Positions 1-64,000 of a stretch of 64,000 nucleotides of DNA are shown in pieces. A model generated the notes under the pieces. It was not told the DNA's origin. It did no database searches and saw only the letters and a list, made by a program, of their open reading frames with translations. Position 1 is the stretch's first letter; every line of letters starts with the position of its first letter. Both the position numbers and the translations under genes were made by a program. The DNA lies in contig NZ_NBWU01000001.1 of NCBI RefSeq assembly GCF_002514735.1, positions 1,240,001-1,304,000 of the forward strand, in the 5' to 3' direction. Source of the DNA: Sediminicola luteus (GTDB taxonomy: Bacteria; Bacteroidota; Bacteroidia; Flavobacteriales; Flavobacteriaceae).

Positions 1-411
1 GCGCTGCCAAAGGGCTATGGCCCTGGTATTGGTCTCGACTACTAGATTAAATTGCATGGTGGTAAAACCTAGGGTCTTTGCTTGGGTTAAAGAATGGGCG
101 CATAAGGCGCTGCCAATGCCTTTGCCCGAGGCTTTGGGGTGTACCATATAAGAGGCATTGGCTACATGATCGCCCAAGCCCGTTTGATTGGACTTTATGA
201 TGTAGGTGCCTAACACTTGCCCAGCATCTTCATACACATAGGTATGCATATATGGGGCAAGCCAATGTTCGGTCAAAGCTTCTTTTGAGGTGTTTTTGGG
301 AAAAACATAGGTGTCCTCTGTTTGGATCACGGCCTGGAAAATTTCCCATAGGGTATCGTAATCGGAGGCTCGGGCTTTTCTGATGCTACCTTTGGAGGAA
401 TTATTATCCAT
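1..411 (-). CDS. GNAT family N-acetyltransferase (C-terminus cut by window edge)
   Basis: The visible 137 residues begin MDNNSSKGSIRKARASDYDT, a typical GNAT strand-helix opening. They include the acetyl-CoA pyrophosphate loop (HPKASGKGIGSAL, matching Q/RxxGxG/A) near residues 93-105 and then the start of the NLVVETNTRAIALW core. The product should transfer an acetyl group from acetyl-CoA to an amine or protein N-terminus; the substrate cannot be read from sequence. Its ATG lies inside the last codons of the upstream decarboxylase gene (8-base overlap), which implies translational coupling. An acetyltransferase made together with an amine-forming decarboxylase could acetylate the product amine, but that is inference. 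The C-terminal part lies outside the window. Confidence 0.85.
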   Translation of the reverse strand, partial: MDNNSSKGSIRKARASDYDTLWEIFQAVIQTEDTYVFPKNTSKEALTEHWLAPYMHTYVYEDAGQVLGTYIIKSNQTGLGDHVANASYMVHPKASGKGIGSALCAHSLTQAKTLGFTTMQFNLVVETNTRAIALWQR

Positions 412-1855
412 GGGTTATCATTTTTGAACCCAGTTCACGAATTACCTCCAACAGATAATCGATATCAGATTGCTGTTTTCTGTGGTTAATGATACAGGCG
501 CGTAACACAAAAACACCATGGAGTTTGGTGCCGGTTATAAAAACCCGGCCATCAGTTTCCAAAGCAGGAATCAATTGCTGATTGAGCGCTGTGATTTTGT
601 CATCGTCCATATCTTGTGGACTATACCTAAAACAGGCCACACCCAAGACGTCTGTGGCTACGAGCTCATAATCATCGGCCAACCGTACTTGCTGCGCTAA
701 ATATCGGGTAAGATCGATATCTTTTTGGATCATGGCTTTAATGGCCCCAAACCCATAGGCCTTAATACTCATCCAAACCTTAAAGGCCTTGGCGTTTCTT
801 GAGAGTTGAAAGTAGTGTTCGTTGATCTCTAAACGCTCGGAAGTGTCTTGCAGGGCAGTGTCGAGATAATCGGCCTTTTGGAAGAAGGTACGTTTCAATT
901 GACCCCAATCCTTTACCAAAGTGCAGCCGATCTCATAGGGTTGGTATAACCATTTGTGGAAATCTAGGGCTACCGAATCGGCTTTCTCCAAACCATTGTA
1001 ATGGGGTTTTACCGATTCCAATGCGGCTGCAACACCACCATAGGCACCATCTACATGGAACCACATACGGTATTTTTTCGCCAATTGGGCCAAGGCTTCC
1101 AAATCATCAATGGCCCCGGTGTTTACAGTACCGGCATTACCGATGATACAAAAAGGGCTAAACCCGGCTTCCAGATCTTTTTGTATGGCCTGCTCCAAAA
1201 GATCTAAGCGAATCTTAAAATCTACCGAGGTCGGTATTTTTCTATAATTATCGGTACCTATACCCAAAACCACCAGACTTTTTTCTACACTATTATGGGT
1301 TTCCGTAGAACCATAAACGGTTATGGGGTTTAGGCCGAACAGGCCACTTTGTGCCATATTTTGTTCGGCCAAAAAGACGTTCCGCGCTACGTTGAGTCCG
1401 GTTAAATTGGCGCCCGATCCGCCGCTGACCATTACGCCGGCCGCGGTATCGCTATAGCCTATCGCCTTACCGATCCATTGAACCACCCGTTTTTCGATTT
1501 CGGTCATCGATGGGGCCAAATGCCATTTGGTGTTGTTCTGGTTTATGGTGGCTGCCAAAAATTCGGCCACGGTGCCCATTTGGTTACCCCCGGCCATAAC
1601 ATAGGCGTACATATTGGGACCCATATTTCCTGTGGCTGGCGCAAAGACCTTGTTTTGAACCTCGGTCAGAAGGGCTTGCAAATCCATGGGGTCTTCCGGT
1701 AAGGGTTCATCGAACCAAGAAGCAACCGTTTTAGGGGCATGGTCATGGAATCCTTTTTGCTGGTGTAGTTCTGCATATTGTCCTAAAACCAATTGGTTCA
1801 CCTGTTCCAAAAATGATTTAAATTCTTGATGAGATAGGTCGAGACTCTTCTTCAT
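404..1855 (-). CDS. PLP-dependent group II amino-acid decarboxylase
   Basis: The 483-residue protein has the fold-type I decarboxylase signature: a VSGGSGANLTGL region for phosphate binding, HVDGAYGG (Asp that contacts the PLP pyridine nitrogen) and DFHKWLYQP with the Schiff-base Lys. The family removes CO2 from aromatic amino acids, glutamate or diaminobutyrate to give an amine; which one cannot be decided here. An in-frame TTG at 1882 lies inside the -7 promoter box, so the start is the ATG at 1855. It overlaps the GNAT gene by 8 bases. The neighbouring amide-forming and amide-hydrolysing genes fit a role in making a modified amine (inference). Confidence 0.88.
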   Translation of the reverse strand: MKKSLDLSHQEFKSFLEQVNQLVLGQYAELHQQKGFHDHAPKTVASWFDEPLPEDPMDLQALLTEVQNKVFAPATGNMGPNMYAYVMAGGNQMGTVAEFLAATINQNNTKWHLAPSMTEIEKRVVQWIGKAIGYSDTAAGVMVSGGSGANLTGLNVARNVFLAEQNMAQSGLFGLNPITVYGSTETHNSVEKSLVVLGIGTDNYRKIPTSVDFKIRLDLLEQAIQKDLEAGFSPFCIIGNAGTVNTGAIDDLEALAQLAKKYRMWFHVDGAYGGVAAALESVKPHYNGLEKADSVALDFHKWLYQPYEIGCTLVKDWGQLKRTFFQKADYLDTALQDTSERLEINEHYFQLSRNAKAFKVWMSIKAYGFGAIKAMIQKDIDLTRYLAQQVRLADDYELVATDVLGVACFRYSPQDMDDDKITALNQQLIPALETDGRVFITGTKLHGVFVLRACIINHRKQQSDIDYLLEVIRELGSKMITHG

Positions 1856-1866
1856 ATTCCATTTAT

Positions 1867-1914
1867 GTAGTTGACTACACAAATATAAGGAAATTTGGAT
1901 GTGAAGTGGACTAC
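1867..1914 (-). promoter_or_regulatory. Promoter and two operator-like direct repeats of the decarboxylase gene
   Basis: On the minus strand TATATTTG (1880-1887) matches the Bacteroidota -7 consensus TAnnTTTG, 25 bases before the ATG. Two 12-bp plus-strand elements, gtagttgactac (1867-1878) and gaagtggactac (1903-1914), share 10 of 12 bases, sit 36 bp apart and bracket the -7 box. The first is itself a near-palindrome. This spacing suits a dimeric repressor, perhaps of MarR type, but no regulator gene lies next to it. I see no clear -33 TTTG. Confidence 0.5.
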
Positions 1915-1930
1915 CTAAGCAATGGGAGGT

Positions 1931-3133
1931 CTATGCATTATACCATGGCGCCCCAATATAACTATCGGTTTTACTGGCTTTTTCCCTGTTTTTGATGATG
2001 AGGTGGGTATGGCCTTTTTGCTTGCTTCTATAGCCCAATAAGTGGAAGATATCTTTGGCCAAGAAGCGGGCGGTTTTAAGGTTTACGGCCAAAGTGCCTT
2101 GGCCGTCTACAGCTTGTACGCCCGGAAGCTTCCGTAGGATCGTTCCCCATTTCGATTTTCGTAACCAAGCCGAAAACCGAAGGAAAAAAGGATGGATACG
2201 CTTTATGATAAAAAAGCCATCGTTACCTTGGTTTTGATATAAAGGCATAAATATTTTTCCCGATCGGGGGGCGCGGCAACTTCCTGTATCGGTCTGGGCC
2301 AGTACTTTTCCTTTGGAAATGGGTTCAAAATTGGTAAAGCCCGGTAGCATTACGAAGCTTTGCCCAGCTTCTATGGCGTGCCTATATACGATTTCATGGA
2401 TCTCCCGGCAACGGCCGGCCCTTTGATAAAGTCGGTCATAGTGGGTTTGGAAGGGAATAGCGTCTTTAAAGATACAGCCACTGAAAACCAGGGCCAGCCA
2501 AACAAAATCGATATGGTTTTCTATGGCTTGCCTATCGTCGTGTTGCCCGCCTTCAAAACCAAAGGCCACATAGCCCAATTCGTTGATATAACTCAGCAAG
2601 GGGCCGTCTAGGTATTCTTCTATGCCCAAGATCATGGGCACCGGGAATTGCTGACTGTAGTAACGGTTCAAGAGACTATCGTTTACCGTCATAAAAGGTT
2701 TGGTGGGTCCCGAAGTACTGTGCAGATCTATAAAATAAAAGGGGACTGGGCCTGTTTCGAGTATGTCGTGCAGACAGTGGTAAAGGGCCAATTGTTCCTC
2801 AAAATCGTCGTGGGTAATGGCCAGTTGCCCCTTTTTTAACTTGTTTAAGTTGTCCGTTGTCCATAAGCGGTTCAAATCCTCACTTTGATAGCGTTCCGAT
2901 CGGGCCAAGGCTTTTAGGTTTCCGGCCAAAGCATAGATTTCCCCACAGATTTCAATGCCTGCCAATTGCTGAAGCACATGCTGTAAGGCAAAAACCCCGG
3001 AAGGTTCGTTGCCATGTATACCCCCCACGAATATCATGGTAGGTCCGGGATGCTTTCCTTTTAGGTGCCCGATGATCCTGCCAATGGTCAGGGTCTTATC
3101 TAAGGCCTTACTATGTATTTGGGTGGTCAACAT
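1931..3133 (-). CDS. Succinylglutamate desuccinylase/aspartoacylase family zinc hydrolase
   Basis: A 400-residue member of the AstE/AspA branch of the M14 zinc carboxypeptidase fold. GGIHGNEPSG near residues 37-46 supplies the His and Glu zinc ligands and FIDLHSTSG near residue 132 the third ligand. The family hydrolyses N-acyl amino acids or C-terminal amides. No signal peptide is seen, so it is probably cytosolic. Its ATG lies inside the end of the upstream ligase gene (23-base overlap). This pairing of an amide-bond former with an amide-bond hydrolase suggests one pathway or a reversible capping cycle. The exact substrate is unknown. Confidence 0.82.
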   Translation of the reverse strand: MLTTQIHSKALDKTLTIGRIIGHLKGKHPGPTMIFVGGIHGNEPSGVFALQHVLQQLAGIEICGEIYALAGNLKALARSERYQSEDLNRLWTTDNLNKLKKGQLAITHDDFEEQLALYHCLHDILETGPVPFYFIDLHSTSGPTKPFMTVNDSLLNRYYSQQFPVPMILGIEEYLDGPLLSYINELGYVAFGFEGGQHDDRQAIENHIDFVWLALVFSGCIFKDAIPFQTHYDRLYQRAGRCREIHEIVYRHAIEAGQSFVMLPGFTNFEPISKGKVLAQTDTGSCRAPRSGKIFMPLYQNQGNDGFFIIKRIHPFFLRFSAWLRKSKWGTILRKLPGVQAVDGQGTLAVNLKTARFLAKDIFHLLGYRSKQKGHTHLIIKNREKASKTDSYIGAPWYNA

Positions 3134-4973
3134 AGCCTTTTAAATCGTTTTGGGTTAGAATTCCGACCAATTGTTCGCCTTGGCAAACGGGGAGACAACC
3201 TATGCCGTACTGGGCCATTACGGCCATGGCTTTGGTAATCGGGGTCGTACTTTTGGTGGTGATAAGATGGGTCTTCATGATGTCGGAAACCAAGGCATCC
3301 GGATCCGTGGTCTCGTTGATATGGGTGGCCGTTAAAAGTCCGACCAGTTTTCCGCCGGCATCCTCAACGGGTACATGATGTATGTTTTTCCATTCCATGA
3401 TCCGGAAGGCCAAAAGGGCAATGTCCGACGGACTTACCGTATACAATTGCCTACTCATGATATGACCTACCAAAACCGAGGCCCCGCGCGGATTTTCGGG
3501 CAATGTTATGGGGTCCCATTCATGTACGGGCCGCTCGGTCTCCATACGTTCGTGCATGGCTTGGGTCAGATGGATCAAGGCATTGTCGTATTTCAGTACA
3601 CTGCGTAGTTTGCGGTAGTTGGTAATGGTCCATTGTGATCCGTTTTGGCCACAGACCCGATCTTGTATTACCCCTAATAAGCGTTGTATGTCGGCCGGAT
3701 CTATCTGGCATTTTTGAAGTCCTTCCCGGGCCATGGGCAAGAGTTCGGTAAGTATGAGCTTTTTAATGGGTATGTTTTTACCGAACCAAGAGATCACACT
3801 CTCCTTTCCGTTTCTTGCGGCCTTGATAAAATTCGATTTTACATCCCTAAATTCCATTAGATTAGGCAAATCGTTGTAGCGTTCGGGCCGGCCCATCATC
3901 AATCCGGTCCAGAAGGCGAAATTGGCCATTTCGTCCAATACGGTAGGCCCCGAAGGAATGTACCTGTTTTCTATACGCAAATGGGGAATGCCTCCTCCCA
4001 TACCAAAACAAGGGCGGTTCCAGCGGTAAATGGTACCATTGTGCAAGGCAAGGGCTTCCAATTTGGGTATTTCGCCTTTTTGCACTTTTTCCAAGGAATC
4101 GTTTTCCAAGGCTTTGGCCAATATGATTTTGTAGCGCGCGATTTCGTTGCGGTAGAAATCAACTACCGAGCCCGTGGTCCATTGTTCGCCAAAAGTAACC
4201 CGGGCCAATTGGTCTTTTAAAGCGTAAGATGAAGCCCGAAGATCTATACTCTGACGGAAGAGGGCAATACGGGTCTCACACCAAAGTTCCCTGCCCAATA
4301 GTAGTGGGGAATTGGTACTGGCGCCCAATACAGGCGCTGCAATGAGTTGGGCCCAATTGTAACTTTGGGCAAATTCATGCGGGTTGATCTGCAGGTGCAT
4401 TTGAAAGCTGGTATTGCAAGCTTCGAACAAAACCGAATCGTGGGTTATGGAGAGTTCGTCTACCCCACGGATATGCAATTCTATATCCCGGCCCCGTAGC
4501 TGTTTTATAATGTTGTTCAAGGCCCAGTACCTGGGGTTTGGGGTCATATAATCGAAAACCAATTCATTCTTTCCAATACTGGGTAGTATTCCGGTCAAAA
4601 GAATGCGGTCGCCGAATTCGGCGGCTTTGGTCTTGGCCTGTGCCAAAAGTTGTCTGAGCTGGTTTTCTACCTGTTGGAAACAATCGCCTTGGAGTTCAAA
4701 GGGGTCTAGGTTGATCTCTAGATTGTATTTGGCCAGTTCTGTGGTAAAATGCGGGTCTTGTAGGTTCTCTAAAATGGGTACGGCATGTAGCGAAGGCCGC
4801 CACTTTTCGTCTACTAGGCAAAACTCTTGTTCGGCCCCTATTCGGGTGACCCCAGTTTCAAAACGGTCGTTTTGTAACAACTGTTCCAAAGCCTGAAGGT
4901 CGTTCAGTAAATGGTTTACGAACTTGGCCCGGGTAGCTGGATCTATATACGTTGGCAGTTTTTGGTCCCCCAT
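3111..4973 (-). CDS. GCS2-type glutamate-cysteine ligase family protein with C-terminal CBS pair
   Basis: About 620 residues. The N-terminal 470 or so belong to the carboxylate-amine ligase (GCS2/YbdK-like) family: GAEQEFCLVDE supplies the first catalytic acids and further conserved blocks include HDSVLFEACNTSFQMHLQI and NRYIPSGPTVLDEMAN. The last 120 residues form two CBS motifs (MSRQLYTVSPSDIALLAFRIM and IMKTHLITTKSTTPITKAMAVM), which normally bind adenosine nucleotides and regulate the attached enzyme. The enzyme likely joins glutamate, or another acid, to an amine using ATP. A TTG at 5009 could extend the frame; I prefer the ATG at 4973. It overlaps the downstream AstE-like hydrolase gene by 23 bases. 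Confidence 0.8.
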   Translation of the reverse strand: MGDQKLPTYIDPATRAKFVNHLLNDLQALEQLLQNDRFETGVTRIGAEQEFCLVDEKWRPSLHAVPILENLQDPHFTTELAKYNLEINLDPFELQGDCFQQVENQLRQLLAQAKTKAAEFGDRILLTGILPSIGKNELVFDYMTPNPRYWALNNIIKQLRGRDIELHIRGVDELSITHDSVLFEACNTSFQMHLQINPHEFAQSYNWAQLIAAPVLGASTNSPLLLGRELWCETRIALFRQSIDLRASSYALKDQLARVTFGEQWTTGSVVDFYRNEIARYKIILAKALENDSLEKVQKGEIPKLEALALHNGTIYRWNRPCFGMGGGIPHLRIENRYIPSGPTVLDEMANFAFWTGLMMGRPERYNDLPNLMEFRDVKSNFIKAARNGKESVISWFGKNIPIKKLILTELLPMAREGLQKCQIDPADIQRLLGVIQDRVCGQNGSQWTITNYRKLRSVLKYDNALIHLTQAMHERMETERPVHEWDPITLPENPRGASVLVGHIMSRQLYTVSPSDIALLAFRIMEWKNIHHVPVEDAGGKLVGLLTATHINETTDPDALVSDIMKTHLITTKSTTPITKAMAVMAQYGIGCLPVCQGEQLVGILTQNDLKGYVDHPNT

Positions 4974-5129
4974 GATATCCGTTTTGTTTTCATAACCACA
5001 GACACCCAAGGTAACTTATTTTGAATCAGAAAAATATGACAAATGTTAGCTGGGCTTTTGCACTTTAGGGAACGGAAATCGAAATGTAATGAGGGTATTA
5101 GGCTGAATACTTAATAACAAATGGGTTAA

Positions 5130-5543
5130 TTATTCATAATCCGTTTCAGACAGTCGTTTTGAGATCCACCAATAATTGCCCCAAGGGTCTTTGATTCCAC
5201 CTTGACGATCGCCATAATCTTGGTCGCTTGGTGGAAAAACGGCTTCGGCCCCATGTTGCAGGGCATTTTTGTACATAGAATCGACCATTTGGGTATACAG
5301 ATAAAAACAGGTACGCATGTCGCTAAAACCTGCGCTGGCCTCTGCGATCATAAAATGGGTGTCGCCTATTTTTAAAATGGCATTGGCAATGGTGGTACCA
5401 TCGGGCCGGAGGGTTCTGGTGATTTCCTCGGCATAAAAGGCATTTCTTAAAAAGGTGATATAGGCGGGGGCCCTGGAAACGAACAAATAGGTATTCATGC
5501 TGCTAAAGCCCGGGGGATGGTAGGTATCGTAAATGTCTTGCAT
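5130..5543 (-). CDS. VOC (glyoxalase/PhnB-like) family protein
   Basis: A 137-residue protein with a single vicinal-oxygen-chelate repeat pair. It opens MQDIYDTYHPPGFSSMNTYLFV, continues through FLRNAFYAEEITRTLRPDG, and ends with GGIKDPWGNYWWISKR, the closing motif of PhnB/DUF1428-like VOC proteins. Members serve as dioxygenases, isomerases, antibiotic-binding proteins or catalytically silent binders, so no reaction is assigned. It is cytosolic. A 37-base gap separates it from the agmatinase-like gene upstream, so co-transcription is likely. Confidence 0.8.
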   Translation of the reverse strand: MQDIYDTYHPPGFSSMNTYLFVSRAPAYITFLRNAFYAEEITRTLRPDGTTIANAILKIGDTHFMIAEASAGFSDMRTCFYLYTQMVDSMYKNALQHGAEAVFPPSDQDYGDRQGGIKDPWGNYWWISKRLSETDYE

Positions 5544-5580
5544 GCCTTGCTTTTCACAAAAGATACAAAAAACAAGGCTC

Positions 5581-6360
5581 TTAACCGTTCAGTACCATTT
5601 TCCCAACGATTTCCTTCAAGAGTTTTGCGGCAACATGGGCGGTTTGGCCTTTATTGTCCCGGTCGGGGTTGTATTCTACGATATCGGCCCCGATAATCGG
5701 CATTTTTAGTCTATGGATAATAGAAATTACCTCTCGGGTAGTGAGTCCACCCGGTTCGTGATGCGAAACCCCGGGCGCAAAGGCCGGATCCAATCCGTCG
5801 AGATCTACCGATAAGTAAATCGGTCTTTCAAAATGGGGCATTTTAAAGTGGCCCCAGTCCTTCATTTCATGCACTTCTACCCCATATTTTTGGGCCTGTT
5901 CGCGCTGGTGGTCGTTTAAGGTACGAATGCCTACTTGAACCAAACGTTTGGCCAAACCGTTTTCCATGATACGGGCAAACGGGCAGGCATGGGAATAAGG
6001 GTCACCCTCAAATTCGTGATAAAGATCGGCATGTGCATCGATATGCAAAATATCAAAGTCACCATGAGTGGCTTGGGCAGCTTTTACTACTGGAAAACTA
6101 ATGGAATGATCACCTCCTAAAGTTAGGATACGTTTTTTTTCATCTGCATTTTCCAAGCTGATCTTTTCAATGTCGAAATACTCGGTAATGGTAAAATCGC
6201 CAAGATCGGTCAAGTGCTTGTCCAAATCAACACCGGTTTCCGAAAAACTATTGGCCGAACCACAGTGTAGGGCTTCCCGAATCAGGGCAGGGGCTTTTGC
6301 CGGCCCTTGTTGGTAAGACGATTTTTGATCGAAACAGATGCCTTGTAGTCTAATGGACAT
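5581..6360 (-). CDS. Agmatinase/arginase family ureohydrolase
   Basis: The 259-residue protein carries all manganese-binding blocks of the ureohydrolase family: GGDHSISFP, DAHADLYHEFEGDPYSHACPF and SVDLDGLDPAFAPGVSHHEPGG. The family hydrolyses a guanidino group to urea; agmatine to putrescine is the commonest reaction in bacteria, but arginine, guanidinobutyrate or formiminoglutamate are possible. An open frame reaches to 6438, but the ATG at 6360 is preceded by AAAAGGAG, one of the few clear Shine-Dalgarno-like sites here, and the longer version would overlap the hydrolase gene. Upstream are an alpha/beta hydrolase and an RDD protein. Confidence 0.87.
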   Translation of the reverse strand: MSIRLQGICFDQKSSYQQGPAKAPALIREALHCGSANSFSETGVDLDKHLTDLGDFTITEYFDIEKISLENADEKKRILTLGGDHSISFPVVKAAQATHGDFDILHIDAHADLYHEFEGDPYSHACPFARIMENGLAKRLVQVGIRTLNDHQREQAQKYGVEVHEMKDWGHFKMPHFERPIYLSVDLDGLDPAFAPGVSHHEPGGLTTREVISIIHRLKMPIIGADIVEYNPDRDNKGQTAHVAAKLLKEIVGKMVLNG

Positions 6361-6398
6361 AGATACTCCTTTTAGTGAACCTTCAAATATAGGTATAC

Positions 6399-7253
6399 CT
6401 AGTGGTTTTGGGCAATCCAGTCTTGGGCCAATGGCCATATTTCTTGGGCCGCGGTAGATGAGAGGAAAACCCGTGCATGGTCGTAATCTTCAGAAAACCC
6501 TTCTGCTATACCACAAAGCTGTAGTTGGTTATTGGGGTTTTCAAAAGCTTCCAAAAATTCGCGACAGCCTTGTTCCGGGGCTATAAAATGGTCTCCGGTA
6601 CCGGCCAAGGAGAGTATGGGATAGTTTATTTTGGGGAGTCTTTTTCCATAATCGAAATTTTGGGCCCCGTAGAATTTCCGTTTTAAATTCCATTGAAACC
6701 AAGGGCGCATAAAATGGTAGGTTTCGTTATGGGGCCCCAGTCCGTTCAATGGCCCTGGGATAAATCCCATGATTTTCGCGGCCCATTTACCCATTAGGAT
6801 CTTAAGATAGGCCCGCGTAGAGGTGGCGGCCCCAAAACCTTGACAGGCGAAGAGCAGGCTAGTGCGAATTCTACATAAGTATTCGGGGTGTTTGATCAAA
6901 CACATGGCCAGACAGAGTCCGCCCCCACTATGGGTAAGGGTGCTTATTTTGTCTATCCCGCGATTGTCAAACAAATAGGCAAAAGCCGCCGGATAATCTT
7001 GCAAGGCTACGGTTTCTAGGTCGAATTTCGTTTTTGGGGTTTCACTATCGCCATGACCACGCCACTCCAAAATATAGCAGTCATATCCCCGGTCTGCGAA
7101 AGATTGGGCCAAAGGCAGACAAATATCTTTATTGGAAAATGTACCGTGACTGATAAAAAGGTGTTTGCCCAGTGAAGTACCCTTTGGTTGAAGATGCCAG
7201 AGGGCCAAAGCCGTGCCGTCAGCGGCATGGATATTGATTTTTACCGGATTCAA
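6399..7253 (-). CDS. Alpha/beta hydrolase
   Basis: A 284-residue alpha/beta-hydrolase. ISHGTFSNKD is the oxyanion region, WRGHGDSE the conserved turn, and THSGGGLCL a nucleophile elbow of GxSxG type with His and Gly variants around the Ser. A late DYDHARVF would provide the His of the triad. The closest look is to exported-lipase/thioesterase-like cytosolic hydrolases, substrate unknown. No ATG fits the N-terminus; the frame starts with TTG at 7253, directly after the stop of the upstream RDD gene, which suggests coupling. Confidence 0.75.
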   Translation of the reverse strand: MNPVKINIHAADGTALALWHLQPKGTSLGKHLFISHGTFSNKDICLPLAQSFADRGYDCYILEWRGHGDSETPKTKFDLETVALQDYPAAFAYLFDNRGIDKISTLTHSGGGLCLAMCLIKHPEYLCRIRTSLLFACQGFGAATSTRAYLKILMGKWAAKIMGFIPGPLNGLGPHNETYHFMRPWFQWNLKRKFYGAQNFDYGKRLPKINYPILSLAGTGDHFIAPEQGCREFLEAFENPNNQLQLCGIAEGFSEDYDHARVFLSSTAAQEIWPLAQDWIAQNH

Positions 7254-7254
7254 T

Positions 7255-7794
7255 TTAGCTGGTTTTGATCACATAGGTTTTGGCCAGGCGATCGTGTAGT
7301 GATCTAAAACGACCGTCGGGGTCTGTCATTAACACAATGACCTCCACCACGGTAATGACCAAGCTTAAGTTGGCCACTATGCCCAGAACCGGAAAGGCTT
7401 GTGAAAAGGCGATGGAAAACTCAAAGAAATCGTTTATGGCTACTAATTTCTGATCTTGAAAGGCCCGGTAATAGTAGGGTATGGAAAAGAGCATAGGCGC
7501 CAAATGGAATACCGAGCGCATAAAAGTAGCATCGAAACTGATGGGTTTATGCTCATAATCGACCACTTTTAGGCCTATGATCATTTTGCCCAATGTAGCA
7601 CCGAACCATTTCTCCAATAGGGGTTTGTATAGGCCGGTAATCAAGGTTAGGCTTAGGTACAGGCCAAAATCTTTGTATTGGGTAATGTTGAGGTAGGAGA
7701 TTCCCCCACTAACGATTCCGATTAAAATCGAATCTATGACCAAGGCCAAGGCCCGGGGCCAAAATCCGGCATAGGTAATGGTGTTATTGGACAT
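7255..7794 (-). CDS. RDD family membrane protein
   Basis: About 179 residues with the RDD-domain pattern: an early Arg (FWPRALALVIDSILIG), several hydrophobic helices, the central FGATLGKMIIGLKVVD motif that follows the second helix, and DGRFRSLHDRLAKTYVI at the end. The family is of unknown or varied transport function in the cytoplasmic membrane. The start is placed at the ATG at 7794; a TTG at 7803 would add three residues. It abuts the alpha/beta hydrolase gene. Confidence 0.8.
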   Translation of the reverse strand: MSNNTITYAGFWPRALALVIDSILIGIVSGGISYLNITQYKDFGLYLSLTLITGLYKPLLEKWFGATLGKMIIGLKVVDYEHKPISFDATFMRSVFHLAPMLFSIPYYYRAFQDQKLVAINDFFEFSIAFSQAFPVLGIVANLSLVITVVEVIVLMTDPDGRFRSLHDRLAKTYVIKTS

Positions 7795-7852
7795 GCAGCA
7801 CAATTGATGCGCCCAAGTTACAAAACCCGATGCAACCCAAAATATGATTTTT

Positions 7853-9559
7853 CTATTTTATACGAGAGCTGTTTAGACTGATATCGGCATGGGCCCATAC
7901 TTGGGCAAGTTCTTCTTCTATTAGTCTCTCCTTCTCAGTATCTTTTAGACCTCGATATGCCGCTTTCAATCCATGAAGTGCCCAACCGTTTTTGGGTAAG
8001 CGTTTAAGATCTTCGGTATAGGTTTCAACAGCATTTTCAAACCATCCCGCATCTAATTGTATGGCTCCTAAATGGTGGCGGACCGAAAAGAACCAATCTG
8101 GTGGTTCGTTATAATTCAAGGCATCTTCGAGGGCAATCGCTTGGGTTAAAAGCCTAATGGCCTTCTCCCAATTTCCGTTGCTGGCCATAAGCTCGGCTTC
8201 TAAAATTAAGCTGGCAATTTGGGTTAGTTGTTGTACGGTATTGATATCCCAAATGGTTATTTCCGCAAGGCGGCTATCCTCAGATATGCTTTTTAACATG
8301 GCAAGTTCTTTATGGGCCAGATTTAGATTCCCTTTTCCCCAAAAGGCCATTCCACGGGCATAATGACGAATGGCTTGAATGTACGGTAGGTTCGGATAGG
8401 GGTTTTCGAGTGCTAGAATATCGTCCCATTTTCCGAACTTGACCATAATGTTATAGGGTATGGTGTAATAGTGTTGTAAAGTACCCCAACCTGCTTGTTT
8501 CATTAGTTGTTTGTTGCTATACCGAGCTACATTTTGTGCGGCAATCAAAGCTTTTTCCCCGGCACCTTCAAGGGCGGCCGTTGCTGCCAAAAAATGATGT
8601 TTATGCGGAAAATAGGCCAAGGGATAGATGCCTTGGGCATGGCAGGCCGTAAAGTATTCGTTGTCCGTAGCTATGGCCCTTTCATTGGCCAAGGTACCTA
8701 AATGGTAATCGCCGGTACGTATATAAATATGTGAGGGCATATGTACCAAATGCCCTGCCCCGGGTACGAGATCCTTGTCGAACATTTGGGCACTATTCCA
8801 GCCTTTTTCGGGTTGTTTAGAAGCTTCTACGGCATGGATGTACAAATGATGGGCACCGGGGTAGCGGGGATCCCATGCCAATACCTGCTCCAAAACGTTT
8901 AAGATTTTTGGTGTCCAGGCTTGAGGTTGGCCATCTTTTAACCAAAGATCCCAGGGATGTAGATCCATTAATGCCTCGGCATACATGGTTCCTATATGCG
9001 GATTGCCTGGAAATTGGTTGAACAAGGCCTTCATGGCATGGGCATAGTTTTGATCTAATTGGGCTCTATCGATAACTGGTTCAGGTGTATAGCGTTGCAA
9101 TAGTGCCTCGATAAGGCCTTGTTCCCATGCCTGCGTTTTATGTTTCAATGCCCGGGCTTTTTGTATGGCCGTATAGGCGCGATTATAATTGGCCTCTTCC
9201 ATGACCGCATTAATATTGGGGCCGAGCACCAAGGCAAAACCCCAATAGGCCATGGCACAATCGGGGTCTAATTTACTGGCATAATAAAAAGAGCGGGCAG
9301 CTTCGGCATGGTTGAATCCATAGGCGAGTACCAATCCTTGTTCTACATATTTTTTGGCTTCGGCATTGTCGGTGCTAATCGGTAGGTCTAGTACATCTAA
9401 TCCCTGTAACAATGGGGGCTTGTTATCGGTATCGTACCAAGCAATGTCGTTTACCGGAGTCGCGCAACCAATGGGTTCACGGGTACTGATATCGCGTTTA
9501 GAAACCTCTTTACAGCTCCAAATCGATATTCCCCATAACAAAATCAATAGGTATCGCAT
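7853..9559 (-). CDS. TPR-repeat lipoprotein
   Basis: A 568-residue protein with a lipoprotein signal (MRYLLILLWGISIWSC, lipobox ending at Cys16). Helical TPR-like repeats follow: YVEQGLVLAYGFNHAEAARSFYYASKLDPD, then units near residues 190-240 and a C-terminal pair around AVETYTEDLKRLPKNGWALHGL. It resembles large TPR proteins found widely in Bacteroidota and Proteobacteria with no established function. It is probably periplasmic or surface-anchored and likely mediates protein contacts. Its own promoter lies at 9610-9617, so it need not be co-transcribed with the Nudix-like gene upstream. Confidence 0.75.
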   Translation of the reverse strand: MRYLLILLWGISIWSCKEVSKRDISTREPIGCATPVNDIAWYDTDNKPPLLQGLDVLDLPISTDNAEAKKYVEQGLVLAYGFNHAEAARSFYYASKLDPDCAMAYWGFALVLGPNINAVMEEANYNRAYTAIQKARALKHKTQAWEQGLIEALLQRYTPEPVIDRAQLDQNYAHAMKALFNQFPGNPHIGTMYAEALMDLHPWDLWLKDGQPQAWTPKILNVLEQVLAWDPRYPGAHHLYIHAVEASKQPEKGWNSAQMFDKDLVPGAGHLVHMPSHIYIRTGDYHLGTLANERAIATDNEYFTACHAQGIYPLAYFPHKHHFLAATAALEGAGEKALIAAQNVARYSNKQLMKQAGWGTLQHYYTIPYNIMVKFGKWDDILALENPYPNLPYIQAIRHYARGMAFWGKGNLNLAHKELAMLKSISEDSRLAEITIWDINTVQQLTQIASLILEAELMASNGNWEKAIRLLTQAIALEDALNYNEPPDWFFSVRHHLGAIQLDAGWFENAVETYTEDLKRLPKNGWALHGLKAAYRGLKDTEKERLIEEELAQVWAHADISLNSSRIK

Positions 9560-9609
9560 CTTGTTGTTTTATAGTACCTAGGGGGAACGGAACTAGGTCG
9601 GTTGTTTTT

Positions 9610-9617
9610 CAAATGTA
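9610..9617 (-). promoter_or_regulatory. -7 promoter box of the TPR lipoprotein gene
   Basis: The minus strand reads TACATTTG, a full match to the Bacteroidota -7 consensus TAnnTTTG, in the 103-base gap before the TPR gene. Transcription would begin near 9603 and leave a leader of about 45 bases. No matching -33 TTTG is visible. Confidence 0.45.
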
Positions 9618-9662
9618 TAAAAAGATGCCTAACTTATAGAAAACTAGCGGGTTAGTTTCTCG

Positions 9663-10217
9663 TTATTCCATGGTATAAAAAGCTTCGCTAAGTCGGTATT
9701 TGGTTTTTCCCGCTTCTTTCCAGAGTCTATAGGAACCGCCCCAAATGTGTTCGGGTCGGTTTAAAACCTGCCGGGTCATATCACGTACCGCCAAAATGAT
9801 TTTAGCATCGGGCAAGGCCATCATTTCCAAGGCTTTTTCCTTTGAAAACCATTGGGCGTCTATTTTACCATCCGGTATTTGAAGTCGACCTTGGATCACT
9901 TGTGCCCGATAGTATTGCCTAAAGGAAGCTTGGTTTTTGTACTCTGGGATAAAGGTGAAGATTCCGGCCAATTTAGGCCGGCTTATTTCATATCCAAAAT
10001 CCGTAGCCAAGGTGTACAGGCCTTGATTGGTCGATTGCTTTTCTTGATGGCGTAGCGCTGGGGTCATCCAACCGTTCGGATGTTTTTCCAAGAGGATTTC
10101 ATCTTTATCATTAAAAAGCAATAGGCGCTGTATGGTGTAACTGTCCTTTTCGGTCGATTGTGCCACCATTACCGAACCGAACAAGACCCATACGGTTGTG
10201 ACTAGGAAATACTTCAT
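9663..10217 (-). CDS. Exported Nudix-fold protein with a degenerate Nudix box
   Basis: A 184-residue protein with a Sec signal (MKYFLVTTVWVLFGSVMVAQ, cleaved near residue 20). The remainder looks like a Nudix domain: YTIQRLLLFNDKDEILLEKHPNGWMTPAL in strand A/B, a helix region, then KLAGIFTFIP and DGKIDAQWFSKEKALEMM. The expected Nudix box GX5EX7REUXEEXGU is not present; the segment HQEKQSTNQGLYTLATDFGY lacks the REUXEE acids. It is therefore probably not a pyrophosphohydrolase. Export of such a domain is unusual. It lies 22 bases downstream of the DJ-1 fusion gene and is probably co-transcribed. Confidence 0.65.
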   Translation of the reverse strand: MKYFLVTTVWVLFGSVMVAQSTEKDSYTIQRLLLFNDKDEILLEKHPNGWMTPALRHQEKQSTNQGLYTLATDFGYEISRPKLAGIFTFIPEYKNQASFRQYYRAQVIQGRLQIPDGKIDAQWFSKEKALEMMALPDAKIILAVRDMTRQVLNRPEHIWGGSYRLWKEAGKTKYRLSEAFYTME

Positions 10218-10239
10218 GATGCGATGGTTAAAAAATGGC

Positions 10240-11361
10240 CTATTGTTGAGTCAATGGTTTAAGCTGGGCTATTATAGCCTGGGCCACTCCGGCCGACGAT
10301 TGGTAGTTTTGTCCGGTTACCAAACGGCCATCTACTTCTACATGCGCCTTTCCTTTGGGTGACACCTTAAAGTGGCCTCCTCTTTCTTCAATGGTTTTTT
10401 GAATTAAGAACGGAAAGGTTTTAAAATGGGGTCGCGATTGGTTTTCGTATGCTTCTGGATAGCCGCTCACGTTTTTTCCGGCAAAAAGATAGTCGCCATT
10501 TTTGGTCTTAAGGTTAACGATACCTGCGGTACCATGGCAAACCGCCGCTACTATACCTTCATTTTCTTCGTAGATCCGAAGTGCCAATTGCTGTATCGCC
10601 TTGCTCTCGGGTACTTGGAACATGGCCGAACCTCCTCCTACATAATACACGGCACTATAGTCCTTTGGATTTACTTCTTCTGGTTTTTGGGTGTGTTGCA
10701 GGGCCCACATTAGATCGGGGTCGTACACATATTTTTTCTGTAGGGGGTCCGAGGTATTGATATAGACCAGGGATACGGCCCCGCCATCCGGACTTACAAA
10801 ACTGACATTGATACCCGCTTTTTCGAATTCTTCATAGGCATAAGCGATTTCGGCAAAACTATTGCCGGTGCCCAGTTCGGTATCGCCATAGGTATGGGCA
10901 TTCGATACAAAGAATAGTACCGCAGTTCCGTTTTTTTCAGTCGGACCATTACTGGCCGTTTTGGCGATGATTTGCCATTTGCCTCCAACCTTTTTTAATA
11001 AAAAGGCGTCTACGAATCGTAGTTTTCGTGGGGTAATCAAGATTTCGGCCTTAGCCGTGGCAATATCTCCCAAAACCTCGATTTGAAGGATCTTACCCAA
11101 ACGCTTGGTAAAGGTGCCCGGTTCTTTTTTGGCAAACCAAGCAATGTATTCTTTAGAAGGGACTACCCAAAAATCGTTGTCCTTTTGACTGAGATAGAGA
11201 TTACTTTCGGGATGAAAGGCCTTTTTCAATCGATCGGGATAGGTGTAGGAGGTACCCTGTATATAATCGTCTACCGTTTGTTTTACCTGTTCGAAATCGG
11301 TTTGGGCGGTTGCCAAAAAACTAAGAAAGACCGTTACCCCAAAAAAGATGTTTTTGATCAT
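10240..11361 (-). CDS. Exported NTF2-like/DJ-1 (PfpI) fusion protein
   Basis: A 373-residue protein with a Sec signal (MIKNIFFGVTVFLSFLATAQ). Residues 22-140 form an NTF2/lumazine-binding-like domain (TVDDYIQGTSYTYPDRLKKAFHPE to VGGKWQIIAKT). Residues 145-370 form a DJ-1/PfpI (Hsp31-like) glutamine-amidotransferase-type domain with the nucleophile elbow IVAAVCHGTAG. DJ-1 relatives act as glyoxalases, chaperones or hydrolases; export plus the NTF2 domain makes the role here unclear. An inverted repeat covers its start codon. The membrane AraC regulator directly upstream is a candidate controller. Confidence 0.75.
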   Translation of the reverse strand: MIKNIFFGVTVFLSFLATAQTDFEQVKQTVDDYIQGTSYTYPDRLKKAFHPESNLYLSQKDNDFWVVPSKEYIAWFAKKEPGTFTKRLGKILQIEVLGDIATAKAEILITPRKLRFVDAFLLKKVGGKWQIIAKTASNGPTEKNGTAVLFFVSNAHTYGDTELGTGNSFAEIAYAYEEFEKAGINVSFVSPDGGAVSLVYINTSDPLQKKYVYDPDLMWALQHTQKPEEVNPKDYSAVYYVGGGSAMFQVPESKAIQQLALRIYEENEGIVAAVCHGTAGIVNLKTKNGDYLFAGKNVSGYPEAYENQSRPHFKTFPFLIQKTIEERGGHFKVSPKGKAHVEVDGRLVTGQNYQSSAGVAQAIIAQLKPLTQQ

Positions 11362-11391
11362 GATGTTATTTTTCCGGCAATTTCATGATCA
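11355..11391 (-). promoter_or_regulatory. Inverted repeat covering the start codon of the DJ-1 fusion gene
   Basis: TGATCATGA (11355-11363) and TCATGATCA (11383-11391) form perfect 9-bp arms around a 19-base loop. The ATG at 11359-11361 lies in one arm. In mRNA the hairpin would hide the start codon; as DNA it could be a dimer operator. Confidence 0.4.
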
Positions 11392-11412
11392 TGGCATAGG
11401 TAAAGATGCCAT
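11391..11412 (-). repeat. Short hairpin in the AraC / DJ-1 gene gap
   Basis: ATGGCAT (11391-11397) and ATGCCAT (11406-11412) form a perfect 7-bp stem with an 8-base loop, immediately next to the start-codon inverted repeat. No T-run follows on the minus strand, so a terminator is unlikely. Confidence 0.35.
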
Positions 11413-11449
11413 ATTATAGATTCGGGGTACGGAATTATAAATTACTACC

Positions 11450-12490
11450 CTAGGGCAACGATTTTCGGAATTGGGCGGGGGTTTGTCCGCTCTGTTTTTT
11501 AAAGGCGGAGTAAAAGGTAGATTTTGAATTGAAACCACACTCATACCCAATGGCTTCGAGGGTTAGGGCCGATTGGTTTTGGATCAAAGTTTTGGCTTCC
11601 TCTATGCGGTAATGGTTTATATAATCTGAAAACGACTTCCCCATATTATCGTTCAGCAATTGCGAAAGCTTGTGGGCGCTTACCCCTAGGCTTTGGGCCA
11701 GATCGGCCATTTTCAGATTGGCGTCGGTATAGGGTTTATCCGATTGCATCAGGGTATTCAAGGCATAAATGAGGGGCTTGGCCGCATCGGCATCCATTTT
11801 GGTGTTTCCATAGGAAATAGGTACTACCGGACTCCAGGGAAAACGCGATTTAAATAGTAACACCAGGGCCAAAAGGTAGAGTATAAAACTAAAAGATAAG
11901 GCCCCTGCGATATAGGAAGTATAGCGTACACTCCAAAAAACTATGCAAATAATCAGGTTTCCTGCATAAATACCCACTAACCATTTTTCATTGGCCACCC
12001 AATTCGATTGTCGAAGTACCATTTTCTTTAAGGTGTTACGCAGGTACCATCCTGTGGCCAAAACATATAAGGCCCAGAAAGTATAGATGGCCCGAAAGAG
12101 GGGGCCGCGCCAGAAATCGAAATAGGTGGTATAATCGTATTTGAGTATACCGGCCAACAAAAATATCAAAGGAATGGCCAAATGTACCAAGGCCATTTTT
12201 TGGGTACTTTTGGTACCGTTGTTATTGGCATAGGCATATAAAAACAAAAATGGACCGATAAAGGCACAAGCGGTTAACCCGATTTGCAAGAATACCAACG
12301 AAAGCTCTGAATTGAAGTAGTAGAACACCGATTTTCCGATACGGGTGCTCAAAGCCAATAGAAGTAGTCCCAAAAACAAGTTGGAATGGTGTTTAGGCCT
12401 GGCAAAGGCCATAAAATACAGACTGAGCACCAAGCCGTTAAAGGCGCCCAAGGCACTGAAGAAAAACAAAAGGTTAGCAGTAGGTTCCAC
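11450..12490 (-). CDS. Membrane-anchored AraC-family transcription regulator
   Basis: A 346-residue protein starting with GTG. The first 240 residues hold about seven hydrophobic helices (for example LLFFFSALGAFNGLVLSLYF and LSFSFILYLLALVLLF). The last 100 form an AraC double helix-turn-helix: DANLKMADLAQSLGVSAHKL, then ALTLEAIGYECGFNSKSTFYSAFKKQSGQTPAQFR. Such 7TM-AraC proteins in Bacteroidota are thought to sense an envelope or external signal and act on nearby genes. The gene sits between the ECF42 sigma gene and the exported DJ-1 fusion, its most likely target. Confidence 0.85.
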   Translation of the reverse strand: MEPTANLLFFFSALGAFNGLVLSLYFMAFARPKHHSNLFLGLLLLALSTRIGKSVFYYFNSELSLVFLQIGLTACAFIGPFLFLYAYANNNGTKSTQKMALVHLAIPLIFLLAGILKYDYTTYFDFWRGPLFRAIYTFWALYVLATGWYLRNTLKKMVLRQSNWVANEKWLVGIYAGNLIICIVFWSVRYTSYIAGALSFSFILYLLALVLLFKSRFPWSPVVPISYGNTKMDADAAKPLIYALNTLMQSDKPYTDANLKMADLAQSLGVSAHKLSQLLNDNMGKSFSDYINHYRIEEAKTLIQNQSALTLEAIGYECGFNSKSTFYSAFKKQSGQTPAQFRKSLP

Positions 12491-12553
12491 AACCCAATAT
12501 TACGAAATTTTGGACCGCCTATTCTTTATAGCACCGTATGAATTTGGTGTTGA

Positions 12554-13825
12554 TCAAAGGTTGGCGTTTTTCTTTTGTATAAACAGTTTTTCGGATTCGG
12601 ATTGACTGTGGTTGAGGGCCAATTCGAAACTTGCCCGAGCTTGTTGGGTCTGCCCGGTCTTTTGATACAAATCCCCTAAAATGATATGGTATAGTGGGTA
12701 TTTCCCCAGGTCTTTCCCTAAATCCTTGGATTGCAGCTCTACCAACGCTTTTTCCGGGCCCTCGATTTCCATAATTACCACGGCGCGGTTTAAAAACAGA
12801 ATGGGATCGTACCCATTTTGCAAAAGAGCATCATAAAGAACACGGATGTTTTTCCAGTTGGTAGCTTCGTAGGTCGCAGCTATACAATGTTCGTGGGCAA
12901 TGGCGGCCTCGATATTAAAATGGCTTACTTCCCCTTTCGGTGCCGAACGATGTATAAAATGCCTACCCATTTCGATCATTTCCCTATCCCATAACGAACG
13001 GTCTTGGTCTTGTAAAAGTACTGGATGACCCTGCGCATCGGTACGGGCCGGAAACCGGGCCGTATGGAAACACATTAAAGCCATTAGGGCATAGGCTTCG
13101 GGCAATTGGGTTTTGGGGTGGTCTATAAGGGTTTTGCATAAATACAGGGCCTGACCGATAAGATCTTTTCGGATCGCAACTTTATGATGGGTACTCTGGT
13201 AACCTTCGTTATAGATCAAATAGATGGTTTGAAGCACCGTATGGGTACGTTGTCCCAGGTTTTTGGCCGAAGGTATCTTCGGGGCTTTTTCGCTTTTTCT
13301 AAAATAGCTTTTGCTACGGAACAGGCGTTTCGAAATGGTTTCCTCGGTGGTCAGAAATGCCCGGGCGATCTCTTTGGTACTGAAACCGCAGAGGGTTTTT
13401 AAGATAAAGGTCATTTGGTTGGCCTCCGAAAGTTTCGGATGGCAACAGGCGTACATCATACCCAAGAAATCGTCTTGGATCTTGTCGGTTTCCCAATAGC
13501 GTTCCACCGTATTTTTCATGGTATAACCCGAGTCGAGCAATTGGCGTTCCGGATCTGAAAAATCGAAGGCGTGTACCCGTTTTTCCTTTCGTAAAATATC
13601 GATGGCCTTATTTTTGGCGGCACGGTACAACCAGGCTTTGGGGTTGTCGGGCATGCCCTTGTATTTCCAGGTTTCCAAAGCCGATATCAAGGCTTCTTGC
13701 ACGACATCTTCGGCCAAGTTTAAATGGGCATTGCCAAAGATCTGTACCAAAACAGCGACCATCTTTCCGGACTCTTGCCTAAAAAGATGGTCTACTTCAA
13801 AACTTATTTTTTCTGGGTTACCCAA
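12554..13825 (-). CDS. ECF42-type RNA polymerase sigma factor with C-terminal TPR extension
   Basis: A 423-residue sigma-70 family protein. Region 2 is seen at LAEDVVQEALISALETWKY and ligand-like NPKAWLYRAAKNKAIDILRK; region 4 at SEANQMTFILKTLCGFSTKEIARAFLTTEETISKRLFR. The long C-terminal 240 residues are helical and TPR-like, the mark of the ECF42 group. These sigmas have no anti-sigma factor and are accompanied by a DGPF/YCII protein, as here, three bases upstream. The frame begins with TTG at 13825, right after the YCII stop; no nearby ATG fits region 2. Confidence 0.88.
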   Translation of the reverse strand: MGNPEKISFEVDHLFRQESGKMVAVLVQIFGNAHLNLAEDVVQEALISALETWKYKGMPDNPKAWLYRAAKNKAIDILRKEKRVHAFDFSDPERQLLDSGYTMKNTVERYWETDKIQDDFLGMMYACCHPKLSEANQMTFILKTLCGFSTKEIARAFLTTEETISKRLFRSKSYFRKSEKAPKIPSAKNLGQRTHTVLQTIYLIYNEGYQSTHHKVAIRKDLIGQALYLCKTLIDHPKTQLPEAYALMALMCFHTARFPARTDAQGHPVLLQDQDRSLWDREMIEMGRHFIHRSAPKGEVSHFNIEAAIAHEHCIAATYEATNWKNIRVLYDALLQNGYDPILFLNRAVVIMEIEGPEKALVELQSKDLGKDLGKYPLYHIILGDLYQKTGQTQQARASFELALNHSQSESEKLFIQKKNANL

Positions 13826-13828
13826 AGT

Positions 13829-14167
13829 TTACATAGGGTTGATCTCACGTACTTCTATGGTACAATCGTGATCGAATCCTGGGCAGCCTTGGGCCAAATC
13901 GGCAGCCTGTTTCAGGTCATTGGCTTTTACGATAATGTAGCCGCCTACCAATTCCTTTCCCTCGGCCAGAGGGCGATCGGTTACCTTGCTACCTTTTTGG
14001 GTGATTGAAATGGCTTGATCAAATAAGGGTTGGCCTCCTACCAATTGTTCTTTTTGGGCCAAGCCTCCCATCCAATTTTCCCAGTCGTTCATATGCTGCT
14101 GCATTTCTTCCGGAGAATAGGAATTCATATCCTCTCCGCCCCTGATAATAAACATAAATTCTTTCAT
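13829..14167 (-). CDS. YCII-related (DGPF) protein, partner of the ECF42 sigma factor
   Basis: A 112-residue protein beginning MKEFMFIIRGGEDMNSYSPE and containing PLAEGKELVGGYIIVKANDLKQAADLAQGCP, the YCII/DGPF ferredoxin-like fold. Genes of this family are constant neighbours of ECF42 sigma factors and are generally regarded as their targets or co-operating proteins; their biochemical activity is not settled. The gene is three bases upstream of the sigma gene and surely co-transcribed with it. Confidence 0.88.
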   Translation of the reverse strand: MKEFMFIIRGGEDMNSYSPEEMQQHMNDWENWMGGLAQKEQLVGGQPLFDQAISITQKGSKVTDRPLAEGKELVGGYIIVKANDLKQAADLAQGCPGFDHDCTIEVREINPM

Positions 14168-14247
14168 GATGTGTCTTTTGTTTCCCTTTCGGGAGGGTTT
14201 CTATGCCCCTATGACGGATTAAGAAATCTTATTGGGACACTAATTTT

Positions 14248-14255
14248 CAAAAATA
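14248..14255 (-). promoter_or_regulatory. Possible -7 box for the YCII-ECF42 operon
   Basis: The minus strand reads TATTTTTG, matching TAnnTTTG, 81 bases before the YCII start codon. A weak CCCT/AGGG hairpin lies in the leader that would result. An ECF42-dependent promoter would have a different sequence, so this may be only the basal promoter. Confidence 0.3.
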
Positions 14256-14262
14256 TCCCAGA

Positions 14263-14694
14263 TTATTTTAACCAGCCTAAATTTACGCCCTTGTTCGAGA
14301 GCCATACCATAAAAATGCCTATGGCCACAACAAGGGTTGGCATCAGGGCCGCCATGTTACCATAAACTTCCATGGCATCGGTCATAAATAGGTTATGCGA
14401 CATTTGAATGATTATGGCGACTAAAGAAATCCAAAACAGGGGCTTTGCCCATGCTTTTCGCATCAGTAGCCCAAGGCTACCCAGGGTACCCCCGAGTACA
14501 GCAATGGCAAATACGACTTCGGTCCAAAGCGGAAATTGACCATAAAGATTACGCTCTGCCTCAGGAAGTACGGCCAAAGCTTCCTCCGAAATAAAGACAT
14601 GCATAAAAAAACTGCCTAGGCCCATGAGGTTCCATAAAAGGGCCAAAACGGCCACCACGGTAAACCATTTGGGCACGGTATTCGAATTTTCCAT
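14263..14694 (-). CDS. Small four-helix membrane protein of unknown function
   Basis: A 143-residue protein with four hydrophobic helices: WFTVVAVLALLWNLMGLGSFF, VVFAIAVLGGTLGSLGLLM, PLFWISLVAIIIQMSHNLF and AALMPTLVVAIGIFMVWL. A soluble loop rich in acids follows helix 1. It has no motif I can assign beyond a loose likeness to small DoxX/sugar-transporter-like proteins of Bacteroidota. It precedes the ECF42 pair with a 95-base gap and may belong to the same stress-response unit. Location is the cytoplasmic membrane. Confidence 0.6.
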   Translation of the reverse strand: MENSNTVPKWFTVVAVLALLWNLMGLGSFFMHVFISEEALAVLPEAERNLYGQFPLWTEVVFAIAVLGGTLGSLGLLMRKAWAKPLFWISLVAIIIQMSHNLFMTDAMEVYGNMAALMPTLVVAIGIFMVWLSNKGVNLGWLK

Positions 14695-14760
14695 AATTGT
14701 TAAGGATTGGTTACCCTTTCAAATTACGAAAAATTAGGATGTTGGGAATATGGGATAAAA

Positions 14761-16185
14761 TCAGTTGGGGGCAAACTGCGGGTTTAGGCTCTTTGGAATT
14801 GGGGCGCCGGTCTTATTTTGCCAGGCTTTTAATTTCCGTAAAAGATTGGCAACCACCTCTTTTTCGGTTCTGGATACATCGTGCTGCTCACTTATATCGG
14901 TATCTAGATTGAAAAGTTGTACAGATCCGTCTTCAAAGTATTGGATCAATTTCCATGGGCCCGAACGTATGGCACTGGCTGGGGTGGCCCGCCAATAGGG
15001 GGTTTCCGTTCCGGAAACAGCTAGTGTTCGGTTACCTTTAAAACCTTTTAAATACAAGGGGTAATGCCAAAAAATATCTTGGTTTCTTGTCTTTTCTTTA
15101 CCCAAGAGCATGGGTGCTAACGAAGCTCCATCGAAATCTTGTGTTTTGGGTAGTTTCAATTGGGCCAAGTCAGAAAATGTGGGTAAAAAATCGACACTAC
15201 TTATGGGGCTATGGTTTACACTTTTTTGGGGTATGGTACCCGGCCAACTGAATACTGTTGGTACCCGTATACCTCCTTCATGCAAACTACCCTTTCCGGC
15301 TTTTAAGGGGTGGTTTTTGGTAATATGGGTGTGTCCACCATTGTCGGAAAGAAATACGACCAAGGTGTTTTCACTCAGCTGTAGTTCTTCAAGTTTTTTA
15401 ACGACACGACCTACCGAGGTATCGACAGCTTCGATCATGGCCGCATAGGTGGTGTTCCAAACCGTAGCTGTGGTCTGTTGTTTTTGGTCGTATTTTGCTA
15501 TGACCTCTGGTCTGGCCCGTAAAGGGGTATGTACATCCCAATGCGATAGGTATAGGAAAAAGGGCTTGTCTTTGGTGGTTTCTATAAAAGAAATGGCCGC
15601 ATCGGTCAATTGTTCGGCTATATCAATGTCGCCATAGTGCTTTTTTTCAAGCCCTAGATCGGTACCGTTGCTACTACTAATGTCAAAACCTTGGGTATCT
15701 GGGCCAATGTGCCATTTTCCAAAACGGGCCGAGATATATCCGGCTTCTTTCAAAACTTCGGGGATACAGATGATATTCGGATTAATGGCATCATTATTAC
15801 TTACAAAGGTTTGAAAAGTCTCAGGTGCCCCTTTGGTAGGCACTTTTAATTTCATGTATTGCAGTTTACCTTTCGATTTTCCGCCCGGGGTATACAATTT
15901 ATGTTTTGGCGTATACAGACCTGATAATAGGGAGGCCCTGGCCGGAGCGCAATTAGGACCGGCGGCGTAGGCATTGGTAAAGACCATACCAGAATTGGCC
16001 AAGGCATCTATATTGGGGGTTTCGTAAAATTCGGCCCCATTGTATCCGACATCTTTCCAACCCAGATCATCGGCCAAAATGACCACTATGTTGGGTGGTG
16101 TACTTTTTTGACCTAGGGTGGTGCAAGACACCAACGCGCTTACGATTAAAAGGAGCCAGGCCTTTTTAATAAAGTAATCTTTCAT
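14761..16185 (-). CDS. Sulfatase 1 of the locus, Cys-type, lipoprotein
   Basis: A 474-residue S1-family sulfatase with a lipoprotein signal (LIVSALVSC). NIVVILADDLGWKDVG supplies the first metal ligands, and GPNCAPARAS holds the Cys (near residue 79) that is converted to formylglycine in the CxPxR motif. GKWHIG, LSHWDVHTPL and FLSDNGGHTH carry the remaining active-site residues. It hydrolyses a sulfate ester on a glycan; the subfamily and position are not readable by eye. It is the last gene of the sulfatase series, four bases after sulfatase 2. Confidence 0.93.
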   Translation of the reverse strand: MKDYFIKKAWLLLIVSALVSCTTLGQKSTPPNIVVILADDLGWKDVGYNGAEFYETPNIDALANSGMVFTNAYAAGPNCAPARASLLSGLYTPKHKLYTPGGKSKGKLQYMKLKVPTKGAPETFQTFVSNNDAINPNIICIPEVLKEAGYISARFGKWHIGPDTQGFDISSSNGTDLGLEKKHYGDIDIAEQLTDAAISFIETTKDKPFFLYLSHWDVHTPLRARPEVIAKYDQKQQTTATVWNTTYAAMIEAVDTSVGRVVKKLEELQLSENTLVVFLSDNGGHTHITKNHPLKAGKGSLHEGGIRVPTVFSWPGTIPQKSVNHSPISSVDFLPTFSDLAQLKLPKTQDFDGASLAPMLLGKEKTRNQDIFWHYPLYLKGFKGNRTLAVSGTETPYWRATPASAIRSGPWKLIQYFEDGSVQLFNLDTDISEQHDVSRTEKEVVANLLRKLKAWQNKTGAPIPKSLNPQFAPN

Positions 16186-16188
16186 GCT

Positions 16189-17598
16189 TTATTGGGGCAT
16201 TGGTTTTTCGTTTTTAATGGCGGTATTGGCCTTTTCGGCCAATTGCATAAGTCGCGTAACCATTTTTGGATGTTGTGCGGCCAAGTCGGTGGTTTCCCCA
16301 AGATCTTTAGAAAGGTCGAAAAGCATGGGGGTCTCTAATGCTTTAGCGGCCCAGTGGCCCTTGCTGGGTACGGCCAGTTTCCAGTTTCCTTTACGTATGC
16401 TTTGTAACATACCCTGGCCATTGTAACCATAAAAAACGGTGTGGGGCGATGGGGCTTTGGTATCCCCGCCTAGAATATGGCGAATATCTTTGCCATCAAT
16501 GGCCCGATCTGAAGGCAGGGGAATGTCTAGACTATTGAGAAAGCTGGTGAAGAAATCGAAGCCCCCAACCAACTGATCGCTTTCGGTGCCGGCCTGGGTG
16601 AGTCCGGGCCAACGTACGATACAGGCCACCCTGGGGCCCCCTTCGAAACGGGCTTGGTATTTTCCGTCGCGTAATAGATGCTGCCGATTTTCGTCTACGG
16701 TGGCATATTTGCCGTAACAGGCCTCCAATTCGGGATATCTTTTAACCAAAGGACCATTGTCGGAGGAGAAAACGATGATAGTGTTTTCGTAGATCCCCAA
16801 CTTTTTAAGATAGCCAATCAAAACCCCAACGGTGTAGTCTAAATAATGTACCGCATCGCCATAGGCCCCTTGGGTACTGGTGCCTTCGAAGCCTTTGGGC
16901 ACGAACCAGGGCGTATGGGTCTCTATATTGGAAAACTGCATATAAAATGGGGTGTTGGTATCGTGTTGTTCCTTTATATAAGAACAAGCCTCGCGAATAA
17001 AAAGGGCCGGTAGTTCGGCCAATTGGTTGTTATCTACCCTATGGTCTACCTCATTACCACGAATCAAAGGTATTTTAGGCAAATTGCGCGAACCGGTATT
17101 TCCAAAGCGCTCTGGGCCGTGATCATTGGGATAGGGTATGCCTACGAACTTGTCAAAACCGTGGGCCAAGGGTAAGAATTTGGGTAAGTGTCCCAAATGC
17201 CATTTACCGATAATGGCCGAATTATACCCTTTTTGTTTCAGTAATCGGGCGATTGAGATTTCTTTTTCGGGGTCCATTCCGGTAGTGGCCGTGGGCCAAA
17301 GTACATCGAGCCCGGTGCCGTTGTTCATTCTCGGGGCATAACGGCCCGTTAGCAAAGAGGCCCGGGTTGGGGTACAGGTGGCATGGGGTGCCATAAAGTT
17401 CGTAAAACGCATTCCGGCAGCGGCCAAGGCATCAATATTTGGCGTTTGCATGTCGTTGGAACCATAGCAAGAAAGATCGTCGTAGCCGACATCGTCGGCC
17501 AATATATGGATGATGTTCGGATATTGGGCCTCTTGTGCATGGCTGAAACCAATACCTGTACAAATCATTAGCAAAAGAATGCCGATTAACTTATTCAT
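16189..17598 (-). CDS. Sulfatase 2 of the locus, Cys-type, periplasmic
   Basis: A 469-residue S1-family sulfatase with a cleavable signal peptide (MNKLIGILLLMICTGIGFSHAQ). IIHILADDVGYDDLS gives metal ligands; HATCTPTRAS has the formylglycine Cys near residue 75; GKWHLGH and VFSSDNGP complete the site. It resembles the arylsulfatase A/GALNS-like branch acting on 6-O-type sulfates, but this is a weak call. Unlike the other three sulfatases it shows no lipobox, so it should be free in the periplasm. It begins a two-gene unit after a 129-base gap that contains an inverted repeat. Confidence 0.93.
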   Translation of the reverse strand: MNKLIGILLLMICTGIGFSHAQEAQYPNIIHILADDVGYDDLSCYGSNDMQTPNIDALAAAGMRFTNFMAPHATCTPTRASLLTGRYAPRMNNGTGLDVLWPTATTGMDPEKEISIARLLKQKGYNSAIIGKWHLGHLPKFLPLAHGFDKFVGIPYPNDHGPERFGNTGSRNLPKIPLIRGNEVDHRVDNNQLAELPALFIREACSYIKEQHDTNTPFYMQFSNIETHTPWFVPKGFEGTSTQGAYGDAVHYLDYTVGVLIGYLKKLGIYENTIIVFSSDNGPLVKRYPELEACYGKYATVDENRQHLLRDGKYQARFEGGPRVACIVRWPGLTQAGTESDQLVGGFDFFTSFLNSLDIPLPSDRAIDGKDIRHILGGDTKAPSPHTVFYGYNGQGMLQSIRKGNWKLAVPSKGHWAAKALETPMLFDLSKDLGETTDLAAQHPKMVTRLMQLAEKANTAIKNEKPMPQ

Positions 17599-17645
17599 GG
17601 GTTGTGTTTTTTATTAGTGTTGAAAGTGGACCTGGGAAGTTAAAT

Positions 17646-17693
17646 GCCCAAAGGTATTTGCTATAAACGACTCATGGTGAAGTACCTTTGGGC
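17646..17693. promoter_or_regulatory. Inverted repeat with -7-like arms between sulfatase genes 2 and 3
   Basis: GCCCAAAGGTA (17646-17656) and TACCTTTGGGC (17683-17693) are perfect 11-bp arms around a 26-base loop; a further two of three bases match inward. Each arm contains TACCTTTG, a TAnnTTTG match, one on each strand. The minus-strand copy lies 51 bases before sulfatase 2, so it could be an internal promoter with an operator, or an mRNA-processing or stability hairpin. There is no T-run for a terminator. Confidence 0.45.
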
Positions 17694-17727
17694 GTAACTC
17701 AAATAAATACAAAAACTCCTTATGGAA

Positions 17728-19194
17728 TTACTGTAAGCGTTCATCTAAATAGGTTTCCCACCATAGAAGGAAATCTTCATCGGAAATATCTTCTGGCAAA
17801 CCAAATCGTTTCATTTTTCGGGTATAGGCTTTTTTCGCATTCGTTTTCCAGAATTCGATTTGTTGTGCCGCTTCCGGATAGGTTCCGGTATCATTGTCAT
17901 CTAACCAAAGATCTAATTGATTCGATAAGGTATTTTTAATGGTTTTATACGCGGCTGATTCTGCCAAATTGGTCAGTTCATTGGGATCTGTATCCAAATC
18001 ATAGAGCTCTTCGTTCGGCCTTATGGTATCCATAAATTGGGCCTGGGCACCACTTAGTTGCCCTTTTTTATGCAACACTTGCATTAGGGTCAATGTGGGG
18101 TACGATGTTTTTTTGTAGGTGTTATATTGGGTATATGGCCTGTTCGGATAAAAGTTACGTATGTACTTATACCGCTGGTTTCGTACACTACGAATACGGT
18201 CTACGGTTTCGTCCCGTCGGTCCCGCATACTGTACACATAAGCTCTTTTTTGTTCCGGGTTAAAGAAATCGAGACCATCGAAGTATTCGGGGATTTTTAT
18301 TCCGGCAGCGGCCAGGGTGGTAGCCGGAATATCGATATTACTTAGTATATGTTTATGTCTGCTCCCTTTATCTGTAGCTTTTGGGGCTCTTACGATCAAG
18401 GGCGTATGTACGCCGCCGTCATATAAAAATTGTTTGGCCCTTACGTGCGGGTGGCCTTGATCGCCAAAGAAGAAAACGAGGGTGTTCTCGGCCAAGCCTT
18501 CTTTTTCCAAACGCTCTAAAATATGGCCCACCATACGGTCTACTACCTGAACATTTTCTAAATATAAGGCCCAGTCTTTGCGTGATACCGGGTGATCTGG
18601 ATAAAAAGCAGGCAGGGCTACCTTTTCTGGGTCAATGGGCCTTATGGTATCGGGTACAAAAGGTCTGTGCGGACTTGGAATTTGGATTTGGGCGAAAAAG
18701 GGTTGACCCGGCTTGCGTTGCCCCCAATCGGTACCATCGAAAATACTATCGGCCTTGAAATTGTAGTCTTGTTTACCCGGTTTGTCAGGCTGACCGTATT
18801 TACCGTTCGATGTAAAATAACCCGCTTGCCTAAAGTAATGGGTTATAGGGTATACCCCTTGGGGCAGTACTTTTTTAGCACTGGAATGTGTACGATGTTG
18901 TTGGGCATTAAAACTTACCGGATACAAGCCCGTCATTAAGGCCGATCTACTGGGCGAGCAAACCGCGGTAACGGTATAGTGCTTTTCGTATAGGGTACCT
19001 TCATTGGCCAATTGATCGATATTGGGGGTATGTACATCGGTATTGCCATAACAACCCAATTCGGTGCCCAGGTCGTCGGCAACGATCCATAAGATGTTCA
19101 TTTTGGTGGCTTCGGTGTTTGGGGTAGGCTTGTTTTTACAACCCAAGAAGCATACGACAAGTCCGAAGAATAACAGCGATTTTTTTAAACGCAT
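17728..19194 (-). CDS. Sulfatase 3 of the locus, Cys-type lipoprotein, sulfamidase-like
   Basis: A 488-residue S1-family sulfatase with a lipobox (VVCFLGC). MNILWIVADDLGTELGCYG, then VTAVCSPSRSALMTG with the formylglycine Cys near residue 79, and IPSPHRPFVP and FFFGDQGHPH form the active site. The compact LGTELGCYGN opening and overall layout resemble the heparan N-sulfatase/sulfamidase-like group (S1_8), so the substrate could be an N- or 6-O-sulfated hexosamine; this subfamily call is tentative. It lies 12 bases after sulfatase 4 and is probably anchored in the outer membrane. Confidence 0.92.
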   Translation of the reverse strand: MRLKKSLLFFGLVVCFLGCKNKPTPNTEATKMNILWIVADDLGTELGCYGNTDVHTPNIDQLANEGTLYEKHYTVTAVCSPSRSALMTGLYPVSFNAQQHRTHSSAKKVLPQGVYPITHYFRQAGYFTSNGKYGQPDKPGKQDYNFKADSIFDGTDWGQRKPGQPFFAQIQIPSPHRPFVPDTIRPIDPEKVALPAFYPDHPVSRKDWALYLENVQVVDRMVGHILERLEKEGLAENTLVFFFGDQGHPHVRAKQFLYDGGVHTPLIVRAPKATDKGSRHKHILSNIDIPATTLAAAGIKIPEYFDGLDFFNPEQKRAYVYSMRDRRDETVDRIRSVRNQRYKYIRNFYPNRPYTQYNTYKKTSYPTLTLMQVLHKKGQLSGAQAQFMDTIRPNEELYDLDTDPNELTNLAESAAYKTIKNTLSNQLDLWLDDNDTGTYPEAAQQIEFWKTNAKKAYTRKMKRFGLPEDISDEDFLLWWETYLDERLQ

Positions 19195-19206
19195 AGCTTA
19201 AGTAAA

Positions 19207-20679
19207 TTACTTTTTAAAATTCCATTTCGATATGGGGGAAGGTTCCCTGCTTTCCATGATTTTTTCCATTTTAGCAATTATTGCAGGTTGTTCTTTTGCC
19301 AAATCGTGCTGCTCTTTGGGGTCGTTTTTAAGATGATACAGCTCCATGGAACCAACTTGGCCTTTTGACCAATGCCGTACCCCTTTCCAATCGCCTTGTA
19401 TTACCGATTGCGATTTGTTGTATTCCCAATACAAATGGTCGTGTTGGGCCTGTTTTTTTCCTAGGAGTGTGGGCAATAAACTAAGGCCGTCGATATCGTT
19501 TTGTGATGGTGCCCCGGCAACTTCGGCCAGCGTGGGAAATATATCCCAAAAGGCACTCACATGCCCTGATATACTGCCAGCTTTTATGTTTCCGGGCCAA
19601 CTAGCTATCATGGGCACCCGAATACCCCCTTCGTAAACGCTGCCTTTGTGGTTTCTTAGGCCTCCAGAACTGTTAAAGTGTTGTGGGTTGGCCCCACCGG
19701 CCACCGAGGGTCCGTTGTCACTGGCAAAGATTACCAGCGTATTTTGGTAAATACCTTGGTCTTTTAAGGTTTGGATCAAGGTGCCGACCTCGTTGTCCAA
19801 TTTACTTATCATGGCGGCATAGGTAGCTTTGGGTTCCCAGTTGGGTACATAACCACGTTGTCCTAAATAGGGGGTTTCTTCGAAAGTGCCTGAATAAAGT
19901 TCCAGGTCGTTTTCGGGTACTTGAAGCGCTACATGTGGTAAAGGGGATGCATAGTACAGGAAAAAAGGGTTTTTGGCTTGGTCTTTAATGAATTTTACCC
20001 CTTCGGCCAACATAAGATCGTTGGCATGGTTTTGACCTTGGTATTTTTTAAAAAGATCGGCATGTAGTGTTTCAATGCCGGTAGTATCCATGGCTTCACG
20101 AAGCGGGATGTCAGGGTTCTCAATGGGCCACATATCTTGGTTTTTCCAGAGATAGGTCGGGTAATATCCATGGGCGTGTGTTTGACAGTTAAATCCGTAA
20201 AAGAAATCGAAACCTTTATTTTCGGGGCTGCCTGAAGAGCCAGGATATCCCAAACCCCATTTACCTATAATCCCGGTTTTGTAACCTTGTTTCTGCAAGA
20301 CTTGGGCAATGGTAACGGTTTCTTCCTTGAGGGGAATCTGTCCTTCGGAAGCGCCCGGAAATCTGGCATTGCCCCGAATATCGCCTCGGCCGCTATGTTT
20401 ACCGGTCATTAAGGCACAACGCGATGGGGCGCAAACCGCGGAACCCGAATAGTGTTGGGTAAATAGCATGCCCTGTTGGGCCAACAGATCTAAATTTGGT
20501 GTATGGATGTTCTTTTGCCCATAGGGCCCAATATCGCCATAGCCTAAATCGTCTGCCAAAATGTAAACGATATTAGGTTTTTTACTCGTTTTTTTAGGGG
20601 CACACCCTATAAAAAGAATTAGACCAAGGGCCCCTGTCAGGTATTGCCTCACCATTTTTTGTTTGTTTCTGAACTTCAT
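19207..20679 (-). CDS. Sulfatase 4 of the locus, Cys-type lipoprotein, arylsulfatase A-like
   Basis: A 490-residue S1-family sulfatase. IVYILADDLGYGDIG, GSAVCAPSRCALMTG (formylglycine Cys near residue 83), GKWGLGYPGSS, ASPLPHVALQVP and IFASDNGPSVAGG define the active site. The lipobox LILFIGC is closer to a usual signal length if translation starts at the second Met (20655). It is first of the sulfatases, 24 bases after the metalloprotease gene, so it is co-transcribed with the SusCD genes. Maturation needs a formylglycine-generating enzyme that is not encoded in this window. Confidence 0.92.
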   Translation of the reverse strand: MKFRNKQKMVRQYLTGALGLILFIGCAPKKTSKKPNIVYILADDLGYGDIGPYGQKNIHTPNLDLLAQQGMLFTQHYSGSAVCAPSRCALMTGKHSGRGDIRGNARFPGASEGQIPLKEETVTIAQVLQKQGYKTGIIGKWGLGYPGSSGSPENKGFDFFYGFNCQTHAHGYYPTYLWKNQDMWPIENPDIPLREAMDTTGIETLHADLFKKYQGQNHANDLMLAEGVKFIKDQAKNPFFLYYASPLPHVALQVPENDLELYSGTFEETPYLGQRGYVPNWEPKATYAAMISKLDNEVGTLIQTLKDQGIYQNTLVIFASDNGPSVAGGANPQHFNSSGGLRNHKGSVYEGGIRVPMIASWPGNIKAGSISGHVSAFWDIFPTLAEVAGAPSQNDIDGLSLLPTLLGKKQAQHDHLYWEYNKSQSVIQGDWKGVRHWSKGQVGSMELYHLKNDPKEQHDLAKEQPAIIAKMEKIMESREPSPISKWNFKK

Positions 20680-20703
20680 TCTACCGTTTTGGGGCTTCTT
20701 AAT

Positions 20704-21840
20704 CTAAAATTGAAAATCGTTGTTGCTGTAGGTATAGCTTTTTGTGAGCCCTTTGTTTAACCCGAACTCCCCTGTGGTACCACTTATGGCCCCATTGTTA
20801 AAACAAAAAGCGATTTTAATTTGGCCATTGGTTTTATTGGGGTTTTTGATTTTAATTTCGAAACTACCATCGCTTTTGATGCGAGCCGAGTAGGCTTTTC
20901 GCCAATACTCCTTAGTTTGGCTATCCTTGTTTTGAATGACCACACTATGGGCTTTGGAATCGGATTTTAGGGTGCCTGTAATGGTTATTTCGTCAAGGGT
21001 TGCTTCATACTCGGCCTTAAATCCTTCTAACGCTACTGTTGGAGATTGATGGACCTTGTCAAAACTACCGGCAAATAAAGGATGTTTCCACAATAGGGCC
21101 GCCTCGGCCTTGGGCATATACACCCGGTCATCTTCTGGGAATTTTTTGTGGTAGGCATTATTAACGGGACCCATTAACGAATTGCCCAACCCATCGTCTT
21201 CATGGGGCCCCATATGTCCCATTCCCAAAGCATGGCCCAATTCGTGGATAACCGCTTTTAGTTTAAATTCGGCAGCCTTTCCTTTGGCCAGTTCATCATC
21301 GCCGATTTCAATCAAAGTGCCTAAGCCACTAGTGAAATTCGCAGATGAGGTACCTCCTTTAAAAGTACCCCCTCCTCGAAAGGCTCTTTTCTCGGGCCCC
21401 GGGTAGCTAAAGATCCACCAGGTTTGGTTCTCAGGTAATAGACCGTACTTTTCCAAGGCGGCTGGTATTACCTCTGTTTTGGCATAACCTAACTTATCGT
21501 ATGCCCCACTGGCTAACGTATTTTTTCCTTTTACGAATAATATTTTCGGATCTCCATTCTCATTCCTCGATATTTTTAAGGGGTTTTCAACGGGGTATCC
21601 CCAATGGGCCATCCATTTTTTAAAAAAGTACTGGCTGTAATCGACTACTTCGCGCATGCGGGCCTTGGCATCGTCAGGTACCTCAACATCGACAGGTGTA
21701 AAGAATACGATCTGAAGCCCGGCATTCGGGTTTATTATGGGGTCCTTAGGTGTTGTTGTATCGTCGGTACTATCGGCACTGGAACAGGCCAAAAGTGCCA
21801 AAACCAGAAACGGCAGGGATAGTTTTATGGAACGTATCAT
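20704..21840 (-). CDS. Metzincin-like zinc protease lipoprotein of the sulfatase locus
   Basis: A 378-residue lipoprotein (lipobox LALLAC, then a Ser/Asp/Thr linker). VIHELGHALGMGHMGP near residue 199 is HExxHxxGxxH, the metzincin zinc site with its catalytic Glu, followed by NSLMGP, a possible Met-turn. After residue 255 comes a beta-rich C-terminal domain (VALEGFKAEYEATLDEITITGTL onward) that may bind substrate. It would cleave protein at the cell surface or in the periplasm. Placed between SusD and the sulfatases, it suggests a target with a peptide backbone. I do not recognise a named family. Confidence 0.75.
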   Translation of the reverse strand: MIRSIKLSLPFLVLALLACSSADSTDDTTTPKDPIINPNAGLQIVFFTPVDVEVPDDAKARMREVVDYSQYFFKKWMAHWGYPVENPLKISRNENGDPKILFVKGKNTLASGAYDKLGYAKTEVIPAALEKYGLLPENQTWWIFSYPGPEKRAFRGGGTFKGGTSSANFTSGLGTLIEIGDDELAKGKAAEFKLKAVIHELGHALGMGHMGPHEDDGLGNSLMGPVNNAYHKKFPEDDRVYMPKAEAALLWKHPLFAGSFDKVHQSPTVALEGFKAEYEATLDEITITGTLKSDSKAHSVVIQNKDSQTKEYWRKAYSARIKSDGSFEIKIKNPNKTNGQIKIAFCFNNGAISGTTGEFGLNKGLTKSYTYSNNDFQF

Positions 21841-21864
21841 AAGAATGGATTGATTAAAACCGGT

Positions 21865-23574
21865 TTATTCAGGGTTTTCCAATAGACTCGGATTCAGGTC
21901 TATGGCCGATTGCGGAATGGGCCAAACATAATAGGTAGCTGCATTGAACAGTTTTTGGCCACATATATTCTTCACCGCATCGTTCAAGTCACCTTCTTTT
22001 ACTTTTTTGTTCGGTTTTCTGTTTTTACCCAATGGAATACCATATACATTAGGATCGGCAAAGACGGTTTCTCCCAAACGGTGTCTTCTAATGTCAAAAT
22101 AACGTTGGGGCCCCTCTGAAGCGAACTCGAATCTTCTTTCGTTTAAGATCACCTCTAAAGCTTCGCTTACATCGGCAATGGCGCCATAACTGTCGTTAAC
22201 AGATGGCATGCCCACCCGATTGCGAACTTGGTCTACCAGTTGTATGGCACCAGAAATATCGGAATCGCCTCCCAATAGCGCTTCGGCCCTGAGTAGTAGT
22301 ACTTCGGCATATCGCATTATTTTATAATCGATATGGCACTCGGTTGAAGAAACCACATCGTAGGCGATGTATTTTGAAATATTGTATCCTGTTGGGTTGG
22401 TAGCCTTGTTTACATCGTCTGTCTTTACCCCTCCTGGAGGCGTAATTTTTGGGTGGGCATCGAATATATAGGTGGGATCTACCCCATTACCTCCTTTTTT
22501 TGGAATAGACTCACCGGCACGTAGTACGGTAACGTCTAATCGAGGATCACGGTCTAGCCATGGGTTTTTATCGTCGTAACCCGAACTCTTATCATGTACA
22601 TCTTTACCATTGTTCATTTGAAAAGCCTCTACCAATCCGTTACTGATACCCATGTAACAGCCATGTTTGTTACTGCCCGAATAGGCTCCTTTTGCCGCCA
22701 TGCCCCGATTATAGGTATGAACCCGGGTGCCCGTGGCGTAGTTAGAGGTTAAGACCGACTCCTTTGAGTTTCCATGTTCCGAAGCCGTGGTAAAAAGTCG
22801 GGCGTACCCATCTGCCCCGGGATCTAGGCTGTAGACCCCACTATTTATAATGGTCTCCGTGGCGTTTTTTGCTTCTTGGTATAGGGCGTTGGTATCGGAA
22901 TGCCAATCAATGGCGTTCATTAAATGTCTTGCCTTAAAGGCTAAGGCCGCGCCTTTGGTTATTTTGCCTATTTCGTTACCTGAGTACGATTCGGGTAGTA
23001 TTTGGGCAATGGCATCGAGTTCGGAACGTACGAAATCGAATACGGCTTCCCGAGTGGCTCGTTTGGGGAAATCGGTGGGCCCGGTAGGCTCTGTTACCAG
23101 CGGAACCGCCCCAAATAGAAAGTTTAACCGGGCGTAATTAATGGCGCGGATAAAACGGGCTTGGGCCACGTATTGTTCCTTGATTTCTTCTGAAAACTCG
23201 GCGTTAGGGGCCCTACTGATCAATTCGTTGCAATCGCGAATTACATTGTACCTAGACCATTCGTTACCTATAACCCCGGATGATGAGGTAAAATTGATAT
23301 CGGCATTCCTGACGGCACCCTTACCCCCACGATCCCAAGCATCGTCGGTAAAAATGGTATATATAAACTCTGAGTTATTGGCAAAACCAAAGTTGTTCGA
23401 GGGAAAACCGGGAAGCTGTCGATATAGGCCGTTTAAGGCAAAATCGAAATCGGCCTCAACTTTCCATACACTACCTTCGGAATATTCTTGTTCGGGTAGC
23501 CGCTCTAGGTAATCTTCACAAGAAATACATAAAACGGTAGCAATCAATAAAGGGATATATCTTAGTTTTTTCAT
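21865..23574 (-). CDS. SusD/RagB-family glycan-binding lipoprotein
   Basis: A 569-residue lipoprotein (MKKLRYIPLLIATVLCISC) followed by the SusD pattern EDYLERLPEQEYSEGSVWKVEADFDFALNGLYR. Later blocks are FIRAINYARLNFLFGAVPLV, DYKIMRYAEVLLLRAEALL and ILNERRFEFASEGPQRYFDIRRH, the TPR-like and RagB helices. It caps the SusC channel on the outer leaflet and captures the oligosaccharide or peptide ligand. It sits 10 bases after susC. Ligand specificity cannot be read from the sequence. Confidence 0.95.
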   Translation of the reverse strand: MKKLRYIPLLIATVLCISCEDYLERLPEQEYSEGSVWKVEADFDFALNGLYRQLPGFPSNNFGFANNSEFIYTIFTDDAWDRGGKGAVRNADINFTSSSGVIGNEWSRYNVIRDCNELISRAPNAEFSEEIKEQYVAQARFIRAINYARLNFLFGAVPLVTEPTGPTDFPKRATREAVFDFVRSELDAIAQILPESYSGNEIGKITKGAALAFKARHLMNAIDWHSDTNALYQEAKNATETIINSGVYSLDPGADGYARLFTTASEHGNSKESVLTSNYATGTRVHTYNRGMAAKGAYSGSNKHGCYMGISNGLVEAFQMNNGKDVHDKSSGYDDKNPWLDRDPRLDVTVLRAGESIPKKGGNGVDPTYIFDAHPKITPPGGVKTDDVNKATNPTGYNISKYIAYDVVSSTECHIDYKIMRYAEVLLLRAEALLGGDSDISGAIQLVDQVRNRVGMPSVNDSYGAIADVSEALEVILNERRFEFASEGPQRYFDIRRHRLGETVFADPNVYGIPLGKNRKPNKKVKEGDLNDAVKNICGQKLFNAATYYVWPIPQSAIDLNPSLLENPE

Positions 23575-23584
23575 TCTGATGGCA

Positions 23585-26500
23585 TTAAAAAGTTACATTT
23601 AGTCCCATGGAAATGGTTCTGGCCAATGGGTAGGCTACTTCCCCTGGGGGCAATTGTGGATCCCAACCGTAGTCTTTGGCGAAATAGTTGGTCCAGATCA
23701 TAAACGGATTTTCGGCAGAGGCGTATAAACGCAGTCCTTGTAAGAAAGATATCCTTGACATTACTTTTTTTGAGAAATCATAACCTATACTTATGTTTCG
23801 CATGCGTATATAGCTAGCATCGCGTAGCCAATAATCAGAGAAATCGTATCGGACCAATTCGGGTTTTAAAATGGGTAGGGCGGCATGTGCATTCGGTGCA
23901 GCTGGGTCGAAAGCTTCACGTTGGAAAGCAAACGGAGTACCCACACCCCCTGAGAACGGAATTTCGAACTGGGCGCCACGGAATACCACTTGGCGATCTA
24001 GAACCCCATCGATCATAGCCGAAAAGAAAACCCCTTTATAATCGAGGGCCAAACGCGTACCCAAGCGATAGTGGTTTTGATTGTCGTCGAAGACCTCGCG
24101 GTCGTGTAAAGGATCTATTATGCCATCTGGCTGGCCTTCCGGACCACTGATATCCTTAAGTTTTACACCGCCGATATATGGGGCAAAGGGTCCGTTTAAG
24201 GTGTTATTGGCCAAATAAGCATCTAAATCTTCCTGAGAGGTAATCAAACCATCGGTTCGATAGCCATAATAGGCATTAACTGGGTGACCTTGATCTAGTA
24301 TCTCATTGCCTATATCGGGTTTGGAACTGCCTAAATCGGTCAATTCATTACGCTGATCAGATAAGTTTACCATGATTTCGTAACCAAGTTCCCCTATGTC
24401 ATTTTTATGGGATACCGAAAATTCCCAACCCCAACTCTTTACATCCCTTACGTTTTGGGGAGGTGCTTGCAAACCGAATTCGGTAGGCACATCTGGGGTA
24501 CCCAATATATCGGTTCGTTTATTGGTAAAATACTCGGCTTGTAAACTTAGTTTTCCCCTCCAGAAACTGGCATCGAACCCTAAGTTGGTTACCGTAGCGG
24601 TCTCCCACGTAATATCTTTATTGGCTGCCCTACCCGTGGCAAACCCTTGGCTTGGCCCATCGGGCCATACGTAACCCGGATTTACATCTACCGTTTGGTA
24701 AGTAGCGTAATTACCCACCTTAAAGGCATCGCCCAACTGCCCGACCGAGGCCCTAAGTTTTAACAAATCTACCCCGGAAGCGTTTTGAAGAAAAGCTTCG
24801 TTCTTAAGGTTCCACCCCACGGATACCGACGGAAAGAAGCCCCATTTCTTGCCCGAAGCAAAACGTGAGGTACCATCGTACCTAAAGCTGGCTTCTAAAA
24901 AGTATTTGTTTTTATAATCGTAGTTGACCCGACCAAAGAGGGACACGATCGACCACTCGGCAGCCGATGAGGTACTGCCTTTTCCATCGCCAATGGCCGG
25001 ATCTGGGTCTGAACCCAAGTCTATATCTTGAATACTGTTGTTCAGATAACCGATACGACCTACCCTGAAGGCTTCATTTTTGTTTTCTTCGGTTTGGAAA
25101 CCAGCTAAGGTCTTTATAAAATGGTTGTCGTTTTTCCAGTTATACCTTAAGAAGGATTGGGTAGTTAACCGAAGGTTTTTTTCGGAACGTTTTGAATATT
25201 TCCTGTCGGTAGGATTGGCCATGATCGGAATTTCGTCGGTATACCCATCATCACCCACATCTAGGGTAATATAATCTACGGCATTTTCCCATATGGCACC
25301 ATTGGTCAATGTTTTTTTGGCACTGAACCTTTGTTCGAAAGAAAGCCCTTTGGCCAATTGCAGCTCGGCGTATAACTGGGTTTCCATAACGTCGCGGTCT
25401 TCTCGGTTGAACGAACCGGACTCCGATCGCATTATAGGGTTCGAAGAATCGCCACCCAAGCCTACTACATAGGTGCCATCGGCCTGGGTAATGGGGAAAA
25501 AGGGTGCGGCGCGTAAAGCCCTTCCGGTATTGATCAGCACATTATCGCGATCTCGGTTGGCCCAAGCGGTATTAGTACCCACACGTAACCAATCGGTTAT
25601 TTGGGAATCTAATTTTAAACGTATGTTGTACCGTTTAAATTCGTCGGATCCCCTTACGATACCGCCTTGATCTAAGGCACCTAACCCTAAATAATAGGTC
25701 GTTTTTTTGTCGCCCCCGCTAATGTTAAGGGCATAGTTGGTGCGCACGGAACTTTGACCATAGAGTTCTTTCGCCCAATCGGTATTGGCAAAGCCACCGG
25801 AACGCATTAGGGCCAAAGTGGCCTCGCTATACTCGGGTAAACTTCCCTCATATTCCAAAGCGCGGTTTTTCATTTCCATAAACTCGAGACCCGAAACCAG
25901 TTCAGGGATCGTAGTAGGGGCCTGAATACCCAAATCGGCGGTAAAGTCTACCCGCATTTTTTGCGATTTTCCGCCTTTTTTTGTGGTTACAAGAATGACA
26001 CCATTGGCGCCACGTGCTCCGTAAATAGCAGCAGCGGAGGCGTCTTTCAATACAGATATTTCGGCGACCATATCGGGGTTTAGATCGGCGAGGCTACCTT
26101 CTATACCATCGATCAGTACGAGAACCCCCGAAGAATTTCCAATGGTACTTAAACCACGTATGTTTATGTTCGGTGCGCTACCGGGGGCTCCATTGTTTTG
26201 ATTAATGTTCAATCCGGGTGCAGTTCCAACCAGAGCCTCTTGAATGCTGGCCACAGGTCGGTTTTGGAGCACTTCGCCCTCTACCGCCGTTACCGCCGAG
26301 GTAACTTTGGATTTTATTTGGGTACCATAACCGACAACAATGATCTCATCCAATTGTTCCTCCGAAGATTTAAGGGTTATGGTTAAATCGTTCGTATGGT
26401 TAACAACGACCTCTTTGTCTGCAAAACCAATAGATGAAAACTGTAAGGTGTCCCCTAGGGCCAGTTGTATTTCGAACTGGCCATCGTCGTTGGTGTTTAC

Positions 26501-26656
26501 CCCGTTAGTGGTTCCTTTAACCAATATGTTTACCCATGGTATGGGTATGCCGTCGGTATCCAATACCCTACCTTTAAGGGTGGTTTCTTGGGCCCATAGT
26601 TGCCCTAAGGACAACAGGCCGACCATTAAGTAAATTGTCAATAGTTTTTTTCCCAT
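23585..26656 (-). CDS. SusC/RagA-family TonB-linked outer-membrane transporter
   Basis: A 1023-residue protein with a signal peptide (MGKKLLTIYLMVGLLSLGQLWAQ), an N-terminal carboxypeptidase-D-like domain (TLKGRVLDTDGIPIPWVNILVKGT), the TonB-proximal EEQLDEIIVVGYGTQIKSKVTSAV, a plug domain (residues about 110-225) and a beta-barrel ending SMGLNVTF with a terminal aromatic. It imports large glycan or peptide fragments using TonB energy. There is no FecR-interacting signalling domain, so control is likely through the hybrid sensor gene upstream, 192 bases away. Confidence 0.96.
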   Translation of the reverse strand: MGKKLLTIYLMVGLLSLGQLWAQETTLKGRVLDTDGIPIPWVNILVKGTTNGVNTNDDGQFEIQLALGDTLQFSSIGFADKEVVVNHTNDLTITLKSSEEQLDEIIVVGYGTQIKSKVTSAVTAVEGEVLQNRPVASIQEALVGTAPGLNINQNNGAPGSAPNINIRGLSTIGNSSGVLVLIDGIEGSLADLNPDMVAEISVLKDASAAAIYGARGANGVILVTTKKGGKSQKMRVDFTADLGIQAPTTIPELVSGLEFMEMKNRALEYEGSLPEYSEATLALMRSGGFANTDWAKELYGQSSVRTNYALNISGGDKKTTYYLGLGALDQGGIVRGSDEFKRYNIRLKLDSQITDWLRVGTNTAWANRDRDNVLINTGRALRAAPFFPITQADGTYVVGLGGDSSNPIMRSESGSFNREDRDVMETQLYAELQLAKGLSFEQRFSAKKTLTNGAIWENAVDYITLDVGDDGYTDEIPIMANPTDRKYSKRSEKNLRLTTQSFLRYNWKNDNHFIKTLAGFQTEENKNEAFRVGRIGYLNNSIQDIDLGSDPDPAIGDGKGSTSSAAEWSIVSLFGRVNYDYKNKYFLEASFRYDGTSRFASGKKWGFFPSVSVGWNLKNEAFLQNASGVDLLKLRASVGQLGDAFKVGNYATYQTVDVNPGYVWPDGPSQGFATGRAANKDITWETATVTNLGFDASFWRGKLSLQAEYFTNKRTDILGTPDVPTEFGLQAPPQNVRDVKSWGWEFSVSHKNDIGELGYEIMVNLSDQRNELTDLGSSKPDIGNEILDQGHPVNAYYGYRTDGLITSQEDLDAYLANNTLNGPFAPYIGGVKLKDISGPEGQPDGIIDPLHDREVFDDNQNHYRLGTRLALDYKGVFFSAMIDGVLDRQVVFRGAQFEIPFSGGVGTPFAFQREAFDPAAPNAHAALPILKPELVRYDFSDYWLRDASYIRMRNISIGYDFSKKVMSRISFLQGLRLYASAENPFMIWTNYFAKDYGWDPQLPPGEVAYPLARTISMGLNVTF

Positions 26657-26848
26657 ACCTGAATTGAGTTGAGTTAGTTCTTGGCGTATTGATCGGTAGG
26701 GTTGGGTCCCTTGGTTTTTGAGTAGACCAACACGGTATGGGCAAATGTTATGAAAAGGTTAATGCGGCCGTATACGAAATGTTACAGATACCCGCACTCT
26801 AGGTTACATGCCAGGGGTTTTGGCCTTAAATTGGCCCAAAAGCATAAC
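26657..26848 (-). other. Gap between sensor gene and susC
   Basis: This 192-base gap must hold the regulated promoter of the SusCD-sulfatase operon. No exact TAnnTTTG is present; the minus strand has TAACATTTG, one base too long between elements. An imperfect stem TTTTGGCC/GGCCCAAAA (26818-26841) follows the sensor stop codon and may limit read-through, though no T-run follows it. Confidence 0.35.
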
Positions 26849-29800
26849 TTATTCTTGGTTGTGGGCTTCGCGATAGGCCAATGGAGAAAGGCCAAATTGC
26901 CGTTTAAATGCACGGCCGAATGACACCGGATTTTGGAACCCGACCTTAAACGATATATCGGAAACGTTGAGTTTACCCGATTGTAATAATTTGGCAGCCT
27001 GTTTTAAACGAATGGTCTGTATAAACTCTTTCGGACCTTGCCCCGTAAGGGCTTTGAACTTACGAAATACATGAACGCGGCTTAGACCTAGTTCATTGGA
27101 GAGTTCTTCAACGGTAAGGCTCGGATCTGAGGCACGTTGCTCTACAATGGCCAAGGCCTTGGTCAATAACTTTTCATCGTAAGAAGCATGGGTAATTTCT
27201 TTAGGATCTAGGTTTACCGTTTTGGCAAAGCTGTTTTTCAGTTCTTTTCGAGATTGTATCAAATTGGCCAGCCTGACGCGTAACAATTCTGGGTCAAAAG
27301 GTTTGGCAATGTAATCGTCGGCGCCCAGTTTATAGCCGATAAGTTGTTTGTCTACACTGCCTAAGGCAGTAAGTAATAGAATGGGAACATGACTTATTTC
27401 CGGGTCTTGGCGAAGTTGTTTACAGAATTCGAAACCATCCATTTTGGGCATCATAACATCACTAATGATCAAATCTGGATGATGCTCTTTGGCAAGTTCA
27501 AGGCCTTGCTGGCCGTTTTCCGCCTCTAAAATCCGATAGGTGCTCGTTATACATCGTATGATAAAACGACGGAGATCGGTATTGTCTTCCACCACCAATA
27601 TCAACGGAAAATCTGATGGCTTGGCGGTGTTATCGAATGCTTTTTGGATGGGAGCCGTTGAGCCTTGAGGTTGATCCAGGGGTTTTGGGCTTGGGGTTTC
27701 TTTTTGGGCCTTGACCAATGGGAGGGAGACCCTGAAAGTAGAACCTTTTCCTTTTTTGCTTTTCAAATGAATGCTGCCTTCCAACAGATCAACTAGGTTT
27801 TTCACAAATGATAGACCTATGCCTGTACCAGAACTTGAATTGGGAGCGTGGTAAAAACGATCGAATATGCGTTCTTGCCGGTCTTGATCCATACCAACAC
27901 CATTGTCTTGTACCTGTAGCTCTAGGATGTTTTCCAATATGCTTAGGCTTAAACGGATCGTACCTCCCTTTGGGGTAAACTTAAAGGCGTTGGACAAGAG
28001 GTTAAAAGCGATTTTATCGAGCATATCCTTGTCCATGGAAACCCATAAAGGGGATGAAGGGAGCTGGACCCTAAAATCGATGCCTTGTTGATGGGCTTCT
28101 TCCTTAAAGTAATCGGCTATTTCCCTCAGAAAACCAACCATATCCAGGTCTTGCCTTTGTACTGGTAAACGATCTTGTTCCATCTTCCTAAAATCGAGTA
28201 ATTGATCGATCAATCGTTGTAACCTTTTGGCATTACGATGTATAATGCCAATCTGATCGCTTCCCTTGGTTTCCGGTTGGGTTCGGATAAGCTCTTCGAT
28301 CGGTCCCAAAATGAGGGTGAGCGGGGTCTTGAATTCGTGGGAAATATTGGTGAAAAACCTGATTTTGGACTGGTTGAGCTTAATTATACCTTCTTTTTCC
28401 AGATGTTCTTGTACCAATTGATTTTTTAGACCGAACCATTTTTTTATATACACATAAGACAAATACACAGCGATAAGGGTAAGTATTCCGTAAAGTGCGT
28501 AGGCCCACCAGGTTAACCACCAAGGGGGAAAAATGTCTATGCGAAGCGATTTTACTTCTGGGTTCCAAACACCATCTGGGTTGCTCGCGGTTACTTTAAA
28601 CTCGTAAGAACCGGGCTGTAGATCAAAATAGTTTACCGAAGGATTTTGGGCGTCTAGGAACTGCCAATTTTCTTGGGCCCCTTCCAGAATACATTTGTAA
28701 CGTACCTCTTGAGGATTTAAAAAGTAAAGTGAAGCAAAATCTAAGGTAAGATTGTTTTGGTTGTACTTTAATGTAAGTGACGTAGTGGTGCCAATGGATT
28801 GTGAAAGGCCGAATTTTGATTTGGGACGGATAGGTAAAGCTTGTCCGGATACTTTAATTTGAGTGATACCTACCTTGGGGTAACTGCCCAGTGTGGTCAG
28901 TTTATCTGGATCTAGGTAAAAATATCCCTTGGTCTGGCTACCTACCCAGATCAAACCTTTAGAGTCCCTAAAAATCGGATTGTGTGTAAATAATTGATCG
29001 GTCACCGTATTTTGAATACGATAGTTTTTTTGATTTCCCTGAATAAGGTCGATCTGGGTTAACCAATTACGGCTTAACACCCATAGCCTTCCTTTTTGGT
29101 CTGAGGTAATCCCAATGATATTTTTATCGGGTAAGGGATGGTTGGGTTTGTAATGTTCGATTTTGTCTTGTGATCGATCATACTTTAAAAGGCCCTTTAT
29201 TGAACCAAACCAAATATGACCTTTGTCGTCTTCGTGGATCGCCGTAAAATGATCGGTACCCAGTGCCCCAAGTTCAATGTGGGAACTGTAGTGGAAGGTG
29301 TTTCCGGTATTTAAATCGTGGCGGTATACCCCATCGCGGGTGGTACAGGCCCATAGTTGATTTTCTTTATCTGTCAGAAGTACTTTTCTGCTTTGTTTAA
29401 ATTTGGGGTTGTTTGCAATGGCCCCCAGGTTCAATTCGTTAATCTGAGGATTGGATATACCAATATCGGAATTCGGCAAAACATCTACGCCCCCACCCAT
29501 GGCGCCCATATAAATGTCGCCCGCTTTTGAGGTGGTGAAAGAGGTTATCGTATTACTACTTAACCCACTGTTTCCGGTATTGAGGCTAAAAAGCACTTCA
29601 CCCTGTTGTGTGTGGCCTTGAATACCATTACCGTAATCACTGGTGTAAAAGAAACCTGAGGGAGTCGGTTCTATATCAAAAATGGTTTTACCTTCCTGTA
29701 CAAGTTCGGGGTCTTGTAATCCGTTGGCTTGTAATAAACCATGGTTGGTACCTATCCAGAGATTTCCGTGTACATCTTCGACAAGGGAATTTACATCCAA

Positions 29801-30886
29801 TAATTGTTGGCGATGTTTTGAGTCGTGATTCCAATGAAATGGGGCCGAATCGAATGTTATTTGCATTACACCATTACCTCGGGTACCTACCCAGAGAACC
29901 CCCGTTGGATCTTGGAAAATGGAGCGTATTTTGTTGTCGGGCAAAAAATACTGATTGCCAGAGTTTTGAAAAAGATGTTGTGTGGCTTCTTCATGTTCCT
30001 TTTCCAAGGAAAAACCAAGGGAACTAAATCCGTTTTCTTCGGAACAAAGCCAAAGGTGGGTTTTGTCGTTTTCTTGGTTTATATACATGGCGTTTCCCCC
30101 TTCAAGAGGGATGTATTTGAATTTTGGCAAATGAAAGCTTCCATTTGACCAGTAAAATAGCTTACCCGAACGCTTTAGAAACCAAATATGGTCGTTTGAA
30201 GCACTAGAGATAACCTTTACGGGGTCGGCTATATCTTTTTGCTGAATAAATGGTGTGCTCAGGTCATCTAAAGAAAGCCCTTGTAATAGGCCAGATTCGT
30301 ATCCGACCCAAAGTTGATCTCCTATGCAGGAAATTGTAGCTATGTTTTCGGATTTTTCTGCCGGATGCCTTTCATATTCAAAATCAAACGGCTGTGCTAC
30401 TGCAGTGCCGGACTTGTTTTGGGTTATGGCTATTAGTTGTTTGGTAGTATAAACAAAAAGCTTGTTTTGCGATGTCAAAAAAAGTCCCAAAAGAGGCCCT
30501 TTCAAGGGTTTGGGAAGCTTTATTTCCTGTAACGTTTCCGTCGTAAAATCGTAAAACTTCAGGGCGTTTCTTGCTCCCACCCATAGACCATTGTTCGATG
30601 CCGATTCTACAATACCAACGATTAAAGTGTTAAGACCACCATTGTAATTATCGTTTTCAGACCAAAAGGATAGTATGTTGTAACCGTCGTAACGGTTTAG
30701 GCCATCTTTAGTGCCAAACCATATATACCCTCTATTATCTTGATAAATGGCACTCACATAATTATGAGACAAACCATGTTCAATGTTCAAGTTATTTACC
30801 CTAAAATCTTGACTTTTTGAAGGTTGGGCCAAGAGAAATAAGGGGTATATATAAAAAAGCCATAAAAGCGCTCTTAATCGCGTCAT
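26849..30886 (-). CDS. Hybrid two-component sensor-regulator (HTCS) of the sulfatase locus
   Basis: A 1345-residue single-chain signalling protein. After a signal peptide come two-component-propeller repeats (GLSHNYVSAIYQDNRGYIWFGT, GNLWIGTNHGL, GHIWFGSIKGL) to about residue 700, a Y_Y_Y domain to about 790, a membrane helix, a histidine kinase with ISHEFKTPLTLILGP (His near 850) and an ATPase (NLLSNAFKFTPKGG, GTGIGLSFVKNL). A receiver follows with SDVMMPKMDGFEF (Asp near 1143) and an AraC helix-turn-helix (from about 1240). It binds a ligand in the periplasm and activates the adjacent SusCD-sulfatase operon; that assignment rests on location. Confidence 0.95.
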   Translation of the reverse strand: MTRLRALLWLFYIYPLFLLAQPSKSQDFRVNNLNIEHGLSHNYVSAIYQDNRGYIWFGTKDGLNRYDGYNILSFWSENDNYNGGLNTLIVGIVESASNNGLWVGARNALKFYDFTTETLQEIKLPKPLKGPLLGLFLTSQNKLFVYTTKQLIAITQNKSGTAVAQPFDFEYERHPAEKSENIATISCIGDQLWVGYESGLLQGLSLDDLSTPFIQQKDIADPVKVISSASNDHIWFLKRSGKLFYWSNGSFHLPKFKYIPLEGGNAMYINQENDKTHLWLCSEENGFSSLGFSLEKEHEEATQHLFQNSGNQYFLPDNKIRSIFQDPTGVLWVGTRGNGVMQITFDSAPFHWNHDSKHRQQLLDVNSLVEDVHGNLWIGTNHGLLQANGLQDPELVQEGKTIFDIEPTPSGFFYTSDYGNGIQGHTQQGEVLFSLNTGNSGLSSNTITSFTTSKAGDIYMGAMGGGVDVLPNSDIGISNPQINELNLGAIANNPKFKQSRKVLLTDKENQLWACTTRDGVYRHDLNTGNTFHYSSHIELGALGTDHFTAIHEDDKGHIWFGSIKGLLKYDRSQDKIEHYKPNHPLPDKNIIGITSDQKGRLWVLSRNWLTQIDLIQGNQKNYRIQNTVTDQLFTHNPIFRDSKGLIWVGSQTKGYFYLDPDKLTTLGSYPKVGITQIKVSGQALPIRPKSKFGLSQSIGTTTSLTLKYNQNNLTLDFASLYFLNPQEVRYKCILEGAQENWQFLDAQNPSVNYFDLQPGSYEFKVTASNPDGVWNPEVKSLRIDIFPPWWLTWWAYALYGILTLIAVYLSYVYIKKWFGLKNQLVQEHLEKEGIIKLNQSKIRFFTNISHEFKTPLTLILGPIEELIRTQPETKGSDQIGIIHRNAKRLQRLIDQLLDFRKMEQDRLPVQRQDLDMVGFLREIADYFKEEAHQQGIDFRVQLPSSPLWVSMDKDMLDKIAFNLLSNAFKFTPKGGTIRLSLSILENILELQVQDNGVGMDQDRQERIFDRFYHAPNSSSGTGIGLSFVKNLVDLLEGSIHLKSKKGKGSTFRVSLPLVKAQKETPSPKPLDQPQGSTAPIQKAFDNTAKPSDFPLILVVEDNTDLRRFIIRCITSTYRILEAENGQQGLELAKEHHPDLIISDVMMPKMDGFEFCKQLRQDPEISHVPILLLTALGSVDKQLIGYKLGADDYIAKPFDPELLRVRLANLIQSRKELKNSFAKTVNLDPKEITHASYDEKLLTKALAIVEQRASDPSLTVEELSNELGLSRVHVFRKFKALTGQGPKEFIQTIRLKQAAKLLQSGKLNVSDISFKVGFQNPVSFGRAFKRQFGLSPLAYREAHNQE

Positions 30887-30933
30887 AACACGGCCATATT
30901 TTGTGTTTACTTTGGTAATATAGGGTTTCGGCC

Positions 30934-30941
30934 CAAAAGTA
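30934..30941 (-). promoter_or_regulatory. -7 promoter box of the HTCS gene
   Basis: The minus strand reads TACTTTTG, matching TAnnTTTG, 47 bases before the ATG of the sensor gene. No matching -33 TTTG is visible at the usual spacing. Confidence 0.4.
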
Positions 30942-30995
30942 ACACTAATTGAAGTTCTCTAAATCTGAACTATTCTATCAAATGGATTATCGTAT

Positions 30996-31670
30996 TTATA
31001 ATTCTATGCGGGCCCAGACTTTCAACAGACACTGCCGAATGGAAAAAATATGGAGAAAGAGGGCTATGGCCACCAAAATACCGGGTAAGAAGAAATAGGG
31101 CAATTGACTAAGCGATAAGGTAATCTCTTGGGCGATGTAAAAGGAGTACACGAAAGACGCTAAAGTTCCGGCGAAAACGACCAAGGAGGCGATGTTCCAA
31201 TACAATAGCCCCTTTTTACCGACCTTACCTTTTTGGACGAGATAACCCATAACCAGGGCCGAAAGTCCTACCAAAACATCGAAGTTGGTACCTTCGAAAG
31301 TGACTTGTTTAGACAATATCCCATTTAAAAAAGCACCCCAGATCAGAAACTCTACCAGAATACGGAACGCTTGTAGGTATACCGGAAAATGCAAGGGTAC
31401 TTTTTCTAAAATGGGTTTAAAACCTTTTTGGGCCGTAATTATTAGGGAAAAAGCTATGGTAGGTAGAATTACCAATAAGGGCATACGGGGTGGTAATTCT
31501 AAACTATCTAGCCAATCGGTTCGGGTCAATCCTATGAGATAGATTAGCCATACCAAAAACACAAGCAGATAAACCTGGCTGTACTTTTTGGGGTTTGGGG
31601 CATATTCGAATAGGCGCAAGACCAAGAGTACCATTATAAAGGGTAGTATATAAAATCCGATTTCGACCAT
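30996..31670 (-). CDS. Multi-pass membrane protein of unknown function
   Basis: About 224 residues with six or seven hydrophobic helices (FYILPFIMVLLVLRLF, VYLLVFLVWLIYLIGL, MPLLVILPTIAFSLIITA, ASLVVFAGTLASFVYSFYIA, FLPGILVAIALFLHIF). No catalytic motif or known family is evident. An open frame extends to a TTG at 31688, but that codon lies within the -7 box TATCTTTG (31686-31693), so the start is the ATG at 31670. It lies between the HTCS gene and an AraC regulator, but nothing in the sequence ties it to the sulfated substrate. Confidence 0.65.
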   Translation of the reverse strand: MVEIGFYILPFIMVLLVLRLFEYAPNPKKYSQVYLLVFLVWLIYLIGLTRTDWLDSLELPPRMPLLVILPTIAFSLIITAQKGFKPILEKVPLHFPVYLQAFRILVEFLIWGAFLNGILSKQVTFEGTNFDVLVGLSALVMGYLVQKGKVGKKGLLYWNIASLVVFAGTLASFVYSFYIAQEITLSLSQLPYFFLPGILVAIALFLHIFSIRQCLLKVWARIEL

Positions 31671-31685
31671 GGCACTGTTTTTATG

Positions 31686-31693
31686 CAAAGATA
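31686..31693 (-). promoter_or_regulatory. -7 promoter box of the membrane protein gene
   Basis: The minus strand reads TATCTTTG, a full TAnnTTTG match, 15 bases before the ATG at 31670. It rules out the longer TTG-started reading of this gene. It lies about 10 bases beyond the stop of the AraC gene. Confidence 0.45.
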
Positions 31694-31702
31694 AGGGCAG
31701 GG

Positions 31703-32653
31703 CTACGACCGCACTTGACCCAAATTGCTTTTTCGGTAGGCTGATGGGGTGGTCCCAAAGTGCGATTTAAAGAACCTACTAAAAGCCGCAGGCTCTGAAA
31801 AACCGAGTTGTGCCCCAATTTCTTGGATTTCCCACAGGGGATCTTGTACTAATTGTTCGGCCCTATCGGCTTTTAGCTTGGCGGTATATTGAAATGGGGT
31901 AAGACCGAAGGCTCTTTGAAAACAGCGTAGTAAATGGAATTTGGAAAGACAGGCCGCCTGAGCGAGTTGATCCAACGTAAAATTCCGATTCGAATGCCCA
32001 TGGATAAAATCAAGGGCCCAAATAAGGCGTTTACCCATTTCTTGGCGTGTGGCCAAATTGTTGTTCTGCAATACAGGCTGACTGTCCCAGTCAGTTTGTA
32101 ACAGACTGCTTAAAAGGGAATGGAGTAATTCTTCTTCCCTCTCTGGATTCGAATTGCCGAAGTGGGCATAATACCTTTGTATATGGCGAATGCTTTCTTG
32201 AAGTTGCCCTTGCATCCAAAGGGTTCGTGGATAGGTATGGTAGCTAGAGCTACGGGTAGCGAATGGCCCATCCAACAATTTTTTGTCGGAATTTGATAAG
32301 CCCTGAATTACGCTTTTCACCAAAGATGGCCCAAAATGAAAATTCAGGGTTTCTGCTCCCTTAGGAAGTATAAGATTGTATTCGGCACCCAAATTGCTCA
32401 GGGCAACAGATTGCTGTTGTACCTGTAAATCCCTGCCTTCGGTCTGTACCCAGCCACTACCTTTTAGGTTAATAAACAAACTTAATGTACCGGTTATTTT
32501 AGTGCGTTCGGTTGGGGCGCTGTCTACCCAAAGGCTAACATTGGGCCACTCTTTTTTGGGCAGGGGTTTGCCTTGTGGACTAAGGGCCTGGGCAAAACCG
32601 GTTTTAGAATGTGTCCGGATCCATGTTAGGTCAGGAAATTGTTGGAGCAACAT
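31703..32653 (-). CDS. AraC-family transcription regulator
   Basis: A 316-residue soluble regulator. The N-terminal half is beta-rich (VSLWVDSAPTERTKITGTLSLFINLKGSGWVQTEG) as in effector-binding AraC domains. The C-terminal 100 residues are a double helix-turn-helix: NFTLDQLAQAACLSKFHLLRCFQRAFGLTPFQY and EIQEIGAQLGFSEPAAFSRFFKSHFGTTPSAYRKS. Targets are unknown; divergent or downstream genes include the membrane protein and the sulfatase locus. It has no transmembrane segment. Confidence 0.88.
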   Translation of the reverse strand: MLLQQFPDLTWIRTHSKTGFAQALSPQGKPLPKKEWPNVSLWVDSAPTERTKITGTLSLFINLKGSGWVQTEGRDLQVQQQSVALSNLGAEYNLILPKGAETLNFHFGPSLVKSVIQGLSNSDKKLLDGPFATRSSSYHTYPRTLWMQGQLQESIRHIQRYYAHFGNSNPEREEELLHSLLSSLLQTDWDSQPVLQNNNLATRQEMGKRLIWALDFIHGHSNRNFTLDQLAQAACLSKFHLLRCFQRAFGLTPFQYTAKLKADRAEQLVQDPLWEIQEIGAQLGFSEPAAFSRFFKSHFGTTPSAYRKSNLGQVRS

Positions 32654-32700
32654 GCCTAATTCTGGGGGTTATGGTGTTCGCATTTATAGTACGCAGGAGC

Positions 32701-33636
32701 TTAGTTCATGTTTTGTTTTTCATTGAATATGATATCCGCACTTACCCAATAAACCTCTCCTTTTTCTACACCGGCCCATCCTTTTGTATCTGGGTTGTTA
32801 TATCTTCTGGAAAACATGAAATATTTTCCATCAGAAGACATATAGGGGCAATAATACCGCCAGTTACTTTCATAATCTAACGGAATTTCCCTGGGTGTTG
32901 ACCATTCGCCATCATCATTGAAACTTACTTGAAACTTTCCATTTCCATTAGTAATCGCATACTGTTCATCTGGGGAAATAAAGCTTAATAGTTCCTTTTT
33001 CTCAAACTTGGTGTTTATTAAAACTGGTGATTCAAATTCATTATTTCCTAAATATTGTGCGCGATAGGTATGCATTCCACCTGTATCGCTTGGTCTATTC
33101 GAGCGAAAATATAAACTGCCATCCGCCGTTACCACCGGATAGGTTTCAAAGTGTTCCGTGGAAATCGAAAAATCTACCTTAGAAGCTAATTCCCATTTAC
33201 CATTGACTTTCTTACTCCTATAAATGTCCGGGGGTATTGTATAAAGCTCTTCCCGAGAAACATCACTTTTATACAACTTCGGGTCTACACCAAGAAAATA
33301 CATGGTCTTTCCGTCTGTAGTAATGGTAGGGTCACAGGCAACCGAAAACCGGACACTATCGGCATACATTTTTATGGGTTCAATGTCAGACCATTTACCA
33401 TTAATCAGCTCGGAATGGTGAATAACAAAGCTACTGTCTACAATTCTCGAAAAGAACATCTCGGTTTGGTTCGCATTAAAAACTACATTGAGTTCAACAT
33501 GGTCGGTATTAACCATTTTTGGAGCAAACAATTTGGGAACCGTTGAGGGTGGGCTTTGGTCGAAGTAGGAAATAGTATTGTTTTTACAACCACAAAAAGT
33601 AATCGCAAAAAAGAAAATGAGCAAGTAATTATTCAC
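32701..33636 (-). CDS. PD40/WD40-like beta-propeller lipoprotein
   Basis: A 311-residue lipoprotein (MNNYLLIFFFAITFCGC). Propeller repeats of PD40 type are visible: HVELNVVFNANQTEMFFSR, ACDPTITTDGKTMYFLGVD, TYPVVTADGSLYFRSNRP, SFISPDEQYAITNGNGKF and YCPYMSSDGKYFMFSRR. Such domains bind proteins or small ligands in the envelope; no enzymatic motif is seen. The gene is richer in A+T and AT-ending codons than its neighbours, which hints at separate ancestry. It follows the DUF2911 gene by 15 bases and may be co-transcribed with it. Confidence 0.8.
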   Translation of the reverse strand: MNNYLLIFFFAITFCGCKNNTISYFDQSPPSTVPKLFAPKMVNTDHVELNVVFNANQTEMFFSRIVDSSFVIHHSELINGKWSDIEPIKMYADSVRFSVACDPTITTDGKTMYFLGVDPKLYKSDVSREELYTIPPDIYRSKKVNGKWELASKVDFSISTEHFETYPVVTADGSLYFRSNRPSDTGGMHTYRAQYLGNNEFESPVLINTKFEKKELLSFISPDEQYAITNGNGKFQVSFNDDGEWSTPREIPLDYESNWRYYCPYMSSDGKYFMFSRRYNNPDTKGWAGVEKGEVYWVSADIIFNEKQNMN

Positions 33637-33651
33637 TACTGTATTTTCTAT

Positions 33652-34761
33652 CTAATTGATATCCTCTCCCTTGGCCAGCTTGTCCAAATTGGCCTGTACT
33701 CGGCCTTTGCTAGCAGCATTTGGGGCATTTTCGAGGGCCTTTTTTAAATATTTGGTAGCGGTTTTGTAATCGCCTTGGGCCGAATAGCCCCGTGCCAAAC
33801 CATAATTCACCGGCCATTGGTTTTTATGTTTTTTGGCGTTCATCTTAAAGATTTCCAAGGCCTTTTGAGTGTTTTTCTCACCTAATAACTGACGACCGTA
33901 TTGGTGCAATTCCAAATTATCACCCATGGTTAGGGCCTCGGCCATTACCTGGTCGGCCTTCTCGCTTTGCCCCAGTTTACTCAATATCTGCGATTTTAAA
34001 CTGAGATTGGTAAAGTTCTTTTCGCTAAAAAACTGGCCATCAATAGCGGCATCGGCCCAACCTAAGGCTTCGTAAAGGTCACCATCGTTGTTTAAGGCGT
34101 AGCGGGCCGCTTGCTCCCAAGTCTGTCGTTGAAAACCGGGTTGGTTTTTTAGTTTTTTACGAATGTCTTCCAATACGATCTCATTTACGGCTACATCTAT
34201 GGTCAAGGGAAACGATTTGGTGCCCCATTGCAATTCCAAGACCGTACTATTGGGTTTTAGTTCGGTAAATTCAAAGGTCAATAATTCTTTATGGGCGATT
34301 TCTTTGGTGTCAATATCAATTCGGGCCGCATCTTGCTGTTCTTCATAAAAATAACTTCCCCAAGAGGTGTGGTCTTTCGATAGTATAACCGTGGCCTTAT
34401 CGGCATCTTTGATGTTAATATGGAAACCGTAGGTTCCGGCCGCCACTTTTTGTCCGCCCAAACTAACGGCATCACTGAACTCAATAGTGGTGTTTTCGTT
34501 GGCACCGGCACGCCAAGGTGCGGCTTTAGAGGTACCAAAACCAAGGTCGTTCATACCATAAGGTACCAAGGCACCATATATTTCGCGCCCATTAACGGCC
34601 GGTCTAGAATAGGTTACCGTAATATCGGTTATGCCCACACGCTGACCCACTGTGGCCTGTTGGCTGCCCCTTGGGGTATTGAGTTGGGCATGTGATTCGG
34701 GCCCGAACATGAAAATGGTGAATAGGGCGCCCAATAATATATTGGTGTAAAAAGGTTTCAT
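33652..34761 (-). CDS. DUF2911 protein with C-terminal TPR region
   Basis: About 369 residues. The start is placed at the ATG at 34761, which gives a proper signal peptide (MKPFYTNILLGALFTIFMFGPESHA); the frame could extend 21 residues upstream but without one. DUF2911 occupies residues about 30-165 (GVTDITVTYSRPAVNGREIYG-like block, APWRAGANENTTIEF, GTYGFHINI). A TPR-like helical tail follows (KKHKNQWPVNYGLARGYSAQGDYKTATKYLKKALENAP). Family function is unknown; it is exported. Confidence 0.85.
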   Translation of the reverse strand: MKPFYTNILLGALFTIFMFGPESHAQLNTPRGSQQATVGQRVGITDITVTYSRPAVNGREIYGALVPYGMNDLGFGTSKAAPWRAGANENTTIEFSDAVSLGGQKVAAGTYGFHINIKDADKATVILSKDHTSWGSYFYEEQQDAARIDIDTKEIAHKELLTFEFTELKPNSTVLELQWGTKSFPLTIDVAVNEIVLEDIRKKLKNQPGFQRQTWEQAARYALNNDGDLYEALGWADAAIDGQFFSEKNFTNLSLKSQILSKLGQSEKADQVMAEALTMGDNLELHQYGRQLLGEKNTQKALEIFKMNAKKHKNQWPVNYGLARGYSAQGDYKTATKYLKKALENAPNAASKGRVQANLDKLAKGEDIN

Positions 34762-34861
34762 AACGTTCGTTTTTAGGATTGGATAAATTCGTTCCTGAAA
34801 AGTACGCAACTCCCTTTTTGTCAACCGTTAGCGGTTTGTTAAGATAATTGGGCTAAGTGTT

Positions 34862-34892
34862 AAAAAGCCCGTGCTATGAAAAAACGGCTTTA
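34862..34892 (-). terminator. Rho-independent terminator of the M56 gene, overlapping its stop codon
   Basis: On the minus strand AAAGCCGT pairs with ACGGGCTTT (one bulge) around a T-rich loop and is followed by T-rich sequence. The hairpin begins within the TAA stop codon. It ends the BlaI-M56 transcript before the DUF2911 gene. Confidence 0.6.
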
Positions 34893-36998
34893 ATCTATTT
34901 GTACTACCACAGCTTTTTTACTCAAGGTTACCACATAATCGGAATTACCGATACGTTCGGTGAGTACGCTTAAACGCGGATTCGTCCGCACCAAGTGTTT
35001 GGCTTCTTGGGCCTGAATGTTTTTACCGTTGTAATTAAAAGTGGCCCCTTTTTTAGCCATCTCTTCTATATGCTCCGTGGGGCTTTTAGGTTTTGGTGAA
35101 GGCGGAATACCTTCAGTACGGTTTGGATTATCGCTTAAATGAACCTTAAACTTGGCCTGCGAGCCATCGGAACTGAGAACCACACTATTACTCTTAATAT
35201 GGTCGATACTGTTGTGTTCATTGGCAAAACTTAAGGCTTCTTTAGCAGAAATGGCTTTTCCATCGAGGTAAAACTCGGTTTCTTGAAAGGTAATCTTGCC
35301 GTCACCTGGCGAAGTACCGGAAACTTCGCTTAGCTCTTTGATATATACAGGGAAGGATTCTGTGGCCGCTTCAGACGGTATTACCCTAAGGGGTGTCTTT
35401 GTTGGTTTTTCGGTTTTGGCCTTTTTTATGACTTTGGTGTTCTTTTCTGCTTTAGCTTGTTTTTCGACTTTAGGAAATTTGGCCTCCTTTGGCGCTTTGG
35501 TCTTTTTCACTGGTTTTGCTTTATCGGTTTTCGGTGGAGGCGGTGGCGGTATATGGGTTTCACCCTTTGTATCGATATTCACGGTAATTGTTCCATTCGC
35601 ATTATCGGAGGTCTGAAGGGCGATACTATTCGTTGGCGGATGCTGCAGTAATGCTTTGGCTTGGTCTACCGTAATGGCTTTTCCATTATGTTGGAATTGG
35701 GCCTTTTTTTGGGCCATCTCATCAATATAGACCAAAGGCGATTTTGGAGGAGGGGGTACATCGGCCGGTGCCGTATGTTGTAGGTTTTCTACCAAAGATA
35801 CTTTTGGTGGGGGCGGTGGCGGTATACTACCGGCCGGATAGCGCTGACCCACTTTCACTTCTTTACCGATATGGGCCGGGTTGGGTACTTCTTTTACCTT
35901 TGGGGGAGGCGGAACCATTTCCGTAACCCTAACCGGAGTAACCGGTGGAGGTGGCGGGGGGAGTTCCGGAAAGGGTTCTGCGTTTTTCTTTTGCGCCGGG
36001 GTCATAAGGGCATAGATATGTTCCATACGATCCAGTTCTTTTTTACGGATGACCTTATTATCGGACGCGTTCATTTTTTTGGCCCAACGGTCGTATTCCT
36101 TTACCATTTGGGTGGTAGCCCCTTCCTGGGGTAAGGTCTGGTATACGGTTTCCCTTTCTGCGAAGCTATATACCAGTAGGCATAGTAAGGGTAAAATGGA
36201 CAACGATTTGACCCATTTCACCGGGGTAGATGTGGTTTTTTTCATGATGTTAAAACGTTTTTTGATGAATGAATAATCCATGGCACTTGCCATAGGGCTG
36301 ATGGGTTGTTGGGTGGCGAAACCCAGTATTGTTTTTTGATAATCTGTGGGGGAGGTACCTTGGCTGAGCACGGCTGCATCGGCCAAGAACTCGTGGTTTA
36401 GCTTTACTTCCTTTTTTAAGAGGGTCAATAAGGGGTGGAACCAAAATAGGATTTGAAAAAGTTCCAATACTATAATATCGATGCTATGCCATTGTTGGGC
36501 GTGGGCTTCCTCATGAAGTAAGACCTCGGCAGGAATTTGGGCATGTTTCCATTGCGCACGATTAAAGAATAGGTATTGTAAGAAAGTGTGCGGTGCCAAA
36601 GGTTCGCCATGGTAAACATTAACATAGTTTCCTTTGTTTTCTTTGGGGTTTAATCGAATACGGTGTCGTATTTGACTCAGGTTGCGAATGAAGCGGATAC
36701 CAAAAACCAAACAACCAGTAAGGTAAATGATCAATACTGCAAAAGGGAGGTATTCCCAGATGTTAATAGAGGTTTCGGCTTCTAAAATTTGCGTGCTGAT
36801 AGGAAGTATGGTTTCAGTTGCCGGTGCCAGCCAAACCACATCGGTAAATACAAGGGCGGGAATACCGAAGGACAAGGGTAAACTCAAAAGGAGGTACCAA
36901 CGTTTGAGCCTGTGCATTTGCTCTTGGGCCAGCCAAACTTTATAAAGCGCAAGCAAAATACCAAGAATCAATATCGATTTAAACAGATAGGGCCACAT
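34890..36998 (-). CDS. M56 (BlaR1-like) membrane metallopeptidase with repeated C-terminal domains
   Basis: A 702-residue protein. The N-terminal 300 residues have four membrane helices and the M56 zinc site LLHEEAHAQQW (HExxH near residue 164) plus LNHEFLADAAVL. A fifth helix (SLSILPLLCLLVYSF) leads to an external region with long proline-rich linkers and three copies of a 60-residue unit near residues 423, 550 and 638 (YIDEMAQKKAQFQHNGKAI, VYIKELSEV..FYLDGKAI and EHIEEMAKKGATFNYNGKNI). By family precedent it senses an envelope signal and destroys or frees its BlaI repressor. The blaI gene ends one base before its start. Confidence 0.88.
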   Translation of the reverse strand: MWPYLFKSILILGILLALYKVWLAQEQMHRLKRWYLLLSLPLSFGIPALVFTDVVWLAPATETILPISTQILEAETSINIWEYLPFAVLIIYLTGCLVFGIRFIRNLSQIRHRIRLNPKENKGNYVNVYHGEPLAPHTFLQYLFFNRAQWKHAQIPAEVLLHEEAHAQQWHSIDIIVLELFQILFWFHPLLTLLKKEVKLNHEFLADAAVLSQGTSPTDYQKTILGFATQQPISPMASAMDYSFIKKRFNIMKKTTSTPVKWVKSLSILPLLCLLVYSFAERETVYQTLPQEGATTQMVKEYDRWAKKMNASDNKVIRKKELDRMEHIYALMTPAQKKNAEPFPELPPPPPPVTPVRVTEMVPPPPKVKEVPNPAHIGKEVKVGQRYPAGSIPPPPPPKVSLVENLQHTAPADVPPPPKSPLVYIDEMAQKKAQFQHNGKAITVDQAKALLQHPPTNSIALQTSDNANGTITVNIDTKGETHIPPPPPPKTDKAKPVKKTKAPKEAKFPKVEKQAKAEKNTKVIKKAKTEKPTKTPLRVIPSEAATESFPVYIKELSEVSGTSPGDGKITFQETEFYLDGKAISAKEALSFANEHNSIDHIKSNSVVLSSDGSQAKFKVHLSDNPNRTEGIPPSPKPKSPTEHIEEMAKKGATFNYNGKNIQAQEAKHLVRTNPRLSVLTERIGNSDYVVTLSKKAVVVQID

Positions 36999-36999
36999 A

Positions 37000-37365
37000 T
37001 TATTTTTTGTCTAATTCGTTATCGATAATCTGGCGTAAGGCTTCTAGTTCCGATTTACTCAAATTGGTCTGTTGGGTAAAGAAGGAGGCAAATTGTGATG
37101 CGGAATCATTAAAGAAGTTTTTGATCAACCCGTTTACATGGCGTGAGAAATACTCCTTTTTACCTACTAACGGATAATACTCCCGCGACCGGCCCTGTTG
37201 TACATAGTCTACAAATCCCTTGTCTTGCATACGCTTTAAGAGCGTGGCCACGGTAGTCTGGGCGGGTTTAGGATCAGGATGCTGGGCGATGAGGTCTTTC
37301 ATAAAAGCCTTTTCGTTTTGCCAAAGCAGATCCATAAGCTGTTCTTCCGTTTTTGATAATGGCAT
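37000..37365 (-). CDS. BlaI/MecI-type transcriptional repressor
   Basis: A 121-residue winged-helix protein: MPLSKTEEQLMDLLWQNEKAFMKDL, TTVATLLKRMQDKGFVDYVQQGRSREYYPLV, then a dimerisation tail. The recognition helix sits in TTVATLLKRMQ. By family knowledge it represses its own operon until the M56 partner inactivates it. It abuts the M56 gene and is preceded by two near-palindromic operators that match the BlaI/MecI type. Targets beyond this operon are unknown; no beta-lactamase gene is nearby. Confidence 0.92.
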   Translation of the reverse strand: MPLSKTEEQLMDLLWQNEKAFMKDLIAQHPDPKPAQTTVATLLKRMQDKGFVDYVQQGRSREYYPLVGKKEYFSRHVNGLIKNFFNDSASQFASFFTQQTNLSKSELEALRQIIDNELDKK

Positions 37366-37376
37366 ATTGAATTATT

Positions 37377-37420
37377 TTCTACAAATGTAGAATAATATTT
37401 TAATTCTACAAACATAGAAT
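37377..37420 (-). promoter_or_regulatory. BlaI-type double operator laid over the -33 and -7 boxes
   Basis: Two dyads, ttctacaaatgtagaa (37377-37392) and attctacaaacatagaat (37403-37420), have centres 27 bp apart. On the minus strand the proximal one contains the -7 box TACATTTG (37382-37389) and the distal one contains the -33 TTTG (37409-37412). The spacer is exactly 19 bases, as in the Bacteroidota consensus. A repressor bound here would block both promoter elements, consistent with autoregulation. Confidence 0.75.
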
Positions 37421-37471
37421 GAATATTTCGAAGGAAATAACCCATGAATTAAACCCGTGAAAAATCTAAGA

Positions 37472-37801
37472 TTATCGGAACCAGCCCGAAAAAGTGTTGG
37501 CTACCCAATGCAACACGGCGGGGCTGTTGAAAAGGAATACCCCTAGGGCGAGAAGTAGGGTGAAAAGGATGGCACTGGCCCATATGCTTTTGTATTGAGC
37601 GGTTTTATCCAATTCAGATTGCTTGGCAATCTGCCGAAGCACTTTGCTTTTTCCGTTGGGGTCGGTTTTGCCGTAGTCTGGTGTTGCGCCTGAACCATCG
37701 AGGGAGGCGGCCAGGCTATCTCTACGGGCTTTATGCCTTTGGCTATTGCGCATGGCCCGGTTTTGCCGCATGCGGTTTACCATGTCGTATGCTCCGCTCA
37801 T
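37472..37801 (-). CDS. Small membrane-anchored basic protein, unknown
   Basis: A 109-residue protein with a highly basic N-terminus (NRMRQNRAMRNSQRHKARRD), a short linker and one C-terminal membrane helix (WASAILFTLLLALGVFLF). The tail after the helix is short. The basic region may touch nucleic acid, phospholipid or an acidic partner. No family is recognised. It lies upstream of the BlaI-M56 operon with a 106-base gap that contains the operators. Confidence 0.6.
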   Translation of the reverse strand: MSGAYDMVNRMRQNRAMRNSQRHKARRDSLAASLDGSGATPDYGKTDPNGKSKVLRQIAKQSELDKTAQYKSIWASAILFTLLLALGVFLFNSPAVLHWVANTFSGWFR

Positions 37802-37855
37802 ATGGGTTGGTTATTAGGTTTTTATGAAGATACGACTTTTGTGTGATATTGGAAC

Positions 37856-38347
37856 CTAGTGCTTTTCATTATTCATTTTCAGGGCCCAAGCCAATTGCCC
37901 CATATGGTAGGTTTCGTGTTGTATCATGCCTTCGAGCAAAAACCGATAGCTGAATTCTTTTTTAAAATCGGGGTCGCTGTAGGTCGTATCTAAAAAGGTA
38001 TCATCCTTGGTTTCCAATAGGGTTTTTAAATTCACCCATGCTTGGTCAAATTCGTGGATAACCTCTTTCCATCCTTGGGTTTTCAATTTGGAGTTCTCCG
38101 GCCAATTATCTGTATGGCTATCGGAGGCAGGGCCAATTCCCGTTTTTACCCTAGTGTAGATCTGTCGGTTCCAAAAGGTAAGATGGGCCAACAATTGTGC
38201 TGGAGAAAACAGATTATTCCCGGCAGAAGTAAAGGCTTTGGTTTCAGGACAACGCGATAAAAGGATCTTAAAACTAAAACCTAACCAAGGTTTCCCCAAA
38301 CGGATTTCATCCATTTGATGTATAAATTGCATTAAATTATGCTTCAT
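37856..38347 (-). CDS. DinB-family protein
   Basis: A 163-residue four-helix-bundle protein with the DinB/DUF1569-like layout: SAGNNLFSPAQLLAHLTFWNRQIYTRV contains the first His, and RFLLEGMIQHETYHMGQLAWALKM the HxxxH metal motif. The family covers bacillithiol transferases and other metal-dependent thiol-transferases, many uncharacterised. It is cytosolic. It is divergent from the DUF2092 gene across a 270-base gap. Confidence 0.85.
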   Translation of the reverse strand: MKHNLMQFIHQMDEIRLGKPWLGFSFKILLSRCPETKAFTSAGNNLFSPAQLLAHLTFWNRQIYTRVKTGIGPASDSHTDNWPENSKLKTQGWKEVIHEFDQAWVNLKTLLETKDDTFLDTTYSDPDFKKEFSYRFLLEGMIQHETYHMGQLAWALKMNNEKH

Positions 38348-38617
38348 AAGTTAAGGTTTTCAGGTACTTCAGCTAGGTCGTAAAAACCGTGATGTAATGT
38401 CGGCACTAACGACGATTTTAAAGATAGAGGATTAATTTCTTAAATTTTTAACCGTATCGTTGTCAAGGTAAAGGCCACAAAAGCGTATGGATAATTCTAC
38501 AAATTTTACGAAGGTTATCTTATCTTTGTTAAAACACGGCTTCTTACTGGTCCTATGTTCCAGTACTTTTGCCTAACCAAAAGTTGCATTTACTTCATTA
38601 ACTAAAACCATTCTTAC
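38348..38617 (+). promoter_or_regulatory. Divergent intergenic region; -7 box for DUF2092 at 38521-38528
   Basis: The plus strand holds TATCTTTG (38521-38528), matching TAnnTTTG, with about 85 bases of leader before the DUF2092 start. The leader contains TACTGG/CCAGTA, a small hairpin. No RNA gene or further conserved element is visible in the gap. Confidence 0.5.
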
Positions 38618-39349
38618 ATGAAAGTTTTCGCATTCGCATGGGCCTTGGTACTTCCTTTTTGTGCCTTTGCCCAAACCCCTCAACCCGAGGCTAAGGATCC
38701 GACAGCGATTTTGATCTTGGATCAAATGGCCGATGTAATCGGCGATCTTGAATCTTGTTCCTTTTCCTTGGAAACATCACACGATGTAATGGATCAAGAC
38801 CATGGCTTCCTAAAAAATTACGCTTATGAAAAGGTATATCTCGATGGACCCAATAAACTTATGGTCGAAATCAAGGGTACTAAAGGCAAGCGTGGCTTTT
38901 GGTATAATGGGAGTGAATTGGATTATTATTCGTACAAAGAGAATAATTATGTGAGTATACCTGCGCCGGCGAGTACCTTGGCCATGATCGATAGTATCAA
39001 TGCCAAATACGACATTACCTTTCCGGCGGCCGATTTCTTCTATCCTTCATTGACCGACGATATTATTGAAGCTTTCGATAGCATTCAATTTGTAGGCAAG
39101 CGTATGGTAGATGGGCAAGAGTGCTTTTTGATCAAAACCAGCAATGCCAAAATGGATATGCTACTCTATGTAGCCAACGATGCCTATAGATTGCCGAAAA
39201 GGCATGTAATCAAATACAAGGAAAAAAACGGGAAACAATATGAGGCTACCTTTAGCGATTGGCAATTGAACCCCAATATTCCCAATGCCATTTTTGAGTT
39301 CAAAGCACCTGCCAGTGCCCGTCAAATTTCTATCCAAGCCAAAAAGTAA
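38618..39349 (+). CDS. DUF2092 exported protein (LolA-like fold)
   Basis: A 243-residue protein with a signal peptide (MKVFAFAWALVLPFCAFAQ). The rest matches DUF2092: SCSFSLETSHDVMD, RGFWYNGSELDYYSYKENNYVSIPAP, KAYDITFPAADFFYPSLTDDI-like block and LLYVANDAYRLPKRHVIKYKE. The predicted fold resembles the lipoprotein carrier LolA, so lipid or lipoprotein binding in the periplasm is possible, but unproven. It is followed after five bases by the DUF6515 gene; the pair recurs in many Bacteroidota (from memory) and is probably one operon. Confidence 0.88.
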   Translation: MKVFAFAWALVLPFCAFAQTPQPEAKDPTAILILDQMADVIGDLESCSFSLETSHDVMDQDHGFLKNYAYEKVYLDGPNKLMVEIKGTKGKRGFWYNGSELDYYSYKENNYVSIPAPASTLAMIDSINAKYDITFPAADFFYPSLTDDIIEAFDSIQFVGKRMVDGQECFLIKTSNAKMDMLLYVANDAYRLPKRHVIKYKEKNGKQYEATFSDWQLNPNIPNAIFEFKAPASARQISIQAKK

Positions 39350-39354
39350 TTGTA

Positions 39355-40428
39355 ATGATTTCAAAAAAAATAAGCTCCGGAGGAGCATCCTATAGAAACA
39401 AATTTTTCATTCTATTCAGTTTAATCGTCTTTTGTCTGCCCTTTAGTTTAGAGGCCCAACGCTTTGGCCATGGAGCGTCTAGGGGAGGTGGTGGTGCCCG
39501 TATGTCGCACTCGCGTTCTGCTGCATCGAGACCTTCTATGAACCGTAGTAGTAGACCCAAAACTACGGCTCGTACCAATAAGTCGGCCAGTAGGCCTTCT
39601 ACTTCCAATAGAAAGTCGATTAATGGGGGGCATAAGAAATCTACCAACAGAAGTGTCTCTAGGCCCAATACGAACAAAAGCACCAACAGGAGTGGTTCGA
39701 ACATAAAAAACAAGAGTACGAATCGCACTACCAACAGGGGTAGTAATAATAAAGTCTCTAACCGGACCAAGAACAGCAATAATAAAATCGGTAATAAGAA
39801 TCGGGTTGGTAATAACAATGTCAATATCAATATCGACAACAGTAAGCATATGAACGTGCGCAATACCCGAAATACCCGTGTGCGCTCCAGTCGTGTGGCC
39901 TATACGCGGCCACCTTACCGTTACGGCGGTCGTGCCTTTTACTGTCACAGGCCTTACTTTTACCACCCATATACGCCGTTTTATTGGGGGCCATACTACC
40001 ACCCATGGGGTTATTTCGTAACCTCTTTGGCCACTACCGCCATTGTGGTAAGTATTGCCAATAGTGGAAATGATAAAGACGACGACAAAGAAGAGTACCA
40101 TTACGAAAACGGGAACTATTATATGAAGACGGAAGACGGTTTCGTTGCCGTTCAGGCCCCCGTTGGCGCCCAAGTGCCCGAGATACCGAAAGAAGCCCAA
40201 AAAATTGAGAACAACTACTATTATGGCGGGGCTTTTTATGAGCAGAATTCCGATGGCTATATCGTAGTACCAGCTACGGCCGGAACCATTGTGCCCAACC
40301 TTCCGGAAGGTGGTGAAGAAACCAAGATCGGTGATAATACCTATGTGAAATTCGGGGAGACTTATTACCAACCTATTCAGGTAGATGGGAAGAATATGTA
40401 TGAAATCGTAGAGGTAAAAGAAGATTAA
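39355..40428 (+). CDS. DUF6515 exported protein with Asn/Arg/Ser-rich region
   Basis: A 357-residue protein. After a signal peptide (FFILFSLIVFCLPFSLEAQ) comes a low-complexity stretch (about residues 40-180) dominated by Asn, Arg, Ser, Thr and Lys. Then an aromatic-rich part (RPYFYHPYTPFYWGPYYHPWG), a helix, and the DUF6515 region with two tandem YYxxGxxYxQ-like units (GNYYMKTEDGFVAVQAPVGAQVP and GAFYEQNSDGYIVVPATAGTIVP). It is probably an outer-membrane or matrix-associated protein that could bind nucleic acid or anionic glycans. It shares an operon with DUF2092 and ends at a clear terminator. Confidence 0.85.
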   Translation: MISKKISSGGASYRNKFFILFSLIVFCLPFSLEAQRFGHGASRGGGGARMSHSRSAASRPSMNRSSRPKTTARTNKSASRPSTSNRKSINGGHKKSTNRSVSRPNTNKSTNRSGSNIKNKSTNRTTNRGSNNKVSNRTKNSNNKIGNKNRVGNNNVNINIDNSKHMNVRNTRNTRVRSSRVAYTRPPYRYGGRAFYCHRPYFYHPYTPFYWGPYYHPWGYFVTSLATTAIVVSIANSGNDKDDDKEEYHYENGNYYMKTEDGFVAVQAPVGAQVPEIPKEAQKIENNYYYGGAFYEQNSDGYIVVPATAGTIVPNLPEGGEETKIGDNTYVKFGETYYQPIQVDGKNMYEIVEVKED

Positions 40429-40452
40429 TTTTTCCGCTACGGAAATTGAATA

Positions 40453-40476
40453 GGGAGCTTTCGGGCTCCCTTTTTT
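40453..40476 (+). terminator. Rho-independent terminator of the DUF2092-DUF6515 operon
   Basis: GGGAGC and GCTCCC form a perfect 6-bp stem with loop TTTCGG, followed by six T residues, 25 bases after the DUF6515 stop codon. Confidence 0.85.
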
Positions 40477-40551
40477 GTTAAAGCTATGTTGATCTTTGTA
40501 ATGAATAGCTGATTTTGGTGGACATATACCCATAATCCAAATTCATCAATC

Positions 40552-41640
40552 ATGTACATCAAGACCAGCTTACTATTCTTTTTTATTTCGACCTTCGTTT
40601 TCGCACAATCGCAATCCATTGCCTTGGAAGCGGCGAATTGGGAGTTTCTGCCCCAGGCTAAACACGAGTTCAAGACCGTTGAAGGTAAAAAGGCCCTTTG
40701 GCTAAACGGTACCGCCTTTGTTAAAGATTCCGATTTTGGCGATGGGGTGCTCACCGTTGATATACTAGCAACGGATAAACGCAGTTTTGCTGGTATCGTA
40801 TTCCATCAACAAGACGGTTTTTTTGAAGAGGTGTACCTGCGCCTTCACAAATCGAAGCAGGTAGATGCCCTACAATATACCCCGAAATACCATCACGAAA
40901 GTAACTGGCAACTATACCCGGAACATCAAGCCCAAGTTGCTTATTTGGATTCGGGTTGGAATCGTTTGCAAATCACAATACGTGGGAATACCGCCCAAGT
41001 ATCTGTTAATGGTTCACAGGTTTTGGTGGTACCCCATCTCAAGACTGGTTTAACACGGGGGCGCATTGGTCTATTCGGACTTTTCGGGGCCACCTTTACC
41101 CAGTTTACCATGGAAAATACTATGGCAAGTGCTTGGGAAGTTACGCCGGCTGTGACGGATCCACTTTTGGTATCAGATTGGGCATTAAGTGATGCTTTTG
41201 TGTATGATGATAGCGAAGATTTGCACAAATGGCTTCAGAAAGAACCTAAACAAAGAGTTAAAACCGAAGCTTCCGGACTTTTACCGGTATCGAAGTATGT
41301 GGCCAAGTCTTCTAGTGGTAGTTTTGACCGTAATCGGGAAGATGTCGTGGTTGCCTCCATAAAAATCGAGAGTGATGGCCAACAGACCCAATGGCTCGAT
41401 TTTGATTATAGCGATAAAGTCCGGGTGTTTCTGAACGGTACCGAAATTTATAGGGGGTCGGAATCTTTTCGAACCTTGAACCCGCAGTTTATGGGGCATC
41501 TGGGTAAAGGTCAGCGACAAATTCCCTTAGCCCTTAAAAAAGGGGAAAACAACTTGCAGGTCGTATTGATAGAGAAGGCCAATGGCTGGGGCCTTCGGGC
41601 CGCTTTTAAAAATGCACAGGGCATTCGTTGGCAACCCTAA
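40552..41640 (+). CDS. Exported protein with concanavalin-like and beta-sandwich domains
   Basis: A 362-residue protein with a signal peptide (MYIKTSLLFFFISTFVFAQ). Residues 20-200 resemble the 3-keto-disaccharide-hydrolase/LamG-like fold (DFGDGVLTVDILATDKRSFAGIVFHQQDG, LDSGWNRLQITIRGNTAQVSVNGSQVL, TRGRIGLFGLFG). Residues 205-360 form a second beta-sandwich that resembles a galactose-binding domain. Carbohydrate binding or hydrolysis is possible; I see no diagnostic catalytic pair. Its stop overlaps the stop of the convergent M61-like gene by three bases. Confidence 0.65.
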   Translation: MYIKTSLLFFFISTFVFAQSQSIALEAANWEFLPQAKHEFKTVEGKKALWLNGTAFVKDSDFGDGVLTVDILATDKRSFAGIVFHQQDGFFEEVYLRLHKSKQVDALQYTPKYHHESNWQLYPEHQAQVAYLDSGWNRLQITIRGNTAQVSVNGSQVLVVPHLKTGLTRGRIGLFGLFGATFTQFTMENTMASAWEVTPAVTDPLLVSDWALSDAFVYDDSEDLHKWLQKEPKQRVKTEASGLLPVSKYVAKSSSGSFDRNREDVVVASIKIESDGQQTQWLDFDYSDKVRVFLNGTEIYRGSESFRTLNPQFMGHLGKGQRQIPLALKKGENNLQVVLIEKANGWGLRAAFKNAQGIRWQP

Positions 41641-43025
41641 GGGGCTTTTTGCCAGGCTTCCCAAATGGCGTCGCAATCAACCGTGGTAGCTTGCTTTAGT
41701 AGATTCGGGAATTGTTCGTAACGGAACCCTTCCGGATGCGTTTTAGTATAGTCCATAAGGTATTTGATAACATCCAAAAGTGATTTTTTACCAGCGCTTT
41801 GGTTTATGATATGTTGATCCAATTCATGGGCCAATAAAGCGCCACGGGCGAAGAGGTTTTTCCCGATCCTAAAATCCAAAGAGTATTGGGTAGACCCTAA
41901 TAACGATAGTTCTTTAAGGGATAGCTTACGAATAAATTCGGGTGCATTGTTAACGATGTTATCATAAAGGTGGAGCTTGGTATCCTGCATACAATAGTAG
42001 GTGGTCACATACCAAATAAAACCTTCGTTAAGCCAGATAGTATCTTGTAAGGGGGCCGTTTGCCAAGCAAAAGGACGGTAGCCTTGTCCGTAGGCCCTAA
42101 GTGGTAACCAAGCATGGCCCATATGGTGTATCATAGAGCGAAATTTTCGCATATTAGAGACCGCCCCATCTATTTGGGAAACGTCTAAACTGGCCGTCAT
42201 GCTGTTTAGGTGTTCTATAGAGAAACCATAATCGTGCCTTTCGCTTATGGGTTGGGTAAACTCGTAACAAAGGGTGTAATGTGGCATGGGAACAAACCCA
42301 AAATATCCCTGTAATCGATTAAGGGCGTCTAATGCGCGTACTCCGACTTTTTCAATAGCTATTGGGGCTTCGCTATAGAGGGCTATGAACAAAGGAATTG
42401 GGGCTTCAGGTACCTGATGTAGCTGTATTTCCGTCCCCATTAAAAACTGGGCATCGGCCAGTTGGGCGAAGTTGGATATTCGGAGTTCCAATGTTCCTTT
42501 ATCGGGCGCTAATTTTGGAGAGGTGGTTGTAAAAATCGGCCAAGTTTCCGGGGTGATAATGCTGAGGTTAATAGGCCATGTTTCCGTGCCTTCTACAAAG
42601 CCGAAAACCGAATACCCCAGTACGCCTAAATAGTTCTGACGGAGTTTTGAGCTGGCAAAAGTACCTAAAAGACGGGTTTCCATATCCCGAATAGCTACTC
42701 TATAGGTAACAGAGCGAATGGCCGCGGTCTTCGGAAATTTAAAAAACGACCCATCGCCCAAAACCGCGGCATGTGCTTTGCCCCCTACATCGGTAGCGCT
42801 TACCTGATCTACAAAATCGATATATCGGGTTATTTCATAAGTGCCCGGAGCACTTTGGGGTATTACAAGTACCGGATCGGGTATGGGTTTTTCGAATCGG
42901 ATATGGATAGTAACATAATCACCTTGGCCCGAATATGCAAGATTATATACCATGGGTGCTTCTTGCCCAAAAAGAGAAGTGGTTGTAAATAGCAGTAATA
43001 AATAAGGAAGGAATGGTATTTTCAT
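41637..43025 (-). CDS. M61-like peptidase-fold protein lacking the catalytic Glu
   Basis: About 462 residues from the ATG at 43025, which gives a signal peptide (MKIPFLPYLLLLFTTTSLFGQ); an upstream extension has none. The N-terminal beta domain and central helix layout follow the M61 (glycyl aminopeptidase) family. The zinc site that should read HExxH is MIHHMGHAW, with His in place of the Glu. The following WLNEGFIWYV keeps the third metal ligand Glu. Metal may still bind, but peptide hydrolysis by the usual mechanism is doubtful. It diverges from the DUF4143 gene. Confidence 0.65.
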   Translation of the reverse strand: MKIPFLPYLLLLFTTTSLFGQEAPMVYNLAYSGQGDYVTIHIRFEKPIPDPVLVIPQSAPGTYEITRYIDFVDQVSATDVGGKAHAAVLGDGSFFKFPKTAAIRSVTYRVAIRDMETRLLGTFASSKLRQNYLGVLGYSVFGFVEGTETWPINLSIITPETWPIFTTTSPKLAPDKGTLELRISNFAQLADAQFLMGTEIQLHQVPEAPIPLFIALYSEAPIAIEKVGVRALDALNRLQGYFGFVPMPHYTLCYEFTQPISERHDYGFSIEHLNSMTASLDVSQIDGAVSNMRKFRSMIHHMGHAWLPLRAYGQGYRPFAWQTAPLQDTIWLNEGFIWYVTTYYCMQDTKLHLYDNIVNNAPEFIRKLSLKELSLLGSTQYSLDFRIGKNLFARGALLAHELDQHIINQSAGKKSLLDVIKYLMDYTKTHPEGFRYEQFPNLLKQATTVDCDAIWEAWQKAP

Positions 43026-43073
43026 TGTCACAAGATAGCAATACGTATCTATTAAATTGGCCACGGATTGTAT

Positions 43074-43152
43074 TATATTTGGTGAATACATTCACTAAAA
43101 ACATATATATTTGGTGAATACATACACTGAAAATATATATATTTGGTGAATA
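43074..43152 (+). promoter_or_regulatory. Three 32-bp tandem promoter-like repeats before the DUF4143 gene
   Basis: TATATTTGGTGAATA occurs three times (from 43074, 43106 and 43138), exactly 32 bp apart, so about three helical turns. Each contains TATATTTG, a full -7 match. The first two copies continue as inverted repeats (TTTGGTGAATACATTCACTAAA; the second is less perfect). The last copy ends 13 bases before the ATG. Stacked binding of a regulator, perhaps the winged-helix part of the encoded ATPase, would be possible. Confidence 0.7.
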
Positions 43153-43164
43153 GAAAGGCAGGTT

Positions 43165-44280
43165 ATGATCAAAAGAAGGCTGGAAGAAAGTATACGGAAT
43201 AGTATTAATAAGGGCAAGGCTATTTTATTGGTAGGGCCCCGACAAGTTGGGAAAACGACTTTGATCAAGTCGATGCTGGCCCACGACGATTATTTGTTTT
43301 TAGATGGCGACGACCCAAGTGTGCGCGAAAGTCTCACCGATGTCAATACCGCCAGATTAAGGCAGATCATTGGCCGGCATAGTCAGGTTTTTATAGACGA
43401 AGCCCAACGTATTCCCCAAATCGGAATTACCTTAAAATTGATTACCGATCAAATAGAAGGTGTTCAACTTTGGGTAAGCGGTTCGTCGGCATTCGAACTT
43501 AGTGACCATACCATGGAGCCTTTAACGGGTAGAAAACGGGAATATCTGTTATATCCGTTTTCTTGGTCGGAATTAGAAGATCATTTTGGCTATATGGCCA
43601 TGCAGCAGCAATTGGAACTGCGGTTGCGTTATGGCATGTATCCCGAAGTAGTGAATAGCCCAGGGGAAGAGGTGATGGTGTTACAAGAATTGGCAAACAG
43701 TTATCTGTATAAAGATGTATTGGCTTTTGGGGGGATTCGAAAACCCCAGGTGTTGGATAAACTATTAAAAGCATTGGCCCTGCAAGTGGGGCATGAGGTG
43801 AGTTATAACGAATTGGCCCAATTGGTAGGGGTAGACAAGAATACGGTGTCTACTTATATAGATTTGCTGGAGAAGAGTTATGTAATCTTTAGATTGGGTA
43901 GTTTTAGCCGTAACCTTCGTAATGAGATTAAGCGAGGGCAAAAAATCTATTTTTACGATAACGGTATTCGCAATATGTTGATAGGTAATTTCAACGACTT
44001 GGATTTACGTACTGATGTGGGTGCCCTTTGGGAAAATTTTTTGGTCTGTGAACGGCAAAAGAAACAGATGTACGAAGGCGCCATTACACAAAGCTACTTT
44101 TGGCGTACCGTGGCACAACAAGAAATAGATTATATAGAGGAAGGCCATGGTGAAATAAAGGGTTACGAGTTTAAATGGAACACCAAGGCCAAAATCAAAA
44201 AGCACCTAGCTTTTAAACAAGCTTATAATGCAGAGCTAAGTGTGGTACATCGTGAGAATTTTAGGGAGTTTATAAGCTAA
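43165..44280 (+). CDS. DUF4143-type AAA+ ATPase
   Basis: A 371-residue protein. AAA core: Walker A ILLVGPRQVGKTTL (residues about 20-33), Walker B QVFIDEAQRIPQ, and sensor WVSGSSAFELSD. Residues about 200-245 are a winged helix (NELAQLVGVDKNTVSTYIDLLEK) followed by the DUF4143 PD-(D/E)xK-like end (YFWRTVAQQEIDYIEEGHGEIKGYEFKW). The family is widespread, often horizontally moved, and its role is unknown; the Asp/Glu/Lys pattern hints at a nuclease-like fold. The gene has unusual upstream repeats and converges on the Gfo/Idh gene with an 11-base overlap. Confidence 0.85.
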   Translation: MIKRRLEESIRNSINKGKAILLVGPRQVGKTTLIKSMLAHDDYLFLDGDDPSVRESLTDVNTARLRQIIGRHSQVFIDEAQRIPQIGITLKLITDQIEGVQLWVSGSSAFELSDHTMEPLTGRKREYLLYPFSWSELEDHFGYMAMQQQLELRLRYGMYPEVVNSPGEEVMVLQELANSYLYKDVLAFGGIRKPQVLDKLLKALALQVGHEVSYNELAQLVGVDKNTVSTYIDLLEKSYVIFRLGSFSRNLRNEIKRGQKIYFYDNGIRNMLIGNFNDLDLRTDVGALWENFLVCERQKKQMYEGAITQSYFWRTVAQQEIDYIEEGHGEIKGYEFKWNTKAKIKKHLAFKQAYNAELSVVHRENFREFIS

Positions 44281-45331
44281 TCGTCATTCCCGTACGTACC
44301 GATTCGTCTGCCGCCAATACTATTCGGAGACTGTTTACGGCATCTTTCCAATGATCTTCCAGCGATTCATTTTCGGTTATGGTCCGTAACAAATATTCTT
44401 GTTCCAAACGGCACAGGCCGTCGTGGTCGGGTTCGGCCGCGGTATCGATGCGTTCATCCGAATTAATGAATTTTCCCTGCTCATTTAACTGCCCATGGTG
44501 TAGTATAAGTCCTCCGGTTTGGGTATGTCCTTCTACATCATCGGAAGCCCCTTTTGGGGTATCGGTAATGGAAACGGATCCTTTGGGGCCGATCACATCT
44601 TTGATAAAAGTGGCGGTCTCGCTCATCATAGGACCCCAACCGGCTTCGTACCAGCCTACCGAGCCGTCTTTAAAACGTACCTGAAGCTGACCGTAATTAT
44701 ACATTTCCGAATCTATCTCCTCCGAAAGCCGTACTCCTATGGCGCTAACACTCACCGGGGTCGATTGGGTCATGCTGCACATGATGTCTACATAATGTAC
44801 CCCACAGTCCACAATGGGCGACATGCTTTGCATCAGTTGTTTATGGGTATGCCATTGGTCGGCCGAACTTTGTTGGTTCAGGTTCATCCGCATCACCAAA
44901 GGTTTGCCCAAGCTACGGGCGGTTTCTACGAATTTGGTCCAAGACGGATGTACCCGTAGAATGTATCCTACGACGAGTTTCAGTTCTTTTTCCCGTGCCA
45001 GATTTACCAAATCTTGGGCGTCGGCCACGGTGGTAGCCATGGGCTTTTCCAAGAACACATGGCAACCTGCCTCTAAACTGGCTTTGGCATAGGTATAATG
45101 GGTATCGGGATAGGTATTGATCGAAACTACATCGGGTTTCGTAGCAGCAAGGGCCTTTTCAAAGTCGGCATAGGTGGGATAGCCTCCCAATTCTTGTGAT
45201 AGGCTTTCCCGACTTTTTTCGGTACGGCTTACCAAACCTACGATTTCAAAACCCGAAAGTTGGCGATAGGCCAAGGCATGTGAACGGCCCATATGGCCAC
45301 AACCTACAACCAAAACCCGTAATGCGGCCAT
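44270..45331 (-). CDS. Gfo/Idh/MocA-family NAD(P)-dependent oxidoreductase
   Basis: A 353-residue protein with the N-terminal Rossmann motif VLVVGCGHMGRSHA, the family EKPMATTV block near residue 96 containing the catalytic Lys, and GVHYVDIM in the C-terminal domain. It oxidises or reduces a sugar, inositol or related hydroxyl; which one is not known. It begins three bases after the S41 protease stop, so it probably shares the rnpA-S41 transcript. No signal peptide is present. Confidence 0.9.
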   Translation of the reverse strand: MAALRVLVVGCGHMGRSHALAYRQLSGFEIVGLVSRTEKSRESLSQELGGYPTYADFEKALAATKPDVVSINTYPDTHYTYAKASLEAGCHVFLEKPMATTVADAQDLVNLAREKELKLVVGYILRVHPSWTKFVETARSLGKPLVMRMNLNQQSSADQWHTHKQLMQSMSPIVDCGVHYVDIMCSMTQSTPVSVSAIGVRLSEEIDSEMYNYGQLQVRFKDGSVGWYEAGWGPMMSETATFIKDVIGPKGSVSITDTPKGASDDVEGHTQTGGLILHHGQLNEQGKFINSDERIDTAAEPDHDGLCRLEQEYLLRTITENESLEDHWKDAVNSLRIVLAADESVRTGMTISL

Positions 45332-45333
45332 GT

Positions 45334-46962
45334 TTATTGCAGTATTTTTTGGTATTCACTTGGGTTACCCAAAAGTTCAGTAGCCGCTAAAATAGCCTCG
45401 TCTTTCTTCAAATAACGCTCATATAGTCCTTCGCGATAGAAGTAGCGTTTTACGATCTCATCTTCCAAACTTTTCGAAAGTTCTTTTTGGTATTGGTCCA
45501 AGGCACTTATCTTTCCCGCTTTGATCTCTTGTTGCAAGGCTTTGTATTTGGCCGTAATCTCTGGGCCATATAGGGCAATATCATCTGCCGCAAGGGCTTT
45601 TTCCAAGGCCTCTTCGGTTGGGGTCTGGTAGTCTATGCCCCTTTTCGACACAAATGCGGTAAAATCGTTAAAGTCGGCTTCTGTAAAATCCAAGTCCTCT
45701 GGTTTGGCCAATTGATGGCTATAATGGTATTGGGTGGCATAATCGAACAAAACCAAATTGGCTTCCAAAGCTTTGGTAAAATCATTTGATTGTAGAGATG
45801 CTATCTCGATATCGGGTAATACGCCACCACCATCTTGAACTGGCCTACCGTTTCGGGTTTTGTAATTGTTGAATTGAGTATTGCGTTTGGCATTTCCTTT
45901 TTCGTCCCTATGCCAATAATCTAGTGCTTGAATACAGCGTCCCGAAGGCGTATAATAGCGCGAAATGGTTACCTTGAGTTGGGTGCCATAGGCCAATTTC
46001 ATGGGTCGTTGTACCAACCCTTTCCCGAAACTGCGAGCCCCTATGACCACCGCCCTATCGAGGTCTTGTAAACTACCCGATACGATTTCGGAGGCCGATG
46101 CCGAGCGACCGTTGACCAAAACGGCCAAAGGAATTTCGGTATCAATGGGTTTCTTTTTGGTAAAGTATTCTTTGTTGAATTTTTTGACTTGTCCACGGGT
46201 GGTAACGATCAACTCATCTTTGGGCACAAAGAGATTGGTAACGTTTATGGCTTCGGTCAATAGTCCGCCCGGGTTGCCACGTAGGTCCAAAATGATACGT
46301 TCGGCCCCTAGGTCTTTTAGGTTTTCTAGGGCTTCTTGGGTTTGTGCAGAGGCTTTTTTGTTAAAGCGCGATAATACGATATAGCCGGTTTTATCGTCTA
46401 CCATTTTAAAGAAGGGTACCGCATCTACATCTACCTGACCCCGGGTAAGGGTGGTTTTATGGGTCTCACCCTGTCTTTTATACACTAATTCGACATCGGA
46501 ATTCTTGGCCCCTTTCAACAGTTCAACGGCATCATCCTTAAGGTCGGCCACAGCACTACCGGCGATTTCCAGTATCTCGTCCCCGGCCTTTAACCCGGCC
46601 AAATCGGCGGCGTAACCTTTGTAGGGCTCTATGATGATGAGTTTGTTTTCGGTGGAGCGTACCAAGGCTCCGATCCCGGAATACACCCCCGCATTGTTCA
46701 TACGATAGGTCTCTACATCTTGCTCGTTCATATAGGTGGTGTAGGGATCTAAATCTTCGAGCATATTTTTAATGGCGGTATCCATGAGCTCGGCCGGATT
46801 GGTCTCATCTACATAATTCATGTTCAATTGCTTGAACAAGGTGGTAAAGATCTCTACCTGTTTGGCGATTTCGAAGAATCCGCTTTTGTATCCCGAGGCT
46901 ACGAACAATACCCCAACCGCTAGAATGAGGACACTGAACTTTTTGAATTTATTTGGGTTCAT
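45334..46962 (-). CDS. S41 (C-terminal processing) serine protease with PDZ domain
   Basis: About 542 residues from the ATG at 46962. An upstream extension of 52 residues inside rnpA is rejected. An N-terminal membrane segment (FSVLILAVGVLFVASGY) leads to a PDZ domain (VYSGIGALVRSTENKLIIIEPYKGYAADLAGLKAGDEILEI) and the S41 catalytic region with the Ser in NGRSASASEIVSGSL and the Lys in GARSFGKGLVQ. It cleaves C-terminal regions of periplasmic proteins. It overlaps rnpA by 14 bases, an arrangement common in Flavobacteria. Confidence 0.93.
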   Translation of the reverse strand: MNPNKFKKFSVLILAVGVLFVASGYKSGFFEIAKQVEIFTTLFKQLNMNYVDETNPAELMDTAIKNMLEDLDPYTTYMNEQDVETYRMNNAGVYSGIGALVRSTENKLIIIEPYKGYAADLAGLKAGDEILEIAGSAVADLKDDAVELLKGAKNSDVELVYKRQGETHKTTLTRGQVDVDAVPFFKMVDDKTGYIVLSRFNKKASAQTQEALENLKDLGAERIILDLRGNPGGLLTEAINVTNLFVPKDELIVTTRGQVKKFNKEYFTKKKPIDTEIPLAVLVNGRSASASEIVSGSLQDLDRAVVIGARSFGKGLVQRPMKLAYGTQLKVTISRYYTPSGRCIQALDYWHRDEKGNAKRNTQFNNYKTRNGRPVQDGGGVLPDIEIASLQSNDFTKALEANLVLFDYATQYHYSHQLAKPEDLDFTEADFNDFTAFVSKRGIDYQTPTEEALEKALAADDIALYGPEITAKYKALQQEIKAGKISALDQYQKELSKSLEDEIVKRYFYREGLYERYLKKDEAILAATELLGNPSEYQKILQ

Positions 46963-47350
46963 CTGATAGCTGTTTTTGGAATTTTTCCGCCACTTTTTCC
47001 AGGGCTTTATGTACTGCCTGTTGTGTAGGAATTTCTTTTCCAATATATAAAAATAGGAACGCGTAGGCTGTTGTATTGTTGTTAAAAAACAGTGATTTTC
47101 GATGGCGATACCCTTCACGCATCAATCGTTTGATGCGATTGCGGGTTACGGCTAACTTAAATCGCCTTTTGGGAACGGTGACCCCAGCTTGGGTAACCGT
47201 TTTGGTTGTCGTGGGCAAATACACCAGTTTTAATGGGTAATGGGAGACCGAATGACCCTGCTCGAACAAGGCTGCAATCTGTTTGCGGCTTTTTAATTTT
47301 TCTTGTTTGGGGAAACTGGCACCCGCCGTGTTCTGGGGTAAAGCTGTCAT
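46949..47350 (-). CDS. rnpA: Ribonuclease P protein component
   Basis: A 133-residue basic protein with the RnpA signature RFKLAVTRNRIKRLMRE near residues 65-81 and the preceding LVYLPTTTKTVTQAGVTVPKR strand region. It binds the RNase P RNA and helps mature the 5' ends of tRNA precursors. The usual rpmH neighbour is absent; the gene instead overlaps the S41 protease gene by 14 bases. The -7 box TACTTTTG (47355-47362) ends four bases before the ATG, so the mRNA may be leaderless. Confidence 0.96.
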   Translation of the reverse strand: MTALPQNTAGASFPKQEKLKSRKQIAALFEQGHSVSHYPLKLVYLPTTTKTVTQAGVTVPKRRFKLAVTRNRIKRLMREGYRHRKSLFFNNNTTAYAFLFLYIGKEIPTQQAVHKALEKVAEKFQKQLSDEPK

Positions 47351-47354
47351 AGTT

Positions 47355-47362
47355 CAAAAGTA
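47355..47362 (-). promoter_or_regulatory. -7 box of rnpA, leaving almost no leader
   Basis: The minus strand reads TACTTTTG immediately upstream of the rnpA ATG with a four-base spacer. Since transcription usually starts about seven bases after this box, initiation would fall at or within the start codon. Confidence 0.5.
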
Positions 47363-47388
47363 AAGTAATTTATAATACCCCCCTTGTA

Positions 47389-47405
47389 TTCCCCCGGAGG
47401 GGGAA
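47389..47405. repeat. Perfect GC-rich hairpin upstream of rnpA
   Basis: TTCCCCC and GGGGGAA form a perfect 7-bp stem around a GGA loop. It lies between the M1 peptidase terminator and the rnpA promoter. Without a T-run it is not a typical terminator; it may be an operator or an insulating structure. Confidence 0.4.
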
Positions 47406-47444
47406 GAACTGACCCTGATAGTTTGAAGGATTTAGTAAGTAAAT

Positions 47445-47475
47445 AAAAAACCCCGACCAATGGCCGGGGTCTTTT
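47445..47475 (-). terminator. Rho-independent terminator of the S8-M1 peptidase operon
   Basis: On the minus strand GACCCCGGCC pairs with GGTCGGGGTT around a short loop (core CCCCG/CGGGG) and is followed by a run of six T. It lies about 20 bases after the M1 stop codon. Confidence 0.8.
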
Positions 47476-47494
47476 CAACTATTTTGACTGACTG

Positions 47495-49348
47495 CTACTC
47501 TGCAGTAAACGTATTGTTGTTCAGATCTACATCGGCCATAAGGGCAGAAGGATCTAGTTGTATCCCCTTAACCTCCGACAGTGGTCTGTCTATGGTAAAT
47601 TCATAGGTAGGGTTGGTCCAAGGCCAATCTTCCAAAACCGTTCTTTTTAAGCTCGGATACGGATTCGCTTTTTCGCCGCGCATCATACGCAATGGGGCGT
47701 AAAAGGTTTCTTGGGTGCCGTCTTTGTAGACCACTAAAATGTCCAAAGGCATGGGCATAAGACCGATACGCTCCAAACTAATCTTGGTTTTGTTCCCTTC
47801 GGCGGTTACTTCTTTTACCCCGTAATCGATGGTGTTGGTGGTTTGGGTCCAATCGGTTAGGTACCAATCGAGCTCAAGACCCGACACCTTTTCTGCCGTA
47901 CGTTTGATATCGTTGGGCGTAGGGTGTTTAAACTTAAAGTCTTCAAAATATTTCTGAAGGGTCTGCATCAGTTTATCCTGACCGATTACATAGCCCAATT
48001 GCGACAAGAAGATGCTTCCTTTGCTATAGGCGGCAATGCCGTAAGGCATATTTTCGGCATAGCGGTCGGCATGGGTACTTTGAGGCTGTTCCTTACCCGA
48101 TTTTACCAAATAGTAATAATTTCTATAGCTACCTTCGAATACATTGGTCTTGCCTTGCTCCATAATCTGGTTCATGCATAGGTCGGATATAAAGGTGGTA
48201 AAACCTTCATCCATCCATTCGTGTTTGCTTTCGTTCGTGGCCAATACATGTTGGAACCAAGAGTGGGCCATTTCGTGAACCATAACCCCAACCAAACTGC
48301 CAAATTTACGTTCTCCGGTAATTAGGGTACTCATGGCATATTCCATACCGCCATCGCCCCCTTGTACTACGGAATATTGGTCATAAGGGTATTTTCCGAC
48401 ATTGTTGCTAAAGAATTCCATGGCTGCGGCGGTCTTGGGCTGCAAACGCTTCCATTTTTCTTCCAATTCAGGCTTGTTCTTGTAAAAGAAATGCAGGGTT
48501 GGTCCTCCTTCTACAGGATATACGTCGTGAACATATTCTGGATCGGCACCCCACATAAAGTCGTGGACCATGGGGGCTTTAAAATGCCAGGTAAGGGTTT
48601 TTCCCCTTTGCTTTTTCACCTTGATTCCGGGAGCCTCATAGCCATGCCCGATTTCTTGCGGATTTTGCAGGTACCCAGTACCTCCGATAGTGTAGGTTTT
48701 ATCTATGGTGATCTTTACATCGTAATCGCCCCAAACACCGTGGAACTCCCTAGCGATATAGGGATGTGCATGCCAACCTTCAAAATCGTATTCGGCCAAT
48801 TTGGGGTACCATTGACTCATGGATAAAGCGACCCCTTCTTTGGAATTACGGCCCGAGCGACGGATCTGTAACGGCACTTGCCCGTTAAATTCCATGTCGA
48901 ACGTAGTTTTGGATCCGGGTTGAAGCGGTGTGGCCAATTCGACCACCAACACGGTACCTTCGGTGGTATGTTTTACGGCTACCCCATCTTGTTTAAGGTC
49001 GGTAACTTTTAAAAAGCCAATCTCGTCTTCACTTAAACTGGCGATCCTACTTTTCTTGTCGGTCGTGGTCATACGCCCATCGGGATCTTTGATATTCTGA
49101 AGGCGAATATCCATTTCACTCCCTGGCTGGAAGGCGTTGAAATACAAATGATAATATACCCGGTTCAATACATCGGGGGAGTTATTGGTATACACCAATT
49201 TTTGGGTACCCGTGTAACGATAGGTCTTAACATCCATATCGATGTTCATGGTGTAATCGACATGTTGCTGCCAGTACCCGGGGGTTTGTGCCTGTAGGGA
49301 AAATAATCCCAAACAAATGAAAACGCAGTTCAATAGTTTTTGGAGCAT
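47495..49348 (-). CDS. M1-family zinc aminopeptidase, exported
   Basis: A 617-residue protein with a signal peptide (LLNCVFICLGLFSLQAQ). VMVHEMAHSWFQ near residue 358 is the HExxH zinc site and HEWMDEGFTTF, 19 residues on, supplies the third ligand. The substrate-anchoring exopeptidase motif is GGDGGMEYAMST, a variant of GxMEN, so cleavage preference may differ from classic aminopeptidase N. It degrades peptides in the periplasm or outside the cell. It follows the S8 protease by nine bases and ends at a strong terminator. Confidence 0.92.
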   Translation of the reverse strand: MLQKLLNCVFICLGLFSLQAQTPGYWQQHVDYTMNIDMDVKTYRYTGTQKLVYTNNSPDVLNRVYYHLYFNAFQPGSEMDIRLQNIKDPDGRMTTTDKKSRIASLSEDEIGFLKVTDLKQDGVAVKHTTEGTVLVVELATPLQPGSKTTFDMEFNGQVPLQIRRSGRNSKEGVALSMSQWYPKLAEYDFEGWHAHPYIAREFHGVWGDYDVKITIDKTYTIGGTGYLQNPQEIGHGYEAPGIKVKKQRGKTLTWHFKAPMVHDFMWGADPEYVHDVYPVEGGPTLHFFYKNKPELEEKWKRLQPKTAAAMEFFSNNVGKYPYDQYSVVQGGDGGMEYAMSTLITGERKFGSLVGVMVHEMAHSWFQHVLATNESKHEWMDEGFTTFISDLCMNQIMEQGKTNVFEGSYRNYYYLVKSGKEQPQSTHADRYAENMPYGIAAYSKGSIFLSQLGYVIGQDKLMQTLQKYFEDFKFKHPTPNDIKRTAEKVSGLELDWYLTDWTQTTNTIDYGVKEVTAEGNKTKISLERIGLMPMPLDILVVYKDGTQETFYAPLRMMRGEKANPYPSLKRTVLEDWPWTNPTYEFTIDRPLSEVKGIQLDPSALMADVDLNNNTFTAE

Positions 49349-49357
49349 AGGAGTAGT

Positions 49358-51010
49358 TTATAGGTTTACTTTACCTTTTGATACTTGTTCCGCCAAGATA
49401 AGGGCATTATACAAATTGGCCATTTTTCCGGAAGAGGTAACATCGCCAAAAGATTTTACGTTGTTATCATCACCAGCCACTATAACCTCGGTATTCAAGG
49501 ATACACCCGATTCCATAATAATCTTTTTGATCTGCCCGGCTTTAAGGTTAGGATATTTACCCCAGACCACGGCAGCTACACCGGCCACGGCAGGAGCTGC
49601 CATAGAGGTACCTCCCATAGTTTTGTACTTGCTTTCGGGAACGGTGGAGTAGATTTTAGCGCCTGGTGCCAGTACATCTACATTGATCTTACCATAATTG
49701 GAGAAACTTGCCACCATTTCTGGGCCGTATTTCGGTGCCAAGGCCCCTACGGTTATTACATTGTCGGCCATTTCTGGTCCGTTATTGATTTGGTCGTTCG
49801 GGAAATTCGGATTGGCCGGGTCATCTAGATCCTCACCATCGTTTCCGGCGGCATGTACGATCAATACGTCATTTTTAGCGGCGTATTTAATGGCATCGTA
49901 TACCCAATCGGCATTCGGTGAATATGATTTACCGAAACTACAGTTAATGATCTTGGCACCATTGTCAACGGCATAACGTATACCTAGGGCAATATCTTTA
50001 TCGTATTCGTCTCCGTTAGGAACGGCTCGAATCGACATCAGTTCTACGTTGTTGGCCACCCCATTGGCACCTAAACCATTGTTGCGTTCCGCTGCGATAA
50101 TTCCGGCTACGTGGGTACCATGGCTCTCATCTTCCTTAACATGGCTAGGGTTACCATTACCATACTTGGTGTCTTTAATGTCGTAGGGATTATCGCCCAC
50201 AACTTTACGACCGTCAAAGGCTACATTAAGGTTATAATCTACCGATTCGGTTAGGTAATCTACATACCCTTTCATCTCTTCCAATACATCTGGAATGTTC
50301 GTGGCACCTGGAATATTTTGTGCAAATGCGAAGGCTTGCGATAAAATGCCCGAGTTTTGGATCATACTGGCATCTTTGGCAGCCAATGCCCTTAACTCTT
50401 CTTGGGTGTAATCTTCTTTACCCAAAGCTTTGGCCACACTTTGGTGGGCTTCGTTAATGGCCGAATAAATGGCGCCTATCTGGGTTTTTTCGGCCGAATC
50501 TTTGGTCAGTTTTTCATTGAGTTCGTTCTGTGCGGCAGTCTGTAAAGTGGCATCGCCCAATTTTAACTTTACGATACGGGTCATTTCTAGGTTTTCGTTA
50601 TAAGAATCGCCTAGGAAATTGTACCCATGTACATCGTCTATATACCCATTGCCATCGTCGTCTTTACCATTACCGGCAATTTCCTTTTTATTGGTCCAAA
50701 GTACATCGTCTAGATCTTCATGCTCTAAATCCATACCCGAATCCAATACGGCTACGATTATGGTCTTGCCTTTTTTGTTACCCAATAGCTCGGCATAGGC
50801 CTTATCTACACTCATACCGGGAATGGTATCGGTAATCAAATCGGTATGGCCCCAATGTTGCTTTTCTTTTTCGGTGAGCTCCTCGATCTTAAGGGGCATG
50901 GTATCTATATTCTCAATGGGCGTGGAAACTAAAGGCTGTGTCCCTGAACAGGCGACCAATAATGCGGCCATCCCGAGGGATCCCAGTGTTCCGTTAAACG
51001 TCAACTTCAT
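49358..51010 (-). CDS. S8 (subtilisin-like) serine protease lipoprotein
   Basis: About 550 residues. The start is placed at the ATG at 51010; a TTG three codons upstream also exists. The lipobox LLVAC anchors the protein. The triad is seen in AVLDSGMDLEHEDL (Asp near residue 90), DESHGTHVAGI (His near 297) and MGGTSMAAPAVAG (Ser near 469). A 200-residue insertion separates Asp from His, as in several Bacteroidota enzymes. It likely works with the M1 aminopeptidase to digest external protein, given their co-transcription. Confidence 0.93.
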   Translation of the reverse strand: MKLTFNGTLGSLGMAALLVACSGTQPLVSTPIENIDTMPLKIEELTEKEKQHWGHTDLITDTIPGMSVDKAYAELLGNKKGKTIIVAVLDSGMDLEHEDLDDVLWTNKKEIAGNGKDDDGNGYIDDVHGYNFLGDSYNENLEMTRIVKLKLGDATLQTAAQNELNEKLTKDSAEKTQIGAIYSAINEAHQSVAKALGKEDYTQEELRALAAKDASMIQNSGILSQAFAFAQNIPGATNIPDVLEEMKGYVDYLTESVDYNLNVAFDGRKVVGDNPYDIKDTKYGNGNPSHVKEDESHGTHVAGIIAAERNNGLGANGVANNVELMSIRAVPNGDEYDKDIALGIRYAVDNGAKIINCSFGKSYSPNADWVYDAIKYAAKNDVLIVHAAGNDGEDLDDPANPNFPNDQINNGPEMADNVITVGALAPKYGPEMVASFSNYGKINVDVLAPGAKIYSTVPESKYKTMGGTSMAAPAVAGVAAVVWGKYPNLKAGQIKKIIMESGVSLNTEVIVAGDDNNVKSFGDVTSSGKMANLYNALILAEQVSKGKVNL

Positions 51011-51049
51011 ATGCTTCAAATTAAATTCCTCTTGTTGTTATTTGTAGTA

Positions 51050-51913
51050 TTAGCTATTAAAAAGTTCTTCGAAAGTAAAAATAGTATTGACCCTGGCCCC
51101 TTTTGGGGTCTCTTTTAAGGTACAAAGCTGGTTGTGGGCATCGTGCTCAAAGAACAGATACAGGTTCTGTTCCAAGGCAGTCTGCATAAACCGTGCCTTT
51201 TCGTCCATACTGAGTAAGGGTCGGGTATCATAACCAGTAACATAAGGTAGGGGTATGTGGCCTACGGTGGGTACCAAATCGGCGGCGAAAACTAGGGTTA
51301 TTCCCTTGTAGGTAATCTGGGGCAGCATTTGTTTTTCGGTATGCCCATCCATAAACCAGATGGAAAAACCCAATTCAGATTCTTTTTGGAACATGGCACC
51401 ACTGCGCTCAATAAAGCGCAATTGTCCGCTTTCTTCCATGGGTAACAAGTTCTCTTTAAGAAACGAGGCTTTTTCCCTTACATTGGGTTCCGTTGCCCAT
51501 TTCCAGTGGTTTTCGTTGGTCCAGAAAAGGGCATTTTTAAAGGCAGGACGGTAGCCGGTGCGATCATCGTTCCATTCAATACTACCGCCGCAATGATCAA
51601 AGTGCAGGTGGGTCATAAACACATCGGTAATATCGTCTCTATGGAAACCGTGGGCGGCCAAAGATGCATCTAAACTGTGGTCTCCCCAAAGGTTGTAATA
51701 CCCAAAAAATTTATCGGATTGCTTGTTGCCCAGACCGGTATCGATTAAGACCAACCGATCCCCGTCTTCAATTAAAAGACTTCGGGCGGCAATGTCTATG
51801 AGGTTATTGGCATCGGACGGATTGGTACGCTGCCAAATGCTTTTGGGAACCACCCCGAACATGGCCCCGCCGTCTAACTTAAAATTCCCTGTTTCAATGG
51901 GATATAGATTCAT
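51050..51913 (-). CDS. MBL-fold metallo-hydrolase
   Basis: A 287-residue metallo-beta-lactamase-fold enzyme with the metal motif THLHFDHCGG (HxHxDH), a later HTEKQM and a final EHDAHN. The first strands read VLIDTGLGNKQSDKFF. No signal peptide is found. Family members with this layout include lactonases such as AttM-like quorum quenchers, and other esterases, so the substrate is unknown. It precedes the S8 gene by 39 bases. Confidence 0.87.
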   Translation of the reverse strand: MNLYPIETGNFKLDGGAMFGVVPKSIWQRTNPSDANNLIDIAARSLLIEDGDRLVLIDTGLGNKQSDKFFGYYNLWGDHSLDASLAAHGFHRDDITDVFMTHLHFDHCGGSIEWNDDRTGYRPAFKNALFWTNENHWKWATEPNVREKASFLKENLLPMEESGQLRFIERSGAMFQKESELGFSIWFMDGHTEKQMLPQITYKGITLVFAADLVPTVGHIPLPYVTGYDTRPLLSMDEKARFMQTALEQNLYLFFEHDAHNQLCTLKETPKGARVNTIFTFEELFNS

Positions 51914-52000
51914 CTACAAAATGGTGTAAAGGTTTGCAAATTAAGAATTCTAAGAAGTTTTGGGGGAGGGAAACTACCTAATTTGGGCAATTTTTAACAC

Positions 52001-54229
52001 TTAGCGCCCTACGAAACTGGGGCTGCGCAACAACTTACACAATTGTTGGCCGTAAAATATCAGGGCTTTGATCTCTTGTACACTAAGTAGTCGTTCTTTC
52101 TTTTGGATCAAGAGACTCTTCCCATTCGATTCGACATGGTAATACGGATTACTTTCAAAAAACAAGATGAGTTCATCGGTCATTAAATCGCGGATCTGTT
52201 TTTCATCGGGACCGCTTAGGTAATATCGTTTGTTAAAATCGGGATGGTCGGCGATGTCGATATCAGAAAAACCGGCTAGGTTATAGAGTAAACGCATTAA
52301 ACCGTCTTTGTCTAAAGAAAAAACCGGAATGGCATCTTCCAAACTATAATGCAATACCGTGGTCTTCACCACCTCTTTGGCAATAAAGGCCCCTTCGGTA
52401 AATTCTAGGTCGAAAAGGTTGAACTTGCCCTCGGGCCCCGACAAACGGTTGTAGGTATATTTGATTTCCCGATTTTGGAAAAACACAAAATCCGATAAAA
52501 ACTGGGTGTCGGTATTACGTTTGGGGTCATATTGCCACTTAAATTCTTTGGCAGTACTTTCTAACAACCGTTGACGCTTGGTCAGGTATTGTTCAATGGG
52601 CTTGATCCTATTTAGGGGTAAAACCTTGCGAACGGCAAAAGGGTGGCCCGATTTGGTGCCGTGCTTGTCCAGCCCCACGATTTCAATGCTGCCCCCTTTT
52701 TTGGCAAAGGTATCTGTATAGTTCTCCAAACCTTGCATTACCGTATGGTCTACAAAATCGCACATCGAAAAGTCGACTACGACCGTCTCGTCTTCCGAGA
52801 TGGCATCTAGTTTGTTCTTTAGTTTGTAAAAATTCATAAAACTACAGAAGTACTTTACACTAATATAAAAAGTACCTCCGTCGGCCTCTTTGAACATAAG
52901 GATATTGGGCTTGGCCAAGTTTCCAAAGAACAGGTGTAACGAACGGTTCATTACGATGTGGATCAACAGGGTTACCACAATACCGGCGCTGATACCCGTA
53001 ATAAGATTGGTAAACAAGGTGGTGATCAAAGTGGTAGCAAAAATCAGGATTTGCTCCGTACCGATCTTGGCTATTTTTTTCAAGTTCTTGGGTGTGGCCA
53101 GTTTATAACCGGTATACACCAAAATGGCCGCAAGGGCCGCTAAGGGTACTTTTTTGATATAGCCTTCGAATAATAATATGAATACGGCCAAAAATAGGGC
53201 ATGGAATAGGTTGGCCGAACGATTGGTGGCCCTGTTGTTTACGTTTACCGAGCTTCGGGCGATAACCACCACTACGTTCAGTCCGCCTAAAAAACCACTG
53301 ATAATATTGGCGATTCCCAGGGCTTTAAGGTCTCGGTTTACGTTCGAGCGCCTGTTGGCCGGATCTAGTTTATCAACCGCTTTTATACTCAATAAGGATT
53401 CGATACTGGTAATCAGGGTGATGGAAAACACCGCCAAGATAAATTCCGTTTCTCCCAATTTGGCAAAATCGGGTCGGGCCAAATTACCCAGCACATCCTC
53501 GGGAATCTGCACTAAATAAGAAGCATCCAAAGGAAAAGGAAGTTTCAAAAATATATAGACATAACTAAAGCCTACACTCAGCAAAAGCACCCACATCGGG
53601 GCCGGAATCAGCTGAAAATAGGGGTTTCGCAATTTGGAATAAAACACCATGATGGCCAAAGAGATCAGGCCAACCGTGGCTACGATCCATATACCTGAAT
53701 CCATGGATTGCCAAACGGAAACGAAAGCTTCGGGAATTTTACCCAATAGCTCCATAATGGAACCGGTGGCCCCATTATTACCTATCATAATGTGGAATTG
53801 CTTTGATAAGATCCCAATTCCGATGGCAGCCAACATGCCTTCTATGGCCGAAGCCGGGAAAAAATCGGCCAAACGGCCCATTTTCAAAAATCCGAATAGT
53901 AAAATCAACACCCCAGAACAAACAATGGCCGCCAGGGTATATAAAAACCCTTGGTACATATCGCCGCCTCCCAAGGTCATTATGGTTGCCAAAATAACGA
54001 TGACCAAACCGTTACCCGGGCCCGATATGGTCACATGGCTTCCGCCTAATAGTGCCATAACCACACCGCCCACAATCGCGGCCATGATACCCGATATTGG
54101 TGGTGCCCCACTGGCCAATGCCAAGCCCAAACCTAAGGGTAGGGCTATTAAAGACACTACAAAACCCGAGAACATATTCTTGGGGAGGTCTTTGGCGAAT
54201 GTGATATGTTTTTTCTCCTTAGTTACCAT
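52001..54229 (-). CDS. SulP-family anion transporter with STAS and an extra C-terminal domain
   Basis: A 742-residue protein. Residues 1-430 hold the SulP membrane core (LPLGLGLALASGAPPISGIMAAIVGG, SGPGNGLVIVIL, ANIISGFLGGLNVVVVIARSS). The STAS domain follows around residues 450-560 (VVVDFSMCDFVDHTVMQGLENY). The final 180 residues (RNTDTQFLSDFVFFQNREIKY onward) form a soluble domain I cannot assign. Bicarbonate or sulfate is the usual cargo; in marine bacteria bicarbonate is common. The start codon lies inside the end of the universal-stress-protein gene. Confidence 0.92.
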   Translation of the reverse strand: MVTKEKKHITFAKDLPKNMFSGFVVSLIALPLGLGLALASGAPPISGIMAAIVGGVVMALLGGSHVTISGPGNGLVIVILATIMTLGGGDMYQGFLYTLAAIVCSGVLILLFGFLKMGRLADFFPASAIEGMLAAIGIGILSKQFHIMIGNNGATGSIMELLGKIPEAFVSVWQSMDSGIWIVATVGLISLAIMVFYSKLRNPYFQLIPAPMWVLLLSVGFSYVYIFLKLPFPLDASYLVQIPEDVLGNLARPDFAKLGETEFILAVFSITLITSIESLLSIKAVDKLDPANRRSNVNRDLKALGIANIISGFLGGLNVVVVIARSSVNVNNRATNRSANLFHALFLAVFILLFEGYIKKVPLAALAAILVYTGYKLATPKNLKKIAKIGTEQILIFATTLITTLFTNLITGISAGIVVTLLIHIVMNRSLHLFFGNLAKPNILMFKEADGGTFYISVKYFCSFMNFYKLKNKLDAISEDETVVVDFSMCDFVDHTVMQGLENYTDTFAKKGGSIEIVGLDKHGTKSGHPFAVRKVLPLNRIKPIEQYLTKRQRLLESTAKEFKWQYDPKRNTDTQFLSDFVFFQNREIKYTYNRLSGPEGKFNLFDLEFTEGAFIAKEVVKTTVLHYSLEDAIPVFSLDKDGLMRLLYNLAGFSDIDIADHPDFNKRYYLSGPDEKQIRDLMTDELILFFESNPYYHVESNGKSLLIQKKERLLSVQEIKALIFYGQQLCKLLRSPSFVGR

Positions 54230-55103
54230 GTTTGGGGCGTATGATCAAAAGGTCTGTCGGTAGATCCGATAATATATGTTCGATATCATGAGGGAACAAG
54301 CGATCCCACAAACGGGTTTTTAAAGGGGCGTTCATGACCAAGAGATCGGCACGGACCACTTCGGCATAATGCCCAATAGAGTAGCCCCGCCTTCCGAAAA
54401 TACTTTGGGTCTTAAGGTTAATATTGACCATCCAATCTTGGGGCAATGCGTTTAAAACACCTTTTACACGGTTGTCTTCCCGTAAGGTTAGCCGCTCTTT
54501 TTTAATGTAGGCACGTTTTAATGACTTATCGTCTTCTACACGTTCTACCTCTTGCTGGCGAATCTCCTCCACAACAGTGAGTTGCCTGGCCTGTAAGATA
54601 TGGGCCATATAAACGGCATGCCCAATGGCCTCAGGGGTATCGGGGGCATCCAATCCATTGACCACAATGTGCTGGCAAGGGATACGTTCTAAAGAGGGTT
54701 TGATTAAGAGTAAGACCGAACAGACTACTTTTCGAGTCAGTTTCCGGGCTATGGAGCCTACATAAAAACGGAACAGACCTTCGTGTTGCAAGGCCCCGAG
54801 GACCAAAAGATCGATGTCCATGGCCTGGGTAGTTTCCAGGATTACCTCATAGGGGTCACCGGGTTTCCATTGGATGTCTATCGATAGATCGTGATGTTCG
54901 GTACTGTTTAAAAGCGCCTTGATTTTGGCTTCTTTTTCAGCATCTTTCTCCCCGACATGAAGCAATACCAACTTGGCCTGCATATAATAGGCAATTCGGG
55001 TCACCTCCATAATATTGGCATCCAAAGTGGGCGAAAAGGCAAATCCGAAAAGTAGGGTTTTAAAAGGCTTTTGGTTGTTCAAGGTCTGACACTTTGGGGG
55101 CAA
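54219..55103 (-). CDS. Universal stress protein (two UspA domains)
   Basis: About 294 residues comprising two UspA-like domains. The first begins KTLLFGFAFSPTLDANIMEVTRIAYYMQAKLVLLHVGE and carries LLVLGALQHEGLFRFYVGSIARKLTRKV, the nucleotide-binding glycine region. The second half is less typical, ending YAEVVRADLLVMNAPLKTRLWDRLFPHDIEHILSDLPTDLLIIRPK. The frame starts at a TTG (55103); a TTG seven codons on is equally possible and no ATG fits. It overlaps the SulP gene by 11 bases, suggesting regulation of that transporter by nucleotide status. Confidence 0.85.
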   Translation of the reverse strand: MPPKCQTLNNQKPFKTLLFGFAFSPTLDANIMEVTRIAYYMQAKLVLLHVGEKDAEKEAKIKALLNSTEHHDLSIDIQWKPGDPYEVILETTQAMDIDLLVLGALQHEGLFRFYVGSIARKLTRKVVCSVLLLIKPSLERIPCQHIVVNGLDAPDTPEAIGHAVYMAHILQARQLTVVEEIRQQEVERVEDDKSLKRAYIKKERLTLREDNRVKGVLNALPQDWMVNINLKTQSIFGRRGYSIGHYAEVVRADLLVMNAPLKTRLWDRLFPHDIEHILSDLPTDLLIIRPKHGN

Positions 55104-55242
55104 GATAGTATTAATTTTGGTATTGAACGGCTTGGTCTGGGGGCTCTCTTTTTTCGCTTTCGATTAAGTTTCCTATTTTTAGTTGAACACTAACGTTGCC
55201 CGTTTCATGCTAAGTATGGAATCCGCAACTTAAAACCAACCT
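55104..55242. promoter_or_regulatory. Divergent promoter region, SulP/Usp versus antiporter
   Basis: On the plus strand TAATTTTG (55112-55119) matches TAnnTTTG about 125 bases before the antiporter, and TATTTTTA lies closer. No clear box is seen on the minus strand. Nothing else is recognised in the 139 bases. Confidence 0.3.
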
Positions 55243-57060
55243 ATGGTAGAACTCGCTGGTATTGTAATTTTAGGGATAATAGCCCAATGGGTGGCTTGGC
55301 GTTTAAAATTGCCTGCCATTCTTCCTTTGATTTTGATCGGACTTTTGGTAGGACCTTTATCTACCTTATATACCGACGATGGTAGTAAACTGATCGAACC
55401 GATATGGAATGGTGAAAAGGGACTTTTTCCGGGCGAAACCCTGTATTATTTCGTGTCTTTGGCCATTAGTATCATTCTTTTTGAAGGGGGGCTGACCTTA
55501 AAAAAGGCCGAGATTGCCAATGTGGGGCCGGTTATCACCAAGTTGATAACCTTGGGATCCGTCATCACTTTTTTTGGGGCGGGTATCGCTGCCCATTATA
55601 TTTTCGAACTTTCTTGGCAGATTTCCTTTTTGTTTGCCGCCTTGATCATCGTGACCGGCCCTACCGTTATAACCCCGATATTGCGTAACATTCCCCTGAA
55701 AAAAGATGTCTCGGCCATTTTAAAATGGGAAGGTATCTTGATAGATCCCATTGGGGCTTTGGTGGCTGTTTTGGTATTTGAGTTTATAAGTGTTGGGGAA
55801 GGCAGTGGGTATACCCAAACCGCCTTGATCGAATTCGGTAAGATCGTATTATTCGGTACCACCTTCGGGTTTACATTCGCCCACGCCTTGGCTTTTGCCA
55901 TTAAAAAGAATATGATTCCGCATTACTTACTGAATGTAGTATCACTATCGGTGGTGCTCTTGGTGTTTGTCGAGTCTGATGTATTTGCCCATGAGTCCGG
56001 ACTTTTGGCCGTGGTGGTTATGGGTATGGTGCTTGGGAATATGAACTTGCCCAACCTTAAGGAATTGCTCGACTTTAAGGAATCGCTTAGTGTTTTACTG
56101 ATTTCCATCTTGTTCATTTTATTGGCGGCCAACATTAATTTGGCCGATCTGGAATTGGTGCAAAACTGGAAGACGGCCCTATTGTTCGGAATAGTCGTCT
56201 TTATAATAAGACCGCTTGGTGTGTTGTTAAGTTCACAGGGGTCTAACCTGAAATGGAACGAGAAACTATTTATTGGTTGGGTGGGTCCACGGGGAATCGT
56301 GGCGGCCGGAATCGCCTCACTTTTTGGCTCGAAACTTTTGGTCAAAGGCGAACCCGGGGCCGAATATATTACCCCATTGGTTTTTGTAATCGTACTGGGA
56401 ACCGTTCTACTTAATGCTACCACCGCCCGTATGGTGGCCAAATGGGTAGGGGTAATGCTGCGTGTGTCTAAAGGGATATTGATCGTTGGGGCCAGCGAGC
56501 CTTCTCGGTTAATAGCGAAATACCTACAGAACAATGGTCGGCATGTGGTGTTGTTAGATAATAACACTGCCCATATCGCAAGTGCAACTCAAGATGGTTT
56601 GGAAGCTTTGGAGACTAATGTTTTTACCGATACTTTACAAGACAATATCGAATTGAACGATGTCGGTTTTTTATTCGGATTTACCGGCAACAACGATATC
56701 AATAATTATGTGATCAATACTTTAGGGAAGGATTTTGGTGAACATGGTACCTACCGATTAATGAGTGGCCAAGAACTACTTCAACAAACCCCCAATAGTG
56801 AGAATCACTTATTCTCAACCGAATTCGATTTTAATAAGTTGGTTGAGGTGACCCATAGGTTTCCTGAGATTCACGAGACCGTCTTAACGGATTGGGAATC
56901 GCTGGATAAAATGAAAAATGGTAACCGTTTGCCCCTTTTCTTAAAGGAACCCGAAGGCGAACTACACGTATTCGATGCCAAGGCAGAAACGGTGTTCAAA
57001 GATTTTGAGGGAAGCATGACATTGGTATACCTGGGCGAAGTCTTATCAGAAATAAAATAG
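55243..57060 (+). CDS. CPA1-type sodium/proton antiporter with TrkA-N domain
   Basis: A 605-residue protein. Residues 1-400 give about 12 membrane helices with family signatures GIIAQWVAWRLKLPAILPLILIGLLVGP, VTGPTVITPILRNIPLK and LLISILFILLAANINLADLELV. Residues 410-520 form a TrkA-N Rossmann domain (GILIVGASEPSRLIAKYLQNNGRHVVLLDNN) that should bind NAD(H) and gate transport. A final acidic domain follows. It exports Na+ or K+ in exchange for protons and fits a marine lifestyle. It is divergent from the SulP/Usp pair and its stop directly abuts the next gene. Confidence 0.92.
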   Translation: MVELAGIVILGIIAQWVAWRLKLPAILPLILIGLLVGPLSTLYTDDGSKLIEPIWNGEKGLFPGETLYYFVSLAISIILFEGGLTLKKAEIANVGPVITKLITLGSVITFFGAGIAAHYIFELSWQISFLFAALIIVTGPTVITPILRNIPLKKDVSAILKWEGILIDPIGALVAVLVFEFISVGEGSGYTQTALIEFGKIVLFGTTFGFTFAHALAFAIKKNMIPHYLLNVVSLSVVLLVFVESDVFAHESGLLAVVVMGMVLGNMNLPNLKELLDFKESLSVLLISILFILLAANINLADLELVQNWKTALLFGIVVFIIRPLGVLLSSQGSNLKWNEKLFIGWVGPRGIVAAGIASLFGSKLLVKGEPGAEYITPLVFVIVLGTVLLNATTARMVAKWVGVMLRVSKGILIVGASEPSRLIAKYLQNNGRHVVLLDNNTAHIASATQDGLEALETNVFTDTLQDNIELNDVGFLFGFTGNNDINNYVINTLGKDFGEHGTYRLMSGQELLQQTPNSENHLFSTEFDFNKLVEVTHRFPEIHETVLTDWESLDKMKNGNRLPLFLKEPEGELHVFDAKAETVFKDFEGSMTLVYLGEVLSEIK

Positions 57061-59331
57061 TTAGGGTTCCCAATAGATTTTTCGGGTGGCCCATAGGGGA
57101 GTGCCGTTTGCTGAAATACCCTGAACATTGATTAAATAATATCCGGCAGAAAGGCTGCTGGGCATGGCTATGGTATGTTTGCCTTTGCTATTCATTTTGA
57201 AATCGGGATCCCAGTAGATCAAATCGCCTTTTCTTTTAGTAAGCTTGAGCTTATCCGTATCGGCCAAACCGGGTATGGGTACAATAACCTGACCCGATCT
57301 ATCTGGGGGCAAGGTGTCGTGTTTCTCACCTCTTTTGGTATAAATGGCGATAACACCCCCCACGCCCCGTCGTCCGAAAAGGGCGGTCCTTCCTTCTCGT
57401 ATTACATCAACATAGTCTACAGAGATTATGGGAATGGGGTTAAGATCGGCCGAATCTATAAAAAAACCATCCAACATTATCGAGGCTGGGGTTAGGTTAC
57501 CCGCGGTTACCGAATACCTTAGGTAATAGGCGCCTTCAATTACCCGTAGACCGGGTATTTTTCGTTGTAATAATTCTTCGATGGAATTAGTTGCACTTAG
57601 TATTTGATCCGTAACCTCTACGGTTTCGGAAGGGGTAATGTATAGGGATCGTTGCCTCCTTCTTTGGGCTTGTTTTTTGGTTTCTACTTCGGTCTCCAAA
57701 GTGACTTCATCGAGTTGGGTAATACCGTCGCCAGAAAATCCTTCAACTTCTTGAGTTTGGGTTTCCCTTGGGTCAAAATCGTATTCCGGTACGGCAAAAT
57801 CAGTGGGTAAAAGGGAATCGATTATGATTTGATACGAATCCGAAAATTTTACCTTATCCTTTTTACGTCGTTTGGCCACCCCAACTTTTACATTCGCTTC
57901 TGCCCCAGAGGGGAAATATAGGTTTTGGAAAGAAAATTCCCCTGTGGTCGAAATCGGACTTTCCTCAAAACCGAGACCTGCACTTGAACGGGTAACCATA
58001 AAGGCCTGAATGCCTTCAAAATCAGGGTTCTTTCTTCGAGAAACAACCTTGCCTTTTAATTCCAATCCGGTTTCTGGCACATACAAAATGGTGCTGTCTT
58101 TTGAAATGGGTTTAAATGAGGCCAATAATTCGGCATCCAATGCCGATTTATCCAATAATCCGTTTTTGTCGATCACTTGGGCAAAGGTTTCGTCCAGGGT
58201 AAATTCCGTGGCCAATTGTAAATGGGTGCCGATATTGGAATAGGGTTGCCGGGCCCCGGCTAATTTGTGGACCGATACGGACATGTCGGCTAGTTTAAAG
58301 GAATCTTTTACCGCTAGCTGAATCCCCTTTTCGGCAACATCGATTGTAATGGCCGACTGGGTTAGGGTTCCGGTTTGGTGAAATAGGGTTTTTTCATAGG
58401 GAGTTTGGCCAGCATCGTCCTGAAGGCTAATATGCACCAGCCCTGGTCTTAAACGTGCTTTGGGCAGGGGAAGTACTATGGTGGGGCTCGTTGACCGTAA
58501 AGGAAGAACAAAGTCGGGCAGGCCTTTTTGCGCTACTTTAAGCTGGCAACCCGCATAACCCCCACCGTTATTGGTTTGTATGTATAGTTTATAACTTTCC
58601 GGATTTTCGATAATGCGCATGGTAAATCCCTGGGCTTCCAATTCGGGCAAGGGATATGACCATGTCCGTTGTTGACTGACCAACCGTAGGGTATAACCCC
58701 CTTCTTTTGGTGTAAAGGGAATGGCTTTGGCCAAGCCAAAGGGAAAGGGAATGCTTTCTAGAATATCGCCTTTTGAATTTACGAGCTCTAACATGGCATC
58801 AACATCTACACTATACGGATACAAGGCCTTAACCCCGATGCGGTTGGGCAAGTTGGCCACAAGGGTTCCGCCTTCCGGGTGTATTCGAAGTGCCGGTTTT
58901 TGGGTAGGGGTTTGCGGTGTGCCGCCATGGTCCGTAAGTACCAAGGGGATGCTGTTTTGATGGGAGCCCGAAGACCCTTCCATAAATTTGGTATAGGCCC
59001 GCAGGTGGTAAGTACCCGGATCCAAGGGTTCAGGAAAACTCAGGATCCCAGAGGCACTGGTCCCTTGAACGAGCAACTTTTTTTTGAGTACCGATTGTTT
59101 ATCCAAAGTCAAAACCTCTATATAAACCACCTTGCTTATGGGGGACATTCCGGTATCGCCATCTACTATATACACTTTAAACGGAATTTTTTCCTTGGTA
59201 TCGAATTTATCCTTGGGAAGATGGATAAAGGTTTTTTCGGTAGGTAGTTCTTGGCCAAAAAGGGGAGTATTAAAAACACCTAAGGCGCAGAGGAAAAGTA
59301 TAAAAGGTAGGTTCTGAAATGTGCGGGGCAT
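57061..59331 (-). CDS. Exported MG2/TonB-plug-like protein, copy A
   Basis: A 756-residue protein with a signal peptide (LPFILFLCALGVFNTPLFGQ). Residues 27-120 look like an alpha-2-macroglobulin MG2 domain (IHLPKDKFDTKEKIPFKVYIVDGD, PGTYHLRAYTKFM). A long beta-rich middle follows, with a carboxypeptidase-regulatory-like unit (LELKGKVVSRRKNP, GEFSFQNLYFP). TQLDEVTLE near residue 538 and a plug-like region (SIEELLQRKIPGLRVI to GRRGVGGVIAIYTKRG, near 585-664) resemble the plug of SusC/TonB receptors. No beta-barrel follows; a 90-residue beta tail ends the protein. Function is unknown. It is the last of three tandem paralogues. Confidence 0.8.
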   Translation of the reverse strand: MPRTFQNLPFILFLCALGVFNTPLFGQELPTEKTFIHLPKDKFDTKEKIPFKVYIVDGDTGMSPISKVVYIEVLTLDKQSVLKKKLLVQGTSASGILSFPEPLDPGTYHLRAYTKFMEGSSGSHQNSIPLVLTDHGGTPQTPTQKPALRIHPEGGTLVANLPNRIGVKALYPYSVDVDAMLELVNSKGDILESIPFPFGLAKAIPFTPKEGGYTLRLVSQQRTWSYPLPELEAQGFTMRIIENPESYKLYIQTNNGGGYAGCQLKVAQKGLPDFVLPLRSTSPTIVLPLPKARLRPGLVHISLQDDAGQTPYEKTLFHQTGTLTQSAITIDVAEKGIQLAVKDSFKLADMSVSVHKLAGARQPYSNIGTHLQLATEFTLDETFAQVIDKNGLLDKSALDAELLASFKPISKDSTILYVPETGLELKGKVVSRRKNPDFEGIQAFMVTRSSAGLGFEESPISTTGEFSFQNLYFPSGAEANVKVGVAKRRKKDKVKFSDSYQIIIDSLLPTDFAVPEYDFDPRETQTQEVEGFSGDGITQLDEVTLETEVETKKQAQRRRQRSLYITPSETVEVTDQILSATNSIEELLQRKIPGLRVIEGAYYLRYSVTAGNLTPASIMLDGFFIDSADLNPIPIISVDYVDVIREGRTALFGRRGVGGVIAIYTKRGEKHDTLPPDRSGQVIVPIPGLADTDKLKLTKRKGDLIYWDPDFKMNSKGKHTIAMPSSLSAGYYLINVQGISANGTPLWATRKIYWEP

Positions 59332-59451
59332 GATGTAAGATTACATTTTGCTTAAAATTAGAGTATTACCTATTGGTATTTAAAAATGTTCAACGGAATA
59401 CAAAATTTTGACCTTATTTGTGTAATTCGTAAAAACGGGTTTTATTATTGA

Positions 59452-61740
59452 CTAGTTAAATGCTACATTTTTTAGATACACCCATTGTACAAATTGAACG
59501 GTAGCTCCATCTTCAGTTACCCCTCTGATATCTACACGGTAGTAAGGAAGGTCTGGAGAGTAGGGTAATTCTAGGGCTATAGTCCCTTGGCTACCGGTGT
59601 TTACCTTGGGATCCCAGTATACAAGACCTTCTTGATTTCGATTATCACGAAGCTTGTATAATTTAGGGTTTGGTAAGCCCGGCAGGGTAATTTTATATCC
59701 GGGATCAGGTGTTACGGTTTGTTGGTTTAGATTATAATCTCCTTTTTTTGTATAAATAGCTATTACCCCTCCGGCCGCTCGGCTACCATAAATGGCTGCT
59801 TTGGAACCTTTTAAGATGTCTATGTAATCAATTTCATTTGTAAACATTCTTTCAAAATTATCTTTATAAGGTATTCCATTAAGGAGGACCAAAGCAGGAA
59901 CGGGGCCATAGATAGTAGCTGTATTTCGTAAATAAAATACATTATTGATAATTGTAAGACCGGGAACCCGGCTTTGAAGAAGTTCAGGCAAGGTTAAGGC
60001 GTTGTTTCCTATTTGATTACCAACCTCTATAGTTTGATTCGGGTTTTTATATAAAGTTCGACGCTTGTTTCGGGTAGATTTTATAATATCTATGGCATGG
60101 TCTTCCACGACAACCTCGTCCAAACGGTTTACCCCTTCGGGTATAACTAAAGCTTCGACCATTTTTGGGTTAGGGATCTCTTGTGTAATGTTCCTGTTTT
60201 CCAAAAAAGCAAAGTCCTTGGGCGATATAGTCTCTAGATCAATGCTATAACCGTTAAGTGAACTAATCTTATGTTTTCCCTTTGCGAATGGTTTTCCCAC
60301 CTTTAAACTCAATTTGGTAGAATTGGTAAAATATAGGTTGTGAAAGGCGAAACGGCCTTGGTCATTTACTATAGTATGGTCAAAACCGACCTCGTTTCCA
60401 TTTTTGTATATTAGGTTAACCTGAAGGTCACGTTGCTTTTTATTCTTGGATGTTACCCTACCCGATAAAGTGATTCCGGTTTCGAATTCGGGTGTTGTAG
60501 ACGCCTTTATGTTACTATTATTCTGAGGTAGGCTTAAAAGAAGTACTTCTCGATTTGCTTTATCCGCCAGATGGATTTTGGTGAGGAAATCGCCAAAAAA
60601 CTGAGGGTTTTTAATCCCCCTGGAAATAGGAGGTAAGGTATCTTTGAAACGATGTATCGCAACCGATAAATCAGGGTTCCGGCCCCAAGTTTGGTGTCTA
60701 TCTACTTTTAAAGTTATTGCGCTTTTCTCAGGGGTTACACCTTCTATGGAAAGCTTCGTCTCGTTGTTCTTTTTAAAAATGTTCCGTTTCAATACGCTTG
60801 TTCCTTTTGCGTTCCATAGTTCTATCTCGGCCAGCCCGGGAGCAAGTAGCTTTTTGGCTATGGGTATGATTAAGGTTTCCTTGGTTTCATGAATGGGTAG
60901 CTCCAAAATGCGATTCCCGTTTTGTTTTAAGCTTAAGACCAAACCCTCCAAGGTATCGGGCAAGGTCGATTTTAAAAAGACCCTATACTCAGTTCCGTAA
61001 TCAAGTACACGAACACCTATTCCAGTGGCCTGTACTTTGGGAAGGGGATATGACCAGTTTCCCTCTAAATTATCTAGGGTCAACGTATAGGTTTCGTTGT
61101 GTTTCGGTGTAAAACGAAACAAGACTGGCATAAGGGAAGTGAGCTGAAGGGAGCCTATTTGATTGTCAGAACCATCGATTATTTTGGCATTACTCGGGCT
61201 ACCGGGGGCTAGGTCTTCTAAGTACACGGCGAGTTGTGACGGAAGCCCGGCAACAAGTTGGCCGCCTTCCGCGTAAAACTGAATGTTTGGCTTTTGGGTA
61301 AGGTTCCCTTTTTGCGATTGGGATATGTTGCCCACAAAAACCGTGCTTATGGCTAGGGCCGAACCCGAAGCTTGCGAATAACGGGTATAGGCCTTTAGGG
61401 TGTAGGGCCCTTGTGCAAGATCGGAAGGTAACCAAAGGGCACCGAGCCCACTGGATCGATCCAAAAGCACCATTTTTTTGTAGGATAAGGAATCGGTGGG
61501 CGAACGCAGCTCTATATAAGCGACCTTACTCACTGGGAGAATAGGCCCATTGGAATCGAAGGCCTGTAGGTACACTTTGAAAAAGATGTTCTCTTCCTTA
61601 TCGAAATGGTTTTTGGAAAGATGAAGTTGAACATTTTCTTTATAATAGTCAACTGGTTGGCCTTTGGCAACATACCAACTACACCATACAAAAAGAAATG
61701 TATACCATTTATAAAGTATCTGACTGGATTTAAACTGCAT
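59452..61740 (-). CDS. Exported MG2/TonB-plug-like protein, copy B
   Basis: A 762-residue paralogue of copy A, closer to copy C. Signal peptide (WYTFLFVWCSWYVAKGQ), MG2-like domain (HLSKNHFDKEENIFFKVYLQAF, LAQGPYTLKAYTRYSQ), beta-rich middle with GITLSGRVTSKNKKQRDLQVNL, the linker VNRLDEVVVED near residue 538 and the plug-like segment (LTLPELLQSRVPGLTII to AAGGVIAIYTKKGDY). No barrel follows. The C-terminal beta domain contains KITLPGLPNPK and YYRVDIRGVTEDG. The gap before copy A is 120 bases and shows no exact TAnnTTTG. Surface display or envelope scaffolding is guesswork. Confidence 0.8.
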   Translation of the reverse strand: MQFKSSQILYKWYTFLFVWCSWYVAKGQPVDYYKENVQLHLSKNHFDKEENIFFKVYLQAFDSNGPILPVSKVAYIELRSPTDSLSYKKMVLLDRSSGLGALWLPSDLAQGPYTLKAYTRYSQASGSALAISTVFVGNISQSQKGNLTQKPNIQFYAEGGQLVAGLPSQLAVYLEDLAPGSPSNAKIIDGSDNQIGSLQLTSLMPVLFRFTPKHNETYTLTLDNLEGNWSYPLPKVQATGIGVRVLDYGTEYRVFLKSTLPDTLEGLVLSLKQNGNRILELPIHETKETLIIPIAKKLLAPGLAEIELWNAKGTSVLKRNIFKKNNETKLSIEGVTPEKSAITLKVDRHQTWGRNPDLSVAIHRFKDTLPPISRGIKNPQFFGDFLTKIHLADKANREVLLLSLPQNNSNIKASTTPEFETGITLSGRVTSKNKKQRDLQVNLIYKNGNEVGFDHTIVNDQGRFAFHNLYFTNSTKLSLKVGKPFAKGKHKISSLNGYSIDLETISPKDFAFLENRNITQEIPNPKMVEALVIPEGVNRLDEVVVEDHAIDIIKSTRNKRRTLYKNPNQTIEVGNQIGNNALTLPELLQSRVPGLTIINNVFYLRNTATIYGPVPALVLLNGIPYKDNFERMFTNEIDYIDILKGSKAAIYGSRAAGGVIAIYTKKGDYNLNQQTVTPDPGYKITLPGLPNPKLYKLRDNRNQEGLVYWDPKVNTGSQGTIALELPYSPDLPYYRVDIRGVTEDGATVQFVQWVYLKNVAFN
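61381..61610 (-). repeat. Near-identical segment shared with copy C (partner 63693-63922)
   Basis: Counting by eye, 61381-61610 and 63693-63922 differ at about 13 of 230 positions with no gaps at an offset of 2312. Identity falls sharply on both sides. The segment encodes the MG2-like strands around VYLQAFDSNGP to LKAYTR. Confidence 0.75.
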
Positions 61741-61787
61741 GCTGCTTGCTTGTGGTTATGAAATAAAGATAAGTTTTAGTTGATGAT

Positions 61788-64000
61788 TTATTTAGTGTAG
61801 GAAATCCGTTCTACAAAATGCAGTACGCTACCATCGGGTTTTATTCCGCGTATATCGACCAAATAATAAGGTAGATCATCATTAAAAGGAAGTGCTATGC
61901 TTATTTTTCCTTGGACGTCGGTGGTTAAGTTGGGATTCCAATAGACCAGCCCCTCCTTCACACCTTGTTCGGTTATGGTATAGTCTTTGGCAGAGGGTAA
62001 GCCGGGAAGGGTGATTTTAAAACCGGGATCAGGCATAGCCTTTTGTTCGTTGACATCGTAGTTTCCCCTTTTGGTATAAATGGCAACGATGCCTCCAGCG
62101 GCCCTGCTACCATATATTGCGGCTTTGGGCCCAGTAAGTATATCGACATAATCAATATCGAAAACACTGCTGGGGTTCGAGCTTATTGGTGTTCCGTTCC
62201 ACAGTATTAAAGCGGCAACCCCTGAGTTTCTCAAATAAAACTTACCGTTTCCACCACTTATATTGGGAACATACATGCGTAAAATATCACCAAGACTAAA
62301 GGCATGCATCCCTTTTAAATTGGCTATTTCTACGGTGTATGTTGGGTCGTTGTACATAATGCGTTGTTTGTCGCGTTCTTTAGCCTTTCTATCAATGGCC
62401 TCATCTTCCAAAACCACCTCATCCAATCGGTTTACCCCTTCGGGGATCACCATTTCGGCTACTGGATTTTTGGTTGGCACGGAGGCAATGGAAGAATTCT
62501 TTTGCTCCAAAAAGGCAAAGTCCTTGGGCGATACCGAATCCATGACAATGGTATGGCCATAAAGCGATTTTATCTTATGCTTGCCATGGGAGGTAGATCG
62601 GCTGACTTTTAAGGTGAGTTCTGTAGAATCGGTAAAGAAGAGATCGCTAAAGGTAAATCGGCCATCGTTATCCACGGCCGAATGGTCGAAACCGACCTCG
62701 TCTTTGGTCTTGTACAACAGATTTACCTGCAGATCGCGTTTCTTCTTGCTCTTGGAAACCACTTGACCACTAACGGTAAGACCCTTTTCGATATTGGCAA
62801 GGTCCGCGGTTGAGTAGGTTGGAGGGTAGATTGGATCGGTCAACAGGACTATTTCCCGTTCTTGACCATCGGCAAGTAACAGTTGGGCAAATTTGTCGGT
62901 CAAGGGCTTCAGGTTTTGTTGGCTATCCTTGGGTAATAGTGTCCGTGCCGAATTGGGAAAACGGTGAATGGAAACCGACAAATCGGTTTTTTGATCCCAG
63001 TCGCCATTAGCTTCCAATCTGAGCTGTACTTCGTTTTTATCGGTATTTGTGTAGGGGGACAAAGAAAGGGCTAACCTATCCGGATCGATAAACACCTTAC
63101 GTACGAGTACGGTTTCCCCTAGGTCATTGATTAGTTCAAGTGTAGCCAGTCCGGGGGCGAGGTGTTTTTTGGCAACTGGAACGATTAGGGTTTGCTTGCC
63201 TTGATCTATGGGTAGATTGAGGATCTTAACATGGTTTTGCCACAGAATTAGCACCATGTTTTCCAGTTTTAAAGGTAGGGTCGATTTTAGGAAGACCCTA
63301 AATTCGTTTTCGTTTTCGAGTACTCGGATACCGACACCCTGGGCCTGCGCCCGGGGTAAGGGATAACGCCAATCGCCATGAGGTCCTTTGATGATCAGGG
63401 TATGCTCTTCTGTAGATTGGGGCGTAAAAAGGAACAGATTGGTTCGGTCTGGCATTAGTTTTAGGCCACCAATATTGTTTCTGGAGCCATCGACTACTTT
63501 TGCTTCGATTGAATCGGTCATGGACCCACGCATCTGTACCCCTAGTTGCGAGGGTATGCCCACCACCAAACGACCGCCTTCAGGGTAAAAGGTTATACTT
63601 GGTTTTTCAGTGGCATTCGACCCTATTTCGCTGGGTTGCTTACCCACGAATATCTTACTTTCGGTTTTGGTTATGCCTGAATGTTCCATAAAACGGGTAT
63701 AGGCCTTAAGGGTGTAGGGCCCTTGTGCAAGATCGGTTGGTAACCAAAGGGCACCGAACCCACTGAATCGATCCAAAAGCACCATCTTTTTATAGTATAA
63801 GGAATCGGAGGGCGAACGCAGCTCTATATAAGCGACCTTACTCACTGGGGGAATAGGCCCATTGGAATCGAAGGCCTGTAGGTACACCTTGAAAAAGATG
63901 TTCTCCTCCCTATCGAAATGGTGTTTGGATAGGTGTAGGTATAGTTGCTCTTGTACTGTATCGCTATACTGGGCAAACGAAAACAGTGAGATGGAGATTA
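61788..64000 (-). CDS. Exported MG2/TonB-plug-like protein, copy C (N-terminus cut by window edge)
   Basis: At least 737 residues are visible. The frame runs to the window edge, where ISISLFSFAQ is the end of a signal peptide, so the few first residues are missing. A downstream GTG is not the start. Domain order is as in copies A and B: HLSKHHFDREENIFFKVYLQAF, LAQGPYTLKAYTRFME, GLTVSGQVVSKSKKKRDLQVNL, VNRLDEVVLED, FSLGDILRMYVPNISGG and AAGGIVAIYTKRGNY. It is 47 bases upstream of copy B, so the two are probably co-transcribed. A 230-bp patch of the MG2 region is about 94% identical to copy B. Confidence 0.8.
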   Translation of the reverse strand, partial: ISISLFSFAQYSDTVQEQLYLHLSKHHFDREENIFFKVYLQAFDSNGPIPPVSKVAYIELRSPSDSLYYKKMVLLDRFSGFGALWLPTDLAQGPYTLKAYTRFMEHSGITKTESKIFVGKQPSEIGSNATEKPSITFYPEGGRLVVGIPSQLGVQMRGSMTDSIEAKVVDGSRNNIGGLKLMPDRTNLFLFTPQSTEEHTLIIKGPHGDWRYPLPRAQAQGVGIRVLENENEFRVFLKSTLPLKLENMVLILWQNHVKILNLPIDQGKQTLIVPVAKKHLAPGLATLELINDLGETVLVRKVFIDPDRLALSLSPYTNTDKNEVQLRLEANGDWDQKTDLSVSIHRFPNSARTLLPKDSQQNLKPLTDKFAQLLLADGQEREIVLLTDPIYPPTYSTADLANIEKGLTVSGQVVSKSKKKRDLQVNLLYKTKDEVGFDHSAVDNDGRFTFSDLFFTDSTELTLKVSRSTSHGKHKIKSLYGHTIVMDSVSPKDFAFLEQKNSSIASVPTKNPVAEMVIPEGVNRLDEVVLEDEAIDRKAKERDKQRIMYNDPTYTVEIANLKGMHAFSLGDILRMYVPNISGGNGKFYLRNSGVAALILWNGTPISSNPSSVFDIDYVDILTGPKAAIYGSRAAGGIVAIYTKRGNYDVNEQKAMPDPGFKITLPGLPSAKDYTITEQGVKEGLVYWNPNLTTDVQGKISIALPFNDDLPYYLVDIRGIKPDGSVLHFVERISYTK

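Follow-up and report, generated by a model that had tools for sequence, protein, structure and literature searches.

Barrel-less plug proteins with a putative TonB box on truncated alpha-2-macroglobulins, in a tandem array of Sediminicola luteus

The described systems closest to the locus analysed here are of several kinds. One is represented by the bacterial alpha-2-macroglobulins E. coli YfhM (ECAM), which is periplasmic, and Salmonella SaA2M. The thioester motif of alpha-2-macroglobulins is CxEQ (PMC4498604). Another is the SusC/RagA group of transporters (TIGR04056; BT1763); in BT1763 the TonB box reads VDEVVV and is required for growth on levan (PMC7782687). A third is a laboratory construct, the artificially split FpvAI, in which plug and barrel on separate polypeptides can work together: the soluble FpvAI plug restores function to the plugless FpvAI barrel in trans (PMC10994204). 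Finally, pairs of a TonB receptor and a DUF4249 protein are known from the operon BT2172-BT2173 (PMC11003636). How far the TonB plug exits the barrel during transport is a long-standing question.

The window, the whole stretch of 64,000 nucleotides of Sediminicola luteus DNA that was analysed, contains at positions 57061-64000 an array of three adjacent minus-strand genes, P1, P2 and P3, each encoding an exported-looking product of about 760 residues (Table 1). The P3 start codon lies 55 nt past the end of the window. By eye, each N terminus has a hydrophobic, signal-peptide-like stretch and no obvious lipobox; among NCBIfam matches at E<=1, there is no type IX sorting model or C-terminal sorting domain. 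The array is flanked by lepA upstream of P3 on the same strand and, on the other side, by a Na/H antiporter gene on the opposite strand. A lone family member at L079:8645-11089 is flanked by dusB-like and lepA genes, which are also found near the window array and suggest that the two sites are orthologous.

Table 1. Features of the P1-P3 array (window coordinates)
Feature	Coordinates	Strand	Basis
P1: exported, truncated macroglobulin (756 aa) carrying plug and putative TonB box	57061..59331	-	ORF; Plug E 1.5e-7; tree
P2: P1-like architecture, 762 aa	59452..61740	-	ORF; Plug E 4.5e-10; SusC plug part E 9.7e-17
P3: P1-like architecture, 755 aa in full	61788..64000 (L001:11788-14055)	-	ORF; Plug E 4.1e-8
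P2 MG2-like domain, ~residues 35-124	61369..61638	-	family level: PF01835 in relatives, C4/C3/A2M alignment; P2 alone without match
P2 carboxypeptidase-regulatory-like (SusC NTE-like) unit, ~residues 421-505	60226..60480	-	position by alignment; Pfam match only in relatives
P2 TonB-box-like motif LDEVVV, residues 540-545	60106..60123	-	L in 41/41 and 66/69 relatives; positional match to SusC TonB box VDEVVV
P1 TonB-box-like motif LDEVTL	57697..57714	-	sequence position
P3 TonB-box-like motif LDEVVL	62409..62426	-	sequence position
P2 plug domain, residues 580-659	59764..60003	-	Pfam; predicted fold
P1 plug domain	57352..57612	-	profile match on genome
P3 plug domain	62088..62336	-	profile match on genome
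P2 C-terminal cap (YWDP...), first part of A2M domain PF00207 of long forms	59455..59625	-	family-profile alignment to long forms
P1 C-terminal cap (YWDP...)	57064..57222	-	alignment to long forms
P3 C-terminal cap (YWNP...)	61791..61949	-	alignment to long forms

The sequence-only reading had described three adjacent exported plug proteins with no room for a barrel, and this description holds. The Plug family PF07715 exceeds the Pfam cut-off in each of the three proteins, and no other Pfam family does. The SusC model TIGR04056 covers the plug part only, at positions ~70-207 in P2, 105-210 in P1 and 152-207 in P3. Because fewer than 95 residues (about 90) follow the plug, a 22-strand barrel in the same chain is excluded. 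The expectation that the plug-like region folds as a plug is supported by an AlphaFold model of the P2 plug, predicted with no sequences other than P1-P3 (mean pLDDT 67; ~61-84 in core blocks). TonB-receptor plugs lead its Foldseek matches (best E 1.2e-4), and the best VIA-align match is BT1763 SusC residues 96-206 (Z 8.0, 3.1 A over 100 residues). Likewise, the plug part of the family profile aligns to SusC structures (E 4.8e-18). A full-length P2 fold made with the three paralogues had a mean pLDDT of 41 and was discarded as uninformative.

The macroglobulin part is visible at the level of the family. An MG2 domain had been proposed for all three proteins; PF01835 matches 38 of 41 relatives (Plug, 29 of 41), whereas P1, P2 or P3 alone has no Pfam match to MG2 at E<=1. 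The N-terminal part of the family profile aligns weakly to MG2-type regions of complement C4/C3 and alpha-2-macroglobulin (E 0.004-0.05). The proposed carboxypeptidase-regulatory-like unit fared similarly: Pfam sees it only in relatives (4/41, and long forms). Both domains are assigned to P1-P3 through these relatives, and in P1-P3 themselves appear too diverged to score. At the other end, the family profile aligns the C-terminal cap to residues ~840-892 of long macroglobulins, in which PF00207 spans 842-931. Since P1-P3 align with the first ~890 residues of these proteins and end inside PF00207, they are truncated macroglobulins that have kept the transporter half.

Between the regulatory unit and the plug, in the place of the SusC TonB box, lies the LDEV motif. 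The earlier comparison of this linker with the start of SusC plugs stands, the motif being conserved as described in relatives. Across 75 relatives, the LxEV columns have entropies of 0.31 (L), 1.37 (E) and 0.97 (V) bits, as compared to 3.0-3.3 in the flanking linker. Among the 69 members of about 800 residues, the fourth position is V or I in 65, the leucine is kept almost throughout (Table 1), and the linker is otherwise variable. By its position, the motif is a putative TonB box.

With SusC/RagA, P1-P3 share the order of regulatory unit, TonB box and plug, the plug sequence match and the predicted plug fold; in contrast to SusC/RagA they have no barrel, macroglobulin domains precede the plug, and a short macroglobulin-like cap follows it instead of 22 strands. 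With ECAM and SaA2M, the family shares MG2 in relatives and, in its long branch, a bait-region-like match, PF00207, a CxEQ thioester domain and a receptor-binding-like domain. Unlike the bacterial alpha-2-macroglobulins, the family has a plug and TonB box inserted before PF00207, and P1-P3 stop inside PF00207, have no thioester domain by Pfam and have no visible lipoprotein anchor. The statement that no characterised system has this form agrees with the literature search, which covered few subscription journals and returned no description of a plug-macroglobulin or barrel-less array system.

A narrow profile matches 46 of 149 genomes of the same bacterial family, and a broad one matches at least 54 of 296 genomes across Bacteroidota (E<=1e-30), the second count being a minimum, as no more than three candidates were scored in each genome. 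When a single protein served as the query, only ordinary SusC proteins came back. In a quick tree, with long branches for some rows, P1-P3 form a clade with support 100, in which P2 and P3 are sisters. The monophyly of the trio indicates growth of the array in place, and the array is probably a local expansion of a Bacteroidota-wide family of exported, shortened alpha-2-macroglobulins. In the survey of copy number and neighbours suggested by the sequence-only reading, tandem arrays recur (G059, G076, G077, G223, G235); among 106 neighbours no gene recurs next to members of the orphan branch, the branch of about 800 residues that includes P1-P3 and keeps the TonB box. One SusC near an orphan member (L130) is complete, with its own plug.

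The long branch appears to explain the origin of the family as full thioester macroglobulins with a plug. It comprises 18 proteins of ~1500-1550 residues, with TonB box and plug just before PF00207 and a PxGCFEQ thioester motif in all 18. The three long forms scanned with Pfam (L111, L112, L114) contain MG2, plug, PF00207 and a thioester domain and, in part, regulatory-unit, bait-region and receptor-binding-like matches; a direct match to alpha-2-macroglobulins of known structure comes from the thioester half (E 3e-39). In 18/18 loci, the gene immediately upstream, on the same strand, encodes a SusC-like barrel, and the two genes are 3-5 nt apart or overlap. No plug match is seen in any of the 18 barrels, and their first 230 residues contain nothing like a TonB box. 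Barrel and macroglobulin complement each other on the SusC model: in L111, positions 592-981 in the barrel gene and 75-214 in the macroglobulin; in L114, the barrel gene covers 208-981. The pair therefore looks like a natural split TonB-dependent transporter, which differs from split FpvAI in being natural and in having its plug on a macroglobulin. At least five genera show the pairing, but most of the 18 loci come from one genus and they are not 18 independent cases. A single long relative without a plug match (L113) has no barrel neighbour among the genes listed, which fits the pairing rule.

The gene arrangement thus supports the assignment of the long-branch plug to a separate barrel, and the rescue of the plugless FpvAI barrel by a soluble plug (PMC10994204) speaks for docking in trans. 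The sequence-only reading had raised such pairing for P1-P3; support for it extends to these relatives and does not reach the window array. No barrel adjoins P1-P3, and searches of the window genome with PF00593, TIGR04056 and a split-barrel profile yielded no TonB-type barrel that lacks a plug. There, 35 of 38 PF00593 ORFs also match PF07715. As plug-less barrels, the candidates at C1:819k and C4:524k were rejected because a plug is present by eye, and C2:841k because it reads by eye as something other than a TonB receptor.

Taken together, the best explanation, with a probability of roughly 0.5, is that P1-P3 are exported, shortened alpha-2-macroglobulins with the N-terminal half of a SusC, acting as periplasmic, TonB-addressable plug proteins that dock with a barrel from another gene. 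The mechanism would involve: residence of P1-P3 in the periplasm; binding of TonB to their TonB box; and docking of the plug, a unit for TonB to pull, on or inside a barrel in the outer membrane that a different gene encodes. For the long branch, the plug-less SusC next door would be this barrel. For P1-P3, the partner might be a complete receptor rather than an empty barrel.

The main alternative is that the plug is kept solely for structure or protein binding within a macroglobulin-like scaffold, entering no barrel and leaving TonB uninvolved. This is a serious but still doubtful possibility. It would account for the lack of a plug-less barrel in the window genome and for the orphan gene context. 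Also consistent with it are the plug-like segments found in an anti-sigma/VWA-like protein and in a tiny double-plug protein, and the existence of a branch of about 600 residues that has a degenerate plug region and has lost the TonB box. All six members of this branch share an operon with a complete TonB receptor and lipoproteins of DUF4249 type, as judged with Pfam runs on two of the six; one is in the window genome. These operons resemble BT2172-BT2173 (PMC11003636), whose receptors have their own plug, and differ from the window array, which has no such neighbours. As a plug-like region is kept there without a TonB box, the module can evidently be kept for other reasons. A purely structural role, however, does not predict a TonB-box motif conserved within a variable linker in 66 of 69 orphan members. 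TonB coupling is preferred mainly because the orphans retain the box and the branch with a complete receptor nearby has lost it.

In the operon of the window genome (L063:6602-14994, contig C1), the genes alongside the 597-aa member without a TonB box encode a complete TonB receptor and three lipoproteins of DUF4249 type, of which Pfam identified one.

A bolder form of the TonB-coupled reading would have natural split TonB-dependent transporters in Bacteroidota, whose barrel is separate from a macroglobulin that holds plug and TonB box, and P1-P3 as free-standing plug cartridges moved by TonB into and out of barrels from other loci. This combined proposal is tentative, and its truth doubtful. 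If one protein naturally carries the plug and TonB box and a second one the pore, exit of the plug, its exchange and pulling by TonB would all become open to direct test. A gate on a thioester macroglobulin, the chassis of a protease trap, would link envelope defence with the uptake of nutrients or the import of proteins, a coupling not found described. Because amplified orphan forms are common in Bacteroidota, a function for the short forms would re-annotate many proteins now named for their plug only.

It is unlikely that P1-P3 serve as interchangeable plugs, taking the place of the one that a complete TonB receptor or SusC barrel already has and so tuning the gate for each pore. The retained TonB box and SusC-like plug, the tandem amplification and the activity of soluble plugs in trans in the laboratory (PMC10994204) are compatible with such exchange, but no natural plug replacement was seen, and all SusC/TonB barrels found in the window genome come with a covalent plug of their own.

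A role for P1-P3 as adhesins or protease traps, whether on the cell surface or secreted, is very improbable. The proposed connection of MG2 to protease-trapping macroglobulins is sound at the family level, and this kinship is what speaks for a trap; the thioester domain is nevertheless absent from P1-P3, which excludes a classical covalent trap. Export to the surface is further disfavoured by the unmatched type IX sorting model, the absence by eye of a lipobox, and a relative with an STN domain that points to the periplasm. The suggestion of exchangeable adhesins found nothing in its support and was dropped.

Slightest of all is the chance that P1-P3 are functionless, degenerate leftovers of a split or complete SusC system: the thioester half has been lost relative to the long forms and the plugs score below those of split pairs, but the reading frames are intact in all three copies, and both the phylum-wide retention and the conserved motifs argue against decay. 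The plug scores against SusC are 0-71 bits in orphan members and 87-169 bits in split-pair members, so the orphan plugs have drifted further from SusC, a point that also weighs against docking of P1-P3 with a separate barrel.

A few members of the orphan branch have N-terminal additions. In the family members at L067:9590-13210, L070:6734-14597, L115 and L116, a regulatory unit and ~300 residues without assignment precede the macroglobulin part. At L077:3055-13971, an ECF sigma gene is divergent from a FecR gene, followed by a 1340-aa family member bearing STN and by two more members. The position of the STN-bearing protein beside FecR and ECF sigma genes fits a periplasmic N terminus, and the locus is possibly a signalling version of the family.

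Upstream of the split barrels, two other kinds of protein were observed. One, of 770-890 aa (L111:891-3206; also L141-L152), is encoded beside an ECF sigma gene and has a plug but no barrel. Except for the plug match, its features were read by eye: it resembles an anti-sigma factor that spans the membrane once, and it has a segment with TonB box and plug, a region of von Willebrand type and a tail similar to those of type IX cargo. The other, at L112:2623-3093 just upstream of the split barrel, is an exported protein of 156 aa with two mini-plug-like repeats.
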